A stretch of 64,000 nucleotides of DNA from Oscillospiraceae bacterium. Its GTDB lineage: Bacteria > Bacillota > Clostridia > Oscillospirales > JAAYXM01. The notes under the pieces were generated by a model. It did not search any database. It saw nothing but the letters and a program-made list of their open reading frames with translations, and was not told where the DNA came from. Of this stretch, positions 1 to 64,000 are shown in pieces. Every line of letters begins with the position of its first letter. Position 1 is the first letter of the stretch. Where the stretch lies: assembly GCA_015067485.1 (NCBI GenBank), contig SVMJ01000005.1:28528-92527 (forward strand), read 5' to 3'. Made by a program: the position numbers and the translations under genes.

Positions 1-134
1 TCGAGCGCATGGGTGAGTTTCGCCTTATCGGTGCCGTATTGCAACAGTTCATCCGCGTGGATGTCGAGCTTCTCGGCGATCGCGGTGATGGGAAGCATCT
101 TCGCTTGTTGAGCAATTTGAATATCGGTCAGCAT
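1..134 (-). CDS. fhs: Formate--tetrahydrofolate ligase, N-terminal fragment (runs off the left edge)
   Basis: The first 44 codons on the minus strand contain DIQIAQQAKMLPIT, the characteristic start of 10-formyl-tetrahydrofolate synthetases, followed by a region resembling the usual EDELxxYGxxKAK segment (here HADELLQYGTDKAK). The enzyme makes 10-formyl-THF from formate, THF and ATP in cytosolic one-carbon metabolism. The ATG at 134 has an AAGGAGGATCACCC ribosome binding site just upstream, so the start is firm. The rest of the roughly 550-residue protein lies outside the window. It is divergent from the RodA/FtsW gene, and the ~110 bp between them must hold both promoters. Confidence 0.85.
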   Translation of the reverse strand, partial: MLTDIQIAQQAKMLPITAIAEKLDIHADELLQYGTDKAKLTHAL

Positions 135-247
135 GGGTGATCCTCCTTGCGCATTCTATGACTTTTAGTATATCATAAATTTTCCTATTTTCAAGAGAGT
201 TGTTTTATGGTAAACTAAGGATATATCAGATGAAGGGAGTGTGCGGT

Positions 248-1363
248 TTGGCATTCTTACAGGCGATCAAACAGTACTTAAAACAAATTGACCTGCTGCT
301 TTTGGTGTTGTCTCTTCTTGCCACAGGCTTTGGCGTTGTACTCATCGCAAGTGCGACCAAAAGTTACGGTTCGGAATCTTATGTGCAGATCCAACTCATT
401 GCGGCCGCAGTCGGGCTTTTGTTGTTCTTCCTGCTGTCTGTGATGGATGTGGAATCCCTGTGCGGGATTTGGAAAGTGCTTTATGTGTTAAACCTGCTTC
501 TTATCTCATCGCTTATCTTCTTCGGCACGGGTGCGGAAGACACGGGAAACCGTTCCTGGATCCGTTTTGGCGGCATCGGGGTTCAGCCTGCAGAAGTGGG
601 GAAGATTTTATTCATTCTGACCCTTTCCGGGCATATCTACTCGCTCAAAGATGAGATCACAAACTTTTCGAGTTTGATAAAACTCTTGATCCATGCATTT
701 CTCCCGATCGTTTTGATCGTTGTGGTTTCGGGAGACCTTGGTTCCGCGCTTGCATATCTTGCAATTTTCCTGATTATGATCTTCTGCGCGGGGGTCAAAC
801 TGCGTTGGTTTGCCTGCGGGATTGGGATCACTGCGGCGGCGGCGCCGTTTTTGTGGACGCTCTTACGCGCCGACCAGCAGATGCGCATCCGCGTGGTATT
901 TAATCCCGAACTCGATCCATTGGGGCGCGGCTATCACGCGATCCAAAGTAAAATTGCGCTGGGTGCCGGCGGCATCTTCGGGCGGGGTCTCGGTGGCGGA
1001 ACGCAAACCCAGTACGGGTATCTCCCCGCAAAACAGACCGACTTCATTTTCGCAGTAGCGGGAGAAGAGTTGGGGCTGATCGGATGTCTGATCATCATGG
1101 CGCTTCTCACCGCGATCATCATCCGTTGCTTCGTGATTGCAAACCGCTCGGGCGATTCACCCACCTCTTTGGTATGCATCGGGGTTGGCGGGATGATGCT
1201 CTTCCAAACCATCGAAAATATCGGAATGTGTATCGGGCTGATGCCCATCATCGGGCTCACCCTTCCGTTCTTCAGTTACGGTGGCTCGAGTGTACTCACC
1301 GTGTTTTGGGCGATCGCGCTGGTAAGTGCGGCAAAGATGCGTGCATCCAAGCGCCTTTACTGA
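248..1363 (+). CDS. rodA: RodA/FtsW/SpoVE-family peptidoglycan polymerase, probably RodA
   Basis: Integral membrane SEDS glycosyltransferase that polymerises lipid II into glycan strands at the cell surface. It has about ten hydrophobic segments, a GDLGSAL motif, the NPELDPLGRGYHAIQSK loop and the signature GYLPAKQTDFIFAVAGEELG. The AKQTDF form and the overall match favour RodA over FtsW, but the SEDS subfamily is not certain. I place the start at the TTG at 248 (MAFLQAIKQYLK), preceded by GAAGGGAG, giving 371 residues. The tracked ATG at 200 would add a poorly hydrophobic tail and lacks a clear RBS. The gene converges with rqcH and overlaps its 3' end by 7 bp. Confidence 0.85.
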   Translation: MAFLQAIKQYLKQIDLLLLVLSLLATGFGVVLIASATKSYGSESYVQIQLIAAAVGLLLFFLLSVMDVESLCGIWKVLYVLNLLLISSLIFFGTGAEDTGNRSWIRFGGIGVQPAEVGKILFILTLSGHIYSLKDEITNFSSLIKLLIHAFLPIVLIVVVSGDLGSALAYLAIFLIMIFCAGVKLRWFACGIGITAAAAPFLWTLLRADQQMRIRVVFNPELDPLGRGYHAIQSKIALGAGGIFGRGLGGGTQTQYGYLPAKQTDFIFAVAGEELGLIGCLIIMALLTAIIIRCFVIANRSGDSPTSLVCIGVGGMMLFQTIENIGMCIGLMPIIGLTLPFFSYGGSSVLTVFWAIALVSAAKMRASKRLY

Positions 1364-3096
1364 TCGCGCAGAGTGCGGACCATTGTCTCATTTGGTGTTA
1401 CAAACGCGGTCTCATACTTAAAGTAATTGACCATGCCGGGCTTCGCGCCCGGCGGTTTTTTTACGTTTTTGACCGCGGTATAGTCGACAGGTACTTGCGC
1501 AGATGCTCTCGCATTGGAATGGTATGCCGCGATGATTGCGGCTTCGGTCAGCGTTTCGTTGCTCGGTGCTTCCCCGCCGCACGCCAAAATCACATGCGCA
1601 CCCGGGATGCGTTGGGTATGGAACCAGATATCGCCTTTTTGTGCGGTTTTCATGGTGAGTAAATCGTTTTGGCGGTTGTTTCGCCCCACATAAATCGGGG
1701 TCCCGTCGCTTGCATGATACACCCACGGCTCAAGCGTGCGCTGCTTCATTTTCTTTTCGTTTTTCGGGATGCGGACATAGCCTGTCTCGCCCAATTCTTC
1801 GCGGATCTCCAGAAGGTCGCGTTCGGTCTCTGCTTCCATCAAACTCTCCAAAACGCTTTCCAAATAGCGCACTTCTTCTTCACCCTGCTCGATCTGGACG
1901 GCAAGTGCGGCGGATGCGTGTTTCATGCGCTGATACTTGTGGAAGAGTTTGGCCGCATATTCCTGCGGAGTTTTGGTGCGGTCGAGTTTGATCTCGCGTT
2001 CAGGCGCATCTTCTTTGAAATAGTCGATCACGGTAACTCTGGATGCTCCGTGCGGGATCTGATAGAGATTTGCGGTGATGAGTTCCGCCTCTTCCCGAAT
2101 GGTATCGCGCTCCTGCGCTTGACGTATTTCTTCTTCCTGAATCCCGATTTTGCGGCGGATACGGTTGAGTGCGGTCTCTACATTTTTACGGAGTACCGCG
2201 CTTTTGCGCATCATGCGCTCTTTCGCACTCTTTTCTCCATAGAAGCGGTCAAGAAGTTTGGAAAAGTTTTCACACACTTCTTCTACATAGTGATTTTGAT
2301 ACTGAGAAAGTTTCAAAAATGAAAATTCTTTCGGAATTCCGTTTTCCAAATAGAGTATGGGCACAGGATTTTCGAGTGCAAACACTTCTTCCAGAACAGA
2401 TGCCACCCGTTCTTTTTCTTCTCGCGTCATGCAAAGTAAGAGTTTTCCGCTATCGCCGCACGCGCGGTATACGATTTCGCGTGCAACCAGGGGCGATACA
2501 CCGAGAAAAGTTTGTACCAGGAATCGGTCTGCCGGCAAATCTGCATCCATCAAGTCAACCAGTTCTGCACGGGAAAGTTCGCCGATGGCGCGCTTTTCGG
2601 GCGGTGCGGGTAGGCGGTAAAAGAGTCCGGGAAGGACGCCGCGGTCTCCACCTTGTGTCAAATCCAAGCGCTTCATGCAGTCGATGATACGGTCTTCCCC
2701 ATCACGCAAAATCAAATTGGTATAGCGACCGATGAGCTCGAGTGTGAGTGTGCGTGTTACACGGTCGCCGAATTCGTTGTTGACCGCGACGGTGATATCC
2801 ACCACGCGCTCCAAACTCGGTTGTGTGACCCGCAGAATGGTACCGCCCTGCAAGTGCTTACGAAGCAGCATACAGAACATGGGCGGGGTTTTGGGGTTTT
2901 CCAGTTTCTGCTCGGTCAGGTGGATGCGTGGGCTGTTTCCTGCCGACAGCAACAACATACGCGCGCCCGCGGGCGTGCGCAAATGGAACACGAATTCATC
3001 GCGCTCAGGTTGTTGGATTTTATCGATTTTTGCACCGCTTAGAGTTTCGTTCAACTCATATACCAAGCGGGACAGGAACAGCGCGTCGAGTGCCAT
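1357..3096 (-). CDS. rqcH: RqcH, NFACT-family ribosome quality-control factor (Rqc2/FbpA homolog)
   Basis: RqcH binds stalled 50S-peptidyl-tRNA complexes and directs C-terminal alanine tailing of the nascent chain for degradation. The 579-residue length is usual for the family. The order is NFACT-N (start MALDALFLSRLVYEL, with the conserved GDR and LIGRYTNL motifs), a central helical/coiled-coil segment (roughly 270-430), then the NFACT-R domain with GDIWFHTQRIPGAHVIL near residue 490. The older label fibronectin-binding protein refers to the same family. It is 11 bp downstream of nif3 on the same strand, so trmK, nif3 and rqcH are probably co-transcribed. Confidence 0.93.
   Translation of the reverse strand: MALDALFLSRLVYELNETLSGAKIDKIQQPERDEFVFHLRTPAGARMLLLSAGNSPRIHLTEQKLENPKTPPMFCMLLRKHLQGGTILRVTQPSLERVVDITVAVNNEFGDRVTRTLTLELIGRYTNLILRDGEDRIIDCMKRLDLTQGGDRGVLPGLFYRLPAPPEKRAIGELSRAELVDLMDADLPADRFLVQTFLGVSPLVAREIVYRACGDSGKLLLCMTREEKERVASVLEEVFALENPVPILYLENGIPKEFSFLKLSQYQNHYVEEVCENFSKLLDRFYGEKSAKERMMRKSAVLRKNVETALNRIRRKIGIQEEEIRQAQERDTIREEAELITANLYQIPHGASRVTVIDYFKEDAPEREIKLDRTKTPQEYAAKLFHKYQRMKHASAALAVQIEQGEEEVRYLESVLESLMEAETERDLLEIREELGETGYVRIPKNEKKMKQRTLEPWVYHASDGTPIYVGRNNRQNDLLTMKTAQKGDIWFHTQRIPGAHVILACGGEAPSNETLTEAAIIAAYHSNARASAQVPVDYTAVKNVKKPPGAKPGMVNYFKYETAFVTPNETMVRTLRDQ
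1435..1462 (+). terminator. Rho-independent terminator for rodA, lying inside the antisense of rqcH
   Basis: A perfect 7-bp GCCGGGC/GCCCGGC stem with a TTCGC loop is followed by a run of seven T on the plus strand. It lies about 70 bp after the rodA stop but within the coding region of the convergent rqcH gene, so one sequence both codes for rqcH (around its GAKPG segment) and terminates rodA. Confidence 0.8.
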
Positions 3097-3107
3097 GTTG
3101 TTTCTCC

Positions 3108-3863
3108 TTACCGTGCGAAATAGGATGTTTGGTTTTGATTGCTCTCCGCCACTTCCACCGAAAGTGCGGGGAATGTTTTGCTCAAATATTCTTTAAGGCG
3201 TGCGCAGACCGGGGCTTCGGTTGCAAAGTGCCCTCCTTCGATCAGGTTTCTACCCTGGGCTTCCAGCCATTGATGGTGCTTGACTTCACCCGTGATGAAG
3301 GTATCGCAACCGTGCGACCAAGCGGTTTCAGCAAGATCTCCTGCCGCGCCGCCCACAACACCTACACGCTGCACTGGGTTTTCTCCGCAGTAACGCAAGT
3401 CTGCACCAAGTGCATCTGCCACGCGGGACAAAAAGTCTTTCATCGAAGTAGTCTCGATCTCACCGATTCTGAGCATCGGCTCGTCTTCCACAGTCTCAAT
3501 ATTGCTCAGCCCGATCATTTCCGCAAGGCAGTCATTCACGCCACCTTGTGCGGCATCCAGATTGGTGTGCATACAAATCGCGGAAACCCCAGAGCGTACA
3601 AGGGAGATGATATTCTTCCCTGTATACGTTTCGTCGGTGATTTTGGTTTGAGCGCCAAAGATGATCGGATGATGCGAAACGATGAGTTCGGCACCTTTTT
3701 CCTTTGCTTCCGAAATCACTTGTGGGGTAATGTCAAGTGCGATGAGAACCGAAGTTACGCTCGCGTTTTCTTCCCCCACCAAAAAACCGGGGTTATCAAA
3801 ATCGAGTGCGAGAGAAAGCGGTGCGTAGTCGCACAACGCGCTATAAATCTCATGTACAGTCAT
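3108..3863 (-). CDS. Nif3-like dinuclear metal centre protein (YqfO type, short form)
   Basis: Nif3/DUF34 family protein with visible metal-site residues: SHHPIIF near residue 65, MHTNLD near 98 and EGGHFATE near 218. The 251-residue length is the short form lacking the PII-like insert of B. subtilis YqfO (about 370). The molecular function is not settled; the 'GTP cyclohydrolase I type 2' label is generally considered wrong. The ATG overlaps the trmK stop by 4 bp (ATGA), indicating translational coupling; trmK-nif3 adjacency is the usual Firmicute arrangement. Confidence 0.9.
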   Translation of the reverse strand: MTVHEIYSALCDYAPLSLALDFDNPGFLVGEENASVTSVLIALDITPQVISEAKEKGAELIVSHHPIIFGAQTKITDETYTGKNIISLVRSGVSAICMHTNLDAAQGGVNDCLAEMIGLSNIETVEDEPMLRIGEIETTSMKDFLSRVADALGADLRYCGENPVQRVGVVGGAAGDLAETAWSHGCDTFITGEVKHHQWLEAQGRNLIEGGHFATEAPVCARLKEYLSKTFPALSVEVAESNQNQTSYFAR

Positions 3864-4522
3864 AATGTTTCGCTCCTTCTCTGTAATGCCGCGATGATCT
3901 GCTCGGTCTCGGTGATACGGGCGCTATCTTGCTCTTCTGCCGCTTTGAGACCTCGCAGTTGCCTTTCCATTCGGGAGAGCACGTGGGAAATATACGCTTT
4001 TGCAAGCGGGGACTTGTCCGCGGCACGGCTTAAATACAACTGATCCAAACTCTCATACCGTTCTTCCCCGCGGCGTACAAGCAGAATGGGATAGAATTTT
4101 CTACCTTCCTGCGCGATCTCTTCACGTTCCACGAGGTAGCCGCGATCAAACAGCCCTGCGCGCAGGCGTTCCCCCGCGGTCATGGGTTGCAGGATAAACC
4201 ACACTCCATCGTCGCGCGTCCATTCCGCTGTGTCCAAAATATGTAAAATGAGTTCCCCGCCCATCCCTGCGATCACGACCAGGTCATGTTTCGGAACATC
4301 AGTCAGTCCGTCGGTGAGACGAGTACTCACGCGGTCTGACATTCCGCACGCGGAGATGGCGAGTTTGGCGCGTGAGAGCGGGCCTTCGCCCACATCGGTT
4401 GCGGTTGCGCGTGTTGCAATTCCGCGGCGCACCAGCTCGATTGCTACTTTTGCATGGTCTGCGCCCACATCCACCGCGGACTGTACCTGCGGTGCCATGG
4501 ACAAAATGGTTTCCAAACGCAT
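3860..4522 (-). CDS. trmK: tRNA (adenine-22-N1)-methyltransferase TrmK
   Basis: Class I SAM methyltransferase that makes m1A22 in tRNA. The N-terminal glycine-rich motif DVGADHAK and the VVIAGMGGELI motif are typical of TrmK (YqfN). I start at the ATG at 4522 (MRLETILSM), which has GAGGAG 5 bp upstream, giving 220 residues, rather than the tracked start six codons earlier. The C-terminal part (about 170-220) is a helical, Glu/Arg-rich tail, as in the family. The leader holds one arm of a 22-bp inverted repeat. Confidence 0.9.
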   Translation of the reverse strand: MRLETILSMAPQVQSAVDVGADHAKVAIELVRRGIATRATATDVGEGPLSRAKLAISACGMSDRVSTRLTDGLTDVPKHDLVVIAGMGGELILHILDTAEWTRDDGVWFILQPMTAGERLRAGLFDRGYLVEREEIAQEGRKFYPILLVRRGEERYESLDQLYLSRAADKSPLAKAYISHVLSRMERQLRGLKAAEEQDSARITETEQIIAALQRRSETL

Positions 4523-4533
4523 AGGTTCTCCTC

Positions 4534-4694
4534 TAAGCACACGGGAGTTGGACCCTGTATGCCTTAAATTTGTAAAATTTGCACACTTTTCACTTGTCGT
4601 TCTCGGAGGGCTTTCGTATTTTCAAGGGATTTTGCGCAGTATCAGTCAAAATTAACGTCTTAAAACCATACCGGGTTCGACTCCCGTGTGCTTA
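4534..4694. repeat. 22-bp inverted repeat with tRNA T-arm-like ends enclosing 117 bp
   Basis: The left arm (4534-4555) and right arm (4673-4694) are complementary over 22 bp except at two positions, which become G-U pairs in a plus-strand transcript and A-C mismatches in a minus-strand one. The right arm reads GGGTTCGACTCCCGTGTGC, which looks like the T-arm and 3' acceptor end of a tRNA, but I cannot fold a D- or anticodon arm and there is no CCA. It sits in the trmK leader. It may be a decayed tRNA-derived or attachment-type sequence. Confidence 0.6.
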
Positions 4695-4699
4695 ATAAA

Positions 4700-4727
4700 G
4701 ATACCCCCCGCGAATGCAGGGGGTATC
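4700..4727 (-). terminator. Terminator after the DUF1858 gene
   Basis: GATACCCCC/GGGGGTATC stem 10 bp past the stop codon of the minus-strand DUF1858 gene. On the minus strand it is followed by CTTTATT; on the plus strand by GGTTTT, so it may work weakly in both directions. Confidence 0.65.
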
Positions 4728-4737
4728 GGTTTTGGAT

Positions 4738-4944
4738 TTACTCTTTGCTTGCCAAATGTGCGTTCAACTTTTCAAGCAGCGCATCAACGTCCACGCCGTG
4801 AACTTCGCATGCCTGTTCCAAAGTCTCGCCGCGAGCGGACGGGCAACCCAGGCAATGCATCCCGATTTCCAAGAAATACGGAGCCGTGGTGCGGTCGATA
4901 TCCAAAATATCACCGATAATGGTGTCTCTTGTGATCTGAGCCAT
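4738..4944 (-). CDS. DUF1858 protein (hybrid-cluster-protein-associated redox disulfide domain)
   Basis: A 68-residue protein, MAQITRDTIIGDIL..., with the family motif HCLGCPSARGETLEQAC. The CxxC pair is thought to form a redox disulfide, and family members often occur next to or fused with hybrid-cluster proteins or other anaerobic oxidoreductases. The partner is not in this window. It has a strong RBS (AAGGAGGA) and its own terminator, so it is probably a single-gene unit. Confidence 0.85.
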   Translation of the reverse strand: MAQITRDTIIGDILDIDRTTAPYFLEIGMHCLGCPSARGETLEQACEVHGVDVDALLEKLNAHLASKE

Positions 4945-5001
4945 CGTATAGTCCTCCTTCGCTTCAGGTTACTTTCATGATACCACGAATCCCCTTGATT
5001 T

Positions 5002-5697
5002 TCAAGTGTTATTTTCGCGTTTCTCACGGATGCGGCGGTGCAGATACTCGAGTGCATCGGATAGACTTCCCAACTCATCAATGAGTCCGGATTCTACTGC
5101 TTCGCGCCCGTCTACCACCGTCCCAACATCGGTTGCGATCTCCCCTGTCGCCAGCATATAGCGGCGGAAATCATCTTCTGAGATATTGGAATGCCCTGAA
5201 ACGAAACGGATGATCCGCTCCTGCACGCGCTCGAAATATCGGAAGGTCTGGGGCGAGCCAACCACAACGCCCGTAATCCGCACCGGATGAATGGTAACCA
5301 CCGCGCTCGGTGCGATAAACGAATGCTCGGCAGCGACCGCAAGCGGGACTCCGATGGAATGCCCGCCACCTAAAATCAGCGATACCGTGGGCGTTTTCAT
5401 CCCCGCGATGAGTTCCGCAATGGCAAGCCCCGCTTCAATGTCCCCGCCCACCGTGTTGAGTAGGATAAGCAACCCTTCGATCTCATCACTCTCTTCGATT
5501 GCGGCAAGTTGCGGACAAACGTGTTCGTACTTGGTAGATTTATTTTCACTCGGGAGCACGTTATGCCCTTCGATTTGTCCGACAATGGTAATGCAATGAA
5601 TATTCCCCCGATCCGAACGCGTGGTCACCGAGCCATGCTCGTAAATCTCTTCACGGTCCTGTTCGCGCGCATCCGGGGATTTGCTTTCTTCAAACAT
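5002..5697 (-). CDS. ClpP-fold serine protease of the TepA (YmfB) type
   Basis: ClpP/crotonase-fold peptidase. Visible features are LLILLNTVGGDIEAGLAI (oxyanion strand), GGGHSIGVPLAVAA with the candidate nucleophile Ser, and TIHPVRITG with the candidate catalytic His. Family knowledge: TepA-type proteins are ClpP-like enzymes of Firmicutes with a proposed role in signal-peptide or forespore proteolysis. The acidic N-terminal extension (about 30 residues) is typical. I use the ATG at 5697 (MFEESKSPD) with AAGGAG 7 bp upstream, giving 231 residues, not the tracked ATG 19 codons upstream, whose first residues overlap a terminator. Confidence 0.8.
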   Translation of the reverse strand: MFEESKSPDAREQDREEIYEHGSVTTRSDRGNIHCITIVGQIEGHNVLPSENKSTKYEHVCPQLAAIEESDEIEGLLILLNTVGGDIEAGLAIAELIAGMKTPTVSLILGGGHSIGVPLAVAAEHSFIAPSAVVTIHPVRITGVVVGSPQTFRYFERVQERIIRFVSGHSNISEDDFRRYMLATGEIATDVGTVVDGREAVESGLIDELGSLSDALEYLHRRIREKRENNT

Positions 5698-5740
5698 GAG
5701 CACACTCCTTTTTTCGTTTAGTATGCCCATAAAAACACAA

Positions 5741-5768
5741 AAAAACCACTTCAAAATGAAGTGGTCTA
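5741..5768 (-). terminator. Terminator of the four-helix-bundle gene
   Basis: ACCACTTC/GAAGTGGT stem overlapping the stop codon of the upstream minus-strand gene, followed on the minus strand by a T-rich tract (seven A on the plus strand). Confidence 0.75.
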
Positions 5769-6116
5769 TTCTTGATTCTTCTTTGCAGTATTGATTGACG
5801 AAATGAGCATTCGTTTTACTTCTTCTGCAAGCGATAAAATATCATCAAAATCATAATCAATGAAACCGGTTCTCTTTAGCAGCATTAACCAATAAACGGT
5901 TTCACTTGTTTCTTTAAGAGAAATGTGTAACTTTGCAATGAAATCAGCTTTACTATTCCCATAAATCGCTTCGTTTATGTTTACACCAACTGACGTCGCA
6001 CTTCTTAGCAACTGTTTTGTAATCGTCGTATCCTTTTTTTGTTTTGAAAACGCTTCATAGAATAAAACAACTTTTGCTGCCAAGTCAAAAGATTTGTTGA
6101 CTAAAGGACTTTCCAT
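5766..6116 (-). CDS. Four-helix-bundle protein (S23/IVP family)
   Basis: 116-residue all-helical protein with the family pattern LRSATSVGVNINEAIYGNSKADFIAKLHISLKE. The family was first seen as ORFs inside 23S rRNA intervening sequences and is scattered through genomes as stand-alone genes; function unknown. The ATG at 6116 (MESPLVNKSFDLA) is preferred because the family begins at this position, though its RBS is weak; a TTG at 6146 is the alternative. The upstream 100 bp is a purine-rich tract (GAGAGAAGAGAG). The gene has its own terminator. Confidence 0.85.
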   Translation of the reverse strand: MESPLVNKSFDLAAKVVLFYEAFSKQKKDTTITKQLLRSATSVGVNINEAIYGNSKADFIAKLHISLKETSETVYWLMLLKRTGFIDYDFDDILSLAEEVKRMLISSINTAKKNQE

Positions 6117-6249
6117 CACGATCACCAATCTTGGAATACTTTGCAAAAACGAACTTACCGTTTCTCTTCTCTTTTCTCTCTTCTCTCTTATTTGGAAACG
6201 ACAATTGAAGTGAAAACAGAAAAGAGAAGGACAAAAAGCGAATAGTACA

Positions 6250-6287
6250 AAAAAAACGACAATCTTCTTCAGCGAAAATTGTCGTTT
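6250..6287 (-). terminator. Terminator downstream of tRNA-Val
   Basis: AAACGACAAT/ATTGTCGTTT 10-bp stem, flanked on the minus-strand 3' side by a T-run, immediately downstream of tRNA-Val. Confidence 0.8.
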
Positions 6288-6291
6288 CTTT

Positions 6292-6367
6292 TGGTGGACG
6301 ATAACGGGTTCGAACCGCTGACCCTTCGCACGTCAAGCGAATGCTCTACCAGCTGAGCTAATCGTCC
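6292..6367 (-). tRNA. tRNA-Val (anticodon GAC)
   Basis: A 76-nt cloverleaf on the minus strand: acceptor stem GGACGAT/ATCGTCC, D-arm AGCTCAGCTGGTAGAGC, anticodon loop TTGACGT (GAC), T-loop GGTTCGAACCC, and an encoded CCA. Confidence 0.95.
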
Positions 6368-6486
6368 ATACGGAATCAACATCGATTATTATACCCAAAT
6401 CATGTTTTTTTGTCAATACTTTTTATTGATATTTTTTCGGAAAGCGGAAAGACTAAAATCGAAACCAGTGAAAAGGAGTTTTGAAG

Positions 6487-6657
6487 ATGAACTGCAACAC
6501 CAAAAAGAACGAGAGCATCAAGTGTAACGTTACCTCTTGTGTAAACCATTGCGGCACTGCGGACTACTGCTCGCTCAGTTGCATCACCGTGGGTACCCAC
6601 GAGTGCAACCCGACTCAGGACCAGTGCACCGACTGTATGTCCTTCCGCAAGAAGTAA
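6487..6657 (+). CDS. DUF1540 small cysteine-rich protein
   Basis: A 56-residue protein too short for the ORF track: MNCNTKKNESIKCNVTS and onward. It has regularly spaced cysteines (C-x4-C-x3-C-x5-C-x3-C ... C-x5-C-x2-C), matching the DUF1540 pattern of Clostridia and probably binding metal. RBS AAAAGGAG lies upstream of the ATG. It is monocistronic, with a terminator 6 bp after the stop. Function unknown. Confidence 0.85.
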   Translation: MNCNTKKNESIKCNVTSCVNHCGTADYCSLSCITVGTHECNPTQDQCTDCMSFRKK

Positions 6658-6662
6658 CACCC

Positions 6663-6699
6663 ATCGGCACGGCGCAACGCCGTGCCGATGTTCTTTTTT
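6663..6699 (+). terminator. Terminator after the DUF1540 gene
   Basis: ATCGGCACGGCG/CGCCGTGCCGAT 12-bp stem with a 3-nt loop followed by a T-rich run. Confidence 0.9.
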
Positions 6700-6740
6700 C
6701 ATCACCACTTCGCATAGATTAAAACCAAAGGAGTGGTGAT

Positions 6741-9200
6741 ATGCAAGGACTGACTTCACAGGAAGCGGCGGCTCGTCTTCGTCAGCACGGGCACAATGAA
6801 CTCGCAAAACCGAAAAAACACGGAGCTATCCTGAGCCTTGCCCTGTCGCAATTTTGCGATGTTTTGGTGGTGATCCTGCTGATTGCCGCAAGCATCAGTC
6901 TGATTCTCGGCGATGTGAGCGAAGCGCTCACCATCGGCGTCATCTTACTGCTCAACGCTCTCCTCGGCTTCTTTCAGGAATACAGCACCGAGCGCGCGCT
7001 CGAAAAACTAAACGCACTCACCGCGCCGCAGGCGACCGTCCTGCGCGACGGGAAAGAGACCACGCTGGATGCCACCTTGCTCGTCCCCGACGACATCGTG
7101 CTGCTCTCCGCGGGCGACCGCATCCCTGCAGACGGGGTTCTGCTCACCGCGAACTCGTTTGTATCCGACGAGAGTATGCTCACGGGTGAGTCGGTGGGCG
7201 TGGCAAAATCGAAAAACGATCCTGTCTTCTCCGGTTGTATCGTAACCCAAGGAAACGGTCTCTTCCGCATCACCGCGACCGGTGCAAATTCCGAAATGGG
7301 CAAAATCGCGGGCATGCTCGCACACGCCCCCACACCGCCCACACCCCTGCAGATCCGACTTGCCAAACTCGGTGGCGTGATCGGGGTCTCCTGCATTCTC
7401 ATCTGTCTCGCAGTCGCGATTTGCGGCATTTTGCGCGGTTACGCACCGCTTGATATGCTGCTCACAGGCGTATCCCTTGCGGTCGCCGCCGTCCCCGAAG
7501 GACTCCCTGCGATCGTAACCGTCGCGCTCGCGCTCGCGGTACGGCGCATGGTCTCCCGTCGTGCGCTCATCCGCAAACTGCATGCGGTGGAAACCCTTGG
7601 CTGCGCCACCGTGGTCTGTTCGGACAAAACGGGCACACTCACGCAAAATCGTATGGAAGTAAAAACCATTGTAACCCCCGACGGGAACACATCTCGGCTT
7701 CTCACCATCGCAAAACTTTGCAATAATGCCACCGAAACCACAGGCGAGCCAACCGAACGCGCACTCTTTCTCGCCGCGAAAAAGCAGAAAGTCGATGGAG
7801 CAAGGATCAGCGAACTCCCCTTCGATTCCGAGCGCAAACGCATGAGTGTTTTGGTACATACCAAAAACGGCAAGATGCTCTACACCAAAGGCGCGCCCGA
7901 TCTGCTGCTCCCCTTGTGTACCCGCTATGAATCCCACGGTCAAATTCTCCCTTTAACCGATGAGATGCGCTCTGCGTTTGAGCGGCAAAATGTCGATCTC
8001 GCAAGTGGGGCCCTGCGCGTACTCGCCTTTGCATACCGCGAAAGCGAAACTTTGGATGAGTCTGATCTGATCTACTGTGGTCTCGCAGGTCTGATGGACC
8101 CGCCGCGCAAAGACGTCAAAGCCGCGGTCAAAACCTGCCGCAAAGCGGGCATCCGCCCCGTGATGGTAACCGGCGACCACGTGCTCACCGCACGCGCCAT
8201 CGCGGAGCAGATCGACATTTTCCGCCCCGGGGATGCGGTGCTCTCAGGCTCTGATCTCGACCGCCTATCCGACACCGCATTGACTGAGAAACTCGCAAAA
8301 ACAAGCGTTTTTGCGCGTGTAACGCCCGCTCACAAACTCCGCATCGTGCGCGCATTCCAAAAGAGCGGTGAAGTGGTCGCCATGACGGGCGACGGGGTCA
8401 ACGATGCGCCTGCGGTGCGGGAAGCGGATATCGGGGTCGCCATGGGGAAATCGGGTACCGACGTTACGCGCGAAGCGGCAGGCGTGGTACTGCTGGATGA
8501 CAGTTTCGGAACGCTGGTACGCGCCGCAGAAGAAGGGCGCGGCATCTATGCCAACATCCGCAAATTCATCCGCTATCTGCTCTCCTGTAACATCGGCGAA
8601 GTGTGTACCATGTTCTTCGCCATGCTGGTCGGTCTCCCCATCCCCTTACTCCCAATTCAGATTCTGTTTGTAAACTTAGTAACCGACGGTCTCCCCGCGG
8701 TCGCACTCGGTCTGGAACCCACCGATCCCCATGTGATGCAGCATCCCCCACGCGGCAAAAACGACTCAGTCTTTTCCGGTGGTCTTGGCGGAAAGATCGT
8801 GGCGCGTGGACTCATGATCGGGCTTGCAACGCTTTTGGTCTTCACCACAGTCTACCACGATGCGGGCTTGCGCCCAGGTCGCACCGCCGCCCTGTGCACG
8901 CTGATTTTCGCGCAGCTCTTCCACGTCTTCGAGTGCAAGAGCGAAACCGCGCCCTTGTGGAAGATTCCACTCGCAAACAACCCGGCACTCATCGGGGCAG
9001 TATTCTTCAGCGCGGCGGCGCTCCTATGTGCCATTTATATTCCGTTTTTGGCGGGGGTGTTTGAACTCATGCCGCTGGATATGAAGCAGTTTCTCTTATC
9101 AACAGGGGTGGCGGCATCGCTTCCCGTTTTATCGGGACTGCTCAGAAAAAGAAAAAAGACCGCCCATAGCGGTCTCACACCCAAGGCTTCCCTTGAGTGA
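6741..9200 (+). CDS. P-type calcium-transporting ATPase (P2A type)
   Basis: An 819-residue integral membrane cation pump. The order is cation-ATPase N-domain, TM1-2, actuator domain with SMLTGESV, TM3-4 with PEGLPAIV, phosphorylation motif CSDKTGTLTQNR, nucleotide-binding domain with MLYTKGAPDLLL, hinge MTGDGVNDAPAVREADIGVAMG, and the C-terminal membrane part with CNIGEV (TM5) and NLVTDGLPAVALG (TM6). These TM4-6 residues are those of Ca2+-ATPases; Mn2+ export is an alternative. RBS AAAGGAG 9 bp before the ATG. The last residues (KASLE) come from a degenerate piece of the repeat that frames the next gene, and a minus-strand terminator is encoded just before them. Confidence 0.92.
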   Translation: MQGLTSQEAAARLRQHGHNELAKPKKHGAILSLALSQFCDVLVVILLIAASISLILGDVSEALTIGVILLLNALLGFFQEYSTERALEKLNALTAPQATVLRDGKETTLDATLLVPDDIVLLSAGDRIPADGVLLTANSFVSDESMLTGESVGVAKSKNDPVFSGCIVTQGNGLFRITATGANSEMGKIAGMLAHAPTPPTPLQIRLAKLGGVIGVSCILICLAVAICGILRGYAPLDMLLTGVSLAVAAVPEGLPAIVTVALALAVRRMVSRRALIRKLHAVETLGCATVVCSDKTGTLTQNRMEVKTIVTPDGNTSRLLTIAKLCNNATETTGEPTERALFLAAKKQKVDGARISELPFDSERKRMSVLVHTKNGKMLYTKGAPDLLLPLCTRYESHGQILPLTDEMRSAFERQNVDLASGALRVLAFAYRESETLDESDLIYCGLAGLMDPPRKDVKAAVKTCRKAGIRPVMVTGDHVLTARAIAEQIDIFRPGDAVLSGSDLDRLSDTALTEKLAKTSVFARVTPAHKLRIVRAFQKSGEVVAMTGDGVNDAPAVREADIGVAMGKSGTDVTREAAGVVLLDDSFGTLVRAAEEGRGIYANIRKFIRYLLSCNIGEVCTMFFAMLVGLPIPLLPIQILFVNLVTDGLPAVALGLEPTDPHVMQHPPRGKNDSVFSGGLGGKIVARGLMIGLATLLVFTTVYHDAGLRPGRTAALCTLIFAQLFHVFECKSETAPLWKIPLANNPALIGAVFFSAAALLCAIYIPFLAGVFELMPLDMKQFLLSTGVAASLPVLSGLLRKRKKTAHSGLTPKASLE
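9152..9175 (-). terminator. Terminator for the DUF559 gene, inside the ATPase coding region
   Basis: AGACCGC/GCGGTCT stem followed by six T on the minus strand, about 30 bp past the DUF559 stop codon. It lies within the last codons of the convergent ATPase gene. Confidence 0.75.
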
Positions 9201-9203
9201 GTA

Positions 9204-9614
9204 TCAGCGCTCCCCCAAAAAGGCTTCCCCTTGAGGGGAAGCTGTCGAGCAAAGCGAGACTGATGAGGTGTCGATATGCTTTAAGATATCTTCGCAAACA
9301 CTCTCAAATCTTTGATTGATATCCAAATTGGAATATCTCAACACCTTGAAACCGAGAGATGTTAAATACTCATCCCGTATTACGTCGTTCGCAATCCCTT
9401 TCTCTTCATAGTGTTGCGAGCCGTCAAGTTCAATCACAATTTTTGCTGAAGCAATGTAAAAATCAACAATATAGTTCCCGATCACCTTTTGTCTGTGGAC
9501 AGTAATCGGTAATGTTTTCAAAAAATCGTACCATAAACGGCGTTCTTCTTTGGTCATGTTCTTTCTTAATGTTTTTGCCCTGTCCGTTAATTTTGCGTTA
9601 TTGGTTTGATTCAT
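9204..9614 (-). CDS. DUF559 (Vsr-like) endonuclease-fold protein
   Basis: A 136-residue protein of the DUF559 family, a restriction-endonuclease-like fold related to very-short-patch repair nucleases. Visible motifs are TKEERRLWYDFLK, RQKVIGNYIVDFY and IELDGSQHYEE (the E-x-D/GSQH active-site region), followed by LGFKVLRYSN. The start is the ATG at 9614 (MNQTNNAKL), with GAGGTGG upstream. Both the start region and the last ~20 codons (CSTASPQGEAF) are written in flanking palindromic repeat sequence, so the gene appears to travel with its repeats. Function unknown. Confidence 0.85.
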   Translation of the reverse strand: MNQTNNAKLTDRAKTLRKNMTKEERRLWYDFLKTLPITVHRQKVIGNYIVDFYIASAKIVIELDGSQHYEEKGIANDVIRDEYLTSLGFKVLRYSNLDINQRFESVCEDILKHIDTSSVSLCSTASPQGEAFLGER

Positions 9615-9668
9615 CCGATTCCACCTCATCCACCGCAAGCGGTCCCCCTTCCCCTCAAGGGGAAGGCA
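9215..9668. mobile_element. Palindromic-repeat-bounded element carrying the DUF559 gene
   Basis: The left end has GGCTTCCCCTTGAGGGGAAGC, then a small hairpin (GTCGAG/GCGAGAC region) and GATGAGGTG. The right end has the inverse order: CACCTCATC, hairpin CCGCAAGCGG, and CCTTCCCCTCAAGGGGAAGG. The two ends are therefore inverted copies with diverged inner hairpins, framing only the DUF559 gene. An extra degenerate copy (AAGGCTTCCCTTGAG) forms the end of the ATPase gene at 9183. Such repeats with DUF559 genes recur in gut Firmicutes (recalled, not searched). No transposase is present. Confidence 0.65.
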
Positions 9669-9684
9669 AATCTCAAATAAAAAT

Positions 9685-9738
9685 GAAATAACCCTCAGTC
9701 GGTACGTCTTTCACCCATACACGACTAAGGGTTATTTC
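9685..9738 (-). terminator. Strong hairpin terminator of an unassigned minus-strand transcript
   Basis: GAAATAACCCTCAGTCG / CGACTAAGGGTTATTTC long stem, followed on the minus strand by a T-rich tract (CATTTTTATTT). It ends the candidate transcript of about 9739-9985. Confidence 0.75.
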
Positions 9739-9990
9739 TCTGAACTCTTGATATCTAACATCGTTTAACCTCTCTTTCTTTGTATTCAAGCGATCCATCC
9801 GCAAATCCAAACTTCCTGTTTTTCATCATCTTTCTCTTCTTTTCAGTTTCCCTAAACTTCTTCTTTAAGCAAGATACCTTTTATGTGATCGGAAGTTTTT
9901 TGCGCTATGACGTTCGCTTGTCTCGGCCCACCGTCTTCTTGGAGCCTTATCTCTCTTAGAACATCGGTATCACCCTTTCTGATTATAATA
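9739..9990 (-). ncRNA. Candidate minus-strand transcript: small RNA or small overlapping ORFs, identity unknown
   Basis: The stretch 9640-10265 has no tracked ORF. Its minus strand has a TATAAT box at 9982-9987 and the strong terminator at 9685-9738. Two overlapping open stretches can be read: one containing LREIRLQEDGGPRQANVIA, ending at a TAG near 9853, and one a frame over containing MMKNRKFGFADGSLEYKERE, ending near 9764. The first lacks a good start codon (a GTG 20 codons upstream falls inside the promoter). It could be a structured RNA, a decayed gene or a frameshifted small protein. I do not recognise it. Confidence 0.4.
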
Positions 9991-10090
9991 TACCATAAGG
10001 GTACCACCTTTGCAAGATGGTAATTTGTACAAAATATACTATTGCAAACTGTTCAAAACAGAGATTCTATTGCACTTTGCCCAATTTCTC

Positions 10091-10119
10091 TTGACTCCTT
10101 GTTTTTCATATGCTATACT
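10091..10119 (+). promoter_or_regulatory. Sigma-A promoter of a candidate small RNA
   Basis: TTGACT, 17-bp spacer, TATACT. Nothing but a short untranslated-looking stretch and a terminator follows on this strand. Confidence 0.65.
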
Positions 10120-10125
10120 GATATT

Positions 10126-10256
10126 GTTGGCGCATTGTAAATAAGCGCCATATCAACACAAAATCGATCCGTGTGCGGCACATCTCTAAACTCACCACTC
10201 ATAACTTAAAACTAAACACTAAAAAAGGCTTCGGACTTTCGTCCGAAGCCTTTTTC
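10126..10256 (+). ncRNA. Candidate ~130-nt small RNA
   Basis: The transcript predicted from the promoter at 10091-10119 would begin with a hairpin (GGCGC/GCGCC, with TGTT/AACA extending it across a bulge). It then crosses an unstructured A/C-rich stretch and ends at the terminator GGCTTCGGAC-TTTC-GTCCGAAGCC plus T5 (10222-10256). No start codon with an RBS opens a meaningful frame. The same hairpin works in reverse for the minus-strand peptide gene. Confidence 0.4.
10222..10256. terminator. Bidirectional terminator between the candidate sRNA and small-peptide gene 1
   Basis: 10-bp GGCTTCGGAC stem, TTTC loop, with A6 before and T5 after, so it can act on both strands. Confidence 0.85.
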
Positions 10257-10265
10257 TTTGTTTGC

Positions 10266-10397
10266 TTATACAGCCGGAATGTCCAGGTCGCCGTCGACGC
10301 CCCACATGTCATCCACGAAGTTTTCACTTGTAGTCATGACATCCGCCTGCTGGAACAGGGAAATTTCCAGTTCCGGTACTTCATAAATGTTTTTCAT
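10266..10397 (-). CDS. Small peptide 1 of the Y..PELE...DVMT.S pattern, downstream of a secreted Big_2 protein
   Basis: A 43-residue ORF below the track cut-off: MKNIYEVPELEISLFQQADV, then MTTSEN and an acidic tail ending IPAV. GGGAG lies upstream of the ATG, and the gene is 18 bp after the stop of the 1226-residue secreted protein, so they form one transcript ending at the terminator at 10222-10256. A second copy of the same pattern follows the paralogous gene at 14513. There is no signal peptide. Function unknown; the strict motif conservation argues that it is translated. Confidence 0.7.
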   Translation of the reverse strand: MKNIYEVPELEISLFQQADVMTTSENFVDDMWGVDGDLDIPAV

Positions 10398-10415
10398 GTC
10401 TGTAATCTCCCTTCC

Positions 10416-13400
10416 TTAGTTTGCTGCTGCGCAAATGTCGCATTCAGGATTTACCGAGTGGTAAATCTCTGCAGCGCATTCCTTTGCTTCCTGCTTTTCA
10501 CCCTGCTTCGGATTCTTGTGAATTGCTTCCGCAATCGTGAGAATAGAGCGCGGTTCGGAGCAGTTGCCATAAACCACGGTGCCGTCCTTCAAAATCATAT
10601 AAGAACGAGCGATGATTTCACGGCCGTAGTTTGCCGGTGCGATGTTGATCAGAACTGCGGTGTACGAAACACTATCACCGTTGTCTTTATACCATCTTGC
10701 AGCAGTATTCGGGCAGTCTGCAACAGTGTAGCCGTTCAGCTTTGCACCGAGTTTGATGTCATTGGTGGTATATTTGGTTGCGCCGTCGAGTGCCTTTGCC
10801 GGAATCAAAACAGTACCGATTGTCTCCACATCGTCCAAGAGTTCCTTGTCGATGGTGCTAACAAAGCGCAAGCCCATCGGATCATTGTAACGCATGGATG
10901 CACCTGCGGTGGTGGAGATCGCACCGTCGATGAGACGGATCAGGTTGATCGCATCAAGGAAGAAATAACGATCCTTGTAGCCGGTTTCAAGTTCGCCGGT
11001 TTCCGGGTTGGTGTAAGAATCGCTGTTGTAAGCTGCTTCCTTCTTGACCCACAGGACGTATTCTCCTGCTTCGAGAGCCTTGGGTGCAGCAGACATGGAG
11101 ACCATGTTTTCCACGTCGCCTGTCGCACCGCCCCACGGAACGCTTACAAACTTGTTTTCTTCAACAAGAGATTCTTCCATGTATGCCGTCTTAGCAGCCA
11201 TGGTGGTGAGAGCGGTTGCCGGAGCCTTGGAGATATAGAGATCAGCATCTGCGGAGTTTGTGACAGTATCAGAAATCACCTGTGCTGCATAAACGCCGGA
11301 CTTTGCGACATTGACCTTGATCGCGTAGTACTTACCGATCGCAACGACATTCGACCATGTGTAGGAAGAAGCGTTAAGAGACGGAGTACCATCATACTGG
11401 AAGAATTCCCAGTTGCCGTAGCCTTCGGTGCTTTCAGTGGTTGCGTTCAGGAGTGCTGTTGCGCTGTTTGCAACTGCGAAGTCCTGAATTTCGTACTTGC
11501 TGATTTCACCAACGGTAAGGTCGATGGAATCGGACTGACCGTCGATGGTTGCGGTGATGGTAACATTGCCGATCTTGTGGCCGGTTACAACGCCGCCGTT
11601 TACGGTTGCGATGCTATCGTCGGAAGATTCCCAAACGATGTCAGCTTCACGGTAGCCTGCAGATTCCGGATCAAGAACCGGGGTAATGGTTACCGGCTGA
11701 TCGGTACATACCAAAGTGGTATCTGCAGTCAGTTCAATGCCGGTAACCGCAACATCGCCAACTCTGAAGAGCTGCAATGCATCGATGAAGAAGTAACGGT
11801 CATTCTGACCATTTTCGGTTTTATCGGTTTCCGGGTTGACATAGGTTCCGTTGTTCCAGTTATAGGAAGGTTCTGCCTTGATCCAGAGTGCATATTCTTC
11901 GCCTTCGACGAGCGCGAACTGAGTAGTACCAACATGTTCCTGGTTGTGCATGTTGCCAACCGGTCTACCCCAGGTGATGTGGGTAACCTTATTTGCTTCT
12001 ACAAATGCTTCAGCGGTACTTTCGACGCTTGCCTTGGTGAGATAAACATCACCGTCAGCAGAAGAACTCCAAACGTCCATGATTGCCTTTGCAGTGTACA
12101 TGCCGGATTCTTTTGCGGTAAACTTGATTGCATAGTATCCGGAGACGTAAATTACATCGGTCGGGTTATAATCTGCGCCAATGTAGACAACCGGGGTAGC
12201 ACTGTAGGAATGCACGGTCCAATCACCGTAATTTGCAGTGGAAACACCTTTTTCTGTGTTTGCAGTTTCCAGAATGCTCGCGCTCTGACCATTTGTAGTA
12301 ATGGTTTTACTGTCGATGACATAGTCCTGAATTTCGAAGTCGTACTTCTTTTCGCCAACCACTACTGTAACAGAGTCGAACTTGCCGCCTGCAGTTGCAG
12401 TGATGGTTGCAGTACCAGCCTTGACCGCGGTAAGAATCCCGGTTTCTTCATCGAAGGATACAGCATCGCCCTGGACAGACCATACAGCATCTTCAACCGC
12501 CGGTTCAACGGTTGCGGAAAGAGTGCAAGTATCGCCAACAATCATGGACTGACCGTCTTCCACGCCGGAAATGGTAACATTGGAAACCAAAAGTTCACGA
12601 ATCTTATAGAGTTCCAATGCGTCTGCAAAGAAATAACGGTCACCGTTACCGTTGATGAGATCGCCGGTGTCGGGTTCATAATGGCCATACTTATTGGTGG
12701 CATTAGCAAATTCTTCATATTTGGTATAGGAAGATTCCTTTTTCAGCCACAGAGTATATTCCTGACCTGCAATCAAATCAAGTTCAGTATGTCCGCCAAA
12801 TTCCACGTCGGCGGTATTGCCCATGCGCTTACCCCAATCGATGTGAGCAACCTTATTCTCTTCTACGAATGCCTGCGCACTGGTGGTTTTCACACCATCA
12901 ATCTTCGCCGGGGTGAAATAAACATCACCGCCAGCAGACGAATTCCAAACGTCCATAATTGCATTCAAGCCATATACGCCGGTTTCCTGTGCAGTGAAAC
13001 TGATTGCATAGTATCCGACGACCTCAATTACATCGGTCGGGTTATAAGCTGCGCCAGTGTAGAAATCCGGGGTGTCACTGTAGGAATGTACGGTCCAATC
13101 ACCGTAGTTTGCAGTAGAAACACCTATTTCTGTGTTTGCAGTCTGCAGAATGGGCAGATCTTTGCCGTTTTCAACTTTACCATTTTCAACGACATAGTCC
13201 TGAATTTCAAAGGTTTGCTTCAGGGTGCCGCCAACGATTACGCTAACGGAAGCAGATTTTCCGGCACAAGTTGCGGTGATAGTTGCAACACCGTCAGCAA
13301 CCGCGGTAACAACGCCACCGTCTACGGTTGCAACTTCGTTATCGGAAGACTTCCAAGTAACATCCATGTTTGCTGCACTTGCCGGAATGACATTTGCAGT

Positions 13401-14096
13401 AAGGTTCATGGTATCGCCGGCTTCCAAACGGGATTCAGCACCGGTGAGATAAATACCGATTCCGCCAGCCTTGTAGAGATTCAAGGTGTCGAGCGGAACA
13501 AATGCCTGGCCTAAATCGCCATTCGGATCGTCCTGAACAAACCAAAGATGGTAGAACCCTTCAGCCAACGCAACTTCTTTAGTCGAAGTTGCCTTATGCC
13601 CGGTTACAACAGTTGCACTGTCCATATCCGGGATGTCAATCAAAAGGTTCTCAGCCTTTTCTGCTTCTGCCAATGTCAAAACAGAGTCATCAGTGAGATA
13701 GAAATGTGCGGTAGTGTTACGGTTCTGATTCATCGAGTCAAAGATGACTTCCGGAGTATATACACCGCTCTCATCTACACGGATGACGAAGAGCATTGCA
13801 GACTTCGCTGTATACCCATCCAACAAATAGAAAAGCGGTTCGCTACCAGCTACTGAAGCATAGGTGAATTTTTTTCCTGTTACGGTGGATGGAGTAACAT
13901 AATCACTACCTGCTGCTTGCCAATTCAGGTCGGTACTGTACTGGAATACAGTTTCGCTGGATGCTGCAGCCGCTGCCTTGAACTTATAGCTTAGGGTCGG
14001 CTCGGTTGTTGCTGCGCTTGCAGAGAGCATACCGACAGGCAGAAGACTGACGAGCATGCAGACAGCAAGCAAAAGGGATAAAATGCGTTTTTTCAT
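10416..14096 (-). CDS. Large secreted protein with Big_2 (bacterial Ig-like) domains and internal repeats
   Basis: 1226 residues with a signal peptide (MKKRILSLLLAVCMLVSLLP ... SASAA). Then come an N-terminal region and three cycles of a Big_2 domain (pattern VTWKSSDNEVATV ... GVATITAT) followed by a ~180-residue repeat that starts EIQDYVV, has YGDWTVHSYS, and closes with DRYFFADALELYKI. A C-terminal domain contains ASMRYNDPMGLRFVSTI, near-identical in type to the end of the paralogue at 14627. No sortase LPxTG, dockerin or catalytic motif is visible. It is probably an extracellular or cell-surface binding protein. RBS AAAGGAGG. Confidence 0.8.
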   Translation of the reverse strand: MKKRILSLLLAVCMLVSLLPVGMLSASAATTEPTLSYKFKAAAAASSETVFQYSTDLNWQAAGSDYVTPSTVTGKKFTYASVAGSEPLFYLLDGYTAKSAMLFVIRVDESGVYTPEVIFDSMNQNRNTTAHFYLTDDSVLTLAEAEKAENLLIDIPDMDSATVVTGHKATSTKEVALAEGFYHLWFVQDDPNGDLGQAFVPLDTLNLYKAGGIGIYLTGAESRLEAGDTMNLTANVIPASAANMDVTWKSSDNEVATVDGGVVTAVADGVATITATCAGKSASVSVIVGGTLKQTFEIQDYVVENGKVENGKDLPILQTANTEIGVSTANYGDWTVHSYSDTPDFYTGAAYNPTDVIEVVGYYAISFTAQETGVYGLNAIMDVWNSSAGGDVYFTPAKIDGVKTTSAQAFVEENKVAHIDWGKRMGNTADVEFGGHTELDLIAGQEYTLWLKKESSYTKYEEFANATNKYGHYEPDTGDLINGNGDRYFFADALELYKIRELLVSNVTISGVEDGQSMIVGDTCTLSATVEPAVEDAVWSVQGDAVSFDEETGILTAVKAGTATITATAGGKFDSVTVVVGEKKYDFEIQDYVIDSKTITTNGQSASILETANTEKGVSTANYGDWTVHSYSATPVVYIGADYNPTDVIYVSGYYAIKFTAKESGMYTAKAIMDVWSSSADGDVYLTKASVESTAEAFVEANKVTHITWGRPVGNMHNQEHVGTTQFALVEGEEYALWIKAEPSYNWNNGTYVNPETDKTENGQNDRYFFIDALQLFRVGDVAVTGIELTADTTLVCTDQPVTITPVLDPESAGYREADIVWESSDDSIATVNGGVVTGHKIGNVTITATIDGQSDSIDLTVGEISKYEIQDFAVANSATALLNATTESTEGYGNWEFFQYDGTPSLNASSYTWSNVVAIGKYYAIKVNVAKSGVYAAQVISDTVTNSADADLYISKAPATALTTMAAKTAYMEESLVEENKFVSVPWGGATGDVENMVSMSAAPKALEAGEYVLWVKKEAAYNSDSYTNPETGELETGYKDRYFFLDAINLIRLIDGAISTTAGASMRYNDPMGLRFVSTIDKELLDDVETIGTVLIPAKALDGATKYTTNDIKLGAKLNGYTVADCPNTAARWYKDNGDSVSYTAVLINIAPANYGREIIARSYMILKDGTVVYGNCSEPRSILTIAEAIHKNPKQGEKQEAKECAAEIYHSVNPECDICAAAN

Positions 14097-14152
14097 TGTC
14101 TTGTTTCCTCCTTTGAAATTTTATAATAAGGTATAATAAGACACTACTAGAA

Positions 14153-14180
14153 ATTATAGCAGACGCTCCAAAAAAATCAA
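14153..14180 (-). promoter_or_regulatory. Promoter of the 1226-residue secreted protein gene
   Basis: Minus-strand TTGATT (14175-14180), 16-bp spacer, TATAAT (14153-14158), about 55 bp before the start codon. Confidence 0.6.
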
Positions 14181-14284
14181 GTACTTTTTTCGTTTTTTTG
14201 AATTTTTTTCTTTTTTCATAGGAAATACATCCGACGAGCCCTTATGGCCCCTGTGTTTTGGTAACATTCAACAAAAAAAGGCGT

Positions 14285-14460
14285 CGAACCGAAGAAATGA
14301 TGTTTCAAGCATTGCTTGAAATGATGTTGCTTTGCAATGAGGCATTTGTCCTCGCCAAATATGATGTTCTGTTTGCCCATAAACATTTGCGCAGCAAACA
14401 TCATTACGTAGTACCATCATTTCTGCAAGAAACATCATTTGCCCGCAAGGCAAACAGAGT
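14285..14460. repeat. Cluster of AATGATGTT / AACATCATT units separated by short hairpins
   Basis: Within about 175 bp the 9-mer AATGATGTT or its complement occurs at least five times, with near-variants (ATGATGTTC, CCATCATTT). The spacers are themselves small palindromes such as TCAAGCATTGCTTGA and TTTGCCCGCAAGGCAAA. No reading frame with an RBS fits. It lies between small-peptide gene 2 and the promoter of the next secreted protein gene. Together with 14097-14284 this is the only content of the 416-bp gap. Confidence 0.7.
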
Positions 14461-14471
14461 TCCACAAAACA

Positions 14472-14503
14472 AAAAGGCACGGAACCGAAGTTCCGTGCCT
14501 TTC
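14472..14503 (-). terminator. Terminator after small-peptide gene 2
   Basis: AAAGGCACGGAAC-CGAA-GTTCCGTGCCTTT perfect stem, T-rich on the minus-strand 3' side, 10 bp after the peptide stop codon. Confidence 0.85.
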
Positions 14504-14512
14504 GTTTTGTGG

Positions 14513-14614
14513 TTATGCCCAGGGATATTCCTGGAGATTATCACTTTCGGTCATGACGTCTTCAGCAGTGAAGACCACGACTTCGAGTTCCGGTGCGTTG
14601 TATTCCTTATTCAT
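14513..14614 (-). CDS. Small peptide 2 of the Y..PELE...DVMT.S pattern
   Basis: A 33-residue ORF missing from the track: MNKEYNAPELEVVVFTAEDV, then MTESDNLQEYPWA. It shares with small peptide 1 the pattern K.Y..PELE[IV]..F...DVMT.S[ED]N and the same position, directly after a secreted Big_2-type gene (12 bp after its stop) and before a terminator. RBS AAGGAGGACCAAC. It has no export signal of its own and no modification enzyme nearby. Function unknown. Confidence 0.7.
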   Translation of the reverse strand: MNKEYNAPELEVVVFTAEDVMTESDNLQEYPWA

Positions 14615-14626
14615 TGTTGGTCCTCC

Positions 14627-16519
14627 TTACTGTGCGTTTGCGATGATCGCTTCGAATGTTGCTTTTTCCTGTGCAGTTGCGTTCGGGTTTTCAAGACCGA
14701 GTTCTGCGACTCGGTAGATGGAACGGGCTGTGGTATTGCCATAGATGTAGGAACCGTCAGAGAGTTTTGCATAAGCACGTGCAGTGATCTCTGTCTTATA
14801 CGCGGAGTACGGGATATTGTAGAGAACCGCGGTGAACTGGTATGCACTATCGGTTACCTTGTAGAGCTTTTCAGCCGGAACGATCGCTACACTTTCAGTT
14901 TCGCTGCTCAATTCTTCATCACCGAGCATAGCAGTCGGGATCAGCATTGTGCCGTATTCGACAACATCTTCTGCCAAGGACTTCGGAATGCTGGAGATGA
15001 AGCGGATACCCATCGGTTCTTCGATACGAACTGCCGCACCGTCAACGGTTGCGAGTTCGCCGAGCATATAGAGTTGGAGCGAATCAATGACCAGGTAACG
15101 GTCATAATTGCCGCTTCCGGTTTCATTGGTTTCCGGGTTAACATAAGAGCCGCCGGAATAAGACGCATTACAGACGAAGGTTACCGTATAGTCGCCTGCG
15201 GTGAGCAAGACTGCGTCGCCAAGAACGGAAAGGTCATCAGCCTTTGCGGTTGCCCACGGGATGCTGACCAAGTCGATCTGATCGGTGGTTTTCTTCTTAG
15301 TGATGAAGACTTCACCGTCTGCGGAAGAAGGCCAAGCATCATAGGTCATCTGAGCGCGGTAGAGTCCGGTTTTCGCGATCGAAACGTCAATGGAGAAATA
15401 CTTTCCGTTACCGGAGAGATAGATCTGTCCGTTGTAGTGGAAACCTGCGTTACGGGAACCGGTATATGCCCAACCACCGAAGTCTTTGGTATCTTCTGCG
15501 GTTACACCTGCATTGTTATCGAACGCTGTCGTGAGAGAATCGTAATATGCTTCGATCTGCTAGTCATTTGCTTTTTCCGCAACGGTGATGACAACCGAGT
15601 CGGTCAAATCGCCAACGGTTGCGGTAACAGTCGCAAAACCGATTCCGACTGCCTCGATGACACCGTTTTCAACAGTAACAACAGATGCATCGGAAGTGGA
15701 CCATTCAGCTGACTGATATGCTGCTGCCGCCGGAAGGATTGCTGCCGAGAGTTCTGCGGTAACACCGACTTCGAGAATCCCGGTCGGAGCGTTTTCGATC
15801 ACAACAGATTCTGCCGGAACTTCGCCGACTTTGTAGAGATTGAGTTTGTCCATGCAGAAATAACGATCACGACTACCCAAAGTCCAGCCTTCCGCATTGG
15901 TGAGAACGCCATCGACGTAATCGGGCTTCTTTGCCGGAATCGGTTCACCCGGAGCAACGTGATAGTCTTCAGTTCTGCCGGTTTCCGGATTTACGTTTGC
16001 GGTACGGCACCAGGAAGCATTCGCCTTAAAGTAGATGGTATATTCACCTTCGGCGAGTTGGAAGTCCTCTGCACTTTCCGCAACAATACCCAATGCATCT
16101 GCATCTGCCCACGGAATGTCAACAATCTTATACCGATCATCGATTGCGTTGTTAGTACCGTACGGAGCGATATAGACTGCTGCGTCTGCAGAAGTGGTAG
16201 TGGTATCATAAATCATTTCTGCACGGTAGAGACCCGGTTCGTTGATGGTAACGTTGACACCATAGTAACCGTTTCCCATATAGATCTTGCCACTGTAGGA
16301 CACGCCCGCACTACGAGCGCCGGTGAAAGACCATGCACCATAATCTGCAGTCTGTTCCTTAGAGATGCTGTTGTTCAAAGAACTGATGCTATTGTCAGCA
16401 GCATAGTCTTTGATTTGGATGCTGTAATCGGGAGTTGCATCTGCCGCGACACCGACGACCGGCAAGAGACTTACCAGCATGCAAACCGCAATTACGAGAG
16501 ATAATACGCGCTTTTTCAT
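14627..16519 (-). pseudogene. Second secreted Big_2-type protein, interrupted by an in-frame TAG
   Basis: One continuous frame of 631 codons with a single amber codon at 15560-15562, so the track shows it as two ORFs (15560-16519 and 14627-15349). The N-terminal part has a signal peptide (MKKRVLSLVIAVCMLVSLLP), a repeat ending in DRYFCMDKLNLYKV and a Big_2 domain. After the stop come a second repeat (FGGWAYTGS) and the same C-terminal domain as the paralogue (AAVRIEEPMGIRFISSI). At the stop the paralogue repeats carry Tyr or Phe (KYEIQD/DFEIQD against D-stop-QIEAY), so a TAC/TAT-to-TAG change is likely. Readthrough or a sequencing error cannot be excluded. RBS AAGGAGGAG. Confidence 0.75.
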
Positions 16520-16564
16520 TGTTTTTTCTCCTCCTTATGATAAATCTTAGGGATTTATTTGTAC

Positions 16565-16593
16565 ATTGTAGCACAATTTTCCATGATTTACAA
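16565..16593 (-). promoter_or_regulatory. Promoter of the interrupted secreted-protein gene
   Basis: Minus-strand TTGTAA (16588-16593), 17-bp spacer, TACAAT (16565-16570), about 45 bp upstream of the start codon. Confidence 0.65.
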
Positions 16594-16600
16594 TAGGAAA

Positions 16601-16630
16601 AACAATTATTTCAGTCGGAAAATTATTGTT
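16601..16630 (-). terminator. Probable terminator of trpB
   Basis: AACAATAATTT / AAATAATTGTT stem with one A-A mismatch overlapping the trpB stop codon, followed by four T. Confidence 0.5.
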
Positions 16631-17847
16631 TAGCGGATGCCGTATTTCTCGATGATGTAGTCCATGTCCTTATCGCCGCGACCGGAGAGACAGATGAGGA
16701 CCGAGCCTTTGCCCATTTCGCGTGCAAGTTTGAGTGCGTATGCCACCGCGTGCGAACTTTCGATCGCGGGGATGATGCCTTCCAGACGGGAGAGTTTGAA
16801 GAACGCATCGATGGTCTCTTCGTCGTCCGCGACGTCGTAGTGGACACGACCAACTTCATTTAAGAACGCGTGTTCAGGACCGGAAGACGGATAGTCAAGA
16901 CCCGATGCCACCGAGTAGACGGGTGCGGGTTCGCCGTTTTCGTCTTTGAGCATGATGCTGTTAAAGCCGTGCATGATGCCCTCGGTGCCGTATTTGAGAC
17001 TTGCGGCGTGGTCGCCGAGTTTGGGACCGCGACCGAGCGGTTCAACACCGTAGATCTCGACCGGGTCGTTTAAGAAGCCCGAGAAAAAGCCCATTGCATT
17101 GGAGCCGCCGCCCACGCAAGCGACGATCGCATCCGGGAGTTCCCCTGTCATGGACAGGAACTGCTCACGCGCTTCGATGCCGACCACGCTTTGGAAATCG
17201 CGCACCATCATGGGGAACGGGTGCGGACCAAGCACCGAGCCGATGCAGTAGATGCTGTTGTGGTAATCTTTGGTGTATGCATCGAATGCGGCATCGACCG
17301 CTTCTTTGAGCGTTGCAAGACCGTGGGTAACTTCGATGACGTTTGCGCCCAGGATCTTCATGCGTGCGACGTTGGGTGCTTGTTTTTTGATATCGACCGC
17401 GCCCATGTAGATATCGCACTCCAAACCGAAGTAGGCTGCGGCGGTCGCGAGTGCGACGCCGTGCTGACCTGCACCGGTTTCTGCGATGAGTTTCTTCTTG
17501 CCCATGTACTTTGCGAGCAGGGCTTCGCCCATGCAATGATTGAGTTTATGTGCGCCGGTGTGGTTTAAGTCTTCACGCTTGACATAGAGCTGGACGTTTC
17601 CGATCGTGCCCGAGAGACGCTCGAGATAGGAAATCGGAGTGGGACGGCCTTGGAATTCGCGGCGGATCTTACGCAGTTCGCCAATAAATTTGCTGGATTT
17701 GCAGATGGTAAAATACGCATCGGTGATCTCGTTCATCGCTTTTTGGAGTTCGTCCGACACAAACGAGCCGCCGTATTTGCCGAAGTAGCCGTTTGCATCC
17801 GGGTATTGTTTTAAGTAGTTATCAAAATTCATGCCGTTGTAGTTCAT
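16630..17847 (-). CDS. trpB: Tryptophan synthase beta chain
   Basis: PLP enzyme joining indole and serine to make tryptophan. The 405-residue length is typical of TrpB1. Visible features are [13 protein letters not shown], the PLP-lysine motif [10 protein letters not shown], the [11 protein letters not shown] indole/serine site and the phosphate-binding [12 protein letters not shown]. trpA and the rest of the trp operon are not adjacent; the gene stands alone behind its own T-box leader. RBS AGGAGG before ATGAACTAC. A stand-alone trpB may salvage indole, or work with a trpA elsewhere. Confidence 0.95.
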
Positions 17848-18151
17848 AATAGTTACCTCCTAACAGAATAAAAAACGCCCTCAGCAGAAATGAATTACGA
17901 CTTCTGCCAAGGACGAATCAAACAAAATCCGCGGTGCCACCTTGGTTCATGGAGACCATGCACTTACAGGATACCAACATATCCGTGGCAACTAACGCAT
18001 GCCCACGCGTCGCAGAATACTCGGTTTTTCACCTTTGACTGCGCCCTCAGCGGCCCATTTGACGACTTGTTTCTTACCCGACTCTCAGCTACGCGGGCTC
18101 TCTGGAAAGGCATGATCGCCGTTATTTCCGCTTCAACGGTTTTTCGATATT
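17848..18151 (-). promoter_or_regulatory. T-box riboswitch leader of trpB
   Basis: The minus-strand leader contains the T-box core AAGGTGGCACCGCGG (17929-17943), which pairs with uncharged tRNA. It is followed by a terminator stem (CCTTGGCAGAA / TTCTGCTGAGG) and T6 just before the trpB RBS. The 5' half has the AGAGAGCC...GCTGAGAG stem I elements, and a TGG within CAAATGGGCC fits a tryptophan specifier. The implied control is that transcription reads through to trpB when charged tRNA-Trp is low. The specifier assignment is an inference from position. Confidence 0.9.
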
Positions 18152-18157
18152 AAGTTC

Positions 18158-18186
18158 ATGATACACCACGAATCCGCGCTTGTCAA
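18158..18186 (-). promoter_or_regulatory. Promoter of the T-box/trpB transcript
   Basis: Minus-strand TTGACA (18181-18186), 17-bp spacer, TATCAT (18158-18163). It places the start of the leader near 18151. The -35 box touches the end of the upstream fprA gene. Confidence 0.75.
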
Positions 18187-18189
18187 GAA

Positions 18190-19344
18190 TTATTCGGTGA
18201 GTGCAGATGCCAAAGTTTCGATCTCTTTGATATTTTCATCGCTGAGTGCGGAGGAAATGGTAACGGTGGGTTCTATGAACATGATGTTCTTGCTCTTTTC
18301 AAATGCGGCACGCATCTGCTTTGCCGCAACGGGTGCCCACGAGCCGTTTTCGAGCAGCGCGATCTTGCGGTTTTGGAAGTTGCGCTCGGTGAGTTCATGC
18401 AAGAACTCGCGCATGAACGGGAAGAGTTCCGCATTGTAAGTGGTGGTTGCAAGCACAATCGTACCGTAACGGAACGCGTCTTCCACCGCTTCCGCCATAT
18501 CGCAACGCGCAAGGTCATTCACCACGACCTTTGGACAGCCGTTTGCTTTGAGTTTCTCGGCGAGCAGTTCGACCGCTTTTTTGGTATTGCCATAGACCGA
18601 GGTGTAGGCGATCATGACCCCTTCGCTTTCCACCCTGTAGGAAGACCAGGTATTGTAAAGGTCGAGATAGTAGCCGAGGTTTTCGGAAAGAACGGGGCCG
18701 TGGAGCGGGCAGATGGTTTGGATGTCAAGAGTCGCCGCTTTTTTGAGTAGTGCCTGCACCTGTGCGCCGTACTTCCCGACGATGCCGAAGTAGTAGCGGC
18801 GTGCTTCGCAAGCCCAGTCTTCGTCTGCATCGAGTGCGCCGAATTTGCCAAAGCCGTCTGCCGAGAACAGGACTTTGTCGAAACTGTCGTAAGTTACGAT
18901 GACTTCCGGCCAATGCACCATGGGTGCAGTATAGAAAGTCAGGGTGTGTTTACCGAGAGACAATGTGTCCCCTTCCGCCACCGTCATATTCTGCGGGGCG
19001 AAGTCGGTTTTGAAAAAGCCTTTCATCATGGAAAATGCTTTTGCGGATGCGACCACCACCGCGTTCGGATATTCTTCGATAAAGCGTGCGATGTTGGCGG
19101 AGTGGTCAGGCTCCATATGCTGGATGATGAGATAGTCGGGGGTCTTGCCGCCGAGCACTTTTTCAATATTACAGAGCCAAGTTTCTCCGAAGCGGGCATC
19201 GACTGTGTCGAGCACTGCGACTTTTTCATCCATCATCACATAAGAATTATATGCCATGCCGTTCGGTACGATGTACTGTCCTTCAAACAGATCAATAGTA
19301 TGATCGTTTACACCGACATAGCGGATATCCTGGGTAATTGTCAT
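18190..19344 (-). CDS. FprA-type flavo-diiron protein (A-type flavoprotein)
   Basis: Cytosolic enzyme reducing O2 to water or NO to N2O in anaerobes. The N-terminal metallo-beta-lactamase-like diiron domain has HMEPDHS (H-x-E-x-D-H), PMVHWPE and CPLHGPVL. The C-terminal flavodoxin domain starts near residue 250 (IAYTSVYGNTKKA, the FMN phosphate loop). There is no rubredoxin extension, so it takes electrons from a separate carrier. I use the ATG at 19344 (MTITQDIRYVG) with AAAAGGAG upstream, giving 384 residues; the tracked 456-codon ORF runs back into rpoD. It lies 13 bp downstream of rpoD on the same strand. Confidence 0.93.
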   Translation of the reverse strand: MTITQDIRYVGVNDHTIDLFEGQYIVPNGMAYNSYVMMDEKVAVLDTVDARFGETWLCNIEKVLGGKTPDYLIIQHMEPDHSANIARFIEEYPNAVVVASAKAFSMMKGFFKTDFAPQNMTVAEGDTLSLGKHTLTFYTAPMVHWPEVIVTYDSFDKVLFSADGFGKFGALDADEDWACEARRYYFGIVGKYGAQVQALLKKAATLDIQTICPLHGPVLSENLGYYLDLYNTWSSYRVESEGVMIAYTSVYGNTKKAVELLAEKLKANGCPKVVVNDLARCDMAEAVEDAFRYGTIVLATTTYNAELFPFMREFLHELTERNFQNRKIALLENGSWAPVAAKQMRAAFEKSKNIMFIEPTVTISSALSDENIKEIETLASALTE

Positions 19345-19357
19345 TGGGGTTCTCCTT

Positions 19358-20491
19358 TTAGCAAATGAAATCTTTGAGTTTCTTTGAACGGCTGGGATGG
19401 CGCAGTTTGCGAAGCGCTTTGGCCTCGATCTGGCGGATGCGTTCACGGGTGACATTGAATTCTCGTCCCACTTCTTCCAGCGTGCGGGTGCGTCCGTCTT
19501 CGATGCCGAAACGGAGTTTGAGCACCTTTTCCTCACGCGGGGTGAGTGTGCCGAGTACATCGATCAACTGCTCACGCAGCAGCGTGAATGCCGCAACTTC
19601 CGCGGGTTCTTGTGCATCTTCGTCCGGGATGAAGTCGCCAAGATGCGAATCTTCTTCTTCACCGATCGGGGTTTCGAGCGAGACGGGTTCCTGTGCGATC
19701 TTGAGAATATCACGCACACGGTTGACCGGCATATTCATTTCTTCCGCGATTTCTTCCGGGCTCGGGTCATGACCGAGTTCCTGCAGAAGCTGGCGGGATA
19801 CGCGAATGACCTTATTGATGGTTTCCACCATATGTACCGGAATACGAATGGTGCGTGCCTGGTCCGCGATCGCACGGGTGATCGCCTGGCGGATCCACCA
19901 TGTCGCATAGGTGGAGAATTTATAGCCCTTGGTATGGTCAAACTTTTCGACGGCTTTGATGAGACCCAGGTTTCCTTCCTGGATCAGATCAAGGAACAGC
20001 ATTCCGCGACCCACATAACGCTTTGCGATGGAGACGACAAGGCGCAGGTTTGCTTCCGCAAGGCGCATTTTTGCCACTTCGTCGCCTTCTGCCATGCGTT
20101 TCGCCAGTTCAATCTCTTCGTCCGGAGACAGAAGGTCGACTTTACCGATCTCTTTGAGATAGATGCGGACATGGTCATCTGTGTTGACACCATCCATCAG
20201 CGCGGCAGGGTCTGCCAGTTCTTCTTCCGGGATCTCTTCGAGATTTTCCAGATCTTCCGGCATATCGTCGTCCGGACTTTCGGGGAGCAGATCGTCCAGC
20301 GGGATCTCCACACCCAGGTTTTCCAATGTGTCGTAGAGCTTATCAATCTGTTCGGAGTCCATTTCAAGTGCTTCGATGACTTCGGTCAGTTCATCTCCTG
20401 TGAGTTTGCCCTTCTTTTTTGCATTGTCAAGCAGATCTCCCATCATCTGCTTTTTTTCTTCGGGAGTCAACTCTCTCTTTTTCTCTTCCAT
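19358..20491 (-). CDS. rpoD: RNA polymerase primary sigma factor RpoD (SigA)
   Basis: 377-residue housekeeping sigma. Region 1.1 is acidic ([16 protein letters not shown]). Region 1.2/2 follows with [17 protein letters not shown] and the region-2 core [18 protein letters not shown] and [12 protein letters not shown]. Region 3 ([10 protein letters not shown]) and region 4 with the helix-turn-helix [20 protein letters not shown] complete it. The start is the ATG at 20491 (MEEKKREL), 1 bp after the dnaG stop; the tracked start lies inside dnaG. The dnaG-rpoD pair is the conserved macromolecular-synthesis operon order. Confidence 0.96.
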
Positions 20492-20492
20492 A

Positions 20493-22244
20493 TTATTCAC
20501 CCGTTCCCTTCTTTTTACGGAACATCGCCATCGCTTCCTGCAACGCGGTTTCCGAATCAATGTCTTTTATTTTCCACTGCTCTTGCAGTATGATACTGAG
20601 ATAATCTTCCAGTGCAACCGTGTCTCCGCCGACAAACTTTGCAAAAATCCCCACAAGGGTTGCGGTTTCTTCCTGCGTGCAGTCACGCGTGAGTGCGGTC
20701 AAACTGAATGCAGAATTCTCGCTGTGCAGTTCTTTCATCCTTGCATATACTTTTCCAAACACCGGGACGCTGAAATGGCTCTTTTCCAACCGACTTTCCA
20801 CTTGTTTCATGAACTCGGGACGAGCCATGAGCAGCGAGATCAGATTCTCTTCCGCCACTGCGGATTTGGTGTGCTGATACTTCAGTTCCCGCGCAGGCGA
20901 GCCCTTTGCGGTGAGCGGAGAGAGGTCTTTACGCTCTTGCTCTTTTTTTCGTTTGGAAATGAGTCCCTTGCGTGCACGCGCCACTTCTCTTCCCAGCACT
21001 TCGGCAGAAATCCCCGCCTGCTTTGCGGCGCGGGTGAGATAGATCTCACGTTCAATGTCGCTTGACACTTCGCACAAAATTTTCACCGCGCGTTTCAGAT
21101 ATTCCACGCGACCTTCGTCTTCTTCCAAATTCAGCCCGCCTTGGGCTTGTACCAAACGGTATTCCAAATCCGCCTCAGACGCTTCGAGCAGCCGCTCGAA
21201 TTTATCGCGCCCGAATTTTTTGATGAATTCATCCGGGTCTTTCGCGCCCGGGATGCGTAAAATCTTGACCGCGACCCCTGCTTCCTTGAGCAGTTCGATG
21301 GCGCGGTTTGCCGCATTCACACCTGCGTTGTCCGCATCGTATGCGATAACCACTTCACTTTTGTAGCGTGCGATCAAGCGAGCCTGTTCCTGGGTCAGCG
21401 CGGTACCGAGAGATGCGACCGCACAGTCAAATCCCGCTTGATGGAGTGCGATGACGTCCATATACCCTTCTGCCAAAATCATCCGCTCGCCACGACTCGT
21501 CTTTGCGAGATTGAGTGCGAACAGATTGCGGCGTTTATTGAACACGATGGTTTCGGGCGAGTTTAAGTACTTGGGTTCGCCCCCGTCCATCACGCGTCCG
21601 CCAAATCCGATGACAGAGCCGCGCGCATCAAAAATCGGAAACATCACGCGGTTGCGGAATCGGTCGTAGATCCCCCCGTTTTTATTGGGAAGCGCAAGCC
21701 CCGAATCAAGCAGTTCCTGCTTGGTGTACCCTGCCGCAGTCATTTGTTTGAGTAGCTTGTCCCACGAATCGGGGGCAAAACCAAGACCAAAGCGTTTGAT
21801 GGTTTGCGGAGAAAGCCCGCGCCCTGCGAGATATGCAAGTGCTTCCTTCCCCTCTTCTGCTTGCAACATGGTATGGAAGAATCGGGCAGCATCACGGTTG
21901 AGCGACAAAATCCGATCCTTCTTCTGCTTCTGCACACGCACTTCGTTGTCATTTTCCGGCACGGTCATCCCCGCACGCTCTGCGAGCTGGTAGACCGCAT
22001 CGGGGAAATCCAGATTTTCGATACGCATCAAAAACGTGATGACGTCCCCGCCCGCGCCGCATCCGAAGCAATGGAAAAACTGCCGATCGGCAGATACGTT
22101 AAATGAGGGGGTCTTTTCATTGTGGAACGGACACAACCCGACATAGTTTCCCCCGCGCCGCGTCAAAGATACATACTGCGAGACCAAACTCACAATATCA
22201 TTTCGCGCACAAAGGTCTTCCAAAAAACGGTCCGAAAAAGCCAC
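20493..22244 (-). CDS. dnaG: DNA primase
   Basis: Makes RNA primers for replication. The N-terminal CHC2 zinc finger is visible ([13 protein letters not shown] ... [10 protein letters not shown]). The TOPRIM core follows ([19 protein letters not shown], then [15 protein letters not shown]), and a shorter C-terminal helicase-binding region ends at 583 residues, typical for the family. The start is a GTG at 22244 ([11 protein letters not shown]) with an AGGTGGG RBS. It is 16 bp downstream of the dGTPase-like gene and immediately upstream of rpoD, suggesting one operon. Confidence 0.96.
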
Positions 22245-22260
22245 AATCCCACCTCACTTT

Positions 22261-23256
22261 CTAAATCGAATGATCCCACGCTTTCGGGATAAAGAGTTCG
22301 GAATGGACCGCGATCGCATAGCGGTCGGTCATTCCTGCAATATAATCGCACACCGCGGTCTCAATGCCTTCGCTATATGCGGTAATGCGGAATTCATTTG
22401 GCATCTCATCCGGGTTTTCGCTGTAATACTCAAACAGTTGACGGACCATACGGCGCACCTTTTCTTCTTCACGGAGCGCAACGGGGATCCGATAAACATG
22501 GCGGAACATGAAGCCACGAAGATCCAGCATCGCATCACGCACTTCTTCGCTCATATGGATCTCGGGTTTCCCATCGCTTGCGTGGATGATGTCCATCACC
22601 AAGGTATTGATCCGCTCGGAATGGCAGGTGCCGAGTGTTTTGGGAATCTCATCTTCTCTGAGCAGTCCTGCACGGAGTGCATCGTCAATGTCGTGATTGA
22701 TGTATGCGATACGGTCGGCAAGATGCACGATCTTCCCTTCGAGCGTCTGCGCGGGGATCTCTCCGCTGTGGTGCAGGATCCCATCACGAACTTCTTTCGT
22801 CAGATTCAGACCGTTTCCGTCTTTTTCGATTTTTTCCACCACACGCACGCTCTGACGGTTGTGGCTGAAACGCCCGTCTGTAAGTGCCATCAGTTCACGC
22901 TCGCCCGAATGTCCGAACGGAGTGTGCCCCAGATCGTGCCCCATACAAATCGCTTCGGTGAGATCTTCATTCAGTCGCAACGCACGCACCATGGTCCGCG
23001 CGATCTGGCTGACTTCCAGCGTATGGGTAAGACGTGTTCTGAAGTGATCCCCTTCGGGAGAGATGAACACCTGCGTTTTGTGTTTCAGTCTGCGGAATGC
23101 CTTGGAATGAATGATGCGGTCGGTATCGCGCTGAAAACAGGTACGCACCACGCAAGGCTCTTCCGGGACATCGCGCCCCAAACTGTCTTTTGCGTGTGCC
23201 GCATAGGGTGCAAGCAGACGAACTTCCTGCTCTTCCACCCGTTCTCGAATGGTCAT
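22261..23256 (-). CDS. dGTPase-like HD-domain deoxynucleoside triphosphate triphosphohydrolase
   Basis: 331-residue cytosolic enzyme of the dGTPase-like family that cleaves dNTPs to nucleoside and triphosphate, balancing dNTP pools. Visible features are RLKHKTQVF, RTRLTHTLEVSQIAR (first HD histidine), MGHDLGHTPFGHSGE (HD motif and second histidine) and DRIAYINHDIDDA. The gene commonly precedes dnaG-rpoD in Clostridia, as here. Substrate preference cannot be read from the sequence. Confidence 0.9.
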   Translation of the reverse strand: MTIRERVEEQEVRLLAPYAAHAKDSLGRDVPEEPCVVRTCFQRDTDRIIHSKAFRRLKHKTQVFISPEGDHFRTRLTHTLEVSQIARTMVRALRLNEDLTEAICMGHDLGHTPFGHSGERELMALTDGRFSHNRQSVRVVEKIEKDGNGLNLTKEVRDGILHHSGEIPAQTLEGKIVHLADRIAYINHDIDDALRAGLLREDEIPKTLGTCHSERINTLVMDIIHASDGKPEIHMSEEVRDAMLDLRGFMFRHVYRIPVALREEEKVRRMVRQLFEYYSENPDEMPNEFRITAYSEGIETAVCDYIAGMTDRYAIAVHSELFIPKAWDHSI

Positions 23257-23304
23257 TTCCTCACCGCCTTTTTACTGTCTAATAATAATATACGAGAAAA
23301 ATTC

Positions 23305-24681
23305 TCAAAACCCTTTTTTTCTCCAAAATTTTTCATAGTCTTTTGTTTCTCGCACCACCACGGGCGAAAGTGCCATCAGCGCTACAAGATTCGGTACCGC
23401 CATCAGCCCGTTACAGCAATCCGCCAGATTCCACACAAACTCGGCACTCAAAAACGCACCGCAAAACAGAACCGTGCAAAACGCGGCGCGGTAGAAAAAC
23501 ACCAGTTTCTCGCCACCCAAGTACTCGGCGCACTTCTCCCCGTAGAAATTCCACCCCAAAACCGATGCAAACGCAAACAAAATCAGCGAGAGATCCACCA
23601 CACTTTGCCCGAGTCCCGGAAGTGCGGAAAACCCTTGGTCATAGGCGAGTGTGGTGAGTTCCACCCCACCGCTCGGCAATACTTTATGCGCTCCCGTAAC
23701 CACGATCGCAAGCCCCGTCATCATACACAGAACCAATGTGTCGAGAAACGTCCCCGTCATCGTAACAAGCCCTTGTTCGGCAGGATGGTTGGATTTTGCA
23801 CTCGCCGCCGCGATCGATGCGCTCCCAAGCCCCGCTTCGTTGGAAAATACCCCGCGCGACACCCCCATCCGTATCGCTTTCAGCACCATACTCCCAGACC
23901 ATCCGCCAAACATCGCTCTACCGCAAAATGCGGTAGATATGATTTCACAGACCGCGCTCGGGATCTTTTCGATATGGGTAAGAAGTACCGCAACCGTTGT
24001 GAGTGCAAAGAGCGTTCCCATCACGGGCACGAGAACCGCGGAGACTTTTGCGATGCGACCGATCCCGCCGTAGATGATTTTTCCCGCAAGCAGGGTAACA
24101 ACGATCGCGGTGGTTACCGTGATCGCGGCGGAATCAGGCTTCCCCAAAAGAATTTTTGTCGCATGGGTGATGCCGTTCATTTGCGTAACGGTTCCGATCC
24201 CAAAAATCGCGGCGACCATTCCGCAGAGCGCAAAGAGTACCGCAAGGGGTCGAAATTTCTCCCCCATTCCCCGTTCAATATAATAAAACGCGCCACCCAA
24301 CGTGTGTCCGTCCCGCGTTTTTCTGCGGTACTTTGCGGAAAGAAGTCCTTCCGCGTAGCCCGTTGCCATCCCGAAAAATGCGGAGAGCCACATCCAAAGA
24401 AGCGCGCCGGGGCCACCAAGCCCCACCGCGGTCGCCACTCCCACGATATTGCCGGTTCCGATCATGGCGGCAAGGGATGTGGAAAGTGCTGCAAAGCGTG
24501 AAACTTCCCCGTCCCCTTGCTCAGATGCAAACAGGAGTTTCAGCGCTCGCGGAAGATAGCGCACCTGCACCCCACGTAGTTTCACCGTGTAGAAAACACC
24601 CACAAAGCATAGGGCGAAAACAAGCGGCAGACCCCAGATCCATTCGTCTGCCGCCCTGATGATTTGTTCCAATTTCTGCAT
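23305..24681 (-). CDS. Sodium:alanine symporter, AGCS family
   Basis: Integral membrane Na+-coupled amino-acid (alanine/glycine) importer. The signature GGPGALLWMWLSAFFGMATGY is present (truncated quote: GGPGALLWMW), along with AAMIGTGNIVGVATAVG near the first helices and FSNEAGLGSASIAAA in the middle; about 10-11 TM segments in 458 residues. The start is the ATG at 24681 (MQKLEQII), with GGGAGG 9 bp upstream. That Shine-Dalgarno lies in the 3' arm of a hairpin (24687-24720), which may lower translation. Confidence 0.93.
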   Translation of the reverse strand: MQKLEQIIRAADEWIWGLPLVFALCFVGVFYTVKLRGVQVRYLPRALKLLFASEQGDGEVSRFAALSTSLAAMIGTGNIVGVATAVGLGGPGALLWMWLSAFFGMATGYAEGLLSAKYRRKTRDGHTLGGAFYYIERGMGEKFRPLAVLFALCGMVAAIFGIGTVTQMNGITHATKILLGKPDSAAITVTTAIVVTLLAGKIIYGGIGRIAKVSAVLVPVMGTLFALTTVAVLLTHIEKIPSAVCEIISTAFCGRAMFGGWSGSMVLKAIRMGVSRGVFSNEAGLGSASIAAASAKSNHPAEQGLVTMTGTFLDTLVLCMMTGLAIVVTGAHKVLPSGGVELTTLAYDQGFSALPGLGQSVVDLSLILFAFASVLGWNFYGEKCAEYLGGEKLVFFYRAAFCTVLFCGAFLSAEFVWNLADCCNGLMAVPNLVALMALSPVVVRETKDYEKFWRKKGF

Positions 24682-24686
24682 AGAAA

Positions 24687-24720
24687 ACACCTCCCATCAA
24701 AGGATATGATGAGAGGTGTT
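24687..24720 (-). promoter_or_regulatory. Hairpin between cobO and agcS that buries the agcS Shine-Dalgarno
   Basis: The minus-strand RNA forms AACACCTCTCATC ... GATGGGAGGTGTT. The 3' arm includes the GGGAGG RBS of the symporter gene, and the stem is followed by only a short T-run (TTTTCT). It may be a weak terminator for the upstream operon, a translation-control hairpin, or both. Confidence 0.5.
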
Positions 24721-24723
24721 CTT

Positions 24724-25236
24724 CTAAAACTCAATTCCGGATCGTGCCGGGACTTCCAGATCAAACGGATGCTTTAATTTATTCATCTCGGTCAGGTAAT
24801 CCGCACGCTCCAAAATCCAATCGGGCGCGCACGCACCGGTCAGCACCAGTTCGCAAGCATCTTTGCACGCATCCAGCACTTTCTCCGCGGTCTCTTCCGG
24901 GATGATCTCCATGGTAGTTGCCCACAAGAATTCATCCAACACCAAGAGATCGAGCGACTTCGCCTTCTCGCAAAGACACTCGCACAGATCAGTGGATTCG
25001 GTACAAGTCTGCGCTTTGTCTTCCGCCGCAAGGTCTTTGTAAAACCCTTCCATCGGTGCTACCATCACGTCCACTCCGAGTTTTTTTAAGCCTTTCAGTT
25101 CCGCGCTCTCCCCGTCTTTCAAAAACTGGCACACGCACACCGAAAGTCCGTTTTCTACTGCGCGCATCGCAAGCCCCATCGCCGCGGTGGTCTTGCCCTT
25201 CCCATCACCGATGTAACAATGCAGTTTCCCATACAT
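24724..25236 (-). CDS. cobO: Cob(I)yrinic acid a,c-diamide adenosyltransferase (CobO/BtuR/CobA type)
   Basis: 170-residue ATP-dependent corrinoid adenosyltransferase making adenosylcobalamin precursors. The P-loop at the N-terminus reads IGDGKGKTTAAMG, followed by VCVCQFLKDG, a Walker B-like LLVLDEFLW and the terminal GACAPDWILERADYLTEM (quoted in part: APDWILERADYLTEM). No other cobalamin genes are near, so it may serve salvage. Its 5' end overlaps the phosphopantetheinyl transferase gene by 32 bp, implying co-transcription. Confidence 0.92.
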   Translation of the reverse strand: MYGKLHCYIGDGKGKTTAAMGLAMRAVENGLSVCVCQFLKDGESAELKGLKKLGVDVMVAPMEGFYKDLAAEDKAQTCTESTDLCECLCEKAKSLDLLVLDEFLWATTMEIIPEETAEKVLDACKDACELVLTGACAPDWILERADYLTEMNKLKHPFDLEVPARSGIEF

Positions 25237-25696
25237 TCTCTTCTACCTCCCGATGAAGTTCTACCGCGTGCTCATACTCTGCGCATAACACGATTTGATA
25301 TCCGTCTGTCTGTGTGGTATAAAACCATGCATTTGTCTCGTGAAGCGATACACGGCTTGGCGGAACGGTGAATCCGCACCCCAAAAATTTCACATACGCT
25401 TCTTTTTTACACCACGCTGTATAATCTTCCGCACCTGCACGCTTCCAAAGATTCTCTTTGCGCGGGCGCATTTCTTCGATATCCAGTCCCACGGCTTCGG
25501 TTGATACCGCACAGGCGACAAACTCCCCACTGTGGGAGATGCTGACAAACCCGTCATCCAGCATGGGTCTTCCGTTTTCCACGCGGTATACAACTTTCCC
25601 GCACACGCGTTTCACCAACTCGTCTGCGGTTTTTCGCTGATTGTCTCGACGGTTTTCGCCAAAATTACGCAGACGCGTCAGATACACCCGTATCAT
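25205..25696 (-). CDS. 4'-phosphopantetheinyl transferase superfamily protein (Sfp-like, short)
   Basis: Transfers the phosphopantetheine arm of CoA to a carrier protein serine. Mg-binding motif AVGLDIEEMRP near residue 70 and WCKKEAYVKFLGCG near residue 95 are both present, along with FVSISHSGEFVACA. At 163 residues it is short compared with Sfp (about 224); the N-terminal half is abbreviated. The carrier-protein target is not in this window. It overlaps apbE upstream (4 bp) and cobO downstream (32 bp). Confidence 0.82.
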   Translation of the reverse strand: MIRVYLTRLRNFGENRRDNQRKTADELVKRVCGKVVYRVENGRPMLDDGFVSISHSGEFVACAVSTEAVGLDIEEMRPRKENLWKRAGAEDYTAWCKKEAYVKFLGCGFTVPPSRVSLHETNAWFYTTQTDGYQIVLCAEYEHAVELHREVEENVWETALLHR

Positions 25697-26688
25697 CCGA
25701 TCACCTCAAGTATGTAGGAGTCTTTCGTGAGTGTAAACCGCTCTTTCAGATTTGGTGTAATGAGCACGCGCCCGTCGGAAGATACCAAAATCATTTCAAA
25801 GTCGCGGGTGTTTTTCCAGTATGCAACCGCTTTTTCTTCTCCCATCACAAAAAGTGCGGTGGAAAGAATGTCCCCGCGACTTCCGTTTTGTGAGACTACC
25901 ACGGTTTCGCGCAAATCACTTGTGGCAGGGCGGCGGGTTTTCGGGTCTAAAATGTGATGATAGCGCACCCCATCTTCTTCAAATCCGCGCTCATAGTCGC
26001 CCGATGCGATGATAAACTCATCCCTTGCCGTAAGTATCCCAAGCCAGTCTTGTGCTTCCCCCCAAGGGTCACGCACCCCGATATTCCAGGGAGTGCCATC
26101 TTCTTTTTCCCCGTGCGCGTAGATATTCCCACCGAGCGACAGGAGCGCACGCGGAATTTCGTATTCTTCCAGAATTTCTTTTGCACAGTCGGAAGCATAG
26201 CCTTTTGCGACCGCGCCGAAATTGAGTTTCAGCCCCTTTTGTGTCTGAAGCGTATTTTCGAAAAGCGATATTTTTTCGCTCCCCGTTACTTGCGCTTCCA
26301 ATTCTTCACTTGCAGGCACTTTCCCGTGCGCCCAGAGTTCCACCGCGCCACCAAGTGTTACATCAAACGCACCCTGCGTTTCCGCGCTGGCTTTCAGGCT
26401 CAATGCGAGAAGATTTGCAAAATCACGTGATACTTCCATCGCGCTTCCCGCGTTTTCATTCACGCGGAACAGTTCGCTATCTTCCCGCGTGGGAGAAAAG
26501 ACTGTTTCGAGCTGCGCCACGCGGTCTGCGATTGCACGCTCTGCCGCAATCGCGTTTTCCCCCGTAATAGAAAAACTCATCACGGTATCCATCATATAAT
26601 ACTGCGTGTTTTTCGTCTCGGTGCATCCGAAAAGTGCAAGCACGAGCAAAAGGCAACACGCGATCATCCGTTTCACCAAAACGCTCAC
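25693..26688 (-). CDS. apbE: FAD:protein FMN transferase ApbE, lipoprotein
   Basis: Attaches FMN covalently to Ser/Thr of target flavoproteins (for example RnfG, RnfD, NqrB/C) outside the membrane. The lipobox LALFGC gives a lipidated Cys at residue 22. Family features are MMDTVMSFSI, LNFGAVAKGYASDCA (flavin site) and ALLSLGGNIYAHG, with SGDYERGF and HHILDPKTRRPA near the C-terminus. The start is a GTG overlapping the upstream stop (GTGA); the ATG seven codons in is an alternative. No Rnf/Nqr target genes lie in the window. Confidence 0.93.
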   Translation of the reverse strand: MSVLVKRMIACCLLLVLALFGCTETKNTQYYMMDTVMSFSITGENAIAAERAIADRVAQLETVFSPTREDSELFRVNENAGSAMEVSRDFANLLALSLKASAETQGAFDVTLGGAVELWAHGKVPASEELEAQVTGSEKISLFENTLQTQKGLKLNFGAVAKGYASDCAKEILEEYEIPRALLSLGGNIYAHGEKEDGTPWNIGVRDPWGEAQDWLGILTARDEFIIASGDYERGFEEDGVRYHHILDPKTRRPATSDLRETVVVSQNGSRGDILSTALFVMGEEKAVAYWKNTRDFEMILVSSDGRVLITPNLKERFTLTKDSYILEVIG

Positions 26689-27098
26689 CGCCGTCTCTTT
26701 TTGTTTTTCTCATTATACCCCATCTCGCGGTTTGCTTCAACCGATTTTTTCGAACATAACTCCGTGATTCCGATCACAATGAGAAACACACCGAACCCAC
26801 GGCGGAGAAACTCGGTCGGGAGTTTTCCGATGAGAATCGCAGAGACCGCGGTTGTGAGCACCCCGCAACCGCCCGCCCACCAAAACGCGCTCTTTTCCAC
26901 CATGCGGTTTTTGATATGCCCCACAAGTGCCGCCCCGGCGGTCGGGAGAAAATAGAGCAAATTGATTCCCTGCGCGGTGCGTTGTGCGGTTTTGGTAAAA
27001 AGAGTGAGATAGAGTACCAAAAGCGTTCCGCCCCCCACGCCGAAGCCACTTAAAATCCCCGTGAGTGCGCCGACAATTCCATCCAATACACTTTTCAA
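26685..27098 (-). CDS. TauE/SafE-family transporter, half-size protein B
   Basis: 137 residues, four hydrophobic segments, with SGFGVGGGTLLV (the TSUP glycine motif) and TAQGINLLYFLPTA. The start is a TTG at 27098 with GAGGAG upstream; it overlaps the stop of the companion gene by 4 bp. The tracked 262-codon ORF continues upstream only as a shadow of that companion. Full TauE proteins are about 250 residues, so this is one half of a split transporter, probably pairing with protein A to export sulfur-containing or organic anions. Substrate unknown. It also overlaps apbE by 4 bp. Confidence 0.82.
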   Translation of the reverse strand: MKSVLDGIVGALTGILSGFGVGGGTLLVLYLTLFTKTAQRTAQGINLLYFLPTAGAALVGHIKNRMVEKSAFWWAGGCGVLTTAVSAILIGKLPTEFLRRGFGVFLIVIGITELCSKKSVEANREMGYNEKNKKRRR

Positions 27099-27451
27099 AA
27101 GAATAAACTCCTCACTCCACCGTATAATAAGAACAGGGCAAAAATTCGTTTCAGCCAAAGCGTGGGGATGTTTTTGAACAGTTTGCCACCTACAAATCCG
27201 CCGAGCGTTCCGCCTATCAAAAACGGAAGTGCGGTGAGAAAATCCACATCGGAACGTAACAGATAAATGAGCGCGGACACCGCGGACATGGGGAGAATGA
27301 CCGAGACAGACGTTGCAAACGCGGTTTTTTCTTCCATTTTGCAAAACCTGCGAAACAGCGGAATGAGCACCATCCCACCACCTGCGCCAAACGCCCCGTT
27401 TGTCAGCCCTGCAAGCGCACCGCTGAGTCCGTATCGCACACTTTTTTTCAC
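27095..27451 (-). CDS. TauE/SafE-family transporter, half-size protein A
   Basis: 118 residues, four hydrophobic segments, with the matching motif LTNGAFGAGGGMVLIPL and a second glycine-rich segment GGTLGGFVGGKLF. The start is a GTG at 27451 with AAAGGGGTGGAG upstream. Together with protein B the pair equals one normal eight-TM TSUP protein. The 4-bp overlap suggests translational coupling and equal stoichiometry. It is the first gene of the minus-strand block. Confidence 0.82.
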   Translation of the reverse strand: MKKSVRYGLSGALAGLTNGAFGAGGGMVLIPLFRRFCKMEEKTAFATSVSVILPMSAVSALIYLLRSDVDFLTALPFLIGGTLGGFVGGKLFKNIPTLWLKRIFALFLLYGGVRSLFF

Positions 27452-27524
27452 ACGTCTCCACCCCTTTTCGCAATGGTAGTTTTCCGCGGTTTCAAAAAAA
27501 AATCCGAAATTGCAAAAATTTTTG

Positions 27525-27553
27525 TTGACAAACGGCGGAAACTGTATTACAAT
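27525..27553 (+). promoter_or_regulatory. Promoter of the tRNA-Met/tRNA-Glu unit
   Basis: Consensus TTGACA, 17-bp spacer, TACAAT, placing transcription start about 8 bp before tRNA-Met. Confidence 0.85.
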
Positions 27554-27567
27554 AGCACTTGCCTTAC

Positions 27568-27644
27568 GGCGGCATAGCTCAGTTGGCTAGAGCATTCGGT
27601 TCATACCCGAACGGTCACCGGTTCAAGTCCAGTTGCCGCTACCA
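27568..27644 (+). tRNA. tRNA-Met (anticodon CAT)
   Basis: A 77-nt cloverleaf: acceptor GGCGGCA/TGCCGCT, D-arm AGCTCAGTTGGCTAGAGC, anticodon loop TTCATAC, T-loop GGTTCAAGTCC, encoded CCA. The anticodon stem TTCGG/CCGAA lacks the GGG/CCC of initiators, so this is an elongator-type tRNA. A lysidine-modified Ile2 identity cannot be ruled out by eye. Confidence 0.93.
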
Positions 27645-27686
27645 CAGATAGCGGCGTAGCTTTCACGGGTTTCGCCGCGTCTATTC

Positions 27687-27761
27687 GGCCCGTTGGTCAA
27701 GCGGTTAAGACACCGCCCTTTCACGGCGGTAACAGGAGTTCGATTCTCCTACGGGTCACCA
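27687..27761 (+). tRNA. tRNA-Glu (anticodon TTC)
   Basis: A 75-nt cloverleaf: acceptor GGCCCGT/ACGGGTC, anticodon stem CCGCC/GGCGG with loop CTTTCAC (TTC), T-arm GGAGTTCGATTCTCC, encoded CCA. It lies 42 bp after tRNA-Met in the same unit. Confidence 0.95.
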
Positions 27762-27763
27762 AA

Positions 27764-27798
27764 AACCACTCGGTTTTCGCCGAGTGGTTTTATTTTTT
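27764..27798 (+). terminator. Terminator of the tRNA unit
   Basis: AACCACTCGG-TTTTCG-CCGAGTGGTT stem followed by TTATTTTTT, directly after the tRNA-Glu CCA. Confidence 0.9.
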
Positions 27799-27817
27799 GT
27801 TTCAAAGGAGTTCTCCC

Positions 27818-28495
27818 ATGTTCAAAGCATGTATTTTCGATTTGGACGGTACCCTTGCAAATACCCTTACCACACTTGCACATTTCGTCAACCGCGCACT
27901 TACTAAGTGCGGATACAGAAATCTCCCGGAAGAGCGATTCCGTTTCTTAGTCGGAAACGGGGCGGACCGTTTAATGCGTGATTCTCTCGCCGAAGTGTGC
28001 GGAAGTTTCACCGAAGAGCAAGTACGTGACCTGCGCCGTGCTTACGACGAAGGGTATGACAACGCCCCGCTCTATCTCACCGAGCCGTATGACGGAATCA
28101 TCTCTGCGCTTAAAACATTAAAAGAGCACGGCATCAAACTTGCCGTACTCTCCAACAAACCGCATTATTTGACTGTACAGGTAGTAGAAAAACTCTTCCC
28201 CGACACGTTTGACGTATGCTACGGTCAGCGGGCGGAAGTGCCGCGCAAACCCGTACCGGACGGGGCACTCATGATTGCCGAAGAACTGGGGATTTCTCCC
28301 TGCGACTGTTTGTATCTCGGGGATACCGGGGTGGATATGAACACGGGAAATGCTGCAGGTATGACCACGGTGGGCGTGTGCTGGGGATTTCGTCCGCGAG
28401 AAGAACTCGAGGAACACAAAGCCGCACATCTCATCACGCATCCGAGCGAGATTTTGGATCTGGTTTCGGGAACCGCGAATCGATCACACCGTTGA
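27818..28495 (+). CDS. gph: HAD-family hydrolase, phosphoglycolate phosphatase-like
   Basis: 225-residue cytosolic HAD subfamily IA phosphatase with motif I FDLDGTLANTL, a helical cap (about 15-80), motif II LAVLSNKP, motif III Lys in PRKPVPDG and motif IV LGDTGVDMNTG. Phosphoglycolate phosphatase is the usual annotation; pyrophosphatase PpaX is similar, and substrate cannot be assigned by eye. The ATG at 27818 has AAAGGAG upstream; the tracked ATG is seven codons earlier inside the tRNA terminator region. The 3' end overlaps the convergent brkB gene by 62 bp. Confidence 0.85.
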   Translation: MFKACIFDLDGTLANTLTTLAHFVNRALTKCGYRNLPEERFRFLVGNGADRLMRDSLAEVCGSFTEEQVRDLRRAYDEGYDNAPLYLTEPYDGIISALKTLKEHGIKLAVLSNKPHYLTVQVVEKLFPDTFDVCYGQRAEVPRKPVPDGALMIAEELGISPCDCLYLGDTGVDMNTGNAAGMTTVGVCWGFRPREELEEHKAAHLITHPSEILDLVSGTANRSHR

Positions 28496-29312
28496 TTTCA
28501 GCGCCGACCGCCAAAATCAGTCCTGCACAGTATAGCCACAGCAGCAACAGAATGACCGCATTGATCGAGCCGTAAAGTGCGGAATTTTTCAAGAAATACC
28601 CTACATAAACCGAGAAAATACGGGTCAAAAATACAAATCCAATCACGCCGAACAATGCACCGGGCAGAACGTTTCGGATGTGAAGACGGCGGTTTGGGAC
28701 GAAGTAGTACATCATCGTAAGCACCGCAAATAACACCAAAACGGTAACCGCCCAACGCCAAAAGCGCAAGCGTTCGACAATGCTCGCCGAGATCCCGAAC
28801 GGTTCGGTAATCTGCAGGAAGAAGGTTTCACTCAGCGGAATGATGATAACGAGTGCCGCAAACGCAAGCCCGATCCCAAAGATAAACAGAAGCGAGAACA
28901 CCAGATTCCACCAGAATCCGCGTTGCTTCTCCGCCCCGTATGCGTTGTCGAGTACGGTGGAAAGCGCACGGACGGATTTGGATGCCGAGAAAATCGAGAC
29001 GAGTACACCGAACGAGAGCAGGCTCATACTGCGATTTTCCGAAACATAGTCGACATACGTGGTGATCATGGAAACCACATCCTGCGGGAAGATGGGTTTT
29101 AGAAACTCCTGAATCTCAAACAGATTCAGATTGAGCGCACCGATCAGGTTATTGACATAAATGAGAAACGGAAATGCGGAGAGCAGGAGAAAATACGCAA
29201 GCTGACCGCTCACCTGGGCGATGTTGTGCTCCCAGATGCGACTCACCAGTTCGGATGCGATACTGTGTTCAAAGCGTCCGTCCGCGAAGTATGCCTTGCA
29301 CTTTTTCCACAT
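28434..29312 (-). CDS. YihY/BrkB-family inner-membrane protein
   Basis: 292-residue polytopic membrane protein with about six TM segments and the family features SGQLAYFLLLSAFPFLI near the N-terminus, YGAEKQRGFWW in the middle and LLLLWLYCAGLILAVGAEIN at the C-terminus (quoted in part: LYCAGLILAVGAEIN). The family was once called ribonuclease BN in error; its role is unknown (envelope or transport). The start is the ATG at 29312 (MWKKCKAYF) with AAAGGAC upstream. It follows the carboxypeptidase gene on the same strand with 34 bp between. Confidence 0.88.
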   Translation of the reverse strand: MWKKCKAYFADGRFEHSIASELVSRIWEHNIAQVSGQLAYFLLLSAFPFLIYVNNLIGALNLNLFEIQEFLKPIFPQDVVSMITTYVDYVSENRSMSLLSFGVLVSIFSASKSVRALSTVLDNAYGAEKQRGFWWNLVFSLLFIFGIGLAFAALVIIIPLSETFFLQITEPFGISASIVERLRFWRWAVTVLVLFAVLTMMYYFVPNRRLHIRNVLPGALFGVIGFVFLTRIFSVYVGYFLKNSALYGSINAVILLLLWLYCAGLILAVGAEINGVIDSRFPKPDPKSRSDA

Positions 29313-29346
29313 AACACAAGTCCTTTCCCCCTTGGAAGGGGCTTTT

Positions 29347-30636
29347 TTATCGGTATCTGCGGGTTTTCTTGCGATTGATGCGCACCGCCGCAACGACATA
29401 AATCACGACCAAAATCACAAAGCCGAGACCGATGATTTTTGCAATTGTCGATGAGAAGATGATGCCCAGCCAATGCAGAACCAAAAGGATGAGCGAGCGG
29501 TCCAGACTGTCTGCCGCAACAAGATCGATCGTTTTGTAGTCTTTCCCGTCATAGCGCACGAGAACCGAGCCCAAAACCTGCCCCTTTTCAATGGGGGCAT
29601 TGATTTTTTCGGGGACGTCTGCGATGAGTTCCAGTTTATCGCTTGAAAAATCGTTTGGGGTCATGGTGCTGTAATCCTGCGCGGGGACTGCGACCACATA
29701 GTCGCGCTTCCACGAAAGATCTACTTTCACTTCACAGACCGGGTTTTTGCGGGAGAGAAGTTCCCGCACCGAGAAATTGTCAAAGCCCCATTGGAGCAAG
29801 CGCGCGCTCTCAACGAAGTTGCGCTTTTTCCCTTCGGCATCACGGGATGCACCGAGTACGATGCCGATGAGCGTGCTATCGCCTTTGGTGGCGCTGGATG
29901 CAAGGCAAAGCCCTGCTTTTGTGGTAGTGCCGGTTTTCAGCCCGGTTGCGTATTTGTAGAAATAATCACGCTCTTTATAACGCGAAACAAGCGAGTTTGT
30001 GGAAAAGAAGATACGCTCGCCGGATTTATTCGTGGCTTCCATCACCACACGGTCCTTCCCCACGATCTCCATGATGTCTTCGTGTTTTAAGAGTTCCCGT
30101 GCGATGAGATACAGATCATACGCGGTGGTGTAGTGTTCGTCTTCGTGCAGTCCGTGCGGGTTGCAAAAATGTGTGTTGGTGCAACCGAGTTCTTCCGCAC
30201 GCGCATTCATCTTCTCAACGAACGCGGGGATGGTACCGCTCACCAGTTCCGCACATACATTTGCCGCTTCATTGACCGATGCCACCATGAGCAGAGTGAG
30301 AATTTCTTTTACGGTAAATTCTTCCCCGCTTTCAATGGTAACCGTACCGCTCAGATGCTCCATGCCTTCCATTGCGGACTCGCTCACGATGACCGTATCG
30401 GTCATGGCATAATCACTCTCCGCGACCAAAAGTGCGGTCATCATCTTGGTAAGACTCGCCTGCGGGAGTTTCTGATGGGCATTTTTCTCATACATGACCT
30501 GATCGGTTACGGGATCGGCCAAAAGCGCCGCGGATGCATCCACCTGCATTGCAGGGACTTCCGCCGCCATTGCCGCACCCGAAAACACCAAATAACAAAT
30601 CAAAATCAAACAAGTAAGAAACCGCTTTTGCGTCAT
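29347..30636 (-). CDS. D-alanyl-D-alanine carboxypeptidase (S11, DacF/PBP5 type)
   Basis: Secreted penicillin-binding enzyme trimming the terminal D-Ala of peptidoglycan stems. Signal peptide MTQKRFLTCLILICYLVFSG. Catalytic motifs are SxxK in QASLTKMM, SxN in ASVNEAAN and KTG in GLKTGTTTK. The C-terminal PBP5-like beta domain (about 290-390) is followed by a hydrophobic anchor (FVILVVIYVVAAV) and a basic tail (RRYR). The start is the ATG at 30636 with GGGGGAG upstream, giving 429 residues. It is upstream of brkB. Confidence 0.93.
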   Translation of the reverse strand: MTQKRFLTCLILICYLVFSGAAMAAEVPAMQVDASAALLADPVTDQVMYEKNAHQKLPQASLTKMMTALLVAESDYAMTDTVIVSESAMEGMEHLSGTVTIESGEEFTVKEILTLLMVASVNEAANVCAELVSGTIPAFVEKMNARAEELGCTNTHFCNPHGLHEDEHYTTAYDLYLIARELLKHEDIMEIVGKDRVVMEATNKSGERIFFSTNSLVSRYKERDYFYKYATGLKTGTTTKAGLCLASSATKGDSTLIGIVLGASRDAEGKKRNFVESARLLQWGFDNFSVRELLSRKNPVCEVKVDLSWKRDYVVAVPAQDYSTMTPNDFSSDKLELIADVPEKINAPIEKGQVLGSVLVRYDGKDYKTIDLVAADSLDRSLILLVLHWLGIIFSSTIAKIIGLGFVILVVIYVVAAVRINRKKTRRYR

Positions 30637-30852
30637 TGTTTCTCCCCCTTGACCACACATTTATTTGTTTCATTATATCAGGTTCTTCGGCAGAAAACCA
30701 TACTCCCCGGGAAAGTTTTGAAAAAAACTTGAAAAAATTGAAAAATATGCGTGCGTTTTGCGGATTTGTTTGGTATAATGGAAAATGGTAAATTGGTTCT
30801 TGTATCAAGGGGTTTGTAAACAAGGGTCATAAGGAAGAAAGTGAGGGGTATC

Positions 30853-31530
30853 ATGCGCATTTTGGTTGTGGATGATGAGAAAATCATCGTAAAAGGAATC
30901 AAGTTCAACTTGGAAAGCGAAGGATATGATGTGGAAACCGCATCGAACGGGGAAGAAGCAATCGAGATCCTGCGCAATATTCAGACAGATTTGGTGATTT
31001 TAGACCTGATGATGCCGAAGATGGACGGGCTGGAAGCGTGCAAGCGCATCCGCGAATTTTCAAACGTTCCCATCATCATGCTCACCGCAAAAAGCGAGGA
31101 TACCGATATCATTCTGGGACTCGATTACGGCGCAGACGACTATATCACCAAGCCGTTTAACATCATGGAACTCAAAAGCCGTGTCCGCGCGATCTTGCGC
31201 CGCGCACGAAACGCAGGGGTCGACAGCAGCACCCGTATCATCGCAGGCGATTTGATTTTGGACACGCGCGAACGCGTGGTGTATCTCGACGGCGAAGAAG
31301 TCGCACTCACCGCAAAGGAATTCGATGTACTCGAACTTCTGATGCGAAACGAGTCGCGCGTGTACAGCCGCAACAACCTGCTCAACATCGTTTGGGGTTA
31401 TGAATATCCGGGCGACGATCGCACGGTCGACGTACATATTTGCCGTTTGCGTGAGAAGTTGGAAAAGATCCCGGCAGAACCCCAGCACATCATGACCAAG
31501 TGGGGGGTCGGATATTATTTCAAGGCTTAA
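30853..31530 (+). CDS. OmpR/PhoB-family response regulator
   Basis: 225-residue two-component regulator. The receiver domain has VVDDEKI, phospho-acceptor Asp in VILDLMMPKMDG, Thr in IIMLTAKS and Lys in YITKPFN. The C-terminal winged helix (about 130-225) has LTAKEFDVLELLMRNE and DDRTVDVHICRLREK. It is similar in kind to WalR/PhoP, but its regulon cannot be told. I choose the ATG at 30853; the tracked GTG at 30841 is part of the GAGGGG ribosome-binding region. An extended -10 (TGGTATAAT) lies near 30773. Directly followed by its kinase. Confidence 0.92.
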   Translation: MRILVVDDEKIIVKGIKFNLESEGYDVETASNGEEAIEILRNIQTDLVILDLMMPKMDGLEACKRIREFSNVPIIMLTAKSEDTDIILGLDYGADDYITKPFNIMELKSRVRAILRRARNAGVDSSTRIIAGDLILDTRERVVYLDGEEVALTAKEFDVLELLMRNESRVYSRNNLLNIVWGYEYPGDDRTVDVHICRLREKLEKIPAEPQHIMTKWGVGYYFKA

Positions 31531-31549
31531 TCTTTCCGCGCTCCTTCCA

Positions 31550-32962
31550 TTGGGCAGCGTGCGGGCAAAGATTTTTGCCCTGTTTCTCGCGCTCGCCTTG
31601 GTTTTGGTTTTGATCATCAATATCTTCCCGCTCCAGTTCTCCCAGAACATGATCGTGGAGACCACGCGGGAACAGATGCTGAATAACGCGACATTTCTCG
31701 CAAGTGCGCTCGCGCCGCACTCCACACTCACCCGTGAAAAGGTTTTGCTCACGCTTGAAATGGCAGAGCCGAATCCCAACACGCGGCTCGTGGTGTGTGA
31801 TACGTCCGCACGCGTGATTTACGACAGTATCAGCACCGACTCGGTGTCTGATAAATATTTGCTCCTGCCCGAAATCGGACAGGCCCTCCGCGCGAAAGAC
31901 GTGTTCTTTTGTGAGTATCGCGACCAAGCGTTTCACAGTCGGCTCGCCATTCCCATTCAGTACAATTCCGAGCCGCTCGGCGTGGTATATCTCTCGCAGA
32001 TCGACGAAGCACAAGGCAAGGTTTTGGAATCGCTGCGCGTGCAGATGCGGAATATCAGCATTTTGATTTGTGCGATTTTGTTCATTCTCGTCTTTTTCTT
32101 CTCCTCGCATCTCTCCAAGCGGTTTGCGGTGCTGCTCTCGGGCATCCGCGCCATGCAGGACGGTCCTTACGGGAAGACGGTTGCCATTTCGGGAAAAGAC
32201 GAACTGCGCGTCATCGCGGATGAATTTAATCAACTGTCCAAGCGTTTGGAAGACACCGAAGCGCTGCGTCAAACCTTTGTGTCCGACGCTTCGCACGAAC
32301 TCCGCACGCCCCTGTCCGCAGTTCGTCTGCTGGTAGACTCGATTTTGCAGTCCGAGCAGATGGACGCAGAAACCATGCGCGAGTTCATGGTGGACATCGG
32401 CGACGAAATTGATCGACTCACCCGCATCGCGGAAAAATTGCTCATGCTCACAAAACTTGACGGGGCAAAGTCTCTCAAGTTAGTCCCGGTGAATTTGACC
32501 GACGTCGCAAAGAGAGTGCTGGAAGCGCTCGTTCCGCTCGCGGAAGATGCAAACATCACACTCAAATCAGACCTCACCGAAAACCTCTTCCTGTCGGCTG
32601 ACAAGGACGGGGTGTATCAAATCATTTTCAATCTGGCTGAAAACGCCATCAAGTATAACCGCGCGGGCGGATTTGTCCATCTCATGCTCTTCTCGCGTGA
32701 GGATCAGGTCGTCCTTTTGGTTGACGATGACGGAATCGGCATCCCGGAAGAACACCGCGCCCATATTTTCGAGCGTTTTTACCGTGTGGACAAATCGCGT
32801 ACACGCAACGGAAAAGGCGGTACCGGACTTGGGCTTTCCATCGCTTATAAGAATGTTACATCCTATGGCGGTACCATTGAAGTCGGATCTTCTCCGTCGG
32901 GTGGGACTCGTTTCACGGTCTCGTTCCCACTCCTTTCGGAAGGCGGTGAACTCCATGCGTAA
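31550..32962 (+). CDS. Sensor histidine kinase
   Basis: About 470 residues. TM1 is near 6-28, with an extracytoplasmic sensor (about 29-168), TM2 near 169-187 and HAMP (about 188-240). HisKA carries the phospho-accepting His249 in SHELRTPLSAV, and HATPase has NLAENAIKYN, DDGIGIPEEH and GGTGLGLSI. The start is uncertain: TTG at 31550 is used. The frame is open back to 31496, and there is also an ATT at 31514 behind a GGGGGG tract. It overlaps the GerMN gene by 8 bp. The cognate partner is the regulator just upstream. Confidence 0.9.
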   Translation: MGSVRAKIFALFLALALVLVLIINIFPLQFSQNMIVETTREQMLNNATFLASALAPHSTLTREKVLLTLEMAEPNPNTRLVVCDTSARVIYDSISTDSVSDKYLLLPEIGQALRAKDVFFCEYRDQAFHSRLAIPIQYNSEPLGVVYLSQIDEAQGKVLESLRVQMRNISILICAILFILVFFFSSHLSKRFAVLLSGIRAMQDGPYGKTVAISGKDELRVIADEFNQLSKRLEDTEALRQTFVSDASHELRTPLSAVRLLVDSILQSEQMDAETMREFMVDIGDEIDRLTRIAEKLLMLTKLDGAKSLKLVPVNLTDVAKRVLEALVPLAEDANITLKSDLTENLFLSADKDGVYQIIFNLAENAIKYNRAGGFVHLMLFSREDQVVLLVDDDGIGIPEEHRAHIFERFYRVDKSRTRNGKGGTGLGLSIAYKNVTSYGGTIEVGSSPSGGTRFTVSFPLLSEGGELHA

Positions 32963-33818
32963 ACTTTGTTTTCTGCTTGCCATCCTGCTTCTTTGCGGAT
33001 GTCAGCCCGCACCCACCGTTTCGGACGGGGTATTGAAACCCACGACCGCATACTTCCGCGGAAATACCGAAATGCTGGTTTCTCACGACGTGGTCATCTC
33101 GACCGCGACCGAAGACGCGCAGATGCAAACCTTGTTTTCTGCGCTCCAGTCTGCACAGGACGACGGTTTGACCCCCGCAATATCACGGGACGTCCGTCTG
33201 CTCGGGTATTCCCGAAAGGGCGGTACGCTCACCCTTTCGTTATCCGAAGAATACGAAGAGAGCCGCGGCATTCTCCGCACACTCGCCGATGCCGCACTCA
33301 CCCTTTCGTTCTGCTCACTCGACGGGGTGGATGCGCTCATCATCCAAACACCCTCGGGTGAGAGCGCGCCGCATACGGCGGAAGATTATCTTCTCACATC
33401 CCCCTCTCCCGTTGCGGCACAACAGACTGTAAATCTCTATTTTGTATCAAACGGAGAACTAACAAAAGTCCCCCATGCCATCCGAAAGGAATCGGATGTC
33501 GCATTCCCGCATAGCGTGATCTCTTCTCTGCTTTCGGGTCCCGAAGATGAAAATTACACTTCCGCAATTCCGGAGGGAGTAAAACTTCACTCGGTTGTAC
33601 TCGAAAACGGGACTTGTACGGTGGATCTCTCTTCCGAATTCTTAGCGATTTCCGGGCATAGTGAAGACGCGGAACGGCTTTGTCTGTTCTCGCTCGTCAA
33701 CACGGTTGCAGGAGTTTCGGAAGTACACCATGTGCAGATTTTGATCGACGGGGAGTCCGTCCCCGGCTTTACCCATTATGACTTAACTCAGGCGATTCAG
33801 CCCGAAGTATTTGACTAA
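32955..33818 (+). CDS. GerMN-domain lipoprotein
   Basis: 287 residues. The lipoprotein signal MRKLCFLLAILLLCGC has its lipidated Cys at 16. It is followed by two GerMN-type domains (about 45-145, with TLTLSLSEEYEES, and about 165-280, with CTVDLSSEFL). GerMN proteins include B. subtilis GerM (cortex/germination) and LpqB-type accessory lipoproteins of two-component systems. The 8-bp overlap with the histidine kinase suggests an accessory role in the same signalling unit. The tracked ORF starting at 32547 is longer only because the frame is open within the kinase gene. Confidence 0.85.
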   Translation: MRKLCFLLAILLLCGCQPAPTVSDGVLKPTTAYFRGNTEMLVSHDVVISTATEDAQMQTLFSALQSAQDDGLTPAISRDVRLLGYSRKGGTLTLSLSEEYEESRGILRTLADAALTLSFCSLDGVDALIIQTPSGESAPHTAEDYLLTSPSPVAAQQTVNLYFVSNGELTKVPHAIRKESDVAFPHSVISSLLSGPEDENYTSAIPEGVKLHSVVLENGTCTVDLSSEFLAISGHSEDAERLCLFSLVNTVAGVSEVHHVQILIDGESVPGFTHYDLTQAIQPEVFD

Positions 33819-33831
33819 AGGAGAAACTCTT

Positions 33832-35106
33832 ATGTACCAGCTTGAAACCAACGCGGTCCATGCGGGGTATCAGCCCGAAGCGACCACACATTCGAACGTT
33901 CCCCCGCTTTACATGACCACCGCGTACTCGTTTGACAATGTCGAGCACGCACGCAAGCTCTTCGCACTTGAAGAGGGCGGCAATATCTATACCCGTCTGC
34001 AGAACCCGACCACCGACCTTTTGGAAGCAAGAGTTTCCGCACTCGAAGGCGGCATCGGTGCTTTGGCACTCGCAAGCGGCCATGCTGCGATCGTGCATAC
34101 GCTTCTCACCATCGCACGCGAAGGGGATGAGATCATCTCTGCAAACACCATTTACGGCGGTGCGATCAACCTGCTCGGAAAGACCTTCAAGCGCATGGGG
34201 ATCACGGTTCATTTCGCAAGCACCGACGATCCTGAAACTTTCCGTGCACTGATCAATGACAAGACCCGTGCAATCTTCGTGGAAGCGATCGGAAACCCGA
34301 CCGCAAACGTATGTGATTTGGAAGCGATCGCCGATATCGCACATGAAAACGGACTTCCGTTCATCGTGGACAACACCTTTGCGACCCCAGCACTTCTCCG
34401 TCCGTTTGAGCATGGCGCGGATCTCATCATCCATTCTTCCACCAAGTATTTATCCGGCAACGGTACCGCGATGGGCGGTCTCGTGGTAGACAGCGGTAAA
34501 TTTGTTTGGAAAGGAAACCCCCGCTTTGCGGAAATGAACGCACCCGACCCGAGTTATCACGGGGTGGTCTTTGCAGACCTTGGCGAGCAGGCGTTCTTGG
34601 TCAAAGCGCGCGCACTCACCCTGCGCGATTTGGGTTCCTGCCAGTCCCCGTTCAATGCATGGGTCACCATGCTCGGTATGGAAACACTTGCGCTCAGAAT
34701 GGAACGCCATTCGGAAAACGCGCTCAAAGTGGCAGAGTTCTTGGAATCGCATCCCGCGGTCGAGCGTGTGGACTATCCGGGACTTCCGTCTTCCCGTTAC
34801 TATCCGCTTTCTCAGAAGTATCTCAAGAAGGGTGCTTCCGCGGTATTCACTTTTGAAATCAAGGGCGGCAGAGAAGCGGGCGCTCGCTTCTGCGACAGTC
34901 TGAAACTCCTGCGCATCGTGGCAAACCTGGGCGACTCCCGCTCCATGGTCAGCCATCCCGCTACCACCACCCATTCCCAGCTCTCCGATGAGCAGCTCAT
35001 CGCAGCGGGGATTTCTGCGACCACCATCCGTTTGTCCATCGGCATCGAGCATATCGACGATATTTTGGCAGACATCAAGCAAGCACTCGATGCATCTCAA
35101 AAGTAA
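33832..35106 (+). CDS. O-acetylhomoserine sulfhydrylase (Cys/Met PLP enzyme)
   Basis: PLP-dependent gamma-replacement enzyme making homocysteine from O-acetylhomoserine and sulfide. Start MYQLETNAVHAGYQPEATT. Family features are YTRLQNPTTDLLEAR, ALASGHAAIVHTLL, VDNTFATPALLRPFEHGAD and the PLP-lysine motif SSTKYLSGNG. The 424-residue length fits the sulfhydrylases (MetY/Met17) rather than the ~390-residue cystathionine enzymes. AAAGGAG precedes the ATG at 33832. A terminator follows at once. Confidence 0.9.
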   Translation: MYQLETNAVHAGYQPEATTHSNVPPLYMTTAYSFDNVEHARKLFALEEGGNIYTRLQNPTTDLLEARVSALEGGIGALALASGHAAIVHTLLTIAREGDEIISANTIYGGAINLLGKTFKRMGITVHFASTDDPETFRALINDKTRAIFVEAIGNPTANVCDLEAIADIAHENGLPFIVDNTFATPALLRPFEHGADLIIHSSTKYLSGNGTAMGGLVVDSGKFVWKGNPRFAEMNAPDPSYHGVVFADLGEQAFLVKARALTLRDLGSCQSPFNAWVTMLGMETLALRMERHSENALKVAEFLESHPAVERVDYPGLPSSRYYPLSQKYLKKGASAVFTFEIKGGREAGARFCDSLKLLRIVANLGDSRSMVSHPATTTHSQLSDEQLIAAGISATTIRLSIGIEHIDDILADIKQALDASQK

Positions 35107-35111
35107 AATTG

Positions 35112-35143
35112 AAAACGTGCCGACAAAATCGGCACGTTTTTCT
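35112..35143 (+). terminator. Terminator after the sulfhydrylase gene
   Basis: AAAACGTGCCGA-CAAAA-TCGGCACGTTTT stem continuing into a T-run. Confidence 0.9.
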
Positions 35144-35164
35144 GCTTTTTTCGCGAAATAATCA

Positions 35165-35193
35165 TTTACAAACAGTTGGATTTGCGATAAAAT
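35165..35193 (+). promoter_or_regulatory. Promoter of the aryl-pyruvate oxidoreductase operon
   Basis: TTTACA, 17-bp spacer, TAAAAT, about 45 bp upstream of the CoA ligase start codon. Confidence 0.7.
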
Positions 35194-35239
35194 AATAGAA
35201 TGGAATTTATGTAGAAACATTGGCGAAAGGTTGATGAAA

Positions 35240-36535
35240 ATGTTCTTCCAAAAAGATTTGGAAACCATGCCGCGCGCAGCACTGCGTGAACTGCAACTGG
35301 AGCGTCTGAAATCCGCGGTAGACCGCGCACTCACCACTCCGCTTTATCAGAAGAAATTCAAGGAAGCAGGCATTACTCCCGCTTCCATCAAAAGTTTGGA
35401 TGATCTCAAGCATCTCCCGTTTACATACAAGGCAGACTTCCGCGACAACTATCCGTTCGGGATGTTTGCGGTTCCGATGAAAGATATCGTGCGTATCCAC
35501 GCATCTTCCGGCACCACAGGCAAACCCACCGTCGTCGGTTACACCAAAAACGATTTGAACGTGTGGTCGGACCTGGTCGCACGTCTTGCGGTCGCGGCAG
35601 GCGCGACGAGCGATGACGTGGCACAGATCTCCTTCGGCTACGGTCTGTTCACAGGCGCACTCGGTCTCCACTACGGTTTGGAAAAGATCGGTGCGACCGT
35701 CATTCCGATCTCGAGCGGTAACACCGAAAAGCAGCTGATGCTGATGCAGGACTTCGGCACTACCCTTTTGGTTGCTACCCCGACCTATGCGATGTATCTC
35801 AGTGAATCCGCAAAAGAAGCGGGCATTTTGGATAATCTCAAACTCCGCATCGGGCTCTTTGGCTCGGAAGGTTGTACCCCGGGGATGCGTGAACGCATTG
35901 AAAATAACTTCGGCATCACCGCGACCGACAACTACGGCATGAGTGAACTCATGGGTCCGGGCGTTTCGGGCGAATGCCATCTGCGCGACGGGCTCCACAT
36001 CGCGGAAGACCATTTCATCGCGGAAATCATCGACCCCGAAACCGGTGAGACTCTGCCGGACGGCGAGACCGGTGAGTTGGTCGTAACCCCGCTCACCAAA
36101 GAGGCACTCCCGGTTCTGCGTTATCGCACCGGCGATATCACCTCGCTCAACACCGATGTTTGTAAGTGCGGTCGTACCCATGCACGTATGGCAAAGGTTA
36201 CCGCGAGAAGCGACGATATGCTCATCATCAAGGGCGTCAACGTCTTCCCGTCTCAGATTGAAACGGTGCTCATCGCGATCAATCACATCAGCCCGCACTA
36301 TCAGCTGGAAGTCCGCCGCGAAAACTTCTCCGATCATCTGACCGTTGTGGTTGAGTTGGCAGACGGCTCGCTTCTTGAGCGTTTCCAGGAACTCGAAGCA
36401 CTCAGAAGTGAAATCCATCACAAACTCCGCACCGTGCTCGGCATCGATGCGAAAATCAAGTTGGTTTCTCCGAAAACCATCGAACGTTTCCAAGGCAAAG
36501 CAAAGCGCGTAGTCGACCTGCGCGATAAATCCTAA
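35240..36535 (+). CDS. Phenylacetate--CoA ligase-type enzyme (PaaK family)
   Basis: Adenylate-forming ligase that activates aryl acetates (phenylacetate or indoleacetate) with CoA. Features are SSGTTGKPTVVGYT (P-loop A3), GLFGSEGCTPGMR, TDNYGMSELMGPGV (A5), RYRTGDIT (A7) and ARSDDMLIIKGVNVFP (A8), with the C-terminal lid. The 431-residue length is usual. I use the ATG at 35240 (MFFQKDLETMP) with AAAGG upstream; a second ATG at 35234 is possible. The gene heads the operon with iorAB, so it most likely converts or reverses the product of aryl-pyruvate oxidation. Confidence 0.9.
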   Translation: MFFQKDLETMPRAALRELQLERLKSAVDRALTTPLYQKKFKEAGITPASIKSLDDLKHLPFTYKADFRDNYPFGMFAVPMKDIVRIHASSGTTGKPTVVGYTKNDLNVWSDLVARLAVAAGATSDDVAQISFGYGLFTGALGLHYGLEKIGATVIPISSGNTEKQLMLMQDFGTTLLVATPTYAMYLSESAKEAGILDNLKLRIGLFGSEGCTPGMRERIENNFGITATDNYGMSELMGPGVSGECHLRDGLHIAEDHFIAEIIDPETGETLPDGETGELVVTPLTKEALPVLRYRTGDITSLNTDVCKCGRTHARMAKVTARSDDMLIIKGVNVFPSQIETVLIAINHISPHYQLEVRRENFSDHLTVVVELADGSLLERFQELEALRSEIHHKLRTVLGIDAKIKLVSPKTIERFQGKAKRVVDLRDKS

Positions 36536-36552
36536 GGGAAGGAGTTTTTCCA

Positions 36553-38289
36553 ATGGCTAAGAAAATGATGTTGGGCAATGCGGCAGTCGCTCGCGGCGTT
36601 TACGAAGCGGGCTGCCACTTTGTTTCCAGTTATCCAGGTACTCCCAGTACCGAAATTACCGAATTTCTTGCAGGTTATGAAGAACTGCACGCGGAATGGG
36701 CACCGAATGAAAAGGTCGCGGTGGAATCCGCGATGGGTGCATCTATCGCAGGCGGCAGAGCATTCTCCGCAATGAAGCACGTGGGTCTCAACGTTGCAGC
36801 AGACCCGATCTTCACCGCAAGTTATACCGGCGTCAACGGCGGTTGCGTCATCGCGGTCGCAGACGATATGGGGATGCACTCTTCTCAGAACGAGCAGGAC
36901 AGCCGTCATTATGCACGCGCATCCAAACTCCCGATGCTCGAGCCGGCTGATTCTCAGGAATGCAAGGACTTCGCAAAAGAAGCATTCCGTTTGAGCGAAG
37001 AATTTGACACCCCCGTCTTCCTGCGCCTTTCCACCCGTGTTTCCCACTCCCAGAGTGCGGTGGAACTCGCAGAGCGCGAAGACGTCCCGGTAAAACCCTA
37101 TGAAAAGAACATTTCCAAGTATGTCATGATGCCCGCAAAAGCAAAGGTTCGCCACGTATTCGTAGAAGAGCGCGAACTCAAACTGCGTGAATTTGCAGAG
37201 ACCACTTCTCTCAACCGTGTGGAAAACAACGGCGCAAAGATCGGTGTTGTGGTATCGGGTATCGCATACCAGTACGCAAAAGAAGCATTCGGCAAGAACG
37301 CTAACTACTTGAAACTCGGTCTTGTATATCCGCTCCCGGTCAAACTCATCGAAGACTTTGCAAAGAGTGTGGACACCCTGTATGTCATTGAAGAACTCGA
37401 CGATGTCTTTGAAAGCCATTGCAAGAAGCACGGCATCAAGGTTGTCGGCAAGGAACTCTTCTCCAAACTCGGCGAATACTCGCCCGAACTCATCCGTAAC
37501 AAGATTCTGGGCTCTGATATGCCTGCCGCATCGCAGGACACCGTCCCCGTCCGTCCCCCGGTTCTTTGTCCGGGCTGCCCGCACCGCGGTCTCTTCTATG
37601 TGCTGAGTAAGTTGAAACTCGTGGTATCGGGCGATATCGGCTGCTACACTTTGGGCGCACAACCGCCGCTCGAAGCGGTCGACACCACTTTGTGCATGGG
37701 TGCTTCCATCAGCGGACTCCACGGCATGAACTTGGTGAAAGATCCTGAATTTGCAAAGAAGAGCGTGTCTGTCATCGGTGATTCCACCTTCTTCCATTCG
37801 GGCATGACCGGTCTTCTCAATATCGTCTATAACCAGAGCCCGTCCACGGTGCTCATTCTCGATAACTCCATCACGGGTATGACCGGGCATCAGCAAAACC
37901 CGGGCACGGGTCTCACCTTGCAGAACCGTCCCGCACCGAAAGCGGACATTGAAGCGATCTGCCATGCACTCGGGGTTGCCCGTGTTACGGTTGTTGACCC
38001 GAACGATGTGGGGGAAGTCGAACGCGTTCTGAAAGAAGAACTGAACACCCCTGAACCCTCGGTCATCATCGCACGCCGTCCGTGCGCACTGCTGAAATAT
38101 GTAAAACCCCAGCCTGCATTCTCGGTGAACCAGGACAAGTGCATTGGCTGTAAACTGTGCCTGAAGATCGGTTGCCCCGCAATCAGTATGCGCGACGGCA
38201 AGGCGACCATCGACAGTTCCATCTGCACCGGTTGCGACCTGTGCTCCAAAATGTGTCCCAAGGGCGCAATCGAAAGAGGTGATGCATAA
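36553..38289 (+). CDS. iorA: Indolepyruvate:ferredoxin oxidoreductase, alpha subunit
   Basis: Oxidatively decarboxylates aryl pyruvates (from Trp, Phe, Tyr transamination) to aryl-acetyl-CoA, reducing ferredoxin. At 578 residues it has a pyruvate-oxidoreductase domain I (start MLGNAAVARGVYEAG), a TPP-binding domain near 330-480 (CPGCPHRGLFYVLS, GDIGCYTLG, GDSTFFHSG) and two C-terminal [4Fe-4S] motifs (CIGCKLCLKIGCP and CTGCDLCSKMCP). AGGGAAGGAG precedes the ATG. The stop overlaps the iorB start (TAATG). Confidence 0.95.
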   Translation: MAKKMMLGNAAVARGVYEAGCHFVSSYPGTPSTEITEFLAGYEELHAEWAPNEKVAVESAMGASIAGGRAFSAMKHVGLNVAADPIFTASYTGVNGGCVIAVADDMGMHSSQNEQDSRHYARASKLPMLEPADSQECKDFAKEAFRLSEEFDTPVFLRLSTRVSHSQSAVELAEREDVPVKPYEKNISKYVMMPAKAKVRHVFVEERELKLREFAETTSLNRVENNGAKIGVVVSGIAYQYAKEAFGKNANYLKLGLVYPLPVKLIEDFAKSVDTLYVIEELDDVFESHCKKHGIKVVGKELFSKLGEYSPELIRNKILGSDMPAASQDTVPVRPPVLCPGCPHRGLFYVLSKLKLVVSGDIGCYTLGAQPPLEAVDTTLCMGASISGLHGMNLVKDPEFAKKSVSVIGDSTFFHSGMTGLLNIVYNQSPSTVLILDNSITGMTGHQQNPGTGLTLQNRPAPKADIEAICHALGVARVTVVDPNDVGEVERVLKEELNTPEPSVIIARRPCALLKYVKPQPAFSVNQDKCIGCKLCLKIGCPAISMRDGKATIDSSICTGCDLCSKMCPKGAIERGDA

Positions 38290-38858
38290 TGCCGAATATT
38301 TTAATCGTCGGCGTCGGCGGTCAGGGTTCGCTTCTTGCGTCCCGTATGATTGGCGCTTTCTATCAGAATCAAGGACTTACTGTTAAGGTGAGTGAAGTCC
38401 ACGGCATGAGCCAGCGCGGCGGCAGCGTGGTTACTTACGTCCGTGCAGGTGAAGATGTTGCATCTCCCATCATCCCGGTCGGAGAAGCGGATGTCATTTT
38501 GTCGTTTGAAGAACTCGAAGCACTCCGTTGGGCGCATTATGCGAAAGACGGCGGTGCGATCGTGTACTCCACACAGAACATCTCCCCCATGCCTGTCATC
38601 ACGGGTGCGGCGGAATACCCGTCTGAGATCGGTGAAAAGCTGAAGAAATACAATGTCCGTCAGCAAGCGATCGATGCTCTCTCCCTTTCTTTAGAAGCGG
38701 GAAACGTCAAAGCGGCAAACGTGGTTTTGATCGGTGCGGCGTCGAAACTCCTTGGCGGAACGAGTGAAGAATGGAACCGTGTTTTGGAAGAAGTGGTTCC
38801 CCCGAAGTTCTTGGATCTCAACCGCCGTGCATTCGCACTCGGTGCGGATGCAGAATAA
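38289..38858 (+). CDS. iorB: Indolepyruvate:ferredoxin oxidoreductase, beta subunit
   Basis: 189-residue gamma-type domain of 2-oxoacid oxidoreductases. It begins MPNILIVGVGGQGSLLAS (glycine-rich CoA-related motif) and has VSEVHGMSQRGGSVVTYVR, typical of IorB. It acts as a complex with IorA in the cytosol. It shares one base with the iorA stop codon. Confidence 0.94.
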   Translation: MPNILIVGVGGQGSLLASRMIGAFYQNQGLTVKVSEVHGMSQRGGSVVTYVRAGEDVASPIIPVGEADVILSFEELEALRWAHYAKDGGAIVYSTQNISPMPVITGAAEYPSEIGEKLKKYNVRQQAIDALSLSLEAGNVKAANVVLIGAASKLLGGTSEEWNRVLEEVVPPKFLDLNRRAFALGADAE

Positions 38859-38885
38859 TCGAATTTGATTTAGGAGGGACTTACT

Positions 38886-39293
38886 ATGACCTTGCATCAG
38901 CTTTCGGTTTTCATTGAAAACAAATCCGGCAGACTGTCTGAAATCATTTCGATTTTGGCAAAATCAGGCGTGGATATCCGTGCACTCTCGATTGCCGATA
39001 CCACCGATTTCGGCATTCTCCGTCTCATCGTAAACGATGTGGATCTCGCCGTGTCCATTCTGAAAGAGAACAACATGGCGGTCTCCAAGACCGAAGTCAT
39101 CGGCATCAAGCCGAAGGATGAAATCGGCGCGCTCGCGAACCTGTTCGCACTGCTCTCCGAAAACGGAGTGGATGTGGAATACGCTTACGCGTTCATCAAT
39201 CACGAGTGCGTTGTCATCCGCGTGGAAGACAACAGCGCGGCGATCCGTGTACTCAATCAGAACGGCTACACTCTCGCGAGTGAGATCGAGTAA
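38886..39293 (+). CDS. Double ACT-domain protein
   Basis: 135 residues containing two ACT domains: LHQLSVFIENKSGRLSEIIS (first) and IGALANLFALLSENGVDVEY (second, from about residue 70). ACT domains bind small ligands, usually amino acids. Proteins of this type commonly sit next to aryl-CoA ligase and iorAB genes, where an aromatic amino-acid sensing role is likely but unproven. AGGAGGG upstream of the ATG. Confidence 0.9.
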   Translation: MTLHQLSVFIENKSGRLSEIISILAKSGVDIRALSIADTTDFGILRLIVNDVDLAVSILKENNMAVSKTEVIGIKPKDEIGALANLFALLSENGVDVEYAYAFINHECVVIRVEDNSAAIRVLNQNGYTLASEIE

Positions 39294-39316
39294 AATTTGG
39301 AAGGATGTAGCAGAAA

Positions 39317-40018
39317 ATGGCAGAGTTATTTGCAAACGAGGGCAAGCGCGCTCTCATTGAAGTAGACGGCAAGCAGTATTTGCGTCTGCCCATTCAGACC
39401 CATGTAGTTACCGCGGAAGATTCCATCCCGGATGTTGCGGAACAGTATGCAGCAGGGCACCTGCTGGATGGCGATATCCTGTTCATCTCGGAAAAGTGCG
39501 TTGCCTGCTCGCAGAAGCGTGCAGTTCCGCTCACCGAGATCCATCCGCGTCCGCTTGCAAAACTCCTTTGCAAGTTTGTCTACAAATCCCCGTACGGCAT
39601 TGGGCTGGGTATCCCGGAGACCATGGAAATGGCACTCCGTGAATGCGGCACACTCCGTATGCTCTGTGCGGCATTCGTGAGCGCGATCGGAAAACTGCTC
39701 GGAAAGCGCGGCTGGTTCTACAAAGTCGCAGGCTACCGTGCAGAATCCATCGACGGACCCACCCCCTACACCTTGCCCCCGTACAACAAGTGCGTGGTGC
39801 TCGGTCCGGAAGACCCTGACAAGGTAGCGCGCGAAGTGGCAGAGCGTGTTGGACACCCCTGCCTGATCATCGATGTCAACGACCTGACCGGGAAGATTTT
39901 GGGCGCATCCGACCCGAGTTTGGACCGTGATCTCTACCCTCGTATTCTGAAGGACAACCCGCTCGGTCAGAGCGCACAGCAGACCCCGATGGGTATCATC
40001 CGTGAATACCATGCATGA
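39317..40018 (+). CDS. CofE-like gamma-glutamyl ligase domain protein
   Basis: 233 residues resembling coenzyme F420-0:L-glutamate ligase (CofE/FbiB N-domain): QYLRLPIQTHVVTAEDSIPD, DGDILFISEKCVA and LIIDVNDLTGKILGASD. There is no sign here of F420 biosynthesis genes, and Clostridia of this kind are not known to make F420, so the substrate may be another acidic acceptor. It lies 23 bp after the ACT gene and overlaps the next gene, so it is part of the operon. Role not known. Confidence 0.8.
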   Translation: MAELFANEGKRALIEVDGKQYLRLPIQTHVVTAEDSIPDVAEQYAAGHLLDGDILFISEKCVACSQKRAVPLTEIHPRPLAKLLCKFVYKSPYGIGLGIPETMEMALRECGTLRMLCAAFVSAIGKLLGKRGWFYKVAGYRAESIDGPTPYTLPPYNKCVVLGPEDPDKVAREVAERVGHPCLIIDVNDLTGKILGASDPSLDRDLYPRILKDNPLGQSAQQTPMGIIREYHA

Positions 40019-41234
40019 TATCATCCGTGCGGCTGAAGCCGCGTGCCAAGCACAATTTCAAAAAATAGACGAAGTTGCTGAGTACCGCTCCAATGCGGTA
40101 CTCGCCGCGTTTTCCAAGCATCGCGTGTCCGACTCCTATTTCGCAGGCACCACGGGCTACGGCTATGATGACCTTGGTCGTGATAAACTGGAAGCCATTT
40201 ATGCGGACGTTTTCGGCACAGAAGACGCACTGGTGCGCCTGCAGTTTGTAAACGGAACACACGCCATCGGTTGTGCCATGTTTGCGGGACTTCGTACGGG
40301 CGATACCTTGCTCTCGGTGAGCGGGCATCCCTACGACACGCTTCAGAGCGTGGTGGGGTTAAACGATAAGTACCCGGGGTCGTTTCGCGATTTCGGCATC
40401 AACTACCGAATGCTGGAACTGAAAGACGGAAAGCCTGATCTTCATGCCATCCATACCGCGGTGTGTGAAGATACCACCATCAAAACCGTGTTTCTGCAAC
40501 GCTCCCGTGGGTATACCACCCGCGCCGCGCTCACTTTAGACGACATCCGTGCGGTGGCAGACTGTGTCAAGTCTGTCAGAGACGATATCTGCGTTTTGGT
40601 GGATAACTGCTACGGCGAATTTGTCGAACGCGAAGAGCCCACCATGTGCGGTGCCGATCTGATGGCAGGGTCTCTCATCAAGAACCCGGGCGGCGGTCTT
40701 GCCGCAGGTGGCGGATATGTTGCAGGGAAAGCAAAGTACGTGGAAGCAGCGGCGATGCGTATGACGGTTCCCGGAATCGGCCGCGAATGCGGCGGCACTT
40801 ACGGGCAGAACCGCCTGCTCTATCAAGGATTTTTCTTCGCGCCCCACACCACCGCGCAAGCACTCAAAACCGCGGTGTTTTGCGCGAGCCTTCTCTCTCA
40901 GCTCGGCTACCAAGTCTCGCCGTCCGTGTCGGAAGCACGCCATGACTTGATTCAAACGGTTGCACTCGGTGACCCGGAACTGGTGAAAAAGTTCTGCCGC
41001 GGGGTGCAGGCAGGTGCGCCGGTCGACTCCTTTGTTACCCCCGAGCCGTATGCGATGCCGGGTTATGACTGCGATGTCATCATGGCGGCAGGTGCGTTCA
41101 TCCAAGGGTCTTCCATTGAACTCTCTGCAGATGCGCCCATGCGTGAGCCGTACTTGGTCTATCTCCAGGGCGGGCTCACCTATGAATCGGGGAAAGCGGG
41201 CATCATCAAAGCGGTCGAGTATATGAAAAAATGA
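40011..41234 (+). CDS. Methionine gamma-lyase family protein (aluminium-resistance/YnbB type)
   Basis: About 407-residue fold-type I PLP enzyme. Features are FAGTTGYGYDDLGRDKLE, QFVNGTHAIGCAMF, LSVSGHPYDTLQ, VDNCYGEFVE (PLP-binding Asp) and AGSLIKNPGGGLA (PLP-lysine). The family is annotated as methionine gamma-lyase-like or aluminium-resistance protein; the reaction is not well defined. The first codons overlap the CofE-like gene; the start is GTG 40002 or ATG 40011. It closes the operon, and a terminator follows. Confidence 0.85.
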   Translation: MHDIIRAAEAACQAQFQKIDEVAEYRSNAVLAAFSKHRVSDSYFAGTTGYGYDDLGRDKLEAIYADVFGTEDALVRLQFVNGTHAIGCAMFAGLRTGDTLLSVSGHPYDTLQSVVGLNDKYPGSFRDFGINYRMLELKDGKPDLHAIHTAVCEDTTIKTVFLQRSRGYTTRAALTLDDIRAVADCVKSVRDDICVLVDNCYGEFVEREEPTMCGADLMAGSLIKNPGGGLAAGGGYVAGKAKYVEAAAMRMTVPGIGRECGGTYGQNRLLYQGFFFAPHTTAQALKTAVFCASLLSQLGYQVSPSVSEARHDLIQTVALGDPELVKKFCRGVQAGAPVDSFVTPEPYAMPGYDCDVIMAAGAFIQGSSIELSADAPMREPYLVYLQGGLTYESGKAGIIKAVEYMKK

Positions 41235-41242
41235 CAAAAAAG

Positions 41243-41276
41243 GGGACTGCAATTTGGCAGTTCCCATTGTTTTTTG
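41243..41276 (+). terminator. Terminator of the aryl-pyruvate operon
   Basis: GGGGACTGC-AATTT-GGCAGTTCCC stem (one G-T pair) followed by a T-rich tract with T6. Confidence 0.8.
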
Positions 41277-41322
41277 ATTGATATTTTGATATGATAAAGG
41301 AAAATAAACCGAGGTGGTTTTG

Positions 41323-43494
41323 ATGTACGATATTTGGAGTTCGCTGAGAGAAACATTTGATATGACACTTCCGCGTATGACCGCAATTTCACTCAAGGAA
41401 GATGACTATGACCTTGGTTATTACTGCCCGTGTGATGACGGAAGAGTCGGCTATCATTTTTTGGATTCCAATCTGTCGCGCTATAATCAGGACCGCTATA
41501 ACTTTGAACTCTATTTTGCCGCATATGAGTTCCCGAGCCTGTGCAATCAGCCGGGAAAAGTGCGTTTTTTGTTTGACGAACAGTCCTATCTGCCGGGTCA
41601 GATCGGGCATACCTTCCACTTGCCCAACTCCGCCCTTGCCGGGCGTGAGCGCTTCTCCGCCGCGGTGAACGGCGGGATCACCTGGAGTTTTTCTCTCAAA
41701 AACACCTCGGTTGCACTCCCCGACCCCACTCATCTCTACCGCTACGACAAAAAAATCTATACCATCTTCCGTTCTCACGACGGATTCACCGCGGAGCAGG
41801 ATGCAGACGGCGTGGTAAGCATTCGTTTGCAAAACAGCGAATATTATATTGCAAGTTCTCTCCCGATGAAAATCGCGGTTTTTGATAATGAAATGGACGC
41901 ATATGAAGGGTTGGGCGAAATCTTCACTCCGCAAAACGGACACGGAAGAGTTCTCGCCATCGAGACACATCTCGTCATCGATACCGACACCCCGATTGCT
42001 CTGACGTTCGGTATGAGCCATCACTCGCGCAAACTTGCGCTCGATGCGCTGAATGTGAAAGACCCGGACGCACTTCTCAAAGAGAAGTGGAACAACTGGT
42101 TTGCTTCCCTTCCCACCGTGGGATTTGACACCGCGTGTGAAGACGAAAAGAAACTCTACTACAAGTGTTGGTGGACCATTCGTCTCGACTACTGCGACTA
42201 CCCGGGTTGGGGGTTTAACGTACTCGAGTCGCTTCCCGTCTACAAGGGTATTTGGACGTGGGCGTTAAACGCCGTGGAATGGCACTCTTCGCAGGATCCC
42301 GAACACACTTCGGTTTGGATCCGCAAAGCAATGGATCTTTTACTGAATGCACAGCGCGAGGACGGGTATATCACCCATGCTGCGTATTTGGATGAAGAAA
42401 ACCCGGGTTCGGGTTGGATGGAGTCCAGCACCATTCAAAACCCGCATTTCCCGTGGGCGGCTTTGCGCCATTACCACGCATCGGGCGATTTGGAATCGCT
42501 GAAACGCTGGTATCCCGCACTCGAAAAATTCTACCACTACATGAACCGTGACTTTGATGCGTGCCACAGAAATCTCCATCTGTGGGCGGCGCATTGGTCG
42601 TTTGATACGGGTCTTGACACTTTCCCCGCGTATCAGGAATGCACCTACGGCATCGACGGGAAAGAACCCACCGTATACTGCTACTCGGCGACCCTTTCGG
42701 CAGAACGTTATCGTTATGAACGTGCGATGGGTGAAATCTCTGAGATTCTGGGGATGAACACCAAGGCGGATTGGGACGCACAAGCGGAAAAGACAAAATC
42801 CGCTATCAACGAATATCTTTGGGATAAAGAAAAGAACTGGTACGGGGTCATTCAGGAAGACGGGCGGCTCGATACCCGTGTGGGACTCGAAGGTCTGTTC
42901 CCGTTCCTTTATGACATGGCAGATGAGACACAAGTGAAAGCCGCAGAATCGCAGTTTACCCGCTTGATCGGCGAATACGGCATTCGCACTTGTGCCGAAG
43001 GCGAAGAAGGCTTCTTCTCGGATATCTACTGGCGCGGACCGTGCTGGCCGAAATCCGCATCGGTTGCGACTGCGGTGGCATATCGCCACTATCCGCACCT
43101 TCTCTCCCGCGTAACAGCATCCACTCGCAAGGCATTTCTCAAATATCCCAACATTTGGGAGTGTATTGATGTAACAAGCGGGAAACTCGCGCACGGAAAT
43201 AACGGGATGTACTGCACCGCGTGTATGTCGTCAAACGTAGGTGCAGGTGAACTCATCGGCGCGATTTGGGAGTCGCACGGGATGGATATGTTTGGCATTG
43301 TCCCACATCTCCCTCTCGTTTCCATGACAAATTACCACCACAAAGGACTTCGTATCACGGTGGAATCTGCCCAAAATTCCTACCGCATCACCGCGCAAGC
43401 GGCGGAAGCAAGCAGCGCAGACATCACATTCATCAAAAACGGTGAACCAATCCCCGTGTCGATCACAGCAGGAGATGAACTGATTTTATCATGA
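41323..43494 (+). CDS. GH63/trehalase-like (alpha/alpha)6-barrel glycoside hydrolase
   Basis: 723 residues with no signal peptide, so cytosolic. An N-terminal beta-rich domain (about 1-260) precedes an (alpha/alpha)6 barrel with KGIWTWALNAVEWHSS, GSGWMESSTIQNPHFPWAA, HWSFDTGLDTFPAYQE, FFSDIYWRGPCWPKSA and a small C-terminal domain. These fit the MGH1-like/GH63 group (mannosylglycerate hydrolase, oligosaccharide glucosidases). Exact substrate unknown. The ATG at 41323 has GAGGTGG upstream. The stop overlaps the next start (ATGA), so it is coupled to the lipid genes that follow; this suggests a role in turning over a glycosylated lipid or compatible solute. Confidence 0.75.
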   Translation: MYDIWSSLRETFDMTLPRMTAISLKEDDYDLGYYCPCDDGRVGYHFLDSNLSRYNQDRYNFELYFAAYEFPSLCNQPGKVRFLFDEQSYLPGQIGHTFHLPNSALAGRERFSAAVNGGITWSFSLKNTSVALPDPTHLYRYDKKIYTIFRSHDGFTAEQDADGVVSIRLQNSEYYIASSLPMKIAVFDNEMDAYEGLGEIFTPQNGHGRVLAIETHLVIDTDTPIALTFGMSHHSRKLALDALNVKDPDALLKEKWNNWFASLPTVGFDTACEDEKKLYYKCWWTIRLDYCDYPGWGFNVLESLPVYKGIWTWALNAVEWHSSQDPEHTSVWIRKAMDLLLNAQREDGYITHAAYLDEENPGSGWMESSTIQNPHFPWAALRHYHASGDLESLKRWYPALEKFYHYMNRDFDACHRNLHLWAAHWSFDTGLDTFPAYQECTYGIDGKEPTVYCYSATLSAERYRYERAMGEISEILGMNTKADWDAQAEKTKSAINEYLWDKEKNWYGVIQEDGRLDTRVGLEGLFPFLYDMADETQVKAAESQFTRLIGEYGIRTCAEGEEGFFSDIYWRGPCWPKSASVATAVAYRHYPHLLSRVTASTRKAFLKYPNIWECIDVTSGKLAHGNNGMYCTACMSSNVGAGELIGAIWESHGMDMFGIVPHLPLVSMTNYHHKGLRITVESAQNSYRITAQAAEASSADITFIKNGEPIPVSITAGDELILS

Positions 43495-44249
43495 GCAAAT
43501 TATCCGGCATTCTTTTTAAAGGAATTCGTGGTCTCATCCATCTGTTTTACGGCAACTGTGAGATCATCGGACTTGAGAATATCCCCGAGCGCGACGTGAT
43601 TTTGGTCGCAAACCATACACAGATGAACGGACCCATTGTAGGGGAACTTTTTTTACCGAATCGCTTTTACACTTGGTGCGCAGGCGAAATGATGGAACTA
43701 TCATCCGTTCCGAACTACGCCTTCACGGATTTTTGGTCGCAGAAACCGAAGTGGACCCATCCGTTTTACCGTGTGCTATCCTATCTCATCGCGCCGATTG
43801 CCGTGTTGATCTTCGGTGAGGCCCGCACGGTCGCGGTGTACCGTGATGCACGGATTCTCACCACATTCAAAGAGACCGTGGCGCACTTAAAGGCGGGGAA
43901 TTCCATTCTGATCTTCCCCGAAAAGGATGAAAAGCACAACAACATTCTCTATGTATTTCAGGAGAATTTTGTGGACGTCGCGCGCCTGTACTACAAGAAA
44001 ACAGGGCGCACACTCACATTTGTCCCCATGTATATCGCGCCCAAACTGCGCCGCGCATATGTGGGCGACGGGGTCAAATACTCCCCCGATGCGCCAACCG
44101 ATGAAGAGCGCGTGCGCATTTGTGCCTATCTTTCCGATCAAATCACCGAAATCGCGCGTAACCTTCCGCGACACACGGTGGTTCCCTACCGCAATATTCC
44201 GAAAAAGCATTATCTCACCAATCAAGACGTAACCGAGGTGCCAAAATGA
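43491..44249 (+). CDS. PlsC-like acyltransferase family protein
   Basis: 252 residues resembling 1-acyl-glycerol-3-phosphate acyltransferases: LVANHTQMNGPIVGEL stands where NHxxxxD is usual, and SILIFPEKDEKHNN replaces FPEGTRS. The His is kept but the motif-I Asp position is Gly, so activity or acceptor may differ from PlsC. There is a hydrophobic segment near 95-115 (LSYLIAPIAVLIFG). Overlaps of 4 bp on both sides indicate translational coupling with the hydrolase and the PAP2 gene. Confidence 0.78.
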   Translation: MSKLSGILFKGIRGLIHLFYGNCEIIGLENIPERDVILVANHTQMNGPIVGELFLPNRFYTWCAGEMMELSSVPNYAFTDFWSQKPKWTHPFYRVLSYLIAPIAVLIFGEARTVAVYRDARILTTFKETVAHLKAGNSILIFPEKDEKHNNILYVFQENFVDVARLYYKKTGRTLTFVPMYIAPKLRRAYVGDGVKYSPDAPTDEERVRICAYLSDQITEIARNLPRHTVVPYRNIPKKHYLTNQDVTEVPK

Positions 44250-44920
44250 GAAAACCCGTGGTGGAATACAAAGACTTCCGACTGAGCAGGATACGCGAGC
44301 CGCAGTATCGGCATTTGCTCTATTTGATCGGCTGGCCCATTTATTTTATGCTCTATTTTCTCACCGAAAATCTCATCCCGCTTGAGGCGTGTACCCCGAT
44401 TTGGTGCCCGCTTGACGATGTCATTCCGTTTTGCGAATGGTTCGTCATCCCCTATGTGGGCTGGTATCTGCTGATCGTGGGGTCCCTTTGGTACTTGGCT
44501 CGATATAACCCCAAGCAGTTTGAAAACCTGATGAAATTCATCATTGTAACACAAACGGTCGCAATGGCAGTTTACATACTCTTCCCAAACCGTCAGGACT
44601 TGCGCCCGCTTGCATTTGAGCGCAAAAATATTTTGACGTGGATTGTTTCCCTGCTCTATTCGGCAGACACCAGCACGGGGGTTTGTCCGTCGCTGCACGT
44701 GGCATATTCGATTGGGATCGCATCTACGTTCTTAAAAGAGAAGACCGTGTCAAAACTTACCAGAATTCTCATCACGCTGTTTTGTATTTCGGTCTGCCTT
44801 TCGGTTTCTTTTATCAAACAGCATTCGGTAGTCGATATTGTTGCGGCGCTTCCGGTCTGCCTGCTGGCGGAATGGATCGCATTCGGAAAATCTTATTGGA
44901 GACGGGGTGAGCGAGAATGA
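44246..44920 (+). CDS. PAP2-superfamily membrane phosphatase/phosphotransferase
   Basis: 224 residues, about six TM segments. The PAP2 motifs are recognisable: CPSLHVAYS (motif 2 PSxH) and SFIKQHSVVDIVAALP (motif 3 with catalytic His and Asp). Such enzymes remove or transfer phosphate on lipid phosphates (phosphatidate, prenyl pyrophosphate or inositol-phosphate lipids). The neighbouring acyltransferase and diacylglycerol kinase-like genes support a phospholipid or glycolipid pathway. It overlaps both neighbours by 4 bp. Confidence 0.85.
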   Translation: MRKPVVEYKDFRLSRIREPQYRHLLYLIGWPIYFMLYFLTENLIPLEACTPIWCPLDDVIPFCEWFVIPYVGWYLLIVGSLWYLARYNPKQFENLMKFIIVTQTVAMAVYILFPNRQDLRPLAFERKNILTWIVSLLYSADTSTGVCPSLHVAYSIGIASTFLKEKTVSKLTRILITLFCISVCLSVSFIKQHSVVDIVAALPVCLLAEWIAFGKSYWRRGERE

Positions 44921-45798
44921 AGCAACTGCTTTTGATTCTGAACCCGATTTCGGGCACAAAAAAGTCCACCAAGAATTTGGCGGAAATCATCTCTATCTTC
45001 AACCGCGCGGATTACGACGTGCACGTGTATGTAACCGCGTGCCAAGGGGATGCCACCCTTGCGGTGCGCCGTTTGGGTAAGGAAATGGATCTCATCGTGT
45101 GCTGTGGCGGTGATGGGACATTTAACGAGACCATCACGGGGCTGATGCAGGCGAATCTCAAAACCCCGCTCGGATACATCCCGTCGGGTTCGACCAATGA
45201 TTTTGCAACTTCTCTGCGTCTTCCGACCGATGTGCTGAAAGCGGCGGAAAGCATCGCTTGCGGCACGGATCGTCTCTACGACATCGGAAAGATCAAAGAC
45301 CGCTATTTCTCCTATGTTGCATCGTTCGGTGCGTTTACGAAAATCAGTTATTCCACTCCGCAGAACATCAAAAACGTGCTCGGCCACATGGCATATCTGC
45401 TGGAAGGAATTCAGGAACTTTCCAAATTGCAGACAGTTCCCATCCGTTTGGAGTTGGACGGTACGGTTATCGAAGACGAGTTTCTCTTCGGTGCGATCTG
45501 CAACTCTACCAGTATTGGCGGGATTTTGACCTTTCACCCAAGTCTGGTGGATATGAGCGACGGGAAGTTTGAAATTTTGCTGGTGCGCGCGCCACGCAGC
45601 ATCCAAGAACTGCACGAATGCATTTTGGCGCTTCGCAGTCAAGACTACAACTGCAGTATGATCACGTTCCGCAGTGCGGAGACCATCACGGTCCACGCGC
45701 CCGAATCCATGCCCTGGTCGCTTGACGGGGAGCATGACGCGGGCGGGGACACCATCCGCATCGAAAACCTGCACCACGCGCTGTATTTACGCCATTAA
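44917..45798 (+). CDS. Diacylglycerol kinase family lipid kinase (DgkB/YegS type)
   Basis: 293 residues with LILNPISGTKKSTKNL, the nucleotide-binding motif VCCGGDGTFNETITGL, GYIPSGSTNDFATSL and LDGEHDAGG near the C-terminus. It phosphorylates diacylglycerol or a related lipid at the membrane. Together with the PAP2 gene it could form a phosphorylation/dephosphorylation pair. It overlaps the PAP2 gene by 4 bp. Confidence 0.9.
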   Translation: MKQLLLILNPISGTKKSTKNLAEIISIFNRADYDVHVYVTACQGDATLAVRRLGKEMDLIVCCGGDGTFNETITGLMQANLKTPLGYIPSGSTNDFATSLRLPTDVLKAAESIACGTDRLYDIGKIKDRYFSYVASFGAFTKISYSTPQNIKNVLGHMAYLLEGIQELSKLQTVPIRLELDGTVIEDEFLFGAICNSTSIGGILTFHPSLVDMSDGKFEILLVRAPRSIQELHECILALRSQDYNCSMITFRSAETITVHAPESMPWSLDGEHDAGGDTIRIENLHHALYLRH

Positions 45799-45810
45799 AG
45801 GGAAGGTATT

Positions 45811-46539
45811 ATGTCAAAGACAAGAAAAATTTATTTTTTGCGCCTGTTTGGCAGGATATTGGTCTTTGTGATCGCAATCGCACTCTACTGTGCCGACCGC
45901 GATGCATTCCACATTGCCGAGGGTGAATTCTTCTCCGATTTTTCGCCTTTGCACCTGCTTTGGGGGATTTGGGTGTATGACATGATCTTGCGACTCATCC
46001 CGATCAAAGCGCATATCTCCATCGGATCGCAAAAAGTGTTCCAATCTCTCTTTCGTCCGATCAAAGAGAAAATAAACATCCAAAATCTCAAGCAGTATGT
46101 GAAAGATACCACCGCCGCCGCATACAAGGTCATGCTCATTTGGATCGCGGTATGCACACTCATCTCCGCCCTTTTTCTCACGGGCGTGATTGACCATGGG
46201 ATTATGGTACTGCTCTCTACTTTCTTCTATGTGTGCGATTTGATCTGCGTGCTGATCTGGTGCCCGTTTCGGCTCATTATGAAGAACAAATGCTGCACCA
46301 CCTGCCGCATCTTCAACTGGGATCATTTGATGATGTTTTTACCCATTGTAGCACTTGGTAGTTTCTTCTCTTGGTCGCTTGTGATAATGTCTTTTGTAAA
46401 CTTTTTGGTGTGGGAAATTTGCGTATTCGTCTACCCCGAGCGGTTTTGGGAGAACAGTAACATGGCGCTCAAATGCTCCGAGTGTACCGACAAACTCTGC
46501 ACCCAATACTGCAGAAAACTGCGAACAAAAGAACCGTAA
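45811..46539 (+). CDS. Conserved membrane protein with a C-terminal Cys-rich motif, function unknown
   Basis: 242 residues. Hydrophobic segments are near 10-27, 45-60, 105-125, 128-150 and 170-195. A cytosolic-looking motif CCTTCRIFNWDHLMMF and a C-terminal CSECTDKLCTQYC could bind metal. I recognise the pattern as a recurrent uncharacterised protein of Clostridia that accompanies DAG-kinase and PAP2 genes. It follows the kinase gene by 12 bp with an AAGGGAAGG RBS and ends the operon. Confidence 0.7.
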   Translation: MSKTRKIYFLRLFGRILVFVIAIALYCADRDAFHIAEGEFFSDFSPLHLLWGIWVYDMILRLIPIKAHISIGSQKVFQSLFRPIKEKINIQNLKQYVKDTTAAAYKVMLIWIAVCTLISALFLTGVIDHGIMVLLSTFFYVCDLICVLIWCPFRLIMKNKCCTTCRIFNWDHLMMFLPIVALGSFFSWSLVIMSFVNFLVWEICVFVYPERFWENSNMALKCSECTDKLCTQYCRKLRTKEP

Positions 46540-46561
46540 TCCTTTCGGATTACGGTTCTTT
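46528..46561. terminator. Bidirectional terminator between the lipid operon and the EAL gene
   Basis: AAAGAACCGTAATCC-TTTC-GGATTACGGTTCTTT stem lying across the stop of the membrane protein gene and just after the EAL gene stop on the other strand. Confidence 0.9.
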
Positions 46562-46562
46562 C

Positions 46563-47936
46563 TTATCTCGCTTGATAATGTTTGATAAAAGCCTCACTCT
46601 CACTGCTCGGAAGCGCTTTGGAGTAGTGCCAGCCCTGAACATAATCACAATCAGTTGCGCTGACGAGTTCATTCTGTGCTTCGGTTTCCACCCCTTCGCA
46701 GATGACTTTGATATTCAAACTGTGTGCGAGTGCGATGATGCCCGCGAACAAATCCTGACCCTTGGGAGTATCTGTTTTGAGCAGGATCTCGCGGTCGAGT
46801 TTCACCACGTCGATGGGGTAATCGCACAGGTTTGTAAGCGACGTGTATCCACTTCCCAAGTCATCCAGATAAATGCTAAAGCCCAGCTCTTTGCACTTTC
46901 TCACATTTTTCATCGCGGTATCTCGGTTTTCCTCCATCGCATCCTCGGTGATTTCGATGGCGAGCTTCTCGTGGTCGAATTTGTACTTCTCGGCAATCGA
47001 AGTGATTTTTTCAATGAAATCCCCCTCCGAGAGCGTGATTCTCGTGAAGTTGCAGGAAATCGAAAGGTCGCGGTAGTCGGTCTCGCTCCACTGTTCGAGT
47101 TTTTGGCAAACCAGCTCGAACATATAGAAGTCATGACGGCTGATGAGCCCCGACCGCTCCATATTCCCGATGTACTTTCCCGGCGCGATAACCCCGTTTT
47201 TACTGTTCTCCCAGCGGGAAAGCGCTTCTGCTGACTTTATTTTCTTGGTCTTGTTATCCACAACGAATTGGAGATACATCTTAAATTCGTTTTTGTCAAG
47301 CCCGGTTACGATCTTCTCGCTATTGCGCATTTCTTCGTGAATCCGATTCATCGAATGGACGTCGCAATACACCAGCGTTTGCTTGGTACCGAGAAGTTCG
47401 TTACAGTTTCGTCTTAAGTTAAAGAGTAAAATTTCACAGTTCTTATCCGCGTTCGTGAGCCGATACACCGCGGCATGGAAGATCGGTGTATTACTGTGCC
47501 CTTTGATGGTATCAAGCGTATTGAGTTTCCGGAGCAGTTTCTCCATACGCGCGATTATTTCATCGTGATCCGCGCAACGTAGTGCCATTGCGAAGCCATT
47601 CTCGGTGATACGTGCGGAAAATTCGCGATCCTTTGTGTTCTCAAATAATACCGCAACAGTGGTCTGCAACGTCTCGCCAAAGGAACTGCCCTTGTGATAG
47701 GAACGCAGATACCCGCTGTCCAGAATGAGATAGGCCACATAACAAGACGTATATGCCACGTCATCGATCATGTTGCGGAATTCGTTCTGGAAGTAATGAA
47801 GATTTCCCATCCCGGTCTCTTCATCGCGCAAGCGCTCCACATCGCGTTCGTTTTTGATTCTTCGGATACGCAGCAGGAGAATCACCACCACGATCAAAAG
47901 TGGAAGTGGCAACAGATACGGAAGAAAGTTGTTCAT
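46563..47936 (-). CDS. Membrane-anchored EAL-domain c-di-GMP phosphodiesterase with degenerate GGDEF
   Basis: 457 residues. An N-terminal TM (LPYLLPLPLLIVVVILLL) is followed by a degenerate GGDEF domain (about 35-200; the GGDEF position reads ENGFA). The EAL domain (about 215-457) has the catalytic set SAEALSRW, CNFTR, AIEITEDA, YLDDLGSGYTSL, VKLDRE and ICEGVETEAQ, so it should hydrolyse c-di-GMP. RBS GAGGTGAT. A c-di-GMP riboswitch lies in its leader, downstream of the cyclase gene, so its expression should respond to its own substrate. Confidence 0.92.
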   Translation of the reverse strand: MNNFLPYLLPLPLLIVVVILLLRIRRIKNERDVERLRDEETGMGNLHYFQNEFRNMIDDVAYTSCYVAYLILDSGYLRSYHKGSSFGETLQTTVAVLFENTKDREFSARITENGFAMALRCADHDEIIARMEKLLRKLNTLDTIKGHSNTPIFHAAVYRLTNADKNCEILLFNLRRNCNELLGTKQTLVYCDVHSMNRIHEEMRNSEKIVTGLDKNEFKMYLQFVVDNKTKKIKSAEALSRWENSKNGVIAPGKYIGNMERSGLISRHDFYMFELVCQKLEQWSETDYRDLSISCNFTRITLSEGDFIEKITSIAEKYKFDHEKLAIEITEDAMEENRDTAMKNVRKCKELGFSIYLDDLGSGYTSLTNLCDYPIDVVKLDREILLKTDTPKGQDLFAGIIALAHSLNIKVICEGVETEAQNELVSATDCDYVQGWHYSKALPSSESEAFIKHYQAR

Positions 47937-47973
47937 CGTAAAATCACCTCATATATGCTTTGTCATCATTTTC

Positions 47974-48116
47974 TGAAAAAAAAGCTACGCTAACAAAGGT
48001 CTTCGGAAGAAGACCCTTATTATCGCAGCTGGACTGGCATAGTATCAAACCGTAGCCTCTTGGCTTTGCGTCCCCGCCTTTCGACGGGTTTGCCAAAATA
48101 TTCAATTGGCGGGCAA
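47974..48116 (-). promoter_or_regulatory. Cyclic-di-GMP-I (GEMM) riboswitch with intrinsic terminator
   Basis: The minus-strand aptamer core (48024-48094) contains GGCAAACCCGTCGAAAGG, GGGACGCAAAGCC and the later AGGCTACGG and TGCCAG elements that match the GEMM-I consensus (GCAAACC..., tetraloop GAAA, ACGCAAAGCC). Downstream lies a long hairpin (AGCTGCG...CGTAGCT with inner GGTCTTC-TTCC-GAAGACC) followed by T8 (47976-47983). It sits between the GGDEF gene and the EAL gene, 40 bp before the EAL start, and would set how much transcription reaches the phosphodiesterase. Confidence 0.92.
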
Positions 48117-48121
48117 ACAAA

Positions 48122-50416
48122 TCAGCTCTTGGCAAACACCCACAGGGTATCATTGATGTTTTCCATATTCTCACCCAGCGGATAGATGCTCAAAACCACG
48201 CTCTCGCCACTCGCTTTTTTGTACGTGATTTTGGAATATCCCATTTCGGATATCTGGCGTTTGATCGCATCGTACTGAATGTAACTCATCATCGCACGGC
48301 GGAAATCCGGATGGACATATTCATCGATGTACTGAAACAGTAAGTTCGAGAAATTGTTCTCGTCTTCATTGTAGCCCAGATATTCGGGCATCAGAATACG
48401 GCGTGCATGGTCGTTCTCGAGCGATACACGGTAAATCCCGTTGTAGTGCTCCTTCATGATCGAGAGCATGGTGTCAATCTCACGGATGCCGGTTTTGATC
48501 TGAACATACTCGTTTGCGTCAACCGCGAGAGAAGCAGTTTCTTTGTTCTGATAGTACTGGGATTTTGCCTCATACATTCTGATTTCCGCTTCGCGTACCA
48601 GCTCTTCGCAACTCAAGTTCTGCTTGCGGTACGAAGTGCCGATCGCAACGTGATAATCCATCACACTCAAAAGCATGACAAACGTTTCAAGGCTCTTTTT
48701 GATTTGCTCCTGACTGATGCCACTGGTAAAGACTAAAAATTCGTCGCCGCCCATGCGGTAAATCTTGTGGCCGAAGAACACGTCTTTGAGCGTATTGGCA
48801 ATGTAGATGAGCATCTCATCGCCCGCTGCGTGCCCGTACTTATTGTTGCGCATATTGAGTTCGTTTACGTCAACAAAGATACAAGCGAAGTCTTCCGGCT
48901 TCTCTTCATCATAAACCAGAATATCGTTGTTATAGGAAACGCGGTTGAGTGCACCGGTGAGCGAGTCGGTGGTCGCGGCAACCTCGGTCTTATTGAGATA
49001 CTTTTTGTTAAACAGCGCGATCGAGAAGCAAACCGCAACGTCTTCGAGCAGGATGCGTGCAACACGGCTCTTCTTGGGATTGATACAACCGAGAACGCTT
49101 AAGTGGTTGTTTCTGTCGGTAACATATGCAAATGCGACTTCCCAAATCTGGCGTTCTTCCAAGAAAGTATAGAACGGGTAATTGGTCTTCTTGAGATGTG
49201 CGTTCGGGCGGATACTCAACATACCGAATGGACTGCGGTTCACTTTCTGCAACTCGGTTGCATAACGGAAGATTTCGGAAACAAACTTCTGACGCGTTTC
49301 GTCACGCAAGAGTTCGGGCGCATAGCGCGGGCGGATGTAGAAGTGCTCTTCGCCTTCCGCATCGTCGATGAATGCGGAGCGCGCACCCACAAAGTCCACA
49401 ATATTCTTGAGTGCGATCGAGCAACTTTCGTGGTCCTGATTGAGTTCGAGCAAGATTCTTCTGATATTGGAGGTGCAGTGGACCGCAAGGGATCTCTGTT
49501 TTTCCGCACGCATCAAAAAAAATGTATAGATGAGAATAATCAGACTGATGAGCATAAATGCAACTGTCAAAACGGCAATCGTGGTACGCAGGTTTGCAAA
49601 CACCTGATCTTCATACCGTGCGAGCATAATGCGCCAGCCGACTTCATCAACCGTGGAGTAGTGCACATACAAATTCTGACCGTTGTAAATCGATTTGAAA
49701 GAGCTGTACCCCTTTTCCGCGGTTACCAGTTCTTCATAGGTATAGTCGTCGTTGTAATCACGGGTCTTGAGCGAAGAAACATTCCCAAGCACATCGCTAA
49801 ACGTATCGATGATAAAATTCCCGTTTCCCGGTTCATACACAAACAGCTGCGCGGAGAGTTCTTTCGCCATTTGACTGTAGCGCATATTCAGATCCGCAAG
49901 ATCAATGACGCCGTAGAGAATGCCGACGGTTCTGCCATCCACCACGATCGGAGCGGCGCAACGGATGATTTCTCTGCCTTCATAAACGAAAGACGGAACA
50001 CGGCCGCTGACGTATGTCCCGCGCTTCATCTCTTCCGCGAAGGAGAGTTTGCCGTCAAAGTCAAGCACTTCATTCTGCATAATGAACGTGTTGTCTTGCT
50101 TGAGCACACCGATACGCGCAAACAGACCGATTGGCTTGAAAGATTCAAACACACGGTCGTAGCTTTCGCCATGGGCATAAAGACGTGCCGCAAAGTTTGC
50201 CATAGTGGACAGATTTTCACAGTCAGACCGCAACTGTAAGGATAAATCATCTTTGATGGTCTTGGTCTGGATATGTAACATTTCATACGCTTCGTCTTCT
50301 GCCTGATTGTACAGGAACGTTACCATCGACAAGAACACCGCGCAAATTAAAACCGACGTGATGATCGTATGAAGCACATTATTCTGTTTTTGTTTTTTCT
50401 CGTACTTAATTGCCAT
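48122..50416 (-). CDS. dCache-GGDEF diguanylate cyclase
   Basis: 764-residue membrane protein. TM1 is near 14-37, an extracytoplasmic double-Cache sensor spans about 38-280 (with GREIIRCAAPIVVDGRTVG) and TM2 is near 285-308. A GAF-like segment (about 330-470) precedes the GGDEF domain with DSLTGALNR and intact YRMGGDEFLVF near 555. A C-terminal PAS-like region covers about 650-764. No RxxD inhibitory site is visible before GGDEF. It should make c-di-GMP in response to an external ligand. Followed by the c-di-GMP riboswitch and the EAL gene on the same strand. Confidence 0.9.
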   Translation of the reverse strand: MAIKYEKKQKQNNVLHTIITSVLICAVFLSMVTFLYNQAEDEAYEMLHIQTKTIKDDLSLQLRSDCENLSTMANFAARLYAHGESYDRVFESFKPIGLFARIGVLKQDNTFIMQNEVLDFDGKLSFAEEMKRGTYVSGRVPSFVYEGREIIRCAAPIVVDGRTVGILYGVIDLADLNMRYSQMAKELSAQLFVYEPGNGNFIIDTFSDVLGNVSSLKTRDYNDDYTYEELVTAEKGYSSFKSIYNGQNLYVHYSTVDEVGWRIMLARYEDQVFANLRTTIAVLTVAFMLISLIILIYTFFLMRAEKQRSLAVHCTSNIRRILLELNQDHESCSIALKNIVDFVGARSAFIDDAEGEEHFYIRPRYAPELLRDETRQKFVSEIFRYATELQKVNRSPFGMLSIRPNAHLKKTNYPFYTFLEERQIWEVAFAYVTDRNNHLSVLGCINPKKSRVARILLEDVAVCFSIALFNKKYLNKTEVAATTDSLTGALNRVSYNNDILVYDEEKPEDFACIFVDVNELNMRNNKYGHAAGDEMLIYIANTLKDVFFGHKIYRMGGDEFLVFTSGISQEQIKKSLETFVMLLSVMDYHVAIGTSYRKQNLSCEELVREAEIRMYEAKSQYYQNKETASLAVDANEYVQIKTGIREIDTMLSIMKEHYNGIYRVSLENDHARRILMPEYLGYNEDENNFSNLLFQYIDEYVHPDFRRAMMSYIQYDAIKRQISEMGYSKITYKKASGESVVLSIYPLGENMENINDTLWVFAKS

Positions 50417-50497
50417 ATATGTTCACTCTCTTTTCGGCAGTTACATATCAACATTTTATCCCTTTTTCAAAACTTTTTCAAGTGCTTTTCACGGAAA

Positions 50498-50526
50498 TTG
50501 ATTTTTTTGCGCCGCAGGTGTATAAT
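50498..50526 (+). promoter_or_regulatory. Promoter of the isoprenylcysteine methyltransferase-like gene
   Basis: TTGATT, 17-bp spacer, TATAAT on the plus strand, about 30 bp before the start codon. Confidence 0.75.
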
Positions 50527-50557
50527 GAATTATACTGAAAGTATGAGGAAAACTTCT

Positions 50558-51229
50558 ATGACTGTCAAATTGTTTATTTCTGCAATCACGAAAATCACGC
50601 TTGGCTTTTTGCTCATGGGGGTTTTGATCTTCCTGCCCGCAGGAACGCTCTCTTTCCCAAACGGTTGGGGTTTGATGGCAGTTTTGTTTGTGCCGATGTT
50701 TTTTGCAGGGCTTGTCCTGATGTTCAAAAATCCCGCACTTTTGGCGCGCCGCTTGAATGCCAAAGAAACGCAGAAAGAACAGCGTCTTGTGGTAGCCTTA
50801 AGCGCACTTATGTTCATCTCAGGTTTTCTCGTCGCCGGGCTTGATTTCAGGTTTGGGTGGAGCGATCTTCCCAACGCGGTTGTTTGGAGTGCGGTCGCAG
50901 TCTTTCTTTTGGGCTATCTTCTCTATGCCGAGGTAATACGCGAAAATGCATATCTCTCACGCACGATCGAAGTGCAAGAAAACCAATCGTTGATCGACAC
51001 GGGGCTTTACGCCTTCGTGCGCCATCCGATGTATACTGCAACGATACTTCTCTTCTTGTCCATGCCCCTTATTCTCGGATCACTTTGGGCATTTTTGATA
51101 TTCCTATTGTATCCGTTTATCATCGCAGGGAGAATCAAATATGAAGAAGCATTTTTGGAAGAAAATCTTGCAGGCTACCGCGAATACAAACAAAAAGTAA
51201 AATACCGCTTGATCCCGTTTGTGTGGTAA
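50558..51229 (+). CDS. Isoprenylcysteine carboxyl methyltransferase (ICMT)-like membrane methyltransferase
   Basis: 223 residues, about five TM segments. The conserved C-terminal block is LIDTGLYAFVRHPMYTATIL followed by PFIIAGRIKYEEAFLEENLAGYREY (quoted in part: RIKYEEAFLEE), which is the SAM-binding signature of the ICMT/PEMT family in bacteria. Substrate unknown. The start is the ATG at 50558 (MTVKLFIS), with AGGA 8 bp upstream; an ATG at 50543 is possible. It stands at the start of a three-gene plus-strand run. Confidence 0.82.
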   Translation: MTVKLFISAITKITLGFLLMGVLIFLPAGTLSFPNGWGLMAVLFVPMFFAGLVLMFKNPALLARRLNAKETQKEQRLVVALSALMFISGFLVAGLDFRFGWSDLPNAVVWSAVAVFLLGYLLYAEVIRENAYLSRTIEVQENQSLIDTGLYAFVRHPMYTATILLFLSMPLILGSLWAFLIFLLYPFIIAGRIKYEEAFLEENLAGYREYKQKVKYRLIPFVW

Positions 51230-51249
51230 GCGGTGAATCGGAGGGCGTT

Positions 51250-52059
51250 ATGAACAATATCACAGAACATATTAAAAACAGAAGAAGCGTCAGAACATTC
51301 GATGGTCATGAGCTGAATCAAACCGATATCGAAAAATTAACATCTTTTGCAAAGACAATCGAGAACCCTTTTCAAATACCTGTTGATTTCAAGTTGTTGA
51401 ATGCAAAGGAACACGGGCTTAACTGTCCTGTTACGGTGGGTACGGATTTATTCATCGGCGGTAAAATCAAATGCACGGAAAACGCAAGTGTAGCATTTGG
51501 CTATTCTTTTGAAATGCTGGTATTGTACGCCCAATCTATCGGCATTGGAACCGTCTGGCTTGGCGGAACTATGAACCGCGATGCTTTTGAAAAAGCCATG
51601 GAGCTCGCATCAGATGAGATTATGCCTTGTGCAAGTCCGCTTGGATATCCTGCGAAAAAGATGTCCTTGCGTGAAGACATGATGCGAAAAGCGATTAAGG
51701 CTGACGAGCGTCTGCCTTTTGATGAGCTGTTCTTTGACGGCTCATTTGGTACGCCTTTATCTAAAGAAAAAGCAGGTAAATGGGCTGATGCTTTGGAAGT
51801 GGTAAGGCTTGCTCCGTCTGCCGTAAACAAACAACCGTGGCGAGTTGTTGCGTGCGACGATGCAGTTCATTTTTATCTCAAACGCAGTAAGGGCTTTAAC
51901 TATAATGAAAAACTTGATATGCAAATGATTGATATAGGCATTGCTCTTTGCCATTTTGACCTGGCAGCGAAAGAAAGCAACCTGAACGTTGTCTTTGAAC
52001 AAAATGATCCAAAGTTTGAGTCAGATGCTGAGTATATTGCATCTTATCATTTGGTATAG
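51250..52059 (+). CDS. Nitroreductase-family protein
   Basis: 269-residue flavoprotein of the nitroreductase fold: the N-terminal FMN-phosphate motif is IKNRRSVRTFDG, followed by EMLVLYAQSIGIGTVWLGGT, and the second half carries LAPSAVNKQPWRVVA. The length and internal pairing of half-sites match the single-chain type (like TM1586) rather than the ~200-residue homodimeric type. Codon use is more AT-rich than the genes before it. GGAGGGC RBS; 20 bp after the methyltransferase gene. Confidence 0.85.
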   Translation: MNNITEHIKNRRSVRTFDGHELNQTDIEKLTSFAKTIENPFQIPVDFKLLNAKEHGLNCPVTVGTDLFIGGKIKCTENASVAFGYSFEMLVLYAQSIGIGTVWLGGTMNRDAFEKAMELASDEIMPCASPLGYPAKKMSLREDMMRKAIKADERLPFDELFFDGSFGTPLSKEKAGKWADALEVVRLAPSAVNKQPWRVVACDDAVHFYLKRSKGFNYNEKLDMQMIDIGIALCHFDLAAKESNLNVVFEQNDPKFESDAEYIASYHLV

Positions 52060-52073
52060 AAAGGACTATTACC

Positions 52074-52427
52074 ATGACTCAGTTTATCTGTTATCCCAGA
52101 TGCACGACTTGCGCGAGGGCGAAAAAGTGGCTGCAGGACAACAAAATCGAATACGACTTCCGTGATATTAAGCAGGAAAAGCCAACACTTGAGGAACTCA
52201 CCGCATGGTATAAATTGAGTGGACTGCCGCTTAAAAAGTTTTTCAATACATCCGGGCTTTTGTATAAGTCTTTGGAACTCAAAGACAACCTCCCCGTAAT
52301 GCGCGATGAAGAGAAGCTGCACCTGCTCGCAAGCGACGGTATGCTCGTCAAACGCCCGCTCGTGATTGGAGATGACTTTGTCTTGGTCGGATTCAAAGAA
52401 AGTGAGTGGAGCGAAAAACTCCTATAG
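52074..52427 (+). CDS. ArsC/Spx-family thioredoxin-fold protein
   Basis: 117 residues: FICYPRCTTCARAKKWLQ has the CxxC, and LVKRPLVIGDDFVLVGF is the conserved ArsC-family C-terminal motif. It resembles the YffB/Spx/MgsR group (arsenate reductase-like); without an arsenic operon nearby, a redox or transcriptional-adaptor role is as likely as arsenate reduction. AAAGGAC RBS; 14 bp after the nitroreductase gene, followed by a terminator. Confidence 0.85.
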   Translation: MTQFICYPRCTTCARAKKWLQDNKIEYDFRDIKQEKPTLEELTAWYKLSGLPLKKFFNTSGLLYKSLELKDNLPVMRDEEKLHLLASDGMLVKRPLVIGDDFVLVGFKESEWSEKLL

Positions 52428-52433
52428 ACAGAA

Positions 52434-52461
52434 AAAGAGCCGAGAGTTCTCTCGGCTCTTC
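52434..52461. terminator. Bidirectional terminator between arsC-like and cotJC genes
   Basis: AAGAGCCGAGAG-TTC-TCTCGGCTCTT stem, with T-runs in both directions. Confidence 0.88.
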
Positions 52462-52465
52462 GTTT

Positions 52466-52909
52466 TTACTTACTGCACCCGATATCGAATGCGGGGTTGA
52501 ATGCGTAGTAGTTTTTACTGTCGAGATGATCTTGCGTGATGCGGAGCGCTTCACCGAAGCGCTGGAAGTGGACAATTTCGCGCTCTCTCAGGAATTTGAT
52601 CGGGTCGCGGACGTCCGGGTCATCGATCAAGCGGAGCAGGTTATCATAGGTCTTGCGCGCCTTCTGCTCTGCCGCAAGGTCTTCGAACAGGTCTGCCAGC
52701 GGATCGCCGGTGGATTGGATCATTGCCGCAGTCCACGGAACACCGCTCGCCGCCTGCGGGTATACGCCCGTGGTGTGGTCAACAAAGTATACGTCAAACC
52801 CGCTCTCTTTGATTTCTTCCATGCTCAGGTTGCGGGTGAGCTGGTACAAAATCGCGCCCACCATCTCGAGGTGTGCGAGTTCTTCGGTGCCTACCTTGTG
52901 AAATCTCAA
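52466..52909 (-). pseudogene. cotJC: CotJC-type manganese catalase / spore-coat protein, 5' end missing
   Basis: The frame carries the C-terminal two thirds of a CotJC protein: VGTEELAHLEMVGAILYQLT, GYPQAASGVPWTAAMIQSTGDP (quoted in part: SGVPWTAAMIQS), LAAEQKARKTYDNLLRLIDD, FLREREIVHFQRFGEAL. Full CotJC has about 50-60 more N-terminal residues with the first diiron/dimanganese ligands; here homology stops just before the VGTEEL motif at about 52895. The first residues of the tracked ORF (MRFHK) come from the abutting mobile-element sequence. No RBS fits. It is a remnant of a sporulation gene cut by the insertion. Confidence 0.82.
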
Positions 52910-53002
52910 GTACCCAAGTCGAAAAATGTAGTAATTTCAGGACTTTCGGGCTACTCGGTAATGTCCCTCTACTTGAAATCCAAGGAATTCGGACAAATTT
53001 AA
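52899..53002 (+). pseudogene. 3' fragment of an unidentified mobile-element gene
   Basis: The plus-strand frame ends with SKNVVISGLSGYSVMSLYLK and FGQI, then a stop and a terminator (53045-53074). It reads like a genuine protein C-terminus but has no start here: upstream the frame runs through antisense cotJC. I do not recognise the family. Its 5' part was lost at the junction with cotJC. Confidence 0.5.
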
Positions 53003-53044
53003 AACGCACATGCAATGTGAAAATCAAAGTAAATATTTAACGGA

Positions 53045-53074
53045 CAAGCACTACCGAAAGGTGGTGCTTGTTTT
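53045..53074 (+). terminator. Terminator after the gene fragment, before repA
   Basis: CAAGCACTACC-GAAA-GGTGGTGCTTG stem followed by TTTTCGTTT, about 20 bp before the repA RBS. Confidence 0.75.
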
Positions 53075-53095
53075 CGTTTAAGGAGGTACGGAAGA

Positions 53096-53626
53096 ATGAA
53101 ACTAAATTATTTTTTTAAATGCGAGGCAGACCAATTTACTTTTTACCGTCTGCCGAAGATTCTGGTGGTAAATGAGATGTTTTCGCACATTTCCTACGGT
53201 GCGAAGATTCTCTACGGACTGCTTCTTGACAGAATGGGATTATCCCTTTCAAATCACTGGCACGATGAATTCGGCAGAGCGTATATCATCTACAGCATCG
53301 TCGAGATTATGGAAGATATGAACTGCTCAAAAGCGACGGCAATCAAGATGATGTCCGAGCTTGAAGATGCAGGACTGCTTGAGAAAAAGAGGCGTGGTCT
53401 GGGACTTGCGAATATTATTTATCTTAAAAAGTTTATAGCGATCGAAAATCAAGAAGTTCAAACTTTAGACTTCAGGAGTCAAGATAGCAGTATTCCAAGA
53501 AGTATAAAATGCGAACTTCAAGAAGTCTAAACCTTAAACCCTAATAATACTAAACCAAATAATAATTACTGTAAAAATACTTATTCAATCATATCGTATC
53601 AAGATGTGATGAGAAACGAGGTGTAA
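53096..53626 (+). pseudogene. repA: Replication initiator RepA (RepA_N), interrupted by an in-frame TAA and shortened
   Basis: The first 144 codons are a clear RepA N-terminal domain: FTFYRLPKILVVNEMFSHIS, AKILYGLLLDRMGLS and DMNCSKATAIKMMSELEDAG. A TAA at 53528-53530 stops it, but the same frame continues for 32 codons (TLNPNNTKPNNNYCKN...) in the Asn-rich linker style of these proteins, so a CAA-to-TAA change after CELQEV is likely. The usual C-terminal half (total 250-350 residues) is missing. RBS AAGGAGG. Probably inactive as an initiator, although the winged-helix domain alone could still bind DNA. Confidence 0.8.
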
Positions 53627-53628
53627 AA

Positions 53629-54543
53629 ATGAACATAGGACTAAAAAGTTATGAGGATTTATTCAAGGACGAGAAAGGCAGAAAAACAGAGGAAATCGTC
53701 CCTGTGGATATTAAGGATTTAAAACCATATACAGAGCAACCGTTCAAGGTTCTTCTTGATAACAGCATGGACGAGCTTTGTGCAAGTATTGAGCAATACG
53801 GAATACTATCGCCCGTAATTGTGCGACCGCATAAGGATGGCGGATATGAAATTCTGTCGGGACACCGCCGAGTAAAGGCGTGTGAGCTTTTGGGCATTGA
53901 GGAAGTCCCTGTTGTAGTAAAAGAACTTGATGACGATACGGCAGCAATACTGCTCGTTGACAGTAACCTACAACGCGAAAACATCCTTCCCAGTGAAAAG
54001 GCATTTGCTTATAAATTAAAGCTTGAAGCCATTAAAAGAAAAGCTGGCAGACCATCGAAAGAAAATGGTGGACAATTCGTCCACGATTTTTTGGATGACA
54101 AATCAAGAGACCTACTTGGCAAAGAAACTGGAGATAGTGGCAGACAAATTCAACGCTATATTCGTTTAACAAATCTTATCGATCCGCTTCTTGAATTGGT
54201 GGATAAGAACGAAATGGCAATGAGTGCAGGTGTTGAGCTTTCATATCTTGGCTCAAAGCTTCAATCGGAGATTTATAAAATTGTCGAGCGTGAAGCAACG
54301 CCGCCGTCAATCGCTCAAGCGGCAAAACTTCGTAAAACCTCAGAGGATGGAAACCTTGATGAAGCCACTCTTGAATTTATCCTGACAGCGCAGAAAGAAC
54401 CGGGGATTAAACTTGTCATCTATGAGGACAAGCTCCGTCGCTACTTCCCCAAGAGCTACACCAAAGAGCAGATTGAAGATACGGTTATGAAACTGATTCA
54501 AAAGTGGCACAAGAATCGGGAAAAAGAAAATTCCCGAGGATAA
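53629..54543 (+). CDS. parB: ParB/Spo0J-family partition protein
   Basis: 304 residues. The ParB/Srx N-domain has VDIKDLKPYTEQPFK, IEQYGILSPVIVRPHK and ILSGHRRVKACELLG (the CTP-binding GHRR motif), with DSNLQRENILPSEKAFA. The central HTH is near 150-200 (KETGDSGRQIQRYIRLTNL), and a C-terminal region follows. In elements of this type parB follows repA and assists partition or regulation. It starts 2 bp after the repA frame ends; no parA is seen. Confidence 0.92.
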   Translation: MNIGLKSYEDLFKDEKGRKTEEIVPVDIKDLKPYTEQPFKVLLDNSMDELCASIEQYGILSPVIVRPHKDGGYEILSGHRRVKACELLGIEEVPVVVKELDDDTAAILLVDSNLQRENILPSEKAFAYKLKLEAIKRKAGRPSKENGGQFVHDFLDDKSRDLLGKETGDSGRQIQRYIRLTNLIDPLLELVDKNEMAMSAGVELSYLGSKLQSEIYKIVEREATPPSIAQAAKLRKTSEDGNLDEATLEFILTAQKEPGIKLVIYEDKLRRYFPKSYTKEQIEDTVMKLIQKWHKNREKENSRG

Positions 54544-54599
54544 AATTTTGAAGAATAGTGGGTATCCAAACTAAAATTAAAACGAAAGGAGCGATAAAA

Positions 54600-54962
54600 A
54601 TGATTACATACTCAAAGTCAGGCAATATCTTGTTGCCCAATCTTAAAGTTCCCGAACCGCCCAAAGAACCCCTTGGCATCTACGGCAGAACGAGAAGAGA
54701 TTATCTTAAAAAGAACCGCCACAGCATCTACTCTGCCCTGATGCTTAAAGGAACGCTTTTAGAACATCTTGCGGAAGTTGATAAAACCTGCCGTGAGGAA
54801 GTTGAGCTTCGCATAAAGGCAGAGGCAGAAAAACAAGGCATTACGGAAGAGCTTAAGGCGCAGGATATGCTCAAATGGACAGGACTTATGAACAACATCA
54901 AAAACTCGGTGAGAGAGCAAATAACGCACGAGTTTGTGTATGCCGAGGAGGGACTACAATGA
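54600..54962 (+). CDS. TnpV-family mobile-element protein
   Basis: 120 residues: SKSGNILLPNLKVPEPPKEP, LGIYGRTRRDYLKKNRH and LLEHLAEVDKTCREEVE match the TnpV pattern found in Clostridial conjugative and mobilisable elements. Function unknown. AAAGGAG precedes the ATG at 54600. It overlaps the next gene by 4 bp. Confidence 0.78.
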   Translation: MITYSKSGNILLPNLKVPEPPKEPLGIYGRTRRDYLKKNRHSIYSALMLKGTLLEHLAEVDKTCREEVELRIKAEAEKQGITEELKAQDMLKWTGLMNNIKNSVREQITHEFVYAEEGLQ

Positions 54963-55246
54963 GTTTTATAGAAGAATTTTTCTACGGCAACATTAACCCC
55001 AATGTGAAACGCTATGACCAGAACGGCAGTTATGCAAAGGCTATGCGGAGATTCTGCGACAATGAAGACGAGCTTAACAAAATGCTCAAAGGAAAACCAC
55101 TTCATATGTTTTTAGACCTTGTAAACGCTCACGATGAAATAGTCGGCATAACAAGCTTTGAAAACTTCAAGCTTGGGTTCAGGTTAGGTGTGCAGATGAT
55201 TTGCGACGCCTTGGTGTGCGACGACGGAGTATTCAAAGATTTATAA
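54959..55246 (+). CDS. Small mobile-element protein (DUF6809-like), function unknown
   Basis: 95 residues starting MSFIEEFFYGNINPN, mostly helical, with FKLGFRLGVQMICDALVCDD at the end; this matches the DUF6809 pattern of Clostridial mobile elements. The start is the ATG at 54959, overlapping the tnpV stop (ATGA), with GAGGAGGG upstream; the tracked start 28 codons earlier lies inside tnpV. Confidence 0.65.
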   Translation: MSFIEEFFYGNINPNVKRYDQNGSYAKAMRRFCDNEDELNKMLKGKPLHMFLDLVNAHDEIVGITSFENFKLGFRLGVQMICDALVCDDGVFKDL

Positions 55247-55250
55247 AGCG

Positions 55251-55445
55251 GTAACGCCTGTCAGATGACGGGCGTTATTGTTATTTGTGGCAAGCATAGC
55301 ATTTGGACAAACAAATGCATTAGCAAGCACGGCATTTTGACAACCAAAAAGCCAATAATGAAAATTTGTTTTAGCAAGCACGGAAATTTGACATCAAATT
55401 TTCCATTCTTAGGGGCACGCCCCTAATACCCTAATTAAATTTTAA
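55251..55445. repeat. Repeat region, candidate oriT, upstream of mobC
   Basis: After a hairpin (TAACGCCTGTC/GACGGGCGTTA, 55252-55277) come three related units with the core AGCAAGCAYRGMATTTGACA. Each ends in the complement of its own middle: GCATTTG..CAAATGC, GGCATTTTG..AAAAGCC, GGAAATTTG..CAAATTTTCC. A final palindrome TTAGGGGCACGCCCCTAA (about 55410-55427) resembles the nick region of mobilisable elements. Its place directly before MobC-like genes supports an oriT; the nick site is not proven. Confidence 0.55.
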
Positions 55446-55457
55446 GGAGACGATATT

Positions 55458-55793
55458 ATGAGAACAAGAAAACATCAATTTACAATGCGATTAAGCGACA
55501 AGGAGTATAACGCCCTTATGAGGCAGGTTAAAAAGGCAGGAACAAACCGAAGCGCAGTTATCCGCAAGCTTATTATGGAGTGTAAAGTCAAACAGCGACC
55601 GGAGGAAATCTTTGAAGAAATGGCAGATAGAATTAAAGTACACCGCTTAGAAATGGACGAGATCACAAAAGAGTGTGCCCTCACCCGAACGGTAACAAAT
55701 GAACAGCTCGACCGCATAGGAGAGTTGCAGATGAAAGTCAAAGAAATCATTGAGGAATACGAAGACTGCTTTGCGGATGAGGAGACATTATGA
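55458..55793 (+). CDS. MobC-like relaxosome accessory protein (ribbon-helix-helix type)
   Basis: 111 residues: QFTMRLSDKEYNALMRQVKKAG and NRSAVIRKLIMECKVK form an N-terminal ribbon-helix-helix DNA-binding domain, followed by a helical, coiled-coil-prone tail. Such proteins bind oriT next to a MobA relaxase. RBS AAGGAG. It overlaps the next gene by 4 bp, but no relaxase gene follows. Confidence 0.78.
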   Translation: MRTRKHQFTMRLSDKEYNALMRQVKKAGTNRSAVIRKLIMECKVKQRPEEIFEEMADRIKVHRLEMDEITKECALTRTVTNEQLDRIGELQMKVKEIIEEYEDCFADEETL

Positions 55794-56092
55794 GCAGCAC
55801 AAAACTCGTAATCAGGCTAAACGATGAGGAACGGGCGAAGCTTGATAAACTAAAGGAGAAAACACTCTTGACGCAAAAAGGCATCATACGCAATATCCTT
55901 TTGGGATATAATATTCCCGTAAAAGTGCCAGATTCCTATACTAACTTTATGCGACATATCAACAGCCTGTCGTATTACACATTCAAACTCAAAGTCCAAG
56001 CTGATATAGCCAGCGCGAACCAACTCGACCAAATCGAGCAACTTGACCATAATATAGAAGAAATAATGAAACTGGCATTGTCTTTTATCTAA
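55790..56092 (+). CDS. Second small ribbon-helix-helix mobilisation-type protein
   Basis: 100 residues: TKLVIRLNDEERAKLDKLKEK and LLTQKGIIRNILLGYNI resemble the MobC-like neighbour, followed by a helical tail. It is probably a relaxosome accessory or autoregulator. In intact elements a relaxase would come next; here a terminator and then the restriction cargo follow. Confidence 0.65.
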   Translation: MSSTKLVIRLNDEERAKLDKLKEKTLLTQKGIIRNILLGYNIPVKVPDSYTNFMRHINSLSYYTFKLKVQADIASANQLDQIEQLDHNIEEIMKLALSFI

Positions 56093-56095
56093 CAC

Positions 56096-56137
56096 GCAGG
56101 GAGAGGAGTTCACCGAACTTCTCTCCCTGCTCTTTTG
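56096..56137 (+). terminator. Terminator after the mobilisation genes
   Basis: GCAGGGAGAGGAGTT-CACCG-AACTTCTCTCCCTGC 15-bp stem (one G-T pair) followed by TCTTTTGTATTTTA. Confidence 0.9.
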
Positions 56138-56180
56138 TATTTTATGAAACAACAAAAATGTTGATGTACCGACATTTTCG

Positions 56181-56210
56181 TTGACTTTTCGACATCAGAA
56201 GTGGTATAAT
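56181..56210 (+). promoter_or_regulatory. Promoter of the restriction-modification operon, with CGACAT repeats
   Basis: TTGACT, 18-bp spacer, TATAAT, about 50 bp before the HTH gene. CGACAT occurs twice (about 56170 and 56190), flanking and overlapping the -35 box. This is the kind of place where a controller protein would bind its own promoter. Confidence 0.7.
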
Positions 56211-56260
56211 TCATAGTGAGATGTTGTATAAATTTTACCGTTTTGAAAGGATGAAACAAA

Positions 56261-56488
56261 ATGGCAGTTACCTATAATAAACTCTGGCACTTACTGATCG
56301 ACAGAGGTATGAAAAAGAAAGACCTGCAAGAAGCGGCAGGCCTTACAAACCACACAATGCTCAAACTCCGCAAAGACCAGGACATCACCACCGAAACCAT
56401 CGGTAAGATATGCAAAGCACTCGGTTGTGACTCGACCGATATCATGGAGTTTTACGAGAACGATAATAGCAAGGTGGACACATTATGA
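56261..56488 (+). CDS. Small HTH (Xre/Cro-type) regulator, probable controller of the R-M system
   Basis: 75 residues, almost entirely one HTH: KLWHLLIDRGMKKKDLQEAAGL, TNHTMLKLRKDQDITTETIGKI and CKALGCDSTDIMEF. Size and position match C (controller) proteins of type II restriction-modification systems, which delay endonuclease expression after entry into a new host. Its stop overlaps the methyltransferase start by 4 bp (ATGA), so the order is C-M-R in one transcript. The controller role is inferred. Confidence 0.82.
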   Translation: MAVTYNKLWHLLIDRGMKKKDLQEAAGLTNHTMLKLRKDQDITTETIGKICKALGCDSTDIMEFYENDNSKVDTL

Positions 56489-58686
56489 AAAATAAAAAGC
56501 ATTATTATATTTCACTTTTTACTGGTGCTGGCGGTCTTGATATTGGGTTTAAAGAAGCAGGTTTTAAAGGTTTACTTGCGAGTGATATAATGCCTCAGGC
56601 AAAAGATACATACGATTTTAATTTCCCTGATGAAACATATCTGTTAAAAGATATTAGAAAATTATCCATTGCAGAAATTAAGTCTTTTATTGGAAACAAA
56701 AAAGTTGATGTTATTATTGGTGGCCCACCATGTCAAGGCTTTTCGAATATGGGAAATAAAAACTCGGCAGATCCGAGGAATATGCTTTTCGAAAGCTATG
56801 TAAAAATAGTGGATGCCATTCGCCCAAAATGTTTTGTTTTTGAAAATGTCAAGGGTTTATATACTATGTTTGAAGGACGCTATTTTAGCCAAGTTGTTAA
56901 AGCGTTTTTATCCATTGGATATAATTTGCATTACTCTATGCTTGATACATCAAATTATGGCGTTCCGCAAAAACGAGAAAGAATATTTATAGTTGGAACG
57001 ACATCTGATGACCAATTTCTTTTCCCAGAACACAGCAATACTTCTTACGGTACAATTAAATCTTTTATCAATGTTGGGGAAGCAATAAATGATCTTACCT
57101 ATAAGGGTGAAGAAGTGGCAAATCACATAGCACTAAACCATTCGGAAGTTGTTGTCAGAAGATATAAGCTAATCCCTGAAGGCGGTAAATTACCAAAACC
57201 AGAAGAGTTGCCAGAGGATATCAGGCGAAAGAATTTTGGCAATACCTATACTCGCTTACATCGGAACGAACTATCTTCAACAATCGTTCCTGGAAATAAT
57301 GCACTTCCTGTTCATCCGGTCCTCAATCGTAGTCTTACGCCTAGAGAGGGGGCACGCATACAAACATTTCCTGATTATTATATTTTTAAGGGCGATCGTA
57401 GGTCGCAGTGCATACAGGTAGGAAATGCTGTCCCGCCCCTTATTGCCGCCAAAATAGCTGATTGTGTTCGTCACTTCATTGATGGCGAGGCCTATAATGG
57501 AATTATGCCTGACAATTCTGTTTTTGTAAAAACGGGAGTTGAAAAATCTTTGTGCAAAGTTCGCAAAGCAAAGCGAGCTACACTTAAATTTGGTGATTTA
57601 TTCTGTGGCGCAGGGGGCTTTACCAAAGGATTAGAACAAGCAGGCTTGGAATGCGTGTTGGGTGCAGAGTTTAATGAATATGCTGTTGAAGCTTATCGCA
57701 AAAATTTCACTCATGAATGTCTTCAAATTGATCTATCAACAGAAGAAAATCAGATATTAGTTGCTGAAAAATTGAAACGTCAAAAGGTGGATCTGGTTGT
57801 TGGCGGACCTCCGTGTCAAGGATTTTCCATATTTGGAAACAGGAGGTTTGTTAACACAAAAAATCATGACTTGACTAAAGACCAGAGAAACAACTTAGTG
57901 TATGCGTTTGCAAATATTGTAGTTCGCTCTGAAACCCCTTGGTTTATAATGGAAAATGTACCAGGTATTCTTTCAGCACATAATGGTGAATATGTCAATA
58001 CAATTAAGAAATATTTCAATGAACATGGATATCGGACTGAGCATAGAATTATAAATGCTGCAGATTATGGTGCGCCACAATTAAGACGTAGATTCATACT
58101 AATTGGAACTAAAACAGATTTTGCTTTTCCATTCCCGAAGGCAAAGTATTTTGAAAACCCCGAATCTTGGCAACATCCATACAGAACTGTTGAAGAGGTG
58201 CTGACTGATTTGGTGGATGAAGAAACTTTAGGGAAACTAAAAAACCATCGAGCACCGAGTCATTCCAAAATTGTAGCAGAGCGATTCTCATATATCCCTG
58301 AGGGAGGGAAGATGGATGTAGAGTTGTTGCCTGAACATTTGAAGCTAGGAACAAAAACAGGAAAACCCGTAGCAAACTTCAGTCATGTTTTTGCTAGATT
58401 GGATCGAAAAAAACCTTCTTGCACAATTGTTCCAGGACATAATGCTCTTCCCGTGCATCCCACACTTAATAGAACATTGACTGTAAGAGAAGCCGCACGC
58501 ATACAAACATTTCCCGATGATTTTGAGTTTGTAGGACCTATTATTAATCAATGTTTGCAAGTAGGAAATGCATTTCCGTGTATTGTGGCACAGACCTTCG
58601 GAGAAAGATTACGAACGGTTATTAACAAAGAATGGAATGACGAGTCTGCAACACATCTTGCGAAAAAATCAATGTTAGAGGAGTGA
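56485..58686 (+). CDS. DNA cytosine-C5 methyltransferase with two complete domains in one chain
   Basis: 733 residues. Domain 1 (about 1-345) has YISLFTGAGGLDIGFKEAG, catalytic IIGGPPCQGFSNMG, VFENVKGL, YGVPQKRERIF and RIQTFPDYY/QVGNAVPP. Domain 2 (about 370-720) repeats the full set: FGDLFCGAGGFTKGLEQAG, VGGPPCQGFSIFG, MENVPGIL, YGAPQLRRRF and RIQTFPDDF/QVGNAFP. Both keep the PC nucleophile, ENV and QRR-type motifs, so both look active. The two target-recognition regions differ, which fits a system with an asymmetric site in which each domain methylates one strand. The sequence is AT-rich. Confidence 0.92.
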   Translation: MKNKKHYYISLFTGAGGLDIGFKEAGFKGLLASDIMPQAKDTYDFNFPDETYLLKDIRKLSIAEIKSFIGNKKVDVIIGGPPCQGFSNMGNKNSADPRNMLFESYVKIVDAIRPKCFVFENVKGLYTMFEGRYFSQVVKAFLSIGYNLHYSMLDTSNYGVPQKRERIFIVGTTSDDQFLFPEHSNTSYGTIKSFINVGEAINDLTYKGEEVANHIALNHSEVVVRRYKLIPEGGKLPKPEELPEDIRRKNFGNTYTRLHRNELSSTIVPGNNALPVHPVLNRSLTPREGARIQTFPDYYIFKGDRRSQCIQVGNAVPPLIAAKIADCVRHFIDGEAYNGIMPDNSVFVKTGVEKSLCKVRKAKRATLKFGDLFCGAGGFTKGLEQAGLECVLGAEFNEYAVEAYRKNFTHECLQIDLSTEENQILVAEKLKRQKVDLVVGGPPCQGFSIFGNRRFVNTKNHDLTKDQRNNLVYAFANIVVRSETPWFIMENVPGILSAHNGEYVNTIKKYFNEHGYRTEHRIINAADYGAPQLRRRFILIGTKTDFAFPFPKAKYFENPESWQHPYRTVEEVLTDLVDEETLGKLKNHRAPSHSKIVAERFSYIPEGGKMDVELLPEHLKLGTKTGKPVANFSHVFARLDRKKPSCTIVPGHNALPVHPTLNRTLTVREAARIQTFPDDFEFVGPIINQCLQVGNAFPCIVAQTFGERLRTVINKEWNDESATHLAKKSMLEE

Positions 58687-58691
58687 AAAAT

Positions 58692-59930
58692 ATGGCATTA
58701 AATCATCATGTTCTCGCCAAAGCAACCACCGATGCGATTTTGCAGAATTTTAAATCCGCGATATGGAAATATAACGGAGATTGCGGTGCGGATTTTTATA
58801 GAGTCGGCACGAGCGCAGATTTCCCTTCTCCTGATGCAGCATTTTACGATCCAAAAAACAAAAAACTTGCCTCTTTTGAGTTTAAACCTGCAACAGAAAC
58901 AAAAAGAGGAATGCTTACGGGGGTTGGTCAGAGTATCGCTTATTTAAAGAATTGTGATTTGGCATATCTTATTTCTCCTCATATCATTGATGGATTTAAT
59001 ATGGGAGAATTTTTGACCGATGTATACGAAAATCAAATTGGAAACAAAGTTCCCGTTGGATTAATTCTTTACGACAATAATAATCCTAACAATTTGACCT
59101 TGGCTCATAATGTAGATGAGCTTTCAACATCAAAAGCCGTTCACATACACAAGCCGACAGCAGACCGTTTTTGGGCAAAGCATCAAGATTTGCCAATTGC
59201 TATGTTTCATTTGCTCTTACATTACTACTATCTTAAAAAGGTAGGAATGTTCGAGGGTGATGCTTTTTCTGCTTGCTGGAATGAAAGGATGATACCGGAG
59301 AATATTCTTGATGACTTTGTTGTTAAACCTGTAAAAGATATTTCAGGAAATATTATCGGAACGCTTCAAACCAACAAGCCTCTAACATTCTTGGAGAAAA
59401 TAATTCCCGCTATTCAAAAGAAAGAACCACGAGACCAATGGTCAGTAAAATTAAGACATGCAATTGATGCAACATATATCGGCGATAACTATTATAATTC
59501 CATAAGAAAGAATTATGTGACTTTTCTTAAACACATTCAAGTTGTAGATTCAGAAGGATGCTTGACAGATTCTGGGTTTAATCTTTATCATGTTGGTCTA
59601 TCTAATGGTCCGACAAGTAAACTTTTTGTGGATTATTTTACAAGAGAGGTTTTAACAGTTGGTCATCACTTGGATTTGTTACTTGATATTGATTCAATTT
59701 CTCAAAAATATCCTGATAAAGACATAGACGAGGTTTTAACTATATTAGAAACTGAGTACGAACTTAAGGGGTACATAAAACGCAATCCTAAAAGGATTGC
59801 CGGAGACGAATCTAAGACGGGATTTCTCAAGTATGAGAAAATTTTGTGGCAGTCTCTTGGCCTTATGGATAGCAAATATAATATTTCTTGGAAAAGAATT
59901 ACAGAGATTTGCTCGTTGCCCGAGCTTTGA
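58692..59930 (+). CDS. Probable type II restriction endonuclease (PD-(D/E)xK type)
   Basis: 412 residues; family not recognised by name. The N-terminal half has a likely nuclease core: SPDAAFYDPKNKKLASFEFK (D...ExK arrangement) followed by GVGQSIAYLKNCDLAYLIS, as in PD-(D/E)xK enzymes. The C-terminal half (about 240-412) is unassigned and could recognise DNA. The start is the ATG at 58692 with GAGGAG upstream, 5 bp after the methyltransferase stop. Position after a C gene and a methyltransferase makes the restriction role likely; the recognition site is unknown. Confidence 0.75.
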   Translation: MALNHHVLAKATTDAILQNFKSAIWKYNGDCGADFYRVGTSADFPSPDAAFYDPKNKKLASFEFKPATETKRGMLTGVGQSIAYLKNCDLAYLISPHIIDGFNMGEFLTDVYENQIGNKVPVGLILYDNNNPNNLTLAHNVDELSTSKAVHIHKPTADRFWAKHQDLPIAMFHLLLHYYYLKKVGMFEGDAFSACWNERMIPENILDDFVVKPVKDISGNIIGTLQTNKPLTFLEKIIPAIQKKEPRDQWSVKLRHAIDATYIGDNYYNSIRKNYVTFLKHIQVVDSEGCLTDSGFNLYHVGLSNGPTSKLFVDYFTREVLTVGHHLDLLLDIDSISQKYPDKDIDEVLTILETEYELKGYIKRNPKRIAGDESKTGFLKYEKILWQSLGLMDSKYNISWKRITEICSLPEL

Positions 59931-60118
59931 AAGGGCGGTTGTATTATAGCAAATGAGTAAGCAAAGGTGTTAAAAAGGTGATTCTATAATTCTGCAACAA
60001 TTTGCAAAACAAAGTATTCAGGAAACCAAGTCTATGGCCACCGGTGATTCAATCCGTTATTTTAATTAAACAAAAGTGATAACAAATTCTTATTCTGTGT
60101 TGAAGGGAGTATCGATTT
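59931..60118 (+). other. Intergenic gap with a possible protein C-terminus remnant
   Basis: 188 bp without a complete gene. One frame reads LQQFAKQSIQETKSMATGDS and ends IRYFN-stop at about 60069, like the tail of a lost gene, with no start or RBS. A GAAGGGAG RBS for the HAD gene lies at the end. No clear terminator for the restriction operon was found. Confidence 0.35.
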
Positions 60119-61030
60119 ATGTCAAATATTATAGCAGTTGTTTGGGATTTTGATAAAACTTTAATTAGCGACTATATGCAAGCCCCTATTTTTAAAAAGT
60201 ATGGCGTGGATGCTAAACAGTTTTGGAAGGAAGTGAATGAACTTCCTACTAAATACTTATCAGAACAAAATGTTAAAGTAAATCCCGACACAATATATTT
60301 AAACCATTTTATAAACTATGCCAAAGCCGGAAAATTCAAAGGATTGAATAACGCTCTTCTTCGTGAATTAGGAAAAGAGTTGAAGTTTTATAATGGACTC
60401 CCTGCGCTTATGGAAATAAGCAAAAAGATGATTGAGGATGATCCGATTTATTCAGAATATGATATAAAGGTTGAACATTATATAGTAAGTACAGGTTTTA
60501 CCGAAATGATAAAAGGATCAGAAGTCAATGATTATGTATCCGGAATTTGGGGATGCGAATTAATAGAAGCTCCTGATGAAGATGGAAATGCGGTTATTAG
60601 CGAAATCGGATATACAATTGACAACACAACTAAAACAAGAGCAATTTTTGAAATTAATAAAGGTGTAGGAATTTGGGAAGATGTCAATGTAAATACCAAA
60701 ATGGCTGAAGATCTGCGAAGAGTTCCTTTAAGAAACATGATATACATAGCTGATGGGCCGAGTGATGTGCCTGCGTTTTCAACATTAAATAAGGGTGGTG
60801 GAGCTACTTTTGCAATTTACCCCCGTAACGACATAAGGGCATTTTCGCAAGTGGAGCAATTGCGAAAGGACGGAAGAATAAATATGTATGCAGAGGCCGA
60901 CTATTCTGAAGGCACAACTGCATACATGTGGATAACAGGAAAAATCAAAGAATTTGCAGACAGAATAAGAGAAACTGAGCGTTCGAAGTTAAAGAGTTCT
61001 ATTTCTGATGTTCCCAAACACCTTACGTAA
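60119..61030 (+). CDS. HAD-superfamily hydrolase, first gene of an uncharacterised cassette
   Basis: 303 residues. Motif I is VVWDFDKTLI and motif IV is YIADGPSDVPAFS, with a helical cap between (about 20-130) and IVSTGFTEMI as the likely motif II. It ends in a basic/helical tail (FADRIRETERSKLKSS). It resembles uncharacterised HAD phosphatases carried on accessory islands rather than a metabolic enzyme I can name. The nucleophile Asp is intact. It is followed 14 bp later by the GNAT gene; together with the ASCH gene it forms a three-gene unit. Confidence 0.75.
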   Translation: MSNIIAVVWDFDKTLISDYMQAPIFKKYGVDAKQFWKEVNELPTKYLSEQNVKVNPDTIYLNHFINYAKAGKFKGLNNALLRELGKELKFYNGLPALMEISKKMIEDDPIYSEYDIKVEHYIVSTGFTEMIKGSEVNDYVSGIWGCELIEAPDEDGNAVISEIGYTIDNTTKTRAIFEINKGVGIWEDVNVNTKMAEDLRRVPLRNMIYIADGPSDVPAFSTLNKGGGATFAIYPRNDIRAFSQVEQLRKDGRINMYAEADYSEGTTAYMWITGKIKEFADRIRETERSKLKSSISDVPKHLT

Positions 61031-61044
61031 GGAAGATATAAGCT

Positions 61045-62115
61045 ATGTTAGAAAAACTAAAACAGTTTAATTTTTCAGATATAAATTTAGATGACTGCTT
61101 TTTCGACTCCCTAAAAGCGGATTATGGTCCACAATTTATTGAGTGGTATACCAGAAAAGCAACTGAGGGCGCAAAAGCATTAGCTGTAGTAGACAATAGA
61201 GGTGTTCATGCATTCTTATACATGAAAAGAGAGAACGAAGAAATCGCAACCAAAGACATTGTTTTACCAAAAGCAGAAAGGGTTAAAATCGGAACTTTAA
61301 AACTTGATTCTACAGTTGAAGGCCAACGACTAGGAGAGGGTGTTATTGGCGTGGCTTTGTGGAAATGGCAATTGTCTAAAATCAGGGAAGTATATCTGAC
61401 TGTTTTTCCAAAACAAATTACTTTGATTAGTATGTTAGAAAAGTTCGGGTTTAAGCAAGTTGGCATAAAAGAAAATGGGGAATTAATTTTAATGAAATCC
61501 AGAGATAATATAGATTTTTCTTCCCCATACAAATCATTCCCGTTCATTTACAAAAAAGCAAATAGATTTGGACTTATACCTATAAAGGATATATTTCACG
61601 ATAAGTTATTTACATATTCTGAGTCTTTCTATAAACTCTCCGATTTTAAAGAAGCTATTGCCGGAAATGGTATTACAAAAGTATACATTGGATGCCCATA
61701 TACTTGTACTCAATATTCAGAAGGTCAAGTTGTTGGCATATACAGAATATATACAGGCAACGGTTCTAAAGGCAACAGATCTGCAATTACCTCTTTTTGT
61801 ACAATAACAAAAATCACAATTGTAAAATCGGACAATAAAGAAAATATGTCATTCGATGAATATATGAAAATGGCAGGTAATAAAACTATTTTTGAGTCAT
61901 CAGAACTTCGCTCTATATATAAAAGCAGAAATGTTATTATGATAGAAATGGTTTATAACACATTTCTTCCTAAAGGTAAAAATATAACATATTGGCAGCT
62001 GAAGAACAATCAATTGTTTGAAGATCATCCCTATAACATTGAGTATACTGCTGAACAAATGAAAAGCATAATGAAAATGGGAGGGGTTGACATTGAAAAT
62101 ATTATTATCGATTAA
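61045..62115 (+). CDS. GNAT acetyltransferase fused to a PUA-like (ASCH/EVE-type) domain
   Basis: 356 residues. The N-terminal half (about 1-155) is a GNAT fold: IGTLKLDSTVEGQRLGEGVI holds the acetyl-CoA Q/RxxGxG-type loop, and LEKFGFKQVGIKENGELIL gives the last strands. The C-terminal half (about 185-350) has KVYIGCPYTCTQYSEGQVVG, FCTITKITIV and NVIMIEMVYNTF, which looks like a PUA-like domain of the ASCH/EVE group that reads modified nucleic acids. The assignment is by eye. It overlaps the ASCH gene by 23 bp. Confidence 0.65.
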   Translation: MLEKLKQFNFSDINLDDCFFDSLKADYGPQFIEWYTRKATEGAKALAVVDNRGVHAFLYMKRENEEIATKDIVLPKAERVKIGTLKLDSTVEGQRLGEGVIGVALWKWQLSKIREVYLTVFPKQITLISMLEKFGFKQVGIKENGELILMKSRDNIDFSSPYKSFPFIYKKANRFGLIPIKDIFHDKLFTYSESFYKLSDFKEAIAGNGITKVYIGCPYTCTQYSEGQVVGIYRIYTGNGSKGNRSAITSFCTITKITIVKSDNKENMSFDEYMKMAGNKTIFESSELRSIYKSRNVIMIEMVYNTFLPKGKNITYWQLKNNQLFEDHPYNIEYTAEQMKSIMKMGGVDIENIIID

Positions 62116-62473
62116 ATCTGAGTATGCAAACAAGATTATTTCTGGGGAGAAAAAATATGAATTTAGAAAAGCCCTTCCAAAACAGAGAGTTGATTCTATT
62201 GTTTTGTATATTACTTCGCCACAATGTAAAGTGATTGGTGAAGTACAAGTTAAAGGCACTATTGTTGACTCTGTGGCGAGAATATGGGATATAACGAAAA
62301 AAGATGCCGGAATTAGTCATAAAAAGTATTTGCAATACTTTAAAAATAAAAAAGCTGCAAAAGCTTTTGTGTTAGGAGAAGTCACGCTATATAGCGAAGA
62401 AAAGATCCTTAATGAGTTTGGTATAAATAGTGCTCCTCAATCTTTTGTATATTTGAAACAGGAGAAAGCGTGA
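62093..62473 (+). CDS. ASCH-domain protein
   Basis: 126 residues: LLSIKSEYANKIISGEKKYE, FRK and QCKVIGEVQVKGTIV are the ASCH (PUA-like RNA-binding) signature. The start is probably the TTG at 62093 behind GGGAGGGG; a TTG at 62087 is the alternative. Compared with the ac4C amidohydrolase YqfB, the Lys of the GxK motif is present but the Thr three residues on is Glu, so that activity is not implied. Its stop overlaps the next start (TGATG). Confidence 0.85.
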   Translation: MKILLSIKSEYANKIISGEKKYEFRKALPKQRVDSIVLYITSPQCKVIGEVQVKGTIVDSVARIWDITKKDAGISHKKYLQYFKNKKAAKAFVLGEVTLYSEEKILNEFGINSAPQSFVYLKQEKA

Positions 62474-63177
62474 TGAATCGACCATACATAATCTGCCATA
62501 TGGTAACTTCCATAGACGGGAAGGTTACGGGAGATTTTTTGTCGCGTTCGGAGTGTGAGGCGGCGACGGATGTTTATTATGAACTAAACCGTGAGTACAA
62601 CAAAAACGGTGCAAATGGTTTTATCTGCGGTCGTGTGACGATGGAAAGTAGTTTTACCGGCGGTTGGTATCCCGATTTGACGGAATATCCGATTATCGAA
62701 AGTAAAGATGATTTTATCCCCGATAATTTATCCGGCTTCTATGCCGTCAGCTTTGACCCGAAAGGCAAGCTCGGTTGGAAAAGCAACAAGATAATCGACG
62801 AAGACCCGGGATATAACAATGCGCAGATAATTGAAGTTCTCACTGAGCAGGTTAACGGGCGTTATCTTGGTTATCTTCGCGAAATGAAGATTCCGTATAT
62901 CTTCGCAGGTGAAACTGAAATTGATGTGAAAACAGCCATTGCAAAGCTATACACCCTTACAGGCATCTCTTCCCTGCTACTTGAGGGCGGAAGCATCGTA
63001 AACGGATATTTTGAGCGTGCACAGGTAATTGACGAGTTAAGCCTTGTTGTAGCACCGATTGTTGCAGATGCAGAAGATAAGCCACTCTTTATGGCAAGCT
63101 CTGTTTCAGACTTTGAATTAAAAGGAATCAGGCAGTACAACAGCAGCGTAATTTGGTTAAACTACAAGCGAAAATAA
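62473..63177 (+). CDS. RibD C-terminal/dihydrofolate-reductase-like protein
   Basis: 234 residues: YIICHMVTSIDGKVTGDFLS, NGFICGRVTMESSF, LLLEGGSIVNGYFERAQVID and ELSLVVAPIVADAE match the RibD C-domain/DHFR-like reductase family (NAD(P)H-dependent). Stand-alone members are often resistance- or detoxification-type reductases; substrate unknown. The ATG overlaps the ASCH stop by one base and GGAGAAA lies upstream. Codon use is less AT-rich than the cassette before it, suggesting a different origin despite the overlap. Confidence 0.85.
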   Translation: MNRPYIICHMVTSIDGKVTGDFLSRSECEAATDVYYELNREYNKNGANGFICGRVTMESSFTGGWYPDLTEYPIIESKDDFIPDNLSGFYAVSFDPKGKLGWKSNKIIDEDPGYNNAQIIEVLTEQVNGRYLGYLREMKIPYIFAGETEIDVKTAIAKLYTLTGISSLLLEGGSIVNGYFERAQVIDELSLVVAPIVADAEDKPLFMASSVSDFELKGIRQYNSSVIWLNYKRK

Positions 63178-63191
63178 GGTGTTTTAGTAAA

Positions 63192-64000
63192 ATGGAAAAC
63201 AGAAAAGAATTCTTGGCAACGGAGCCTATCGGAAAGCTTCTTTTCAGGCTGTCAATCCCGACGGTGGTAGCGCAGCTTATCAATATGCTTTACAACATCG
63301 TTGACCGCATATACATCGGTCATATGCCGGGCGACGGAAGTCTTGCACTCACGGGTGTCGGCGTGTGTATGCCGCTTATTATGCTCGTGTCGGCTTTTGC
63401 GGCGCTCGTAAGCGCGGGCGGTGCGCCGAGAGCATCAATCTTTATGGGTGAAAAGAAAATTGACACTGCGGAAAAGACGCTCGGCAACTGCTTTAGTTTG
63501 CAAATTGTTGTATCTTTGGTTCTGACCGCGGTTTTGCTTATATGGAACAAGGACTTGCTTCTCGCCTTCGGTGCGAGCGAAAACACAATCGGCTACGCAA
63601 CCGAGTATATGAGCATTTATGCGATAGGCACTCTGTTTGTGCAGATGACCTTGGGTATGAATACATTTATCACAGCGCAGGGCTTTACCAGCGTTTCGAT
63701 GATTTCGGTAATTATTGGTGCGGTGTGCAATATAGCACTTGACCCGATATTCATTTTCGGTCTTGATATGGGCGTTCGCGGTGCGGCACTTGCGACAATC
63801 ATTTCGCAAATGCTTTCCTGCGTGTGGATTATATCTTTCCTTTGCGGCAAAAAGACACAACTTCGCATAAGATGTGAGAATTTAAAGCTGGAAGCAAAAA
63901 TAATCCTGCCTTGCATCGCACTCGGTGCGGCGGCGTTTGTAATGCAGTCGAGCGAGAGCGTTATTTCCGTCTGCTTTAATTCATCGCTTCTCAAATACGG
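63192..64000 (+). CDS. MATE-family efflux transporter, N-terminal part (runs off the right edge)
   Basis: The first 269 codons are open to the window end and therefore absent from the track. LATEPIGKLLFRLSIPTVVA and QLINMLYNIVDRIYIGH start the protein, and GAPRASIFMGEKK, NTFITAQGF and LDPIFIFGLDMGVRGAALAT are typical MATE motifs. At least seven TM segments are visible. It exports cationic drugs in exchange for Na+ or H+. It lies 14 bp after the reductase gene, so the two are probably co-transcribed. Confidence 0.92.
   Translation, partial: MENRKEFLATEPIGKLLFRLSIPTVVAQLINMLYNIVDRIYIGHMPGDGSLALTGVGVCMPLIMLVSAFAALVSAGGAPRASIFMGEKKIDTAEKTLGNCFSLQIVVSLVLTAVLLIWNKDLLLAFGASENTIGYATEYMSIYAIGTLFVQMTLGMNTFITAQGFTSVSMISVIIGAVCNIALDPIFIFGLDMGVRGAALATIISQMLSCVWIISFLCGKKTQLRIRCENLKLEAKIILPCIALGAAAFVMQSSESVISVCFNSSLLKY

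Follow-up and report, generated by a model that had tools for sequence, protein, structure and literature searches.

The window analysed here, a stretch of 64,000 nucleotides from an Oscillospiraceae bacterium of the gut (contig SVMJ01000005.1), holds two genes for secreted proteins, each followed by a very short open reading frame (ORF) and then by a terminator. Protein A (14096 to 10416, minus strand) is 1226 amino acids long and consists of a signal peptide, repeats, three Big_2 domains (E=3.6e-27 over 3 stretches) and a C-terminal domain (10449..10916, minus strand; profile E=2.8e-61 at C15:38976-39443). Protein B (16519 to 14627, minus strand) likewise has a signal peptide and repeats, followed by one Big_2 domain and a C-terminal domain at 14630..15049 on the minus strand (profile E=2.5e-57 at C15:43157-43576). 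Its frame is interrupted by an in-frame TAG at codon 320 (15560-15562, minus strand) and is open on either side, so that 14627-16519 is one gene only if the TAG represents a mutation, an assembly error or a site of readthrough. The first short ORF encodes peptide A (MKNIYEVPELEISLFQQADVMTTSENFVDDMWGVDGDLDIPAV; 43 codons, 10397 to 10266, minus strand) and begins 18 bp past the stop codon of protein A. The second, encoding peptide B (MNKEYNAPELEVVVFTAEDVMTESDNLQEYPWA; 33 codons, 14614 to 14513, minus strand), begins 12 bp past that of protein B and has a Shine-Dalgarno sequence, AAGGAGG, upstream. Each peptide comprises a putative leader and a putative core, and strong intrinsic terminators lie behind both on the minus strand, one with a 16-bp stem (10256-10221) and the other with a 14-bp stem (14503-14472). 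When aligned, the two peptides are identical at 14 of 33 positions, including P-E-L-E, F, D-V-M-T and S.

An earlier note on this DNA had described the same arrangement, and its two secreted genes with two downstream ORFs, its spacing of 12-18 bp, its ORF sizes of 33-43 codons and its terminators were all borne out. Some details needed amending: the gene positions hold, with both genes lying on the minus strand; the coordinates of the gene at 14627-16519 are right, but they do not delimit one open frame; and the shared pattern stands for PELE, F, DVMT and S, whereas its opening K.Y fits peptide B and not peptide A, which reads K-N-I-Y.

Neither peptide had a significant Pfam or NCBIfam match, and a comparison of the peptide B region with phage sequences gave no match. 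A two-row profile made from peptides A and B matched five times in the genome of the window itself (G000; 1.37 Mb, 83.3% complete), the two window copies included; the others lie behind a third and a fourth paralogue of the secreted family and behind citrate synthase, the last being the sole unpaired copy in this genome. In a second species of the same genus (G008), all five peptide copies (5/5) sit directly behind a secreted-family protein. The loci of this species match those of Oscillospiraceae RGIG1946, a MAG from goat cecum. Within the genus, whose genomes are incomplete, the gap between peptide and partner is 2-37 bp, and dN/dS values of ~0.1-0.4 for peptide pairs indicate purifying selection. 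The earlier note had proposed looking in related genomes for small ORFs behind homologous proteins; such a search returned matching ORFs, and within the genus the pattern hardly occurs elsewhere, rather than being equally common at unrelated loci. Orphan copies occur in G003 and G006. Across the order, a broader peptide profile detected the family in 63 of 245 genomes. Judging from their terminators, the purifying selection and this recurrence across the order, the two window peptides are real genes.

Sequence comparison across the family brings out a conserved leader and a conserved Ser at a fixed distance from it. The motif [YF]xxP is present in 41 of 44 peptides, 36 of which (36/44) have YxxP, and the leader consensus reads Y..PE[LI]E[IV]..F...D[VI].T.S, the Ser coming exactly 19 residues past the Tyr in 35 of 37 peptides. 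PqqD was found in 112 of the 245 genomes of the order, and stand-alone PqqD in 54 of 63 peptide-positive versus 39 of 182 peptide-negative genomes (Fisher p=9e-20), leaving 9 genomes with the peptide only and 143 with neither. The genes are also physically linked, 15 of 122 peptides lying <=5 kb from a stand-alone PqqD where 0.8 would be expected. A first search of nine genomes with the narrow profile gave no peptides in two genomes without PqqD (G004 and G005), in which the broader profile then found some, so that the co-occurrence is strong and not absolute.

Near PqqD-linked peptides, the typical gene order is a large secreted protein, the peptide, an anchored protein (an SLH protein, a lipoprotein or a protein with a single membrane span), an HprK-like kinase, PqqD, a SipW-like signal peptidase, an ABC exporter and NTP_transf_5. 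On contig C5 of the window's genome, an RRE, a kinase and a nucleotidyltransferase lie 3 kb behind one peptide gene. This RRE is a single stand-alone PqqD (PF05402, E=3.6e-17), and its nearest solved chains are the lasso B1 proteins TbiB1 (E=0.0045) and 9x90 (E=0.005). The kinase beside it, with the P-loop GTGKST, matches TIGR04249 ScmC (E=1.1e-8) and TIGR04352 (E=0.002), both below the curated cut-offs, and recurs next to PqqD across the order; the nucleotidyltransferase (PF14907, E=1.6e-48) recurs in other clusters as well. Many relatives encode the SipW-like signal peptidase (TIGR02228, E=2.5e-10), in which S32, H72 and D87 are invariant in 7/7 aligned sequences. A homologue of this peptidase was not found in the window's 83.3% complete genome. 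The second species of the genus encodes one (E=1.4e-42), adjoined by an MsbA-like exporter of a kind also present in other clusters, and carries all five gene types over two loci, one C5-like and the other holding the peptidase and exporter. With an RRE-type leader and co-travelling RiPP maturation genes, the precursor option raised by the earlier note is well supported.

The closest known counterparts are the linear polyphosphorylated peptides (LPPs; Popov et al., Nat Commun, May 2026, PMC13381572), in which the RRE binds a YxxP leader, a signal-peptidase-like enzyme cleaves after T-1, and the core carries several phosphates on Ser3; the same paper gives their biological role as unknown (PMC13381572). 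Clusters of the family described here share with the LPP loci a discrete RRE, an HprK-like kinase and an NTP transferase and, in relatives of the window's genome, a signal peptidase of the SipW/archaeal type and an MsbA-like exporter. The YxxP leader and the constant spacing between it and the Ser are common to both as well, and LPP-like membership is well supported. The published leader consensus, YxxPxVLxHQxIxFETxxS with a Tyr-Ser distance of 18 (PMC13381572), is not reproduced: the peptides here have neither HQ nor FET, and their distance is 19. We therefore file them as an LPP-like variant and not as LPPs sensu stricto. They differ further in that the precursors are scattered, each behind a surface-protein gene, in that their core is common to fused C-terminal tags, and in their hosts, an Oscillospiraceae relative and its order, whereas the LPP loci studied are from Bacilli. 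Lasso peptides of the paeninodin/pseudomycoidin type also have a YxxP-type leader, a stand-alone RRE, an HprK-like kinase and a nucleotidyltransferase (PMC8498205, PMC7533575, PMC13381572), features that recur here. A lasso peptide was nonetheless rejected, the B2 leader peptidase (PF13471) being found in 0 of 9 family genomes; no macrolactam cyclase (Asn synthetase-like) was noticed on reading ~20 clusters.

The C-terminal domain of the partner proteins matches no Pfam or NCBIfam family. A profile of it identified 11 proteins in the window's genome and 21 in the second species, and the AF2 model of a relative shows the domain, with confidence (pLDDT mostly 80-94), as a beta-rich fold that ends in two helices. 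A fold search of the PDB with the domain gave weak beta-sandwich matches alone, the best being 1wzl at a TM-score of 0.40.

A short tag, DNDxx[D/W]PW, goes with many of these proteins, either fused to their C-terminus or borne by the downstream peptide. Among the 30 C-terminal-domain proteins of the genus (from the two species) for which the DNA could be read, 11 carry the fused tag and have no peptide, 9 are untagged and have a leader peptide behind them, usually one that bears the tag, and 10 have neither; none of the 30 has both (P=0.006 assuming independence, which paralogues violate). The fused tags form the extreme C-terminus of GH25 lysozymes, a CHAP protein and a heparinase-like protein; the partners of the separate peptides were Big_2 proteins wherever this was tested. 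At the DNA level, the pattern DNDxxDPW has 13 sites in the 245 genomes versus 1 for a reversed control; 12 of them lie in the genus and one in a peptide of a genome of another family (G093), and all the sites belong to this system, being located in peptides, SLH tails or protein C-termini. Three newly found tag matches in the genus, one with a mismatch allowed, likewise lie at the very C-terminus of secreted proteins. The cores of the window's own peptides, ENFVDDMWGVDGDLDIPAV in peptide A and DNLQEYPWA in peptide B, bear no more than a loose likeness to DNDxxDPW. Fused tags are devoid of the conserved Ser, so phosphate cannot be the feature common to tag and peptide. In an AF2 model of domain plus tag the fused tag is disordered, as would be expected of a short linear motif, and is left undocked.

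The core also recurs on anchored neighbours. DNDIADPWG is both the end of the peptide on contig C5 and a stretch of the SLH protein next to the kinase; in the second species, the peptides end in GDNDxxDPWA and an SLH protein bears two copies. Peptide-core copies on the anchored neighbour were seen in two further families besides this one: peptide and SLH protein both terminate in EGDNGTGWG in G093, and a lipoprotein tail repeats the peptide core in G175. The match between core and anchored tail within G000, G008, G093 and G175 gave a permutation p=0.0002, or p=0.0013 without G008, values that serve as a guide only, the pairs having been assembled after the first matches were seen. In five other genomes (G025, G078, G125, G196 and G138), core-tail similarity was not clearly above that of mismatched pairs, and beyond the genus the link between core and tag comprises three cases, G093, G175 and, weakly, G031. 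Of the paired functions that the earlier note had suggested, the localisation tag thus gains independent support from a core motif that is also the fused C-terminal tag of sister secreted proteins and of an SLH-anchored protein, and the precursor stands as described above. Nothing was found in favour of the third, a chaperone, and the paired-function interpretation is in this sense partly supported.

The best reading overall, to which we assign a probability of about 0.6, is that the peptides are LPP-like precursors supplying a surface tag in trans. Its safest part, and one we consider very probable, is that the peptides of the window are precursors of the LPP-like kind and that one machinery matures them in trans. 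The stand-alone RRE encoded on contig C5 would bind the Tyr-x-x-Pro leader; the HprK-like kinase next to it would (poly)phosphorylate the conserved Ser, 19 residues past the Tyr; the SipW-like signal peptidase would remove the leader just before this Ser; and the MsbA-like exporter would release a short acidic, often Trp-ended core. Phosphorylation and cleavage are here proposed by analogy with the published LPPs (PMC13381572). The matured core would then act in trans as a surface tag or ligand, joining its operon partner in one surface assembly, which we infer from the core element common to the peptides, the fused C-termini of sister proteins and the SLH tail. Such a tag would explain the either/or pattern, the strict adjacency of peptide and partner, and the copies on SLH anchors. 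Points against the reading are the peptidase not found in the window's genome, the departure from the LPP consensus, the loose cores of the two window peptides, the ten domain proteins with neither tag nor peptide, the fused tags devoid of the Ser and disordered in AF2, and the small number of core-tag cases beyond the genus. That the function is to give a surface tag in trans to proteins without one is a tentative proposal, and we regard as rather doubtful the fuller picture, in which surface proteins receive their C-terminal tags in trans from a RiPP pathway and the exported core completes or attaches its partner in an SLH-anchored surface layer.

The most serious alternative, unlikely as we judge it, is that these are LPP-like RiPPs of the ordinary sort, whose role outside the cell is an unrelated one, such as a signal or an antimicrobial; they would be placed behind surface genes only for co-expression, and their common core would be a by-product of gene duplication or of shared surface chemistry. 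The gene set is indeed the same as that of published LPPs, cores vary widely outside the genus, and some peptides lie behind unrelated genes, as with citrate synthase in the window's genome and the orphans in G003 and G006; this account, however, does not predict the absence of proteins with both a fused tag and a peptide, or the placing of the tag at the extreme end of the GH25, CHAP and heparinase-like proteins. It is improbable that the peptide is instead a free inhibitor or plug, a mimic of the surface tag in competition for the tag-binding site until the partner is in place. The presence of one core on peptides, on sister proteins and on the SLH anchor, together with the close coupling to the partner gene, would suit such a role, but the tag-binding site is only putative and AF2 leaves the fused tag undocked. 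Both window peptides share the reading frame of the gene before them, at gaps of 18 nt for A and 12 nt for B, as would be the case if they were C-terminal extensions of the secreted protein made by stop-codon readthrough; this very improbable origin was rejected, the frame not being kept in relatives, where roughly one third are in frame, and each peptide having its own start, peptide B a clear Shine-Dalgarno sequence, and the leader and core being conserved together with an N-terminal Met.

The tag invites comparison with known sorting signals. In LPXTG/sortase and PEP-CTERM/exosortase systems, a short C-terminal element is common to many secreted proteins of one genome, and the tag described here resembles them in this respect. 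It differs from the LPXTG and PEP-CTERM signals in being short, acidic and Trp-ended, in having no membrane segment, and in occurring also on a separate leader peptide. The LPP gene set and LPP biochemistry were already known (PMC13381572). What appears to be new is the genomic logic of a tag that is either fused to the protein or placed on a downstream peptide; we found no earlier description of it, nor any earlier account of surface-protein-linked precursors, in a search that lay mostly outside the subscription literature.

The family, present in 63 of the 245 genomes, may make it possible to annotate many ORFs of 30-50 codons that have no annotation in this order. Because the precursors lie behind surface genes and their core recurs as a tag on sister proteins and on the SLH anchor, they allow a specific and testable guess of what such peptides do, and thus offer a first testable idea of the role of an LPP-type peptide: it may serve in the assembly of cell-surface proteins and not as a free antibiotic.

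On contig C2 of the window's own genome, three secreted cell-wall enzymes form a tandem array on the minus strand (locus L245, 2656-11852), comprising one CHAP and two GH25 proteins, all three with SH3_3, and the enzymes end in the fused tag DNDASWPWN.

A second C-terminal tail, G[WY][ST]GIY, is common to three proteins encoded close to the HprK-like kinase, namely a membrane protein, the SLH-anchored protein and a small domain protein, with the endings ..TDEGWSGIY, ..TTSDDGWTGIY and ..DAGYSGIY. The loci concerned are L028:1355-2692 and L045:10150-10998 on contig C5 of the same genome, L038 in the second species of the genus (G008), and L222 on contig C9 of G093, where the tail reads ..EGWSGIYKP. 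Anchored proteins adjoining PqqD in three genomes (L104 in G196, L128 in G092 and L145 in G138) share a third tail, roughly [IV]E[IV]G..GxIDLG[ED][IL]I.G, which did not match the local peptides.

Within the window, the minus-strand reading frame of protein B contains an in-frame TAG at codon 320 (15560-15562), directly past the Big_2 domain and with that frame open on both sides; the TAG may represent a nonsense mutation, an assembly error or suppression. Protein A contains an internal duplication of 180 nt (12097-12276 and 12973-13152; 86% identical, spacing 876). Between the two genes, at about 14300-14460 (plus strand), short inverted repeats around AAATGATGTTT make up a tract resembling an interspersed repeat. 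Judged by eye, about 53096-62115 (plus strand) is a probable mobile element, with replication genes, ParB-like genes and a DNA cytosine methyltransferase (56485-58686) with a partner gene.
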